Shown here: in pieces, positions 1-25,561 of the stretch | Numbering within the stretch: position 1 is the first letter of the stretch | Layout: each line of letters opens with the position of its first letter | DNA from: a virus | IMG/VR virus record: IMGVR_UViG_3300025141_012149 | Span: 1 to 25,561 of that record | Strand: one strand, 5' to 3' | Length of the DNA stretch: 25,561 nt | Translations under genes and position numbers: made by a program | Notes under the pieces: generated by a model | Seen by the model: the letters and a program-made list of their open reading frames with translations, nothing else | Database searches by the model: none | Told to the model about the DNA's origin: nothing

Positions 1-1
1 T

Positions 2-277
2 AAAGATGCTCACAATGCATGTATGTGGACGAATTACACACAATTATACGAGGGTAAGCTTTGGAAATGCACACAAACAGCTTTTTTTAATGATTTGATG
101 AGACGTATTAATAATCATAAAGATTGGGAGCAATATAAAAATAAATATATACCATTATCTCATGATGATTCAGAAATTGTAAAAGAACAATGGTTTAGTG
201 AATTTTTAAATCCTGAACCCATTTGTTCTATGTGTTCTGGAAAATTAATAAAAAATACACATAAAAAAATTTGGTAA
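2..277 (+). CDS. C-terminal fragment of a radical SAM/SPASM-like protein (cut by left edge)
   Basis: The reading frame is open from the first bases of the window, so this is the end of a longer gene and the ATG at 23 is not a trusted start. The visible tail has spaced cysteines: one at 20-22, one in the LWKC segment, and a CSMC pair near the end in an NPEPICSMC context. Such spacing with a YEGKLWKC-like strand resembles the auxiliary-cluster (SPASM) tail of radical SAM enzymes found in phage and bacterial sugar-modification clusters. The radical SAM core with its CxxxCxxC motif would lie outside the window, so the catalytic assignment is inference. The next gene starts 7 bases after the stop codon, which suggests one operon. 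Another Cys-rich Fe-S or zinc-binding tail remains possible. Confidence 0.5.
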   Translation, partial: KDAHNACMWTNYTQLYEGKLWKCTQTAFFNDLMRRINNHKDWEQYKNKYIPLSHDDSEIVKEQWFSEFLNPEPICSMCSGKLIKNTHKKIW

Positions 278-284
278 TAATAAA

Positions 285-1211
285 ATGAAAATTTTAATTA
301 CAGGTGGTATGGGATTCATTGGTGCTCATTTAGCTAATATATTAAAAAATGAACATGAAATTGTAATACTTGATAATTTTAACGCTGACTATCCTGGTTA
401 TTCTAAAATATATAGAGGTAAAATTTTAGGGGTAGTTGATGCTACTAAATTAGAAATGTCTCATAGACAACGAAATACTAAGTATAGATTAAAACTAATT
501 AAGGATATTAGAGTTTTAAGAGGATGGTCTTACGAACTATTAATAACAGAAAAATTTGATTTAATTATTAATTGTGGAAGTTTAGCAGAAGCTATTTTAT
601 CAAATCATTATGAGGAATTTTGTTATCAATCAATAGTAGAAGGATTAAAAAGTTTAAGGGAACGATTTACTTGTCCTATTCTACACCTAAGTTCTTCTAT
701 GGTTTATGGAACATGGTCTGGAGCTATTAAAGAATCTGATATTACTAAACCTGTAGATTATTATGGAAAATGTAAATTAAAAAGTGAACAAATATGCGAT
801 AATAATGATATAATTTTAAGACCTATTCATGTATATGGAATTGGAGATAGTAAATTTCCAATTTGGATGAATATTGAAAGACAACTAGATAAAGATCAAC
901 CTGTTAATGTTGAATGTGCTGACTGTATATATATTGATGATTTTATTGAAATAGTTAAAAATATTGTTGCTAACTGGATTCCTGGAACTTATAATATAAG
1001 TTCAAATATAATTAGGGATGGAAAAATTTTACAAAAAGTATATCCTAGATATTTTATAGTTAATAATAAATTAGGGCCAACTGGTCAACCGAGAGGAACA
1101 TTGGATAATTCAAAATTATTTAACACATTTAACGTAAGGTTAAAATTTAAATCTTATGAAGAAACTATTATAGACTACTACGGTAAATATGAAAATTTAT
1201 GTACGCAATAA
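285..1211 (+). CDS. NAD-dependent epimerase/dehydratase (extended SDR)
   Basis: A 308-residue extended short-chain dehydrogenase, the fold used for epimerising or dehydrating nucleotide sugars. The N-terminus has the Rossmann dinucleotide motif TGGMGFIG (residues 6-13), an acidic residue follows the second strand (LD, 29-30), and the catalytic Tyr-x-x-x-Lys pair is Y160/K164, preceded by the serine-rich LSSSMVYG strand near 135-142. Length fits the family. The substrate cannot be told from sequence; nearby sugar genes make a nucleotide sugar likely. The gene follows the radical SAM-like gene by 7 bases and overlaps the bS21 gene by 23 bases in another frame. No clear Shine-Dalgarno precedes the ATG. 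The family call is solid and the specificity unknown. Confidence 0.88.
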   Translation: MKILITGGMGFIGAHLANILKNEHEIVILDNFNADYPGYSKIYRGKILGVVDATKLEMSHRQRNTKYRLKLIKDIRVLRGWSYELLITEKFDLIINCGSLAEAILSNHYEEFCYQSIVEGLKSLRERFTCPILHLSSSMVYGTWSGAIKESDITKPVDYYGKCKLKSEQICDNNDIILRPIHVYGIGDSKFPIWMNIERQLDKDQPVNVECADCIYIDDFIEIVKNIVANWIPGTYNISSNIIRDGKILQKVYPRYFIVNNKLGPTGQPRGTLDNSKLFNTFNVRLKFKSYEETIIDYYGKYENLCTQ

Positions 1212-1452
1212 TGATGTAAGTAAAGCTTACCGCATTTTAAATAAAAAATTACATACTGAAGGTTTCTTCAAAGAGATTAGAGAAAAACAATTTTTTAAAT
1301 CTAAAAGTGAACAAAAACGTAATGCTTTAAGAGCTGCTAAAGTAAGATGGGCAAAAAAGAAAAAACTATTAGAAATAAAACATGAAAAACAAGAACGTAA
1401 TATGCTTCGAAATAAAAAAAAACAAAATCAGCAAAATAAAAGAAAAAAATGA
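1189..1452 (+). CDS. rpsU: Phage-encoded ribosomal protein bS21-like protein
   Basis: An 87-residue, extremely basic protein matching bacterial small-subunit protein bS21. It has a short N-terminal strand (KIYVRNND), an alanine/arginine-containing first helix (VSKAYRILNKKL), the FFKEIREKQFF segment equivalent to the LxEVRRREFYEKP region, then a KSEQKRNALRAAKVRWAKK helix. Cellular bS21 is usually about 70 residues; this one adds a lysine/asparagine/glutamine-rich tail. bS21 binds the 30S platform near the anti-Shine-Dalgarno end of 16S rRNA and affects initiation. Viral bS21 homologues are known from marine phages. The start overlaps the upstream SDR gene by 23 bases and lacks an obvious Shine-Dalgarno. 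Incorporation into host ribosomes is inference. Confidence 0.85.
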   Translation: MKIYVRNNDVSKAYRILNKKLHTEGFFKEIREKQFFKSKSEQKRNALRAAKVRWAKKKKLLEIKHEKQERNMLRNKKKQNQQNKRKK

Positions 1453-1460
1453 GATTTTTA

Positions 1461-1489
1461 TTGACAATTTCCCTTATTTAACGTATAAT
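1461..1489 (+). promoter_or_regulatory. Consensus sigma70-type promoter before the 83-aa gene and tmRNA
   Basis: A perfect TTGACA (1461-1466) and a perfect TATAAT (1484-1489) are separated by exactly 17 bases, directly after the bS21 stop codon. Transcription would begin around 1496. It would cover the 83-aa gene and the tmRNA and could continue into the downstream island. Recognition by the unmodified host housekeeping holoenzyme is expected, so this looks like an early or constitutive promoter. Confidence 0.85.
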
Positions 1490-1516
1490 TATAAAAGTTA
1501 AATAATGGAGCATATA

Positions 1517-1768
1517 ATGAAAGCATATAAAGGTATTTTCAAAAAGAAAAATGGCGATTCTCGTACAATGGTATTTTCAAGAATTGATGATTTGCCATCT
1601 CAATTTGTTGCTTCTAAAATACAAGGAGCAGGAAATGAACAAAAGTATCCTGATGGAATGGAATTAGTATGGGATCTTGAATCTGATGATTTTCGTGTAT
1701 TTAATTGGAAAACAAGTGATGGAATGCCAAAGATGTTTGATATAGAAGAGGACTTATTTATTGAATAG
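1517..1768 (+). CDS. Small SH3-barrel-like (WYL_2/DUF2693-like) phage protein
   Basis: An 83-residue protein. An in-frame ATG exists at 1505, but it lies about 9 bases from the predicted transcription start. GGAG at 1507-1510 sits 6 bases before the ATG at 1517, so 1517 is preferred. The sequence has a strand pattern with KKKNGDSRTMVF near the N-terminus and FRVFNWKT near residues 58-65, which resembles small Sm-like/SH3-barrel phage proteins of the WYL_2 (DUF2693) type. That match is by eye and the function is unknown. The TAG stop (1766-1768) is immediately followed by the first base of the tmRNA acceptor piece, so the two share a transcript. A role with tmRNA is possible but unsupported beyond adjacency. 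Confidence 0.7.
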   Translation: MKAYKGIFKKKNGDSRTMVFSRIDDLPSQFVASKIQGAGNEQKYPDGMELVWDLESDDFRVFNWKTSDGMPKMFDIEEDLFIE

Positions 1769-2018
1769 TGTCTCGAAGAAGGAAACAGAATAGACATACT
1801 GGACTCGGGGGCAGTACCCGACGCCTCCACCAAATTTTAAGGCATATGGGGGCGAAATAGGATCGACAGGTGTAGTAAAAGTAACTGGAGAGACAGGGTT
1901 AATCGCCTAATAGATTAAACACAATAAACGCAAACGATAACTTTGCATATGAGGATTATGCGCTAGCCGCTTAATCTGTCGGGGCTTGGCCCACCTAGCA
2001 ACAGAACGGGCTTTTTTT
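1769..2018 (+). ncRNA. ssrA: Two-piece, circularly permuted transfer-messenger RNA (alphaproteobacterial type)
   Basis: tmRNA frees stalled ribosomes and tags their products for degradation. The acceptor piece comes first: a T-arm-like hairpin (TCGGG 1805-1809, CCCGA 1817-1821), acceptor strand CGCCTCC (1822-1828), then ACCA (1829-1832). After a 15-base intervening segment (1833-1847) the coding piece starts with GGGGGCG (1848-1854), which pairs with 1822-1828 over 7 bp with one G-U. A D-arm-like AAATAGGATCGAC follows. The resume codon GCA is at 1930 and the tag ANDNFAYEDYALAA ends with TAA at 1972-1974. AGATTAA (1912-1918) pairs with TTAATCT (1971-1977) around the tag. TGTCTC (1769-1774) pairs with GAGACA (1890-1895), a P2-like helix joining the two pieces. 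The order, acceptor before coding piece, is that of permuted alphaproteobacterial genes. Exact mature ends are estimates. Confidence 0.95.
1989..2018 (+). terminator. Weak possible terminator or 3' end of the tmRNA coding piece
   Basis: GCCC (1989-1992) can pair with GGGC (2008-2011) ahead of a run of T (2012-2018). The stem is short and the loop long, and GCCC can instead pair with GGGC at 1982-1985. Termination is therefore likely to be partial, and readthrough into the downstream island is plausible. The site may mainly mark the processing end of the coding RNA. Confidence 0.4.
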
Positions 2019-2021
2019 ATA

Positions 2022-2525
2022 ATGCTTTATACAGAACCTTGGAACCATGTTTTAATAGATAATTTTTTTGATAAAGATACATTTAAATATTGTATTAAAC
2101 ATCTTGAATCTATTCCTAAACAACAAGATAATCATACAGTAATAAAAGATAAACGTTTAATAAATTATTGTGATAATATTTTTACAGAAAAATTTATAAA
2201 AATAAATTTTCCTAATCATAGACCTTATAAATCACTTGAAAGTGTAGCAGAAGTAAATCTCTGTTCAAAAAATGGATACTATCCAATACATGATGAAGCT
2301 CCATACAAAATTATAACTGCAATTATCTATTTAGCACCAAGAAAAACAATAGGAACAAAAATTTTTAACTCATCAAAAGAATTTCAATTCGAAGTGCCCT
2401 GGCAAGTTAATCGTTGTCTTGCATTTGCAGGAATAGATGGTGTTACTTGGCACTCTTATAAACATAACGGTAATTTAACACGAGTTACATTCAACTATTT
2501 TAAAAAATATTTTAATGTTTTATAA
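2022..2525 (+). CDS. 2OG-Fe(II) oxygenase-like protein
   Basis: A 167-residue protein starting at the ATG 4 bases after the T-run that ends the tmRNA. The frame is open upstream into the tmRNA, but that part is not credible coding sequence. The double-stranded beta-helix signature is visible: a proximal metal triad H90-x-E92 (YYPIHDE), a distal histidine H144 in VTWHSYKH, and an arginine R154 (LTRVTFNYF) in the place that binds 2-oxoglutarate. The family uses Fe(II), 2-oxoglutarate and O2 to hydroxylate proteins, nucleic acids or small molecules, and such genes are common in marine T4-like phages. The substrate is unknown. The end overlaps the ParB-like gene by 11 bases. The HxE instead of HxD is a family-tolerated variant. 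Confidence 0.75.
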   Translation: MLYTEPWNHVLIDNFFDKDTFKYCIKHLESIPKQQDNHTVIKDKRLINYCDNIFTEKFIKINFPNHRPYKSLESVAEVNLCSKNGYYPIHDEAPYKIITAIIYLAPRKTIGTKIFNSSKEFQFEVPWQVNRCLAFAGIDGVTWHSYKHNGNLTRVTFNYFKKYFNVL

Positions 2526-2835
2526 AAATGAAATTCAGTTAAAAAAACTTAAAGGCTCCTCTAAAAATTTTCCTATGGAAAGAATAAGAGACTTATACTA
2601 TAGTATTAAAAAATATGGTGTAACTACTCCTTTACTAATTGATGAAAAATATAATATTAAACTAGGAAACAGTAGGTTATTTGTTTTACGTTTACTTAGA
2701 AAAAAAGATAATTACTTAGTACCTTGTATTATGTATTCTTTAAATAAAAGATCAGAACCTATTATACAAAATACTAAAGAACTAGAAAAAATTCTAGGGA
2801 CAACTCTTAAACGAATACATGGCTTTTTCAAATGA
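2515..2835 (+). CDS. Small ParB/sulfiredoxin-like domain protein
   Basis: A 106-residue protein with a ParB N-terminal-like pattern: RIRDLYYSIKKYGVTTPLLI (about 24-43), where a helix leads into a hydrophobic strand, followed by IKLGNSRLFVLRLL (about 48-61), equivalent to the GxxR box of the ParB/Srx fold. No helix-turn-helix or C-terminal dimer domain is present, so this is a lone ParB-like nucleotide-binding domain rather than a partition protein. It overlaps the oxygenase gene by 11 bases, and its stop shares ATGA with the next start. In glycan islands such lone domains occur without known function. The family call is moderate and the role unknown. Confidence 0.6.
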   Translation: MFYKNEIQLKKLKGSSKNFPMERIRDLYYSIKKYGVTTPLLIDEKYNIKLGNSRLFVLRLLRKKDNYLVPCIMYSLNKRSEPIIQNTKELEKILGTTLKRIHGFFK

Positions 2836-3503
2836 AACTAGCTATAATGCAACCCTATTTATTTCCATATTTAGGGTATTTTCAACTTATAAATTCAGTT
2901 GATACTTTTATTATTTTAGACGATGTTAATTATATAACACGCGGATGGATTAATCGTAATAAAATTATGATTAATGGTGCAGAAAAATATATCACTATTC
3001 CTTTAGAAAAACAAAGTCAAAATAAATTAATATGTGATCATTATTTTTATTGGGATGATAAGTGGAAAAATAAAATATTAAAATCTATACATCATGCTTA
3101 TGGAAAAGCACTTTTTTATAATGAAATTTTTCCTATGATTAATTTTTTATTTGAAAATGAAGGGCATCAATCTTTATCAGAATTTAATTATCAATGTTTA
3201 AAAACCATATCTGATAGACTAGAAATTAATGTAAAATATAATTTTTCTTCCAAGTGTGATTCTGCTACAGATAAAAAAAATAGTAAAAGAATTGTTAATT
3301 TATGCCAGAAATTTCATACTGATATATATGTAAATGCAATAGGCGGTAAAGAGTTATACACACAAAAAGATTTTTATCCAATAACTCTTCGCTTCATAAA
3401 ACGTCTAGACAACGAAAATAATTTAAGTATAATAGACATATTAATGAGAAATGGTTTTACAAAAACTAAAGAATTAATAAAGCAATATGAGTTTATAAAA
3501 TGA
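2832..3503 (+). CDS. WbqC-like family protein
   Basis: A 223-residue protein with the hallmark N-terminus of the WbqC-like family: MQPYLFPYLGYFQLI (residues 6-20), then FIILDDVNY (26-34) and GWINRNKI (38-45). Length matches the family. WbqC-like genes are found in O-antigen and capsule clusters beside amino-sugar aminotransferases and are thought to act in nucleotide-sugar modification, though the reaction is poorly defined. Here it sits at an ATGA junction with the ParB-like gene and another with the NeuD-like acyltransferase, which agrees with a sugar-acylation role. The family assignment is strong and the chemistry is inference. Confidence 0.88.
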   Translation: MKLAIMQPYLFPYLGYFQLINSVDTFIILDDVNYITRGWINRNKIMINGAEKYITIPLEKQSQNKLICDHYFYWDDKWKNKILKSIHHAYGKALFYNEIFPMINFLFENEGHQSLSEFNYQCLKTISDRLEINVKYNFSSKCDSATDKKNSKRIVNLCQKFHTDIYVNAIGGKELYTQKDFYPITLRFIKRLDNENNLSIIDILMRNGFTKTKELIKQYEFIK

Positions 3504-4150
3504 TAATATTTGGAACTAAAGATCTTGCTGAAATGAGTAAATTCTACTTTGAAACAGCACAAGAATCAGAAACCGTTAAGGCTTTTATTCAAGATGGAGA
3601 ATATATAAAAGAAGATACTTTTTGTAAGCTTCCTGTTATTCCTTTTGAAGAAGTAGAAACACATTTTCCCCCTGATAAAACATCATTTTTTGCACCTATG
3701 AGCGGTGCTAAAATGAATACTATTAGAGAAAAAGTTTATTTAAGAATAAAAGAAAAAGGTTATTATTTGCCTACTTTTATTCATGAAAAAGCTCATGTTT
3801 GGGATGAAAATGCAGTAGGTGAAAATTGTTTTATTCAAGAATTTAATAATATTCAGTACGGTACAATAGTAGGAAATAATGTAATGATGTGGTCCGGAAA
3901 TCATATCGGGCATCATGGTCGAATTGATAGTCATACATTTTTTACTTCTCATGTTGTATTATCAGGTCATTGTACTGTAAAATCTTATAGCTGGATAGGA
4001 GTAAATGCAACTATTAAAGATTTTACACATATTGGAGAAGGTAGTTTAATTGGTATGGGGGCTTCAGTTACAAAAGATACTGAAGCCTGGAAACTTCATA
4101 TAGGTAGTCCTGCACGAGCTAAGGGAAAAAGTATGGAGGTTAATCTATAA
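3500..4150 (+). CDS. NeuD-like sugar O/N-acyltransferase (left-handed beta-helix)
   Basis: A 216-residue protein with an N-terminal Rossmann-like start (MIIFGTKDLAEMSKFYF) of the kind found in PglD/NeuD acyltransferases, followed from about residue 95 by hexapeptide-repeat turns (VGENCFIQ, VGNNVMMW, IDSHTFFT, VKSYSWIG, IGEGSLIGMGASV). The family transfers an acetyl or other acyl group to a sugar or amino-sugar nucleotide. HHGRIDS in the helix could hold the catalytic histidine. The ending GSPARAKG is typical of hexapeptide acyltransferases. It overlaps the WbqC-like gene by ATGA and the next gene by TAATG. Together with the DegT-type aminotransferase further on it suggests an N-acylated amino sugar. 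Confidence 0.85.
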   Translation: MIIFGTKDLAEMSKFYFETAQESETVKAFIQDGEYIKEDTFCKLPVIPFEEVETHFPPDKTSFFAPMSGAKMNTIREKVYLRIKEKGYYLPTFIHEKAHVWDENAVGENCFIQEFNNIQYGTIVGNNVMMWSGNHIGHHGRIDSHTFFTSHVVLSGHCTVKSYSWIGVNATIKDFTHIGEGSLIGMGASVTKDTEAWKLHIGSPARAKGKSMEVNL

Positions 4151-5121
4151 TGTGGAAAAGACATGGTTGTATTACTGATGATAATAAAATTAGACATCGT
4201 AGATTACAATGTCCTGTAGTTGATATTGAAAATGATGGTTTTTGGAGAATTTATTATAGTCATAGAGATGCATTTAATCGAAGTTATACATCGTTTTTTG
4301 ATATAGAACCTGGATATCCTGAAAATATTTTAGATGTATCTTATTCTTTTATATTAGAACATGGTAATGTTGGACAAGTTGATACACATGGAGCAATGGC
4401 TACTAGTATCATGACTATTGATGATACTAAATTTTTATATTATATTGGATGGTCACAAAGAACTGATGTTCCTTATTTTAATACTACTTGTCTTGCTACT
4501 CATAAAATTGGTGATGATAAAGATTGGGGAGATCGAAACGGAGTAACTCCTATTTTCAATAAATACGGCCCAATTCTTGGTCCTGACCATATTGATTCTG
4601 GCTATTCTGGAACTATGAAGCCATTTTATGATGATGAAACTAATATGTTTTATGGATTTTATCTTTCTTGTAATGATTGGATAAATATAGATGATCTTCA
4701 AGAACCTATATATGATATTAAAAGAGCAAGATCTTTAGATGGGCGAAACTGGACTAAAGAAAACTTAACGATAATTCCTCTTGAAGAAGGAGAAGGAGGT
4801 ATATCTTCTGCTAATGTAGTACAATTTGGACCAAATGACTACAAAATGTGGTATTCTGTTAGGGGTAAAGACAACTTTAGACGCGGTATTAAAGATGAAA
4901 AAACTTACCGCATCAAGTATTCAGAATCTGACTGGATAAATAATTGGACTCGTGGTACAGATGAATCTCTATTTTTACTTCCTACTTGTGATCCATGGGA
5001 TTGGGATGGTGTAATGACTTGTTATCCCTACATAGTAAAATATGAGAATACATTATTTATGTTTTATAACGGTAATAAGTTTGGAGAATCAGGAATAGGA
5101 TACGCAACATATGAATATTGA
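4150..5121 (+). CDS. Five-bladed beta-propeller glycosidase-like protein (GH43/GH32/GH130-like)
   Basis: A 323-residue protein with repeated propeller blades of the glycosidase type: GFWRIYYSHRD (about 31-41), KFLYYIGWSQR (about 95-105), SGTMKPFYDDETNMFYGFY (about 154-172), SLDGRNWTKE (about 197-206), YKMWYSVRG (about 229-237) and LFMFYNGNKFG (about 306-316). The pattern of a date- or price-like strand followed by an aromatic-Y-Y motif is typical of clan GH-F/J and GH130 folds. No signal peptide is visible, so it would act in the cytoplasm. Homologues in O-antigen-type clusters are usually annotated only as glycosyl hydrolase-like. Whether it hydrolyses, phosphorolyses or only binds sugars is unknown. 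Confidence 0.65.
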   Translation: MWKRHGCITDDNKIRHRRLQCPVVDIENDGFWRIYYSHRDAFNRSYTSFFDIEPGYPENILDVSYSFILEHGNVGQVDTHGAMATSIMTIDDTKFLYYIGWSQRTDVPYFNTTCLATHKIGDDKDWGDRNGVTPIFNKYGPILGPDHIDSGYSGTMKPFYDDETNMFYGFYLSCNDWINIDDLQEPIYDIKRARSLDGRNWTKENLTIIPLEEGEGGISSANVVQFGPNDYKMWYSVRGKDNFRRGIKDEKTYRIKYSESDWINNWTRGTDESLFLLPTCDPWDWDGVMTCYPYIVKYENTLFMFYNGNKFGESGIGYATYEY

Positions 5122-5821
5122 TCATTATCATGAATATGGATATACAATTGCTAAAGAATTAGTAGATGTTAAATTTTGTCATGCAATTGTAAGAGAAGCA
5201 GAAGAGATTTTTGATTTACAAATCGAAGCTAAAGGTTATTCTTCTAGAGAAGAACTCTTTGAAAAAGATTATAATGTATGGCTAAATTGTGCAAAACATT
5301 GCCAATGGTTAGTATCTTTACATCATCTCGGAGTAATGGTAGGGTATAGAGGAATGGATCTTATGGATTCTCCATTACTAAGTATTTGTACCAGACCTGT
5401 TTTATATTTTAATAATAAAAAAACAGCTAAAAAAGAACAACATCATACAATTGGACCCCATCAAGATTGGAAAAGTATGCAGCCTTCTTCAGATGGTTTA
5501 GTAGCATGGCTTCCTCTTCTTCCTGTTGAAGACAACTTAGGTAAATTACAAGTAGTTCCGAAAAGTCATTTATTAGGTGATATAGCAAAAGATATAGAAG
5601 ATGGTTTTGGATATGTAGATGGTAATTACGAGTATGAAGCAGTTAGTATTGATCCAGGTGATGTTTTATTTTTTAATCCTTTATTAATACATAAAAGTGG
5701 AGAACTTAAATCAGATAGAACTAGATGGTCATGCCATTATAGATTTAATAATATGAAAGATAAAGATTTTATTGATCGGAATTATCCGCATCCTTATATT
5801 TATAAACCAATTAAATTATGA
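5111..5821 (+). CDS. Phytanoyl-CoA dioxygenase (PhyH)-like oxygenase
   Basis: A 236-residue 2-oxoglutarate/Fe(II) oxygenase of the PhyH type. The metal site is H117-x-D119 in GPHQDW with distal H194 in LLIHKSGE, and an arginine in DRTRW (about 203-205) fits the 2-oxoglutarate carboxylate. The strand LPVEDNLGKLQVVPKSH (about 137-153) and DPGDVLFFNP (181-190) are classic PhyH elements. The family hydroxylates small molecules, including sugars and lipids. The gene begins within the end of the propeller gene (11-base overlap) and ends at ATGA with the next gene. In this island a nucleotide sugar or glycan is a reasonable substrate guess. Confidence 0.85.
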   Translation: MNIDHYHEYGYTIAKELVDVKFCHAIVREAEEIFDLQIEAKGYSSREELFEKDYNVWLNCAKHCQWLVSLHHLGVMVGYRGMDLMDSPLLSICTRPVLYFNNKKTAKKEQHHTIGPHQDWKSMQPSSDGLVAWLPLLPVEDNLGKLQVVPKSHLLGDIAKDIEDGFGYVDGNYEYEAVSIDPGDVLFFNPLLIHKSGELKSDRTRWSCHYRFNNMKDKDFIDRNYPHPYIYKPIKL

Positions 5822-6588
5822 TAGATATTTATTATAGAACAACATCACATCGAAATGAAAAAGATAATAGACCACATTGGTTTAGTTTCGAAAAGTCTTG
5901 GAATAACCTTTTAAATACTCGGCAAGATAATCCAATTACTATTTTACATGATGGACCAGTAGTAGATGACTATTTTAAATCACTCCCAGAAAATTGTAAA
6001 CTTGTCGAGATTAATTCTCAAAGTTTATTACCTACTCTTGAGTTAGAATGGGAAGAAAAAAATGAATATTATGATGATCATGATGAGAATGGAAATGTGT
6101 ATAGAAAAAGAATGGAAAAACCTGATCTAGAAAAAGCATCAGGCGCATTAATGTGGGATTATATTTATAGTAATTTAAATACTCATAATATTATATATAT
6201 CATCGAAGATGATTATTTACATTTAGCTAATTGGCCTATAATAATAGAAGATATATTTTCTATATATAATGATTTACATTATATATGTTTATATGATCAT
6301 CCTGATAAATATAGTCCAAGATACAAAGGATTAATGTCACAGATTATATTAGGTAGATATTGTCATTGGAGAACAGTTCCAAGTATTTGTGGAACTTTTG
6401 CTGTTAAAGGACAAGTATTATTTGAAGATTTAAATATACATATAGAAAACTTAGGAGATTATAATAAATTTATTAAGTTAAAAGAAAAAAATAGACATTT
6501 CATATCTGCTCTTCCTAGTATTGCTACTCACTGTATTGAACCTTTTTTAAGTCCTTATATAAATTGGGAAGGAGTTATAAATGCCTAG
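5818..6588 (+). CDS. Putative glycosyltransferase (GT-A-like)
   Basis: A 256-residue protein starting at an ATGA junction. Residues 125-136 read IIYIIEDDYLHL, an acidic metal-binding-like EDD (130-132) after a hydrophobic strand, as in GT-A glycosyltransferases. A following segment, TVPSICGTFAVKG, resembles an acceptor-side loop. The N-terminal segment with ITILHDG (about 40-46) fits a nucleotide-sugar-binding strand. The family is not certain: no clear GT2 signature is seen, and the proteins most like it are probably annotated as hypothetical in marine phages. Position between an oxygenase and a methyltransferase supports a glycan role. It overlaps the next gene by 8 bases. Confidence 0.55.
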   Translation: MIDIYYRTTSHRNEKDNRPHWFSFEKSWNNLLNTRQDNPITILHDGPVVDDYFKSLPENCKLVEINSQSLLPTLELEWEEKNEYYDDHDENGNVYRKRMEKPDLEKASGALMWDYIYSNLNTHNIIYIIEDDYLHLANWPIIIEDIFSIYNDLHYICLYDHPDKYSPRYKGLMSQIILGRYCHWRTVPSICGTFAVKGQVLFEDLNIHIENLGDYNKFIKLKEKNRHFISALPSIATHCIEPFLSPYINWEGVINA

Positions 6589-7234
6589 TAATAGATTACA
6601 AGAAAAATTTGATTATCACGCACAAGATGAAAAAAGTGATATGTGGTATCATTTTAATACCCTAGCAGCAACAGCAAAAAATTCTGATAGTGTTGTTGAG
6701 TTAGGAGTTAGAGGAATTGTGTCTACATGGGCGTTGTTATATGGATTAGCTATATCAAATTCTAGATTAATAGATCATATAGACTATAAAAAACTTAGTA
6801 TAACATCAGTTAAAACTTTAATATCTTATGATATTAATGATCCTTCTGAGTATGGAGGAAATATAGAAGAAGTATACGATATTGCTCAAGAAAATGATGT
6901 TAATTTTTCATTTAAAAAAGCAAATACATTAGAAATAGAACTTGACCCATGTCATACTATATTTTTTGATACAGATCATACATATGAACAACTTTCTCAA
7001 GAATTAAAATTACATGGTAATAAAGCAAGTAGATATTTAATGTTTCACGATACAACAGAATTAGGAAAACTTATAGTTCCTGCTATTAATGAATTTTTAG
7101 AAGAAAATTCTGAATGGACTGTACTTAAAATTGAAAATATGTGTAATGGTTTAGTAGTACTTGCAAAGAGAAGTGTTGAAGAAATAAAACAAGCAGTAAA
7201 ACATCATTCTACATTGGAAAATAATAAAAAATAA
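6581..7234 (+). CDS. Class I SAM-dependent methyltransferase-like (cephalosporin hydroxylase/CmcI type)
   Basis: A 217-residue protein with a motif I-like strand and loop, SVVELGVRGIVSTWALL (about 36-52), in which GxRG replaces the usual GxG, as in CmcI and macrocin O-methyltransferase-like proteins. A second motif TIFFDTDHTYEQLSQEL (about 125-141) and YLMFHDTTE (about 151-159) are characteristic of that group, where H and D residues bind metal. These enzymes methylate sugars or hydroxyls. It starts within the glycosyltransferase-like gene and its stop touches the next start codon directly. Substrate unknown, presumably a sugar of the island. Confidence 0.75.
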   Translation: MPSNRLQEKFDYHAQDEKSDMWYHFNTLAATAKNSDSVVELGVRGIVSTWALLYGLAISNSRLIDHIDYKKLSITSVKTLISYDINDPSEYGGNIEEVYDIAQENDVNFSFKKANTLEIELDPCHTIFFDTDHTYEQLSQELKLHGNKASRYLMFHDTTELGKLIVPAINEFLEENSEWTVLKIENMCNGLVVLAKRSVEEIKQAVKHHSTLENNKK

Positions 7235-8254
7235 ATGATACCTTTTATACAAAATAAAACATTTGATTATACTAAACTTAAATCATATTTAGGTAATGCT
7301 CAACAAACAAATCAATGGAGTAATTATGGTAAAGCTGTTAGACTTTTAGAAGAAAGAGCGCGTACTTTATTAGAAATAGCTGATGATAGAGCTGTTATTG
7401 CTACTTGTAGTGGAACAGGAGCGCTTCATGCATTAGTTTTTGGTATCAGACATTTTCATCAAAAAGATTTTAGAGTTACAACACAAGATTTTAATTTTCC
7501 TTCTGCTTCTTTAGGACCGTGTGGTGGTCCAATAGTAGTAGATTTTGATCAAAATTTAAATATACAAATAAATGATGAATATTTACAAAGTTATGGTAAT
7601 ATAGTAATTGCTACTAATTGTTTTGGACATTTACAAGATTTAAATTATTTAATAGAACAATGTGAAAAAGAAGAAAAAATTCTTATATTTGATAATGCAG
7701 CATCACCTTATAGTTTTTATAATAATACTAATAGTTGTAATTTAGGTATCGGATCTATTATTTCACTTCATCACACTAAACCTTTAGGATTTGGTGAAGG
7801 TGGTTTAATAATAGTAGATAAAAAATATGAAAAAGAATGTAGAAACGCTATAAATTTTGGTTTTACTGATGGTGCATTTAATGAGAGAAGTGGTAACTAT
7901 AAGATAAGTGAATTAAATGCAGCAGGTATTTTACAATGGTGGGATCAAATTAATTTTGAAGAAATGATAGAAAATTATCAAAATAATTATTATCAATTAA
8001 AATATGATTTAACTACTAATTTAGAGGGGCAAACACTTCCTAATCATTCTGATGATAAATGGTTTCCTATGTTAATGCCTTGGATTCATAAAGAACCTTC
8101 TTCATTAGAACAAGCATATTATAAAGATAGAATATGTAGAAAATACTATAAACCTTTAAGGTATAAAGACCCTGCGTATCCTATTAGTAATTATGTTTAT
8201 GAAAGAATACTTTGTTATCCAATACACGAGAAATTAAATGCAACAAAAACATAA
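7235..8254 (+). CDS. DegT/DnrJ/EryC1/StrS-type sugar aminotransferase
   Basis: A 339-residue PLP-dependent enzyme that would convert a 3- or 4-keto nucleotide sugar to an amino sugar. Visible signatures are CSGTGALHAL (58-67) for the phosphate-binding loop, the substrate/cofactor aspartate in IFDNAAS (151-157), and the PLP lysine K182 in SLHHTKPLGFGEGG (177-190). GNYKISELNAAG near 229-240 matches the family's NxRMsElqAA box. It is somewhat shorter than the usual 370 residues, with the C-terminal part reduced. It starts immediately after the methyltransferase stop and overlaps the following dehydratase gene by 17 bases, so the ketosugar producer and the aminotransferase are translated together. 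Confidence 0.92.
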   Translation: MIPFIQNKTFDYTKLKSYLGNAQQTNQWSNYGKAVRLLEERARTLLEIADDRAVIATCSGTGALHALVFGIRHFHQKDFRVTTQDFNFPSASLGPCGGPIVVDFDQNLNIQINDEYLQSYGNIVIATNCFGHLQDLNYLIEQCEKEEKILIFDNAASPYSFYNNTNSCNLGIGSIISLHHTKPLGFGEGGLIIVDKKYEKECRNAINFGFTDGAFNERSGNYKISELNAAGILQWWDQINFEEMIENYQNNYYQLKYDLTTNLEGQTLPNHSDDKWFPMLMPWIHKEPSSLEQAYYKDRICRKYYKPLRYKDPAYPISNYVYERILCYPIHEKLNATKT

Positions 8255-9218
8255 AACAGCTATTATAACAGGAAATTGGGGATTTATAGGTAACCATCTT
8301 ACTTATAGGCTTTTAAAAGAAGGATGGTTTGTGTACGGAATTGATAAATTTAATTATGTATCTAATAATAACCAGCTATTATATTTTCAAGAAAATTATC
8401 CAAATCAATTTAAATTTTTTAATGATAATATAACTACCATAGAGTGGATTCCTGAATGTGATGTTATATTTAATTTAGCTGCCGAAAGTCATGTAGAAAA
8501 TAGTTTTAAAAAATCTCAAAATTTTGTGTCTTCCAATATTGATGGTGTAAGAAATTTACTAGAACTTATACAATGTACTTTAAGTAGTGCTGATAAACCA
8601 TTATTTTATCAATTTTCAACAGATGAAGTTTATGGAGATATAGAAAATGGATATTTTAATGAAGAAGATCCACTTAATCCTAGTAATCCATATGCAGCAA
8701 CTAAAGCAGCAGCTGATTTATTAATAAAATCATGGGCTAGAACTCATGGTTTAGAATATTTAATTGTTAGACCTTCTAATAATTATGGAATATACCAATA
8801 TCCAGAAAAACTTATTCCAGTTACTGTTAGAAAATTACAACGTAATAAATTAATAAAACTACATAATAGAGGAAAACCTATTAGAACTTGGACCCATGTA
8901 GAAGATACAATTAATGCAGTAATGATTTTATTAGAAAAAGCAGATAGAAATAAAATCTATAATATATCATCTGGATTTGAACAAACTAATTTACAAACTG
9001 TTCAAAAAATTATTAATTGTTATTTTATGGGAAAATCTAGTGTTAATGTTCCTGATTATGAAAAATACTTAGATTTAACTACAAAAAGACTTGGACAAGA
9101 TATACGATATGCTATTAATTGTCATCATCTTATACAATATGGATGGCAACCTGAAAAAATATTTAATAATTCAATTAGAGATATTGTAGATTTCTATAAA
9201 AAGGAATTTACTTGGTGA
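8238..9218 (+). CDS. RmlB-like NDP-sugar 4,6-dehydratase (extended SDR)
   Basis: A 326-residue extended SDR. It has TGNWGFIGNH (11-20) as the NAD-binding loop, FSTDEVYGD (126-134) with the T128/D129/E130 triad used by dTDP-glucose 4,6-dehydratases for dehydration, and Y152-x-x-x-K156 (NPYAATKAAAD). NLAAESHVENSF (79-90) and RPSNNYGIYQ complete the RmlB-like pattern. The expected product is a 4-keto-6-deoxy nucleotide sugar, the natural substrate for the aminotransferase encoded just upstream with a 17-base overlap. The nucleotide (dTDP, UDP or GDP) cannot be told. The stop codon lies inside the start region of the next SDR gene. Confidence 0.93.
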   Translation: MQQKHKTAIITGNWGFIGNHLTYRLLKEGWFVYGIDKFNYVSNNNQLLYFQENYPNQFKFFNDNITTIEWIPECDVIFNLAAESHVENSFKKSQNFVSSNIDGVRNLLELIQCTLSSADKPLFYQFSTDEVYGDIENGYFNEEDPLNPSNPYAATKAAADLLIKSWARTHGLEYLIVRPSNNYGIYQYPEKLIPVTVRKLQRNKLIKLHNRGKPIRTWTHVEDTINAVMILLEKADRNKIYNISSGFEQTNLQTVQKIINCYFMGKSSVNVPDYEKYLDLTTKRLGQDIRYAINCHHLIQYGWQPEKIFNNSIRDIVDFYKKEFTW

Positions 9219-10234
9219 GTAGAATTTTTATTACCGGTATTGGAGGTCTTTTAGGAAGTACTTTAGCTGGTCATTTACAAATGCAAGGTGAATATGATAT
9301 AGCTGGTTGTGATACCTTTATTGGTGGTATAGAGTCAAATGTGCCTGATAATATAGAATTATATAATATTGATATATTAAACTATAATGAGCTAAAAAAT
9401 ATTATGGGAAAAGCAGATGCGGTATTTCATACTGCAGCACTTCCTTATGAGGGACTTAGCGTTTTTAGTCCAAAAATTACAGTAGAAAGTATTGTATCTG
9501 GTACAGTAAGTGTAGCTAGTGCTTGTTTACATAATAATGTACGGCTACTTATTAATTGTAGTTCAATGGCTAGATATGGTGCTCAAATTCCACCATTTAC
9601 AGAAGATATGCCAACAGCTCCAGAAGATCCATATGGTTTAGCTAAGGTACAAGCAGAAGAACATTTAGCATTGTTAAATAAATTACATGGACTAAACTAT
9701 GTAACCTTAGTTCCACATAATGTAATAGGAGTTGGACAAAGATACTATGATCCTTTTAGAAATGTTCTAGGAATTATGATTAATAGATGTTTACAAGGAA
9801 AACCAATAGTAATATATGGAGATGGACAACAAAAAAGAAGTTTTAGTAATGTTGGAGATTGTATACGAGCAGTAAGTACCATGATAAAGTCTCATAGAAA
9901 TATTTGTGGACAAGTATATAATATAGGACCAGATAATAATGAAATTACTATAAAAGATTTAGCAGGAAAAGTTGGTCATTTTTGTGAAAAATATCCTCAA
10001 TTTGAATTTTATCCAGATCGTCCTGCAGAAGTAAAAAATGCTTATTGTTCTAGTAATAAAATTATGACTGAATTTAATTATAATATACAAATAGGTCTTG
10101 ATGATACTATTAAACAAATGATTAAATGGATTAAAAAACATGGAGGAGAAAAGGGGAAAAAGTTTGAGTATCATTTAGATCTTGAATTTATAAAAGAAAA
10201 TACTCCTAAAACATGGACGGAGAAATTAATATGA
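9215..10234 (+). CDS. NAD-dependent epimerase/dehydratase (second extended SDR of the island)
   Basis: An extended SDR of about 339 residues. Counting from TTG at 9212, the NAD loop TGIGGLLGS spans 8-16, the active pair is Y141/K145 (DPYGLAKVQAEEHL), and NCSSMARYGAQ lies near 115-125. The start is GTG 9215 or TTG 9212; AAGGA at 9201-9205 is 9 or 6 bases away, so both are usable. YGDGQQKRSFSNVGDC (about 203-218) is the late substrate-binding box of UDP- and GDP-sugar epimerases. The N-terminus overlaps the dehydratase stop. It could epimerise the sugar made by the previous two genes. Its stop forms ATGA with the next small gene. Confidence 0.9.
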   Translation: MSRIFITGIGGLLGSTLAGHLQMQGEYDIAGCDTFIGGIESNVPDNIELYNIDILNYNELKNIMGKADAVFHTAALPYEGLSVFSPKITVESIVSGTVSVASACLHNNVRLLINCSSMARYGAQIPPFTEDMPTAPEDPYGLAKVQAEEHLALLNKLHGLNYVTLVPHNVIGVGQRYYDPFRNVLGIMINRCLQGKPIVIYGDGQQKRSFSNVGDCIRAVSTMIKSHRNICGQVYNIGPDNNEITIKDLAGKVGHFCEKYPQFEFYPDRPAEVKNAYCSSNKIMTEFNYNIQIGLDDTIKQMIKWIKKHGGEKGKKFEYHLDLEFIKENTPKTWTEKLI

Positions 10235-10395
10235 GTAATTCATTAGTAATATGGACAGTAAAAATTTTAGAACAAGAAATAAGGCATTTTGAAGAAATAT
10301 ATAAATTAATGCAAACAGATGGGGGTAGATATAATACTACAATATCTGTACTAAAAGAACGATTAGCAAAAATAAAGGAAAAAGATTCGATATGA
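10231..10395 (+). CDS. Small helical protein of unknown function
   Basis: A 54-residue ORF. The preferred start is the ATG at 10231, which overlaps the previous stop as ATGA and has CGGAG at 10218-10222, 8 bases upstream. An in-frame ATG at 10213 lacks a good ribosome-binding site. The sequence VIWTVKILEQEIRHFEEIYKLM followed by ISVLKERLAKIKEKD has a heptad-like hydrophobic pattern, suggesting a short coiled coil or helical hairpin, so a scaffold or subunit role is possible. It ends at ATGA with the glycosyltransferase gene. No family is recognised. Confidence 0.6.
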   Translation: MSNSLVIWTVKILEQEIRHFEEIYKLMQTDGGRYNTTISVLKERLAKIKEKDSI

Positions 10396-11150
10396 GTGTA
10401 AAAATAATTTGTCCATATATAGATGATAATGAAATTATCAAACATAAATCTTTATATTGGCAACTTCCAATTGTATTTAAAAAAGATTCTGCAGGAATTG
10501 GATCAGATATGATGTATCAAAAAATGTGGAATCAATTCCCTAATGATGATATTTTTATTTTACATGCAGATATATTTCCTACAGCAGAAGATAAAAATCA
10601 TAAATGGTTTAATGACCTTTTAAATTATGTAGATAAATATCCAGAAGCTGGTTTATTTGGGTGTCTTTTATTGTATCCTGCTACTGATAAACCTAATGGA
10701 AACCATTACGTTCAAAGTGCCGGTGGTAAATTTACAGATAATAATCCTGATCATATTGGCAGTGGTTTATGTATGGATACTCATGCAAAGTTTAAAGAAC
10801 AATTAGTAATTGATGAAGGACAATTTGATTGTGTTAGAGAAGTTGCATGGACTACTTTTGGTGGTGTATATATACGACGAGAAGTACTTAAAAAATTAGG
10901 AAATTTTCGCCCGAATTTTGAATGGACATATAATCGAGATGTTGATTATTGTTTACAGGCGAGAGAAGCAGGATTTAAAATTTATCAAATTCCTGTAAAA
11001 CTTATACATCATGAAAGTCGAGATAATAAAAGAATAAGAGCAGGCGATCAAAATAAACTCAAAGCAGAAATGAGAAATTTAGAAACTCTTAAAAATATAT
11101 GGAAAGATTCTGACCTTTATAAAACTCTTGACGAGAAAATTAATGACTGA
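10392..11150 (+). CDS. Glycosyltransferase family 2-like protein
   Basis: A 252-residue GT-A-type glycosyltransferase. The metal-binding acidic motif is probably H-A-D60 in DIFILHADIFP (53-63). GGVYIRREVLKKLGNF (about 157-172) and RDVDYCLQAREAGFKIYQIP (about 182-201) correspond to the GT2 acceptor and general-base region, followed by the typical LIHHES. The family transfers a sugar from a nucleotide donor to a growing glycan or protein. No membrane segment is present. The gene starts at ATGA after the 54-residue gene and overlaps the membrane-protein gene by 8 bases. Confidence 0.83.
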   Translation: MSVKIICPYIDDNEIIKHKSLYWQLPIVFKKDSAGIGSDMMYQKMWNQFPNDDIFILHADIFPTAEDKNHKWFNDLLNYVDKYPEAGLFGCLLLYPATDKPNGNHYVQSAGGKFTDNNPDHIGSGLCMDTHAKFKEQLVIDEGQFDCVREVAWTTFGGVYIRREVLKKLGNFRPNFEWTYNRDVDYCLQAREAGFKIYQIPVKLIHHESRDNKRIRAGDQNKLKAEMRNLETLKNIWKDSDLYKTLDEKIND

Positions 11151-11385
11151 TAAAGTATATGTTACAAAAGAAAATTTAGAAAATATGATCAATAGCACAA
11201 TTAGCAAAAAACCTAATAATGTAGGATTATTTACAAGTTGTTTTATAATAATTTGGTTTATAACTTTAGTCCCTTTTATATTTGGATGTCTTTTAATAAG
11301 TTTATTTATTTTATTATGCGGAATTCCTTTTTATTACATTGATCAATTATTTATAAGGAGAAAAAATAATGCCGAGACTGACTGA
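11143..11385 (+). CDS. Small membrane protein of unknown function
   Basis: An 80-residue protein from ATG 11143, within the end of the previous gene; an earlier in-frame TTG at 11128 is less likely. A polar N-terminal third is followed by a long hydrophobic stretch (about residues 28-68: FTSCFIIIWFITLVPFIFG, then CLLISLFILLCGIPFYYI) long enough for two membrane passes, and a charged tail (IRRKNN). It could anchor the island's glycosyltransferases at the membrane or be a phage membrane modifier, but there is no recognisable family. The stop overlaps the next start by 17 bases, and the next gene's ribosome-binding site lies within it. Confidence 0.6.
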   Translation: MTDKVYVTKENLENMINSTISKKPNNVGLFTSCFIIIWFITLVPFIFGCLLISLFILLCGIPFYYIDQLFIRRKNNAETD

Positions 11386-12079
11386 ACAATTTGTAGATGC
11401 TTGTCTTAAATTATCTGATGCTGAAAAATCAAAATTATCAGATGTGGAGAGACAACTATTTGGACAATCATCTATAAAAATTAAATGCCTATTAAATAAT
11501 TTATGTAATAAAGATGGAACTCGTTATCTAGAACTTGGAACTTATAGAGGAAGTACTCTTGTTGGTGCTCTTTATGGTAATGCTAAAACAAGTGCAGTAG
11601 GTGTAGATAATTTTTCATATGATTTTAGAGAACCAAAAAAGGTTGCACCAGATGATAGTGGATGGCCTAATGTTAAATCTGGATTATATGATATACTTCA
11701 AAAATATGAAATTATAGAAAATATTAAAAGTAATCATCTTAAAATTATTGAAGCATCATTTGGAGATGTATCTTGGTCTTCACAACCTAAATTTGATATT
11801 ATTTATTGTGATATTGAACCTATTACAGAAGAAGTATATGATCATTTCTTTACAAAAGTATTTCATGCTATGAGTCGGCAATGTGTAGTTTTATTTTCTG
11901 GATACTCAAGTGAAGAATCTTCAAAATTATTAGAACAAAAGATTGAACAATATTCTGATAGGTTAGTAACAGAATTTAAAAAACAACGAATTTCAAGTGG
12001 AAATGCAGATGCATTTGCATATTATAGCGGGTTAGCTATATATGGATTTAGAAAAAAGGCTTTTGCACAAAATGATTAA
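11369..12079 (+). CDS. Class I SAM-dependent methyltransferase-like protein
   Basis: A 236-residue protein with motif I RYLELGTYRGSTLVGAL (about 52-68), an acidic residue at the end of the second strand (VGVDNF, about 78-83), and FDIIYCDIEPITEEVYDHF (about 142-160), which fits Methyltransf_24-like enzymes. AAGGAG at 11356-11361 gives a clear ribosome-binding site 7 bases before the ATG. The family acts on sugars or small molecules. It overlaps the preceding membrane-protein gene by 17 bases and the following glycosyltransferase by 8 bases. Motif I is more canonical than in the 6581-7234 protein, so the two are related in role but not recent duplicates. Confidence 0.72.
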   Translation: MPRLTEQFVDACLKLSDAEKSKLSDVERQLFGQSSIKIKCLLNNLCNKDGTRYLELGTYRGSTLVGALYGNAKTSAVGVDNFSYDFREPKKVAPDDSGWPNVKSGLYDILQKYEIIENIKSNHLKIIEASFGDVSWSSQPKFDIIYCDIEPITEEVYDHFFTKVFHAMSRQCVVLFSGYSSEESSKLLEQKIEQYSDRLVTEFKKQRISSGNADAFAYYSGLAIYGFRKKAFAQND

Positions 12080-12902
12080 AAAAAGTGTAATTGGATTAAT
12101 TAGTTATGATGCTGAATATCTTTCTAAAAGTATAAACCAATATTATGACTATGTTGATGAAATTATTTTAGGAGTAGATAAAGATCGTATAAGTTGGAGT
12201 AAAAATTCTTTTAAATTTGATGAAGATAAATTATGGAAAGAACTTCAAAAAATAGATGGTGATAATAAGATATCTATTATAGAAGATGATTTTCATAAAA
12301 GTGATATTCCTATTGAAAATGATAATTATGAAAGAAATTTTCTTAAAGAACATTGTGAAAATGATCTTATTATAAGTATTGACGCAGATGAAATTTTATT
12401 AAATCATAAAACATTTTTTTATAATTATCTTCCTATTATAGAAAGATATCTTTATAAATATGATGTTTGTATGACTTGGGGTACTCCATATAAAGAAATA
12501 GAAGATAAAACATTAGTAATTGCAAATGATGATTTTACTCCTTTTTTCGGAGAAAATCAAGGATTCATAACAACAAAAGATAGTACTTTTGTTTACGCTC
12601 GTTGGACAGATAAAAGTCATGCAGGACTTAATAGGTTATTAAGTCCATTAGTAACAATACATTATAGTTTATGTAGAGATAAAGAACCATTACATCAAAA
12701 AATTCATAATATTGGGCATTCTAATATAGCTGAAGAAGATCCTTTTTATACATTATGGAATCAGGTTACTTTAGATAACTTTGAAGAATTAAGAAATTTT
12801 AAATCATCTGGCTTAGGCGAGGCTCAATGGCCTCGTCTTTATGAAGTAAAAACAGATGAATTATTTAGTTATTATGAACAATTTTGTGATAGGGCATATT
12901 AA
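12072..12902 (+). CDS. Glycosyltransferase-like protein (GT2-type fold)
   Basis: A 276-residue protein. The ATG at 12072 overlaps the previous stop by 8 bases; the frame is open further upstream, but that part lies inside the methyltransferase. The N-terminal strand SVIGLISYDAEYLSKSINQY (5-24) resembles GT2 proteins that begin with a short strand and a helix. ISIDADEILL (101-110) holds a DxD motif (D104/D106) followed by glutamate, as in LgtF/WaaE-like family 2 enzymes where DADE coordinates the metal-nucleotide sugar. The C-terminal part is rich in aromatic residues. It ends at TAATG with the next glycosyltransferase. Confidence 0.75.
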   Translation: MIKKSVIGLISYDAEYLSKSINQYYDYVDEIILGVDKDRISWSKNSFKFDEDKLWKELQKIDGDNKISIIEDDFHKSDIPIENDNYERNFLKEHCENDLIISIDADEILLNHKTFFYNYLPIIERYLYKYDVCMTWGTPYKEIEDKTLVIANDDFTPFFGENQGFITTKDSTFVYARWTDKSHAGLNRLLSPLVTIHYSLCRDKEPLHQKIHNIGHSNIAEEDPFYTLWNQVTLDNFEELRNFKSSGLGEAQWPRLYEVKTDELFSYYEQFCDRAY

Positions 12903-14062
12903 TGATAAACGTAGAAATATTAGGAAAATTTTTTGATAATCATTCATTATCAATTATTAATAGAAATCTTGCTTTAAAATTAAATAAAAGTAAAGATATT
13001 AATTTATGTATTACACCACTTGATAGTATTAATACAGATTTTAATCTTAACGTAAATACTATTAAAAAATTAGAAAAAATAGCACTAAATGAAATTAACA
13101 ATATACATATTCAATTACGACATAGCTATCCTCCTATATGGAATTGGCCTGAAAATAAAGAAACAAAAATAATTTATATACAACCCTGGGAATTTTCTAA
13201 AGTTCCTTTTGAATGGCAATATCGTTTTGAAAATTTTGCAGATGCACTATGCGTCCCTTCTAACTATGAGAAACAAATTTTTATAACAGGTGGAATGAAT
13301 CCTGATAAAATAAATACCATTCCAAATGGATACGATGAAAATATTTTTAATAATGAATCAGTAGAACCATTTCCTGGTGTTAATCCTAAAAAATATAATT
13401 TTGTTTTCGTCGGCAATGGACAATGGCGCAAAGGAGTAGATATTTTATTAAATGCTTGGAATGATGCATTTGCTAAATATGATAATTGTGCTATAATTAT
13501 TAAAGATAATCCTTCTGTTTATGGTATGAATAATCTACTTAATGAAATTGTAAAAATGCAATATAAAACAGGATGTGCTGATATTATTTATATAGATGAT
13601 AATTTGTCTGAAAAAGAAATGGCAAGTATCTATAAAAATTGCAAATTTATAATTCATCCATATCGCGCAGAAGGATTTGGGATGCATATTCAAGAAGCTG
13701 TTGCCTGTGGATGTTTTCCAATTTTACCTGCTATAGGTCCTCATACAGAATTTATTCCAGAAGATGCAGGACTTCGTATAGCAGTTAATAAACAAATGAT
13801 AGATATTTCAAATTCAGAATATTTCGCTCTTAAACCTGGAGATGCGACTACATTAATGAGTTCTCATACATTTGTCAATGAACCAGTAACAGAAAGTTTA
13901 AAAAGTCAAATGCAAAATATATATCATCACCATGAAAAAGATAAAATTATTAAAGAAATTAAACATATTAAATTAGAAAATACATGGAATAACGTTGCAT
14001 ATCAATATGAGGAGGTAATTAAAAATGTCACAGATAGTAAAGGGGTACAAAGATTCTCTTGA
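12902..14062 (+). CDS. Glycosyltransferase family 4-like protein (GT-B)
   Basis: A 386-residue GT-B glycosyltransferase. The inter-domain segment TIPNGYDENIF (139-149) and the strand NFVFVGNGQWRKGVDILLNAW (starting at 166) mark the start of the C-terminal Rossmann domain. The donor-binding E-x7-E motif is E257/E265 in AEGFGMHIQEA, followed by VACGCFPI. These are the core marks of GT4 retaining enzymes. The frame runs 38 bases into the Fe-S carrier gene, whose strong ribosome-binding site lies inside this gene. It is the last recognised glycosyltransferase of the island. Confidence 0.92.
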   Translation: MINVEILGKFFDNHSLSIINRNLALKLNKSKDINLCITPLDSINTDFNLNVNTIKKLEKIALNEINNIHIQLRHSYPPIWNWPENKETKIIYIQPWEFSKVPFEWQYRFENFADALCVPSNYEKQIFITGGMNPDKINTIPNGYDENIFNNESVEPFPGVNPKKYNFVFVGNGQWRKGVDILLNAWNDAFAKYDNCAIIIKDNPSVYGMNNLLNEIVKMQYKTGCADIIYIDDNLSEKEMASIYKNCKFIIHPYRAEGFGMHIQEAVACGCFPILPAIGPHTEFIPEDAGLRIAVNKQMIDISNSEYFALKPGDATTLMSSHTFVNEPVTESLKSQMQNIYHHHEKDKIIKEIKHIKLENTWNNVAYQYEEVIKNVTDSKGVQRFS

Positions 14063-14450
14063 GGATAAGATTCTGAGAGATTTTCATTTTCATGCACCGG
14101 AAATAAATAAAGAAGTAAAAGGAGAATTACCTACACTTACAAATAAAGCAAAAATATTTATTGAAACTAATTTTGAAAAACAAGATTCATTCTTTCGTTT
14201 CGGAGTATCAGGCGGTGGTTGTTCCGGTTTTAATTATTTAATGGATGAAGATACAGAACTAACAAAAGATGATGTGACGTTTTGTGAATCACCAAAAGCA
14301 GTTATTGATACAACAAGTCTTAAATATCTTTACGGCTCAACTATTGATGTTAGCGATCAAGGATTTGGAAAATCATTAATAGTAGAGAACCCTGGTGCAA
14401 AACAAAGTTGTGGATGTGGAACTAGCTTTAGTTTTGATTTGGATTTATGA
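14025..14450 (+). CDS. A-type Fe-S cluster carrier (HesB/IscA/ErpA family)
   Basis: A 141-residue protein with the three conserved cluster-binding cysteines of A-type carriers: C66 in VSGGGCSGF, and C129 and C131 in SCGCGTSF near the C-terminus. The family receives Fe-S clusters from the scaffold and hands [4Fe-4S] or [2Fe-2S] clusters to apo-enzymes. An N-terminal extension of roughly 35-40 residues exceeds the usual 107-residue IscA. AGGAGG at 14010-14015 sits 9 bases before the ATG, one of the best ribosome-binding sites in the window. HesB/IscA-like genes are known from marine phages. The likely clients here are the two radical SAM proteins, by inference. Confidence 0.93.
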   Translation: MSQIVKGYKDSLEDKILRDFHFHAPEINKEVKGELPTLTNKAKIFIETNFEKQDSFFRFGVSGGGCSGFNYLMDEDTELTKDDVTFCESPKAVIDTTSLKYLYGSTIDVSDQGFGKSLIVENPGAKQSCGCGTSFSFDLDL

Positions 14451-14451
14451 A

Positions 14452-15090
14452 ATGGCAACTTTTAACTGGATTATTAATGAAAGTAAACTTCCTTGGCTAA
14501 AGCTGGATATTGAATTTCCATATCAAGAAATGTTAAAAGAAGCACAAGATTTAAAAAATGAGTTTGTACCTCATAGAGCAGAAGATCAAATTGCTGGATA
14601 TAAACATAAAGGATGGGCTAGTTTATGCCTTCATGGAATATCTGAATCTAGTACTAATCATTATACATCTTATGGGTATAAATCAAATAAAGAAACTCCG
14701 TATAAATGGACAGATATAGCATCTCAGTGTCCCTATACATATAATTTTTTAAAAAATATATACCCATGTAATATTTATTATAGAGTAAGATTTATGTTAT
14801 TAGAGCCAGGAGGTTTTATAGTCCCACATACTGATATGAATGAACATAAATTATCTCCAGTAAATATAGCCCTTAACCATCCAAAAAATTGTATTATGAA
14901 AATGGCGTATCATGGAACAGTTCCTTTTAAGGAGGGAACAGCATTTATATTAGATGTAGGAAATACACATGCATATTATAACAAAAGTAATGAAGGTCGT
15001 TATCATATAATAATTCATGGAAATTATCAGACTAATAAAAAATGGAAACAATTAATTGAAGATAGCTACGAGAAAAATGGGAATAAATAA
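14452..15090 (+). CDS. Aspartyl/asparaginyl beta-hydroxylase-like oxygenase
   Basis: A 212-residue protein starting at the ATG at 14452, one base after the Fe-S carrier stop; the frame is open upstream only inside that gene. The metal site is H126-x-D128 in GGFIVPHTDMNEHKL with distal H173 (NTHAYYN) and R183 (GRYHIIIHG), the arrangement of the aspartyl/asparaginyl beta-hydroxylase-like 2OG-Fe(II) family. LNHPKNCIM and FILDVG also match. The family hydroxylates proteins or small molecules. The last 14 bases overlap the next gene. It is the third Fe(II)/2OG-type enzyme in this window. Confidence 0.82.
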   Translation: MATFNWIINESKLPWLKLDIEFPYQEMLKEAQDLKNEFVPHRAEDQIAGYKHKGWASLCLHGISESSTNHYTSYGYKSNKETPYKWTDIASQCPYTYNFLKNIYPCNIYYRVRFMLLEPGGFIVPHTDMNEHKLSPVNIALNHPKNCIMKMAYHGTVPFKEGTAFILDVGNTHAYYNKSNEGRYHIIIHGNYQTNKKWKQLIEDSYEKNGNK

Positions 15091-16432
15091 AAATTATATT
15101 GTTGGTATTTTAAATGATTCTGCTGTTATTCCTAATGCAACCGCCGCACAAAAATCTAAAGAATTAACAGAATTTTTTACTCGATTTAAATATTTTGGAA
15201 AAATTTTAACAGGTACATCTGTAAATGGAATACTTGATAAAGCATTAAAAGAAAATGTTAAATATTGTATTGTTCAATGTATAGGCCATTTAATAAAAGA
15301 AGCTCAATTTTTTGAGCTACTTGAAAAATGGATGGAAACTCATACTTTTTTTATAACAGGGCATATAATGGATAAACAAAATCCTAATACTGCTCATCCA
15401 GAAGGAAAAGGATATTATGGATTACATAAACAATGTTTATTAGTTAATTTAGATTATTATAAAAAATTTGATAAACCTGTTTATGGTATAAAAAATAACG
15501 AAAAAACTATTTTAGCAAATGCAAAAAGACATGTTCATGATATTCATGATGATTATACTCCATTATCTTTAAAACCAACTGAAGAAACAGTATCATGTAC
15601 TCCTTTAGTAGATGGGTGGAATTTTATTAATACAAGTTTAGCAAATGGATTAACAGTTTATAATTTTCATCCTAAAATTAGAGAACAAAAACAATATGTA
15701 TATCCTAATAAAAGTGCTGTAGAATTACAACGACAACTTTCTTGGATTAATAATATTATAAGTTATGCACCTACTTGTGTATTTTTTTGGAATACAGAAG
15801 CATATAAAGAATTAAAATATATTAAATTAGATAAACCAATTGATAAATTATATTCTGTAGCAGCTGCATTTAAACCTAATTTTATTTTAAATTATTTTGA
15901 TTTTAATGAAGATACAGAAATTATTTTTTATGATTATAGTAAGTCAGCGTTAGCTTTTAAAAAATTACTTTTAACTCATTGGGATGGTACTAATTACCCT
16001 GAATTTTTAAAATGGGCCAAAAGTAAATATCAAATAAATGAAACAGTAGGCAGACAAACAGAAAATGAGACTTATGAATTTTTATGGAAACAAGAGATCG
16101 CAAGATGGGGTTCTGAAGAAAATTTAAAAAATCATTGGGACAAATATAAAAAATTAAAACATCATTATATTTATTGTGATATTTGTGAAGATCCAAGCAA
16201 ATTAACTTCTATAATCACTAATAGTAAAACAGAAGTAATTTGGTGGAGTAATGCCTTTCATACTGTTAATGCTCATTATTTGAGAGGTTTACAAGGCGCG
16301 CAAAGTTGCTATAATAAATGGTTATCCCAAATAGAAGATAAAAATAAAAATATATATATTATGGGTAAAGATTATTTAAATCGTCCAGTAGAAGGCGGTA
16401 CTTTAAAGGAGTATTTACATGGAAATACATGA
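15077..16432 (+). CDS. Large protein of unknown function, two apparent halves
   Basis: A 451-residue protein from ATG 15077; an in-frame TTG at 15056 is possible but lies deeper in the previous gene. The N-terminal half (to about 150) has alternating strands and helices (YIVGILNDS, VKYCIVQCIGHLI, THTFFITGHIM), like a Rossmann or glycosyltransferase-type fold. The C-terminal half begins around FILNYFDFNEDTEIIFYDYS and contains FKKLLLTHWDGTNYPEFLKW, then YIYCDICEDPSKL and EVIWWSNAF, which alternate like a methyltransferase core but lack a clear glycine-rich loop. I recognise no family. Its place at the end of the glycan island and its 14-base overlap with the hydroxylase-like gene suggest glycan or small-molecule modification. 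Confidence 0.7.
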   Translation: MGINKNYIVGILNDSAVIPNATAAQKSKELTEFFTRFKYFGKILTGTSVNGILDKALKENVKYCIVQCIGHLIKEAQFFELLEKWMETHTFFITGHIMDKQNPNTAHPEGKGYYGLHKQCLLVNLDYYKKFDKPVYGIKNNEKTILANAKRHVHDIHDDYTPLSLKPTEETVSCTPLVDGWNFINTSLANGLTVYNFHPKIREQKQYVYPNKSAVELQRQLSWINNIISYAPTCVFFWNTEAYKELKYIKLDKPIDKLYSVAAAFKPNFILNYFDFNEDTEIIFYDYSKSALAFKKLLLTHWDGTNYPEFLKWAKSKYQINETVGRQTENETYEFLWKQEIARWGSEENLKNHWDKYKKLKHHYIYCDICEDPSKLTSIITNSKTEVIWWSNAFHTVNAHYLRGLQGAQSCYNKWLSQIEDKNKNIYIMGKDYLNRPVEGGTLKEYLHGNT

Positions 16433-16601
16433 TAATGAACTTAAGAAAATAGATACAATTCCACTTTTATTAGTAGAATTACAGGCAAAAAATATGACTC
16501 ATTTAGCTGATGAATATATTCATAGGTGGGAAAAAATCAAAAAGATCCCTCAAAAAGCTAAAGTTCAACCAAAAAAGAAAAGGAGTATGTTTAAGCGATG
16601 A
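16419..16601 (+). CDS. Small lysine-rich protein A (tandem paralogue)
   Basis: A 60-residue protein with AAGGAG at 16406-16411, 7 bases before the ATG, and a 14-base overlap with the preceding gene. After a helical first half it has LADEYIHRWEKIKKIP and a basic tail (KAKVQPKKKRSMFKR). The next gene encodes a protein of the same plan, so this is one member of a tandem pair. The basic tail could bind nucleic acid or a membrane surface. No family is recognised. Confidence 0.65.
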   Translation: MEIHDNELKKIDTIPLLLVELQAKNMTHLADEYIHRWEKIKKIPQKAKVQPKKKRSMFKR

Positions 16602-16804
16602 AAATAAGTAATGATAAATTAGCATTGTTTAAAAATAAAGCAGAACTTGAAAATTACCTAAAAATTAATGGTATTTCAGGTAGTGCTGCAAGTGATCATC
16701 TTGCAACATGGGAAAAAGTTAAGTCAAAACGAGCTGTTCCTAAAGCAAAGAAAAAAACAACGATGGTTGTTACTGAAACGGATAAATCTGTAGAAATTAA
16801 ATAA
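16598..16804 (+). CDS. Small lysine-rich protein B (tandem paralogue)
   Basis: A 68-residue protein that starts at an ATGA junction with its paralogue. The middle SAASDHLATWEKVKSKR and following AVPKAKKKTTM line up with the RWEKIKK...KVQPKKKRSM part of the preceding protein. The N-terminal half (KLALFKNKAELENYLKING) looks like a small helical, possibly SAP- or LEM-like, DNA-end-binding helix pair, but that is weak. It ends at TAATG with the PC4-like gene, so the two are probably co-expressed. Function unknown; a DNA- or transcription-linked role is suggested by the neighbours only. Confidence 0.65.
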   Translation: MKISNDKLALFKNKAELENYLKINGISGSAASDHLATWEKVKSKRAVPKAKKKTTMVVTETDKSVEIK

Positions 16805-17082
16805 TGGATATCGACTTTGGAACGGCATTTCATAAAAATAATGGAAATGCCGTTAAAGTTACTGTCAATGAATTTAGAGAAAATTTATATTTGCATATAA
16901 GAGAATATGCTATGGATGGTGATACGGGACAATGGTTCCCGACAAAAAGTGGATTAGCCTTACCTGCAGATGAGGTATGTTCTTTATTACCTTTATTAGA
17001 AAATGCTGCTGAAATAGTAAGTAAAAGATTTAAATACTCTGCTCAATTAGAATTTAATTTTGGAGAAATAAATGACAGTTAA
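16804..17082 (+). CDS. PC4/Sub1-like ssDNA-binding protein
   Basis: A 92-residue protein matching the PC4 (positive cofactor 4) ssDNA-binding domain. VKVTVNEFRENLYLHIREYAMD (about 17-38) carries the beta-ridge strands, followed by GDTGQWFPTKSGLALPADEV (about 39-58) and a C-terminal helix (SLLPLLENAAEIV). The WxPTKxGxxL signature is diagnostic of the fold. PC4-type proteins bind single-stranded DNA as dimers and occur in some phages and bacteria, where they may act in replication or transcription. It overlaps the HTH-like gene by 11 bases. The fold call is confident; its use by the phage is unknown. Confidence 0.88.
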   Translation: MDIDFGTAFHKNNGNAVKVTVNEFRENLYLHIREYAMDGDTGQWFPTKSGLALPADEVCSLLPLLENAAEIVSKRFKYSAQLEFNFGEINDS

Positions 17083-17377
17083 AGCTTGGAGTGATGAACA
17101 GGAAAATGAATTAATATCATTATATACTGTTTCATCCAAAAAAGATGTACATGAACTTGCCAAACACTTCGAAAAAGGGTATCGTAGTGTTATAAGTAAA
17201 CTTGTACAATTAAAAATATATGAAAAACCAGAAATAGGTGGTGAAGATAAAGGTTTAACTGTAAAAGTTATGCTTAGAGAATTAGAAGAAATTCTTAATA
17301 TTACTATTGAAGGTACTAATCTAAATAAAAAAGAAAATTTATCAAAATTACTAGATGCAATTAAACGGAGGGTTTAA
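17072..17377 (+). CDS. SANT/HTH-like DNA-binding protein
   Basis: A 101-residue protein whose first half (AWSDEQENELISLY to VISKLVQLKIY, about 5-50) is a Myb/SANT-like helix-turn-helix: an acidic, tryptophan-containing first helix, HELAKHF second helix and YRSVISKLVQL recognition helix. The same module plan occurs four times in the protein at 21536-22219 (compare RTYSEEQETLIEDM and NSVRGKLLSMGL). The second half is a predicted helical hairpin. It overlaps the PC4-like gene by 11 bases and ends at TAATG with the DUF3310 gene. A role in phage transcription or DNA packaging/organisation is plausible but unproven. Confidence 0.7.
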   Translation: MTVKAWSDEQENELISLYTVSSKKDVHELAKHFEKGYRSVISKLVQLKIYEKPEIGGEDKGLTVKVMLRELEEILNITIEGTNLNKKENLSKLLDAIKRRV

Positions 17378-17916
17378 TGAGTAATAATCTAAGTACTGAT
17401 CCATCAGATAGACAATCAAATGAAAGTTGGGATCAATATGTAGTTCGTAAAAATTCTATTGCAAAACAAGATTTTGCAGAACCTACTAGAGAGCAAAAAC
17501 AAAAATCGGATAGACAACCAAATGAAAGTTGGGATCAATATGTAGTTCGTAAAATGAGAGAAGAAAGAGAAGGTAAGGTGTATCCTGCTAGAGAAGATGT
17601 CCCTGCAGAATTATGGGGTAAACCTATATATGAGTCACCAGATAAAGGAAAAACAATATATAAAAGATTATCTGGTGCTCCTGTTTCTGAAAGAGAATTA
17701 GTAAAACCTGATATGGTTAATCATCCTCCTCATTACAATAAAGGAATCGAAACTATTAAATATATTAAATCTTGGGATATGTCTTATGCACAAGGAAATG
17801 TCATTAAATATACTACTCGTTATAACGTAAAACATACAAATAAAAAATCACAATTAGAAGATTTACAAAAAGCACTATGGTATTTAAAAGATCTGATTAA
17901 AGAACTTGATGAATGA
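17377..17916 (+). CDS. DUF3310-domain protein with a duplicated peptide in its N-terminal tail
   Basis: A 179-residue protein. Its C-terminal part from about residue 114 (VNHPPHYNKGIETIKYIKSW, later KYTTRYNVKHTNKKSQLEDL) is the phage DUF3310 domain, often annotated as a nucleotide-kinase-like or MazG-like neighbour protein but of unproven function. The N-terminal tail has the peptide SDRQ[S/P]NESWDQYVVRK twice (about residues 10-25 and 44-59), encoded by DNA repeats with one mismatch in 46 bases. The tail is otherwise charged and probably disordered. Starts at TAATG and ends at ATGA with the radical SAM gene. Confidence 0.85.
   Translation: MSNNLSTDPSDRQSNESWDQYVVRKNSIAKQDFAEPTREQKQKSDRQPNESWDQYVVRKMREEREGKVYPAREDVPAELWGKPIYESPDKGKTIYKRLSGAPVSERELVKPDMVNHPPHYNKGIETIKYIKSWDMSYAQGNVIKYTTRYNVKHTNKKSQLEDLQKALWYLKDLIKELDE
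17407..17452 (+). repeat. Intragenic direct repeat, copy 1
   Basis: A 46-base segment repeated in frame 102 bases later with a single difference (T at 17416, C at 17518). It encodes the conserved SDRQSNESWDQYVVRK peptide. The near identity at third codon positions argues for recent duplication or gene conversion. Confidence 0.95.
17509..17554 (+). repeat. Intragenic direct repeat, copy 2
   Basis: Second copy of the 46-base repeat, at an offset of exactly 34 codons, encoding SDRQPNESWDQYVVRK. The one changed base converts serine to proline. Confidence 0.95.
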
Positions 17917-19604
17917 GCAATGAAGTCATTTTTTTAAGTGATATCTCAAATCAAACAAAAGAAACTTATGCTGCAAGATATGCAGGAACTTATGTTCTAA
18001 AATCTCAATTAATTAATGCCGGATATAAAACAATAGTACTTGATTGGTTTAGATTTCTAGAAGATAATAAAAAATTTTTTAGTTATTTTGAAAAATTAAT
18101 TGATGAAAATACATTATGTGTTGGTATTTCTACTACTTTTTTATATCCATCTTTTCAAAATAAAAAACTTTCTGATGCTAGTGGTTTTTCAAACCAATCG
18201 ACAATAACTAAAATTGATAAATTAACTACTGCAGCTTACTCTTTATTTTTATGGGAATATACTAATGAAAAATTAAGAGAGTGGTTTAGTAATCTTCGTC
18301 TAATTTTAGACAAATATAATCCTAAAGCTAAAATTATACTTGGAGGAGCTAGAACTACAAGAATATTACAAATGAGTCATATAGCTCCTGATAATTATGC
18401 TATTAAAGATTATTGTGATTATGTATTGTGTGGAATGGCTGATAATGCAATTATTGCATTAATAAATAAAATAAAAAATGAAGAAAATATAATTCCTTCA
18501 ATAACTAGAAATGGAATTAATTTTATTCTTTGTGATCGAGATGAGTGGAAATCTGACAATAAAAAAGTTCCTCATAATTTTTTTACAAAAGAAGATTGTT
18601 TTTTACCACATAATTGGGCACCATTAGAAGTAAGTAGAGGATGTGGTTTTAATTGTAAATATTGTTATTATGAAACAAGATATTCTTCTAAAAGATGTAT
18701 TAACTCATTAAAAGAAGAACTTATAAAAAATTATAATGATTTTGGCATACAAGGATACAATTTAACTTCTGATTGTTTTAATGATAATCGTAAATGGGTA
18801 GGTGAATGGGCAGAAATGGTAGCAAAACTACCATTTAAAATTGAATGGGCAAGTTATGTTAGAATTGATCCTTTTCATAAATATATGGATTTAATGGATG
18901 AAATGTTAGGATCAGGATATAGAGCTGGTTTTTATGGTATTGAGACTCTATGTCACGAAGCAGGTAAATTTGCAGGAAAAGGATTAGATCCTGAAAGAGT
19001 AAAAGAACTTTTACAGATTTTAAAAAATAAAGGCGGAAATGAAATATGGACAACGGCATATTTTATTATTGGATTACCTAAAGAAACAAAAGAAAGTTTA
19101 GATAATTCGTTAGAATGGTTATTACAACAAAAAATTATTGATGAAATACAAACATCTATTTTAGATGTTGGCCCTTTTATTGAAGAACTTTCGGGGGTAG
19201 TAGACTTTTCAGATCATTCTCGATATCCTGAGAAATTTGGATTTACAAAATTAGAATTCACTCCAAAATTTTATTGGGAACATGACACTATGAATCTAGA
19301 CGAATGTTTTGTAATTCAAGAAAAATGGAAAAAAGCCTTTAAAAATCATTCTTTTACTAGGTTTGGAGGAAGTGCTCACGGAGAATATGCCAGAATAAGA
19401 GATCTTGGTTTAGAACATAAAGAAAGTGTAGCTTTTATGAAAACTAAATTTTTAACTGGTAAAAAATTAATAAATCTAAACCATGAACGAAAAAAAGAAT
19501 TTAAAAACTATGTAGTAAATTTAAGTAGAAAAAATGTAGAAAATTATTATAAACGATTTATAGAAATTAATAAAGTTGAGTTTAAAAAGAAGAATCTCTG
19601 TTAA
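17913..19604 (+). CDS. B12-binding-type radical SAM protein
   Basis: A 563-residue protein. The N-terminal ~180 residues resemble a cobalamin-binding Rossmann domain (NEVIFLSDIS, TIVLDWFRF, LCVGISTTF, IILGGARTT, DYVLCGMAD); the classical DxHxxG motif is not evident, so cobalamin may bind base-on or not at all. The radical SAM core starts at LEVSRGCGFNCKYC with the [4Fe-4S] cysteines C244, C248 and C251. IGLPKETKESLDNSLEWL (about 386-403) matches the family's later strand. These enzymes do methylations, ring contractions or cyclisations. It starts at ATGA after the DUF3310 gene and ends the long operon; the next gene has its own promoter. Substrate unknown. Confidence 0.9.
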   Translation: MSNEVIFLSDISNQTKETYAARYAGTYVLKSQLINAGYKTIVLDWFRFLEDNKKFFSYFEKLIDENTLCVGISTTFLYPSFQNKKLSDASGFSNQSTITKIDKLTTAAYSLFLWEYTNEKLREWFSNLRLILDKYNPKAKIILGGARTTRILQMSHIAPDNYAIKDYCDYVLCGMADNAIIALINKIKNEENIIPSITRNGINFILCDRDEWKSDNKKVPHNFFTKEDCFLPHNWAPLEVSRGCGFNCKYCYYETRYSSKRCINSLKEELIKNYNDFGIQGYNLTSDCFNDNRKWVGEWAEMVAKLPFKIEWASYVRIDPFHKYMDLMDEMLGSGYRAGFYGIETLCHEAGKFAGKGLDPERVKELLQILKNKGGNEIWTTAYFIIGLPKETKESLDNSLEWLLQQKIIDEIQTSILDVGPFIEELSGVVDFSDHSRYPEKFGFTKLEFTPKFYWEHDTMNLDECFVIQEKWKKAFKNHSFTRFGGSAHGEYARIRDLGLEHKESVAFMKTKFLTGKKLINLNHERKKEFKNYVVNLSRKNVENYYKRFIEINKVEFKKKNLC

Positions 19605-19612
19605 AAAATGTT

Positions 19613-19641
19613 TGGACATTTCCTTTCAATTATGCTATTAT
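19613..19641 (+). promoter_or_regulatory. Promoter for the DNA ligase gene
   Basis: TGGACA (19613-19618; preceded by T so TTGGAC is also readable) and TATTAT (19636-19641) are spaced by 17 bases. The start would be about 7 bases downstream, close to the GAGGA ribosome-binding site (19652-19656) before the ATG at 19664. The 59-base gap after the radical SAM stop contains nothing else. Confidence 0.65.
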
Positions 19642-19663
19642 ATATTTAATAGAGGATTTAAAC

Positions 19664-21394
19664 ATGAATTACACCCAGCTAAAGAACTACGTTCTTGAGC
19701 ATTCCCATAAATATTATGACTTATCTACGCCGCGCATCTCCGATGCAGAGTGGGATCAAGTTTATAAAAAGCTTGAAAAAATTGAAAAAGCGCAAGGATG
19801 GCGAGATTCTGATTCACCAACATTAAAAGTTGGTGGAGCTGCTGGTAAAGTACGTCACCCTTATACTCTTTATTCCCTAAGAAAAGTCTATGAAAAATCG
19901 GAAATTGAATCTTTCATGGATGTGCGTACGCCCAAAATTGATGGGACCAACCTTACGCTTATTTATAAAAATGGAAAACTTCATTTAGCTCTTACTCGAG
20001 GTAATGGGGATAGAGGCGATGACGTTACCGCACTCGCACATGAAATTCAAAATATTCCGAAAAAAATATCTACAGACCATGCGCAAGTTGTCATAAATGG
20101 CGAATGTGTTACTCACAACGATGTTGATAATTTTCGCAATTATGTAAGCGGTGCGCTAGGGCTAAAATCTCCTAAAGAATTTAAAGAAAGAAATATTCAA
20201 TTTATTGCTCATGATATCCTATCATGGAAAATGAATTATCTAAAAAAGATAGATGTTCTAAAAAATATGGAATTCTTTACAGTATTACACGATGAAGCAT
20301 GGGAATATCCCTGCGACGGAGTCGTTTATCGTTGTGATGATTGGAAAAAATGTGATCATTTAGGATATACTTCTAAATATCCACGATTTGCAGTTGCGCT
20401 AAAAACCAGGGAGGAAACAACTGCTGAAACTATACTTAAAGATGTATTATGGACAGTAGGTAGAACAGGACAGGTATCTCCAACAGGTGTTGTTGATCCT
20501 GTTATATTAGATGATGCTACAATTACGCGTGTTACTCTACATAATATTGAGCAGATACAGAATCATAAATTAGGCTTAGGTGATAGAATTGAAATTGAGA
20601 GAGCTGGAGGAGTTATACCTAAATTCCTACGAGTTCTTGAACATTCTTCGCACGGATTAAAAATAACTAAAGAACATGCAGAAACAACTCTTGGTTATAA
20701 ACTAAAAAGAAATGGCCCTAAGTTATTCTCCGATACAGTTAATGCATCTAAAGTAGTTGAACATTTTATTAAGACATTGGAGATAAAAGGGCTTGGTCCT
20801 GCATCAATTAAGAAAATGGGATTTGTACATCCTGCTGATCTATTCGATAACCCTAATTGGGATATACTAGGAGCAAATGGTGCTAAAGTAGCCGAGGAAA
20901 TAGAACGTGCTAAAACTAAACCATACTCATTAGTTCTAGCATCATTTGGGATACATACCGTAGGCAAACGTGCTGCTAAATTAATAGTATCACATATTCC
21001 AGAGTTTAGAAATCTAAGAGATATTGGATATGAGGATATTAAAGGCGTTGGTCCTGTTATGGTACAAAGCGTAATAACATGGCTTGAAGAAAATGAAGAT
21101 TGGGTTTATGATCTTCCATTACAGCTATCAGAAGAAATTACAACAGATGATATTGCAAAAATACCAGTACGAAAAGTCTGTATTACAGGTAAATTAAATA
21201 TGACACGATCAGAACTTGCATCACATCTGGAAAACTATAATTTTAAAGTAACCTCAACGGTTACTAAAGATTGCTATGCATTGATAACTGCCGGTGATAA
21301 TAGTAGTTCCAAATACAAAAAAGCTAATCAACAAGGAACTACCATTATAGATTACTGGCAAAATAGTGAAAGTGTGTTAAACGGAAATTTTTAG
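19664..21394 (+). CDS. ligA: NAD-dependent DNA ligase (short, no zinc-finger cysteines)
   Basis: A 576-residue LigA; bacterial enzymes have about 670. It joins nicked DNA using NAD. The Ia domain is present (HKYYDLSTPRISDAEWD, 15-31, with W where LigA usually has the last Tyr). The adenylated lysine is K91 in KIDG (91-94); later motifs are TRGNGDRGDDVT and CDGVVYR. An OB fold (about 260-325) is followed by a stretch (about 325-372) where LigA normally has a Cys4 zinc finger; here no cysteine is present. Helix-hairpin-helix segments (GLGPASIKKMG, FGIHTVGKRAA, IKGVGPVMVQS) and a BRCT domain near the end (RKVCITGKL) remain. A RBS GAGGA lies 7 bases before ATG. The 5' half looks more GC-rich than the 3' half. 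Confidence 0.95.
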   Translation: MNYTQLKNYVLEHSHKYYDLSTPRISDAEWDQVYKKLEKIEKAQGWRDSDSPTLKVGGAAGKVRHPYTLYSLRKVYEKSEIESFMDVRTPKIDGTNLTLIYKNGKLHLALTRGNGDRGDDVTALAHEIQNIPKKISTDHAQVVINGECVTHNDVDNFRNYVSGALGLKSPKEFKERNIQFIAHDILSWKMNYLKKIDVLKNMEFFTVLHDEAWEYPCDGVVYRCDDWKKCDHLGYTSKYPRFAVALKTREETTAETILKDVLWTVGRTGQVSPTGVVDPVILDDATITRVTLHNIEQIQNHKLGLGDRIEIERAGGVIPKFLRVLEHSSHGLKITKEHAETTLGYKLKRNGPKLFSDTVNASKVVEHFIKTLEIKGLGPASIKKMGFVHPADLFDNPNWDILGANGAKVAEEIERAKTKPYSLVLASFGIHTVGKRAAKLIVSHIPEFRNLRDIGYEDIKGVGPVMVQSVITWLEENEDWVYDLPLQLSEEITTDDIAKIPVRKVCITGKLNMTRSELASHLENYNFKVTSTVTKDCYALITAGDNSSSKYKKANQQGTTIIDYWQNSESVLNGNF

Positions 21395-21438
21395 TTTATT
21401 TTAAATGAACCAAAACACAAGAATCTGTAAAATTAATC

Positions 21439-21467
21439 TTGCTTTAAATACATTTTTCTCTTATAAT
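21439..21467 (+). promoter_or_regulatory. Strong promoter for the HTH-repeat protein gene
   Basis: TTGCTT (21439-21444) and a perfect TATAAT (21462-21467) are separated by 17 bases in the 141-base gap after the ligase gene. The predicted transcription start (about 21474) lies just before the stem-loop at 21478-21500, giving a leader of about 60 bases. Confidence 0.78.
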
Positions 21468-21477
21468 CATTACATAG

Positions 21478-21500
21478 TCAAGAAGACAATAACTTCTTGA
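21478..21500 (+). promoter_or_regulatory. Leader stem-loop or palindromic operator
   Basis: A perfect 8-bp inverted repeat (TCAAGAAG and CTTCTTGA) around a 7-base loop (ACAATAA). It begins at about +5 of the predicted transcript. It could be a 5' mRNA-protecting hairpin, as in some highly expressed transcripts, or a DNA operator for a dimeric regulator such as the downstream HTH protein. No T-run follows, so it is not a terminator. Confidence 0.7.
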
Positions 21501-21535
21501 ACAAACTTCAAAATTCAACGAGGGGATTTGATACA

Positions 21536-22219
21536 ATGAGTAAGTTTGAATACACTGATGAAATGGTTTCCACTATGCACGACGCTGCTGGTGGAGGTGT
21601 TACTGAAGAAGTTATTGAAAACCTTATGGATGATTTCGATTTTCCAAGGCGTTCAGTAACGGCTAAGCTTCGTAAGCTTGGATATGATGTGCCCAAAAAG
21701 CCGGGTGCAGCTCCGGTATTTTCGGCGGAAGAGACAGCCAGTCTTTCTGATTATTTGTCAGAAAATTCTGGTGTTCATACCGCAGAAGAAATTGCTGCAA
21801 GTTTTGCCAACGGTAAATTTACCGCTCGTCAAATTAATGGGAAAGCTCTTTCACTTGAAATGACTTCTCACGTTAAACCGGCAGAAAAGAAAGTTACACC
21901 GCGTACCTATAGTGAAGAGCAAGAAACTCTGATCGAAGACATGGTTAATGATGATGCTTATCTGGAAGAAATTGCAGATGCCGTAGATCGTTCTGTTAAT
22001 TCAGTTCGAGGAAAACTTTTAAGCATGGGCTTAAAGGCTCCACAACGAGATAAAAAGACCTCCAAGTCTGATCCTTATGAGGGGATTGAGGATCTGCTTG
22101 ATCAAACTGTTGAAGAGATTGCTGATCATTTTGACAAGACCGTGCGCGGGGTCAAGACGGTTCTTACACGTCGTGGTCTAGCTTGTGCTGATTATACCCC
22201 TAAATCCGTTGCTGAGTAA
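21536..22219 (+). CDS. Protein with four tandem SANT/HTH-like modules, probably highly expressed
   Basis: A 227-residue protein. The ATG at 21536 has GAGGGG at 21520-21525, 10 bases upstream; an in-frame TTG at 21497 lies in the stem-loop and is rejected. Four modules share an acidic first helix, an EEIA-type second helix and an S/R-containing recognition helix: about 5-50 (FEYTDEMV to TAKLRKLGY), 61-108, 124-167 (TYSEEQETLIEDM to VRGKLLSMGL) and 181-216 (VEEIADHFDKTVRGV to LTRRGL). The plan matches the single module of the 17072-17377 protein. Own promoter, leader stem-loop and strong terminator make it a monocistronic unit, and codons look more GC-rich than in most neighbours, suggesting high expression. 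A DNA-coating or regulatory role is inferred; no named family is recognised. Confidence 0.82.
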   Translation: MSKFEYTDEMVSTMHDAAGGGVTEEVIENLMDDFDFPRRSVTAKLRKLGYDVPKKPGAAPVFSAEETASLSDYLSENSGVHTAEEIAASFANGKFTARQINGKALSLEMTSHVKPAEKKVTPRTYSEEQETLIEDMVNDDAYLEEIADAVDRSVNSVRGKLLSMGLKAPQRDKKTSKSDPYEGIEDLLDQTVEEIADHFDKTVRGVKTVLTRRGLACADYTPKSVAE

Positions 22220-22240
22220 TCAGTTTTAAATTAAAGGGGA

Positions 22241-22270
22241 AAGGGGATAGCTTTGGCTATCCCTTTTTTT
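22241..22270 (+). terminator. Rho-independent terminator after the HTH-repeat gene
   Basis: GGGATAGC (22244-22251), loop TTTG, GCTATCCC (22256-22263) and seven T (22264-22270). The stem can be lengthened by the A/T pairs and a G-U on either side. It is the clearest intrinsic terminator in the window and should end the transcript from the 21439 promoter. Confidence 0.93.
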
Positions 22271-22276
22271 ATTACA

Positions 22277-22588
22277 ATGCCAGATGATACATTTGCACTA
22301 TCAGAATTTCCAAATGAAAGTTTAGATTATGTATTAGGAATGCCTCTTGCAGTTAAACGAGAATATTTTCATAAACTTATAGAAAGTTTTTATCCAAAAA
22401 CTTTAAAAACAGGATCAGAATACGAAAACTTACTTGAAAGTTATATATCAAGTTTTTATACTGAAAAACTTTATAGATCAAATAGATTTTTTAATGAAAA
22501 ATTTACGATAATATATACTCATACAGGAATAATTAGGAATATAGTAAATGACTTATACTTTACAGATGACGAGCTGATCACACATTAA
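22277..22588 (+). CDS. Small acidic hypothetical protein just after a terminator
   Basis: A 103-residue protein from ATG 22277; the frame is open back to a TTG at 22253 inside the terminator loop, which is not a credible start. There is no Shine-Dalgarno ahead of the ATG and no promoter between it and the terminator, so expression would need readthrough or an unrecognised start. The protein is acidic with aromatic-rich helices (LPLAVKREYFHKLIESFY-like region near 28-43 and LLESYISSFYTEKLY near 52-66). Amino-acid composition looks protein-like and the next gene has its own promoter. No family is recognised; it could be a small phage regulator. Real coding status is moderately supported. Confidence 0.55.
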   Translation: MPDDTFALSEFPNESLDYVLGMPLAVKREYFHKLIESFYPKTLKTGSEYENLLESYISSFYTEKLYRSNRFFNEKFTIIYTHTGIIRNIVNDLYFTDDELITH

Positions 22589-22598
22589 TAATCTTAAC

Positions 22599-22627
22599 TT
22601 GCATACCGGTCTTTTATTTGTTATACT
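22599..22627 (+). promoter_or_regulatory. Promoter for the HTH-protein/helicase operon
   Basis: TTGCAT (22599-22604) and TATACT (22622-22627), spaced by 17 bases, lie in the 70-base gap before the ATG at 22659. A AAGG sequence (22646-22649) upstream of that ATG can serve as ribosome-binding site. This would express the HTH protein, helicase and following genes. Confidence 0.75.
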
Positions 22628-22658
22628 TAAAAAGTTGAATAAATAAGGTAAATATGTA

Positions 22659-23435
22659 ATGGTAAAGAAAATTTCTACTATTCCCGAATCAAAAATTCGT
22701 CAAGCTATTTGGATGCTGAAAAAAGGCAAAACCAAAAAACTTATCTGTGAGCATCTTGGTATTAGTTATAGTCCTAAAAGACTAGATGCTGTTATTGATG
22801 ATTTTCATAAACGAATTGAACGTGAAAAAGAACTTAAAGCAAAAGCACGATTTAAAAAATTCTCTGAAACAGAAAAGAAATCTATGACAGATGACTATCT
22901 TAATGGAGATGGGCTTACTGTTATTGCACAAAGAAATTTTATATCACCACAAAGAGTTAAAAAGTTTTTAATGGAATTAAATGTCCCATTAAGAGGTCGT
23001 GGCAAAAAGTCAAAAGCTAAAGTTGATCATATTGTTCAAGATTTAGAAGTAAAATTTAAAGTAGGTGATAAGGTACTAATCGCTAAAAATAGTCAATTTG
23101 CTAATGTAAAAGAAGTATTTGATGAAGATTGGGTTGAAGAACATCGTAACCCTACTCGTCGTCGATATGTAGAATTACACGCAATAAAAGCAGCACGTAA
23201 AAAGTATGGAGAAGATTACGAAGGTAAAGAAGATATACATTGGCAAATTTATTGGCAATATGAAAACGGTATTGAATGGAAAGAATCATCAATAAAATAT
23301 CGTATTCATCAAATTGAATCAATACTTGAAGAGACAGGAAGAGAATCTTATAGGTTATTTACAGAAGGCGATAACGGACGATTTTTAGAGGAACATAGAA
23401 ACAACTTATACCCAGTGATGGCAGATGGCAATTGA
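22659..23435 (+). CDS. Phage HTH-containing DNA-binding protein upstream of the helicase
   Basis: A 258-residue basic protein. The first ~125 residues hold two helix-turn-helix-like segments: IRQAIWMLKKGKTKKLICEH (from about 13) with LGISYSPKRLDAVI, and MTDDYLNGDGLTVIAQRNF (from about 77) with SPQRVKKFLMELNVPLRG. A charged linker (RGRGKKSKAKVDH) leads to a C-terminal part starting KFKVGDKVLIAKNS, which looks like a small SH3/KOW-like barrel, then aromatic-rich helices. It overlaps the helicase gene by 11 bases, so a helicase-loading or replication-initiation role is possible, but no loader family is recognised. Confidence 0.75.
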   Translation: MVKKISTIPESKIRQAIWMLKKGKTKKLICEHLGISYSPKRLDAVIDDFHKRIEREKELKAKARFKKFSETEKKSMTDDYLNGDGLTVIAQRNFISPQRVKKFLMELNVPLRGRGKKSKAKVDHIVQDLEVKFKVGDKVLIAKNSQFANVKEVFDEDWVEEHRNPTRRRYVELHAIKAARKKYGEDYEGKEDIHWQIYWQYENGIEWKESSIKYRIHQIESILEETGRESYRLFTEGDNGRFLEEHRNNLYPVMADGN

Positions 23436-24816
23436 TTTACAAAAACTAACTTTGCGTCGTTTATTAGATACGCAAAGCAATGATTTATATTCTAAATTAC
23501 TTAATCAATACTTTACAGGTATTAATCAAGTTCTTTTTAATAAAATAAAAAGTTTTTATAAAGCACATATGCGTCTACCTTCTACAGACGAAATAATAGC
23601 TCTTAGAAAAGATATAGGATTACAAGAACATATAGAAAATCAAATTGTAAGCGATGAAAATAATAACGATACTATAGCTGATGAATTTCTTATAGCACAA
23701 TTACAAGATTTTTATATTCGAGATGAAACTATTTTCTTTTTAGATAAGTTTATAGATAATCTTGATGATTATGAAAAAATAGAAATTGTAGATCAATTTC
23801 AAAATCATTTATTAAGACTTAATCAAGCTATTCCACATGATGATGAATTATATGATGTTGCTGAATTAGAATTTTTTCCATCAGAAGATGATTTTAAAAT
23901 TTATCCAAGCGGATTAAGTGCTGAATTTGATAATGTTAATGGTGGTTTTGCCACACAAGAATTAGTTTTATTAGGAGGAAGACGTGGTTCAGGCAAGTCT
24001 ATAATTTCTCTTAACCTTGCTTTAAATAGATTTTTTCAAGGTAATACTGTAGCATTTTTTACAATCGAAATGCGATATAAAGAAGTTTATGATCGTGTTC
24101 TTAGTATTATTTCTGGGGTTCCTTTTCTTGATATATTTCGTAATCAACTAAACAGTAATCAAAAAATTCAAATGGCTAAAGCTAAAATACAAACTTTTTA
24201 TAAACCTAATGATATTTTAGAAAATATGTTAGGAGAATTAGAACAAAAGAAAAATTTTAAAAAGTTTGAACAACGTATTAAAATAGAAAAACCTGAATTT
24301 AAGGATAATCGTCTTTTTATGATTGATGATGAATCTCTTACAATTAATAGAATAGATCATTATTGTAATATGTTTACATCTAAATATCCTAAATTTAATA
24401 TGGGAGTTGTAGATTATATTAATATTGTTAAACATGATGATCAAAAAGATTGGAAAACACAAATTATAATTGCAGAAGCATTAAAAGGAATGAGTAGAAA
24501 ATATGATCTTACATTAGTATCTCCATATCAAATTGATGCAACAGGAGAAGCAAGATTCTCCAAAGGTATCTTAGATGCTGCTGATAGAAGTTTTAATTTC
24601 TTTCCCCCTCCTGAAGGAGATAACAGAGAGCTTGAAAATAAAATTACTATTCATACAACTAAAATGCGTAATGGTAAACATATGAGTTTCGATGTATTTA
24701 TGGATTGGAGTTGTGTAAAAATTGATCCAACTCAATCAGCTTTAATTAATGAGAAACCCCATAGTGCTGTTAAATTCGGTACAGATAATGAAAATGAAAA
24801 ATCAAGAGATGTATGA
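23425..24816 (+). CDS. DnaB-like replicative helicase (T4 gp41-like)
   Basis: A 463-residue replicative helicase of the DnaB/gp41 RecA-fold family. Walker A is GGRRGSGKS (184-192, K191), the catalytic-type glutamate strand is FFTIEM (211-216), and Walker B is NMGVVDYINI (325-334, D330). LTLVSPYQIDATGEARFSKG (362-381) matches the sensor region seen in T4-type helicases, where the usual LSQLNR becomes SPYQID. The N-terminal ~140 residues are helical, like the DnaB N-domain. It unwinds duplex DNA at the phage fork. Overlaps the HTH gene by 11 bases. T4 gp41 has a similar length (475). Assignment is strong. Confidence 0.93.
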   Translation: MAIDLQKLTLRRLLDTQSNDLYSKLLNQYFTGINQVLFNKIKSFYKAHMRLPSTDEIIALRKDIGLQEHIENQIVSDENNNDTIADEFLIAQLQDFYIRDETIFFLDKFIDNLDDYEKIEIVDQFQNHLLRLNQAIPHDDELYDVAELEFFPSEDDFKIYPSGLSAEFDNVNGGFATQELVLLGGRRGSGKSIISLNLALNRFFQGNTVAFFTIEMRYKEVYDRVLSIISGVPFLDIFRNQLNSNQKIQMAKAKIQTFYKPNDILENMLGELEQKKNFKKFEQRIKIEKPEFKDNRLFMIDDESLTINRIDHYCNMFTSKYPKFNMGVVDYINIVKHDDQKDWKTQIIIAEALKGMSRKYDLTLVSPYQIDATGEARFSKGILDAADRSFNFFPPPEGDNRELENKITIHTTKMRNGKHMSFDVFMDWSCVKIDPTQSALINEKPHSAVKFGTDNENEKSRDV

Positions 24817-25024
24817 TAAAGAAAGAATAAATCAAATTTTAACAGAAATGCAAGAAGCATTAGTAATTGCTGATAATTTTTCTGAACCCCTTAGTTCTCG
24901 ACAAGCTATAAAAGAATATAAAAAAATATGGACATTATTTAGAAAAACTAGCGCAAACTTACTTGGATTAACAAATTTTTTATTGGATAATTCAGAAGAA
25001 AAAGAAAGATCGAGAGATGTATAA
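24788..25024 (+). CDS. Small helical hypothetical protein after the helicase
   Basis: About 78 residues; the start is uncertain because ATGs at 24749, 24788, 24794 and 24809 are all in frame and none has a strong ribosome-binding site. The overlap with the helicase stop is 29 bases for the chosen start. The protein is helical (RINQILTEMQEALVIADNF, then IKEYKKIWTLFRKTSANLL). Its last residues (ERSRDV) echo the helicase's last residues (EKSRDV), because a 19-base stretch is nearly duplicated at both gene ends. No family is recognised; a helicase-associated factor is possible from position only. Confidence 0.6.
   Translation: MKMKNQEMYDKERINQILTEMQEALVIADNFSEPLSSRQAIKEYKKIWTLFRKTSANLLGLTNFLLDNSEEKERSRDV
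24796..24814 (+). repeat. Gene-end repeat, copy 1 (helicase end)
   Basis: A 19-base segment matching 25004-25022 at 17 positions. It encodes the terminal EKSRDV of the helicase, in frame with the copy in the next gene. Confidence 0.8.
25004..25022 (+). repeat. Gene-end repeat, copy 2 (end of the small protein gene)
   Basis: Partner of 24796-24814; it encodes ERSRDV and contains the GAGAG (25012-25016) that probably serves as ribosome-binding site for the FecR-like gene starting at 25027. Confidence 0.8.
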
Positions 25025-25026
25025 AT

Positions 25027-25561
25027 ATGAAGTTAAAACGTATCATTCAGGCAATAACTCATGGACTAATGTTATTCGCTGCAACAAGAGCATTTGCAGG
25101 GGAAACTGACGCAATAGGTCGAGTCGATACGATAGAAGGTGCTGTATACGTTATTCGGGACGGTGAAAAGATTGTTCTTAGTAAGGATGATCCTATCTTA
25201 CAAGGTGATACAATTCTTACTGGTGAAGATGGTTCCATAGGTATTACATTCATTGATGAAACAGTATTCTCTCTTGGTGAAGATGGTGAGATGACCATTG
25301 ATGAAATGGTCTATAATCCAGATGGACAAGAAGGTACATTTGCCGCCAATATGGTTAGTGGTGTATTCTCATTCATATCTGGTGAAATTGCAAAAACTGA
25401 TCCCGAAGGAATGTTAGTTAAAACACCAGTAGGGATTATTGGTATACGTGGAACTAAGGTCGCTGGTGTTGCAGCTGCAGAAGGTACAGAAAACAGTATA
25501 TCACTATTACCAGAAATGGGTAGGGACGGTAAACCCATAATCGGTGAACTAGTTATGACCA
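25027..25561 (+). CDS. FecR-domain secreted protein, N-terminal part (cut by right edge)
   Basis: The first 178 residues of a longer protein. Residues 1-24 form a signal peptide: basic start MKLKR, hydrophobic core HGLMLFAATRAFA and likely cleavage after AFA. A FecR-type domain follows (GRVDTIEGAVYVIRDGEK, GDTILTGEDGSIGITFID, FSLGEDGEMTIDEMVY, GVFSFISGEIAKTDPEGM, VKTPVGIIGIRGTKVAG). In bacteria such modules occur in cell-surface or large adhesin-type proteins. A secreted FecR-like protein in a phage helicase operon is unexpected; it may be a virion or cell-surface component. The start has GAGAG 10 bases upstream and a stop-to-ATG gap of 2 bases. Base composition is richer in GC than the genes before it. 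The C-terminus and overall size are unknown. Confidence 0.8.
   Translation, partial: MKLKRIIQAITHGLMLFAATRAFAGETDAIGRVDTIEGAVYVIRDGEKIVLSKDDPILQGDTILTGEDGSIGITFIDETVFSLGEDGEMTIDEMVYNPDGQEGTFAANMVSGVFSFISGEIAKTDPEGMLVKTPVGIIGIRGTKVAGVAAAEGTENSISLLPEMGRDGKPIIGELVMT

Follow-up and report, generated by a model that had tools for sequence, protein, structure and literature searches.

A complete circularly permuted tmRNA in an uncultivated virus record, and putative small genes within the intervening segment of tmRNAs from related phages

The window analysed here, the whole 25,561-bp stretch of an IMG/VR virus record (IMGVR_UViG_3300025141_012149), contains at positions 1769-2018 a complete alphaproteobacterial-type tmRNA in circularly permuted, two-piece form. 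Its gene structure, the structural selection acting on it, its place in a conserved cassette and the lack of any SmpB found in relatives lead us to propose, with a probability of roughly 0.88, that the phage carries its own functional alpha-type permuted tmRNA, which would be expressed from this cassette, matured by enzymes of the host, alanylated and dependent on host SmpB to rescue ribosomes, presumably to the benefit of the infection. Related phage tmRNAs extend this picture, as the segment predicted to be excised from their precursors frequently appears to house small protein-coding genes.

Results and discussion

Identity and architecture of the tmRNA

The first-pass annotation, made from the letters of the window alone, had described a permuted tmRNA with a 6-bp P2-like helix, a 7-bp acceptor pairing, an ACCA end and a 15-nt intervening loop, all of which proved exact on direct reading. 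The identification is borne out by two Rfam covariance models, RF01849 (alpha_tmRNA), which strongly matches positions 1716-2017 with 138.2 bits (E 4.7e-38; cut-off 50 bits), and RF04321 (tmRNA_permuted), which matches positions 1770-1974 with 126.7 bits (E 8.5e-25; cut-off 47 bits). ARAGORN likewise called a permuted tmRNA and recovered the tag reading frame claimed earlier, with the complete tag ANDNFAYEDYALAA. The CCA-ended acceptor piece lies 5' of the coding piece, and the 7/7 pairs of the acceptor stem include a single G-U at position 3-70, the alanine signal. The elements of the gene are as follows:

1769-1774, + strand: P2 helix, 5' strand (acceptor piece), TGTCTC; pairs 6/6 with GAGACA at 1890-1895; covaries
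1794-1801, + strand: inner helix, 5' strand, with its partner at 1867-1873; within the RF01849 match; compensatory changes
1805-1821, + strand: T-arm, with a stem of 5 bp and the 7-nt loop GGCAGTA; Rfam match and covariation
1822-1828, + strand: acceptor stem, 3' strand CGCCTCC; pairs with GGGGGCG at 1848-1854, U70 pairing with G3
1829-1832, + strand: discriminator A and CCA (ACCA), 3' end of the acceptor piece; read from the sequence
1833-1847, + strand: intervening segment AATTTTAAGGCATAT, 15 nt, predicted to be excised; read from the sequence
1848-1854, + strand: acceptor stem, 5' strand GGGGGCG, 5' end of the coding piece; sequence, Rfam and covariation
1855-1866, + strand: D-loop region AAATAGGATCGA; conserved among relatives
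1890-1895, + strand: P2 helix, 3' strand (coding piece), GAGACA; covariation
1930-1974, + strand: tag reading frame ANDNFAYEDYALAA with stop TAA; ARAGORN
1975-2018, + strand: coding-piece 3' domain, containing the ACCTAGCAACAGAA motif and a T run at its end; RF01849 alignment to 2017

The tag frame is open and ends in a hydrophobic degron followed by the stop codon. No consensus match to an intrinsic terminator was found 3' of the tmRNA, though the T run is present. The folding energy of the acceptor half, with a z of only -1.67, counts against the proposed functional tmRNA.

Structural selection among relatives

A total of 72 distinct phage tmRNA cores were collected, and covariation was analysed in the 43 belonging to the lineage of the window, on a MAFFT alignment anchored to the structure of the window. 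Covariation of the helices, which the first-pass annotation had put forward as a check, is evident. Standard pairs occupy 93.2% of the cells formed by 25 pairs in these 43 tmRNAs, compared with a mean of 79.8% and a maximum of 81.5% in 500 shuffles, a control that does not amount to a probability because the sequences are related. Changes on both sides of the helix were observed at 15 of the 25 pairs (shuffle maximum 13), while versions of the helices that had been slid pair at only 40-52%, a comparison somewhat favourable to the alignment since the latter is anchored on the structure of the window. The variable positions of the acceptor stem exchange GC, AT, CG and TA pairs, the G3-U70 pair is invariant in 72/72 distinct phage tmRNAs, and the P2 helix joining the two pieces is maintained by compensatory change. 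The both-side changes in the acceptor stem, the T-arm and P2 constitute the stronger evidence of structural selection.

Viral source and the bS21-ORF86-tmRNA cassette

The source of the window is a marine phage whose replication block is T5-like. The D5-like regulator has its best matches in Vibrio T5-like phages (about 40-42% identity), the DnaB helicase shows 31% identity to T5-like phages and the NAD ligase matches phrog_3869, so that the block formed by these three genes is most like that of T5-like phages (Demerecviridae and kin) at 31-42%. None of the genes in this 25.6-kb fragment was recognised as a T5-type structural or packaging gene. The family phrog_323 was also tried as a marker of T5-like kin and was rejected, its control matching in 11 of 14 cellular genomes. 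No near-identical DNA was found in annotated phages. At 25027-25560 the window also holds the start of a FecR-like gene (named by eye; phrog_37870, function unknown) with a signal-peptide-like beginning, which is unusual for a phage.

The tmRNA is preceded by the following features:

1189-1452, + strand: bS21, a phage-encoded ribosomal protein with which the cassette begins; Pfam PF01165 E 1.2e-9, above cut-off; phrog_21469 E 1.4e-6
1461-1489, + strand: sigma-70 consensus promoter TTGACA-17-TATAAT; 12/12 consensus matches
1505-1768, + strand: ORF86, a small protein of 87 aa; weak WYL_2/Sm-like SH3-fold match, PF10902 E 0.003, below cut-off

Many relatives have a promoter-like site at this offset before ORF86, and positions 1461-1489 are likely the promoter of both ORF86 and the tmRNA. 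ORF86 is conserved at 58-78% among relatives, and no homologue of it was found in annotated phages. A scan of viral contigs with this protein returned 80 loci, of which 61 have bS21, always upstream and on the same strand. The tmRNA comes next in essentially all of these 61 loci having enough downstream sequence; where it is missing, the contig ends within about 0.6 kb of ORF86. The loci devoid of bS21 mostly have no tmRNA; the tmRNA is nevertheless present in L075, L126 and L133, whose contigs start close before ORF86. The three genes thus appear to form a fixed same-strand cassette of this phage lineage (1189-2018 in the window; L066-L126). Together, the replication genes and this cassette uphold the earlier placement of the tmRNA in phage rather than host DNA.

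This fixed arrangement bears directly on whether the gene has any role for the phage. It could be a host tmRNA gene captured by imprecise excision or misassembly, all the more as tmRNA genes are common integration sites and the authors of the study on phage Melnitz weighed a transfer from a temperate phage (PMC9004378). We regard such a passive origin as scarcely credible and already largely refuted by the conservation, since the gene is complete, no integrase was seen in the window, the position after bS21 and ORF86 is fixed in dozens of contigs and the helices covary across contigs. Host contamination and a truncated integration remnant were also considered and rejected.

The stop codon of ORF86 abuts the P2 helix, which begins on the very next base, so that processing of the tmRNA would end the ORF86 mRNA. 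The tmRNA might accordingly act mainly as a processing element whose cleavage splits the transcript of its neighbour, and not in ribosome rescue; this is nonetheless very unlikely, as the retained tag frame and G3-U70 pair are unneeded by a mere processing site. The fixed association of the tmRNA with a ribosomal protein of the phage points to a control of the host ribosome exerted as a unit by the cassette.

Proposed working of the phage tmRNA and its tag

The first-pass annotation had suggested that the phage supplies its own rescue RNA, which would work with host SmpB and host processing enzymes, and this remains the best reading in view of the intact RNA, its structural selection and the cassette. 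No SmpB was found in the 20 phage records searched, several of which are fragments, whereas the control matched in 10 of 14 genomes; the tmRNA therefore probably relies on the SmpB of the host. In the working model, the tmRNA would be co-transcribed with ORF86 from the promoter at 1461-1489, within the cassette containing the phage bS21. Cleavage 5' of G1848 would fall to the RNase P of the host, and trimming back to the CCA at 1832 to its 3'-end enzymes, with the loss of 15 nt; the two resulting pieces would be held together by the acceptor stem, the inner helix and P2. Host AlaRS could then charge the CCA end through G3-U70, and host SmpB would bring the charged tmRNA to stalled ribosomes, where the nascent chain would receive the tag (A)ANDNFAYEDYALAA and be directed to degradation. 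A benefit to infection may be expected if phage takeover and mRNA decay yield many non-stop mRNAs. One more lineage of uncultivated phages, whose replication block is T5-like, would thereby join the carriers of their own ribosome-rescue RNA.

The tag leaves room for a different function. The form ANDNF...EDYALAA recurs in several phages and was absent from 84,980 bacterial and archaeal species genomes in two scans using exact degenerate patterns only; being unlike the bacterial tags in these scans, it could have tag-specific effects. The phage tmRNA might thus mainly compete with or re-program host trans-translation, by displacing the host tmRNA from SmpB and by altering through its tag which proteins are degraded. 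DS6A, a tag-less phage tmRNA inhibiting the host tmRNA (cited in PMC11915505), offers a precedent for a competitor. We nevertheless consider this unlikely as the main function: the RNA is complete, its tag retains the general alphaproteobacterial form ANDNF...ALAA, for which normal degradation is expected, and the peculiarity of the tag depends on searches limited to exact degenerate patterns. No tmRNA-like DNA was found in plasmids.

Small genes in the intervening segment of related tmRNAs

The spacer between the two pieces measures 15-256 nt in relatives of the lineage, the window having the 15-nt, empty form. L066, the nearest relative of the window, shares its tag and all but one of the 69 bases of its acceptor piece (68 of 69), for a spacer of 88 nt against 15 in the window. 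Spacers of at least 120 nt were found in 46 among the 153 distinct cores listed from several scans; as these did not sample tmRNAs at random, the first of them admitting short spacers only, this figure does not provide a population rate. Many long spacers contain an ORF preceded by a ribosome-binding site. When each cluster was represented by a single spacer, such an ORF covered at least 70% of the spacer in 19 of 78 clusters, whereas 200 dinucleotide shuffles gave 1.07 on average and never more than 5; the 19 clusters do not represent as many independent origins, because several of them share one protein family. The gene-bearing tmRNAs exceed the Rfam cut-offs.

Nested genes were seen in L098, L120, L154, L079, L090, L126, L133, L009, L081, L106, L209 and others, and several are under measured purifying selection. 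A membrane-like peptide of 38 aa, represented by 28 distinct DNA alleles, displays 1357, 623 and 3368 differences at the three codon positions, with a mean dN of 0.051 and a mean dS of 0.659, indicative of purifying selection. The nested gene shared by L098 and L120 has a dN of 0.031 and a dS of 1.33, that of L126 and L133 a dN of 0.039 and a dS of 0.21, and that of L079 and L090 a dN of 0.29 and a dS of 2.8, the latter saturated. This selection at the protein level supports the nested ORFs as real genes, and the presence of genes in phage tmRNA spacers is well supported by these sequence comparisons. At least 67 of the 80 loci of the 38-aa peptide fall within a tmRNA spacer according to a strict pattern, as do 3, read by eye, of the 11 others. 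A 69-aa family is divided between loci inside (8/17) and outside (9/17) a tmRNA spacer, suggesting that a gene of the ordinary phage repertoire can enter or leave the spacer. Neither the nested 38-aa protein nor the 69-aa one was found in annotated phages. In the spacers of L243, L245 and L200, a second, GDSDEE-like short frame that has an AAAGGAG site of its own was noticed by eye overlapping the start of the 38-aa gene, possibly a two-gene arrangement within the spacer.

The stop codon of the nested gene lies within the spacer in 12 of the 19 clusters. In the remaining 7 it is a TAG located a few bases into the coding piece, past the expected RNase P site, so that cleavage by RNase P would leave a non-stop message, itself tagged by the tmRNA. 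Taken together, these observations make it quite probable that the excised segment houses and exchanges small genes, one precursor giving rise to the two tmRNA pieces and to a mini-mRNA bearing a ribosome-binding site, with a possible feedback on the tmRNA level. The separate translation of this mini-mRNA and such a feedback are speculation, and they raise a testable question: could the segment removed from a tmRNA precursor function as an mRNA regulated by its parent tmRNA? The literature searched yielded no account of protein-coding genes located in this part of a tmRNA.

Comparison with known systems

The first-pass annotation was unsure whether a permuted phage tmRNA had been described. 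This was already the case: a two-piece tmRNA was reported in 2022 in the OM43 phage Melnitz by a study in which 402 phages, for the most part marine, yielded 133 distinct tmRNA structures, 53 of them two-piece (PMC9004378), and 79 phage tmRNA sequences are listed in PMC11915505. Like that of the window, the Melnitz tmRNA is phage-borne, permuted and of the alpha type, matches the same Rfam families and has its tag in the same place. Both phages also encode bS21, about 10 kb away from the tmRNA in Melnitz but adjacent, in the same cassette, in the window. They differ in that Melnitz is a T4-like myophage, whereas the window has a T5-like replication block, and in that Melnitz has a glutamine riboswitch beside its tmRNA, for which (RF01739) the window gave no match at E up to 0.5. 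The spacer is 142 nt long in Melnitz and 15 nt in the window. An unannotated ORF with a ribosome-binding site was observed in that of Melnitz (L063:2868-3044), running into the coding piece.

Permuted tmRNAs were also observed, unannotated in the records, in the cultured Ruegeria phage vB_RpoS-V10 (L064:2457-2848) and the cultured Rhodobacter phage RcXuper (L065:2428-2844). In the former, a GOLLD RNA (L064:1853-2286; 151.4 bits, cut-off 150) lies directly 5' of the tmRNA. A phage record from human faeces (MT836065.1:6018-6108) has a 77% match to the tmRNA acceptor half.

With the alphaproteobacterial two-piece tmRNA (RF01849; Caulobacter type), that of the window shares the order of the pieces, the T-loop, the D-loop, G3-U70, P2 and the ANDNF start of the tag, but it is located in a virus and the tag end YEDYALAA was unseen in bacterial genomes with the patterns used. 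Cluster C mycobacteriophages also encode a ribosome-rescue RNA, in one unpermuted piece. Cargo in the intervening segment has been described for two permuted tmRNAs, one carrying a tRNA-Ala gene and the other a repeat (PMC11915505). These resemble the relatives of the window in carrying extra sequence in the excised segment, whereas the cargo of the phage relatives is apparently protein-coding and belongs to many unrelated families, the window having only 15 nt. The tmRNA of the window is hence another member of the known phage permuted tmRNAs and not the first. What may be new lies outside the window, in the small genes contained in the spacers of related phage tmRNAs, along with the fixed bS21-ORF86-tmRNA cassette, which looks newer.
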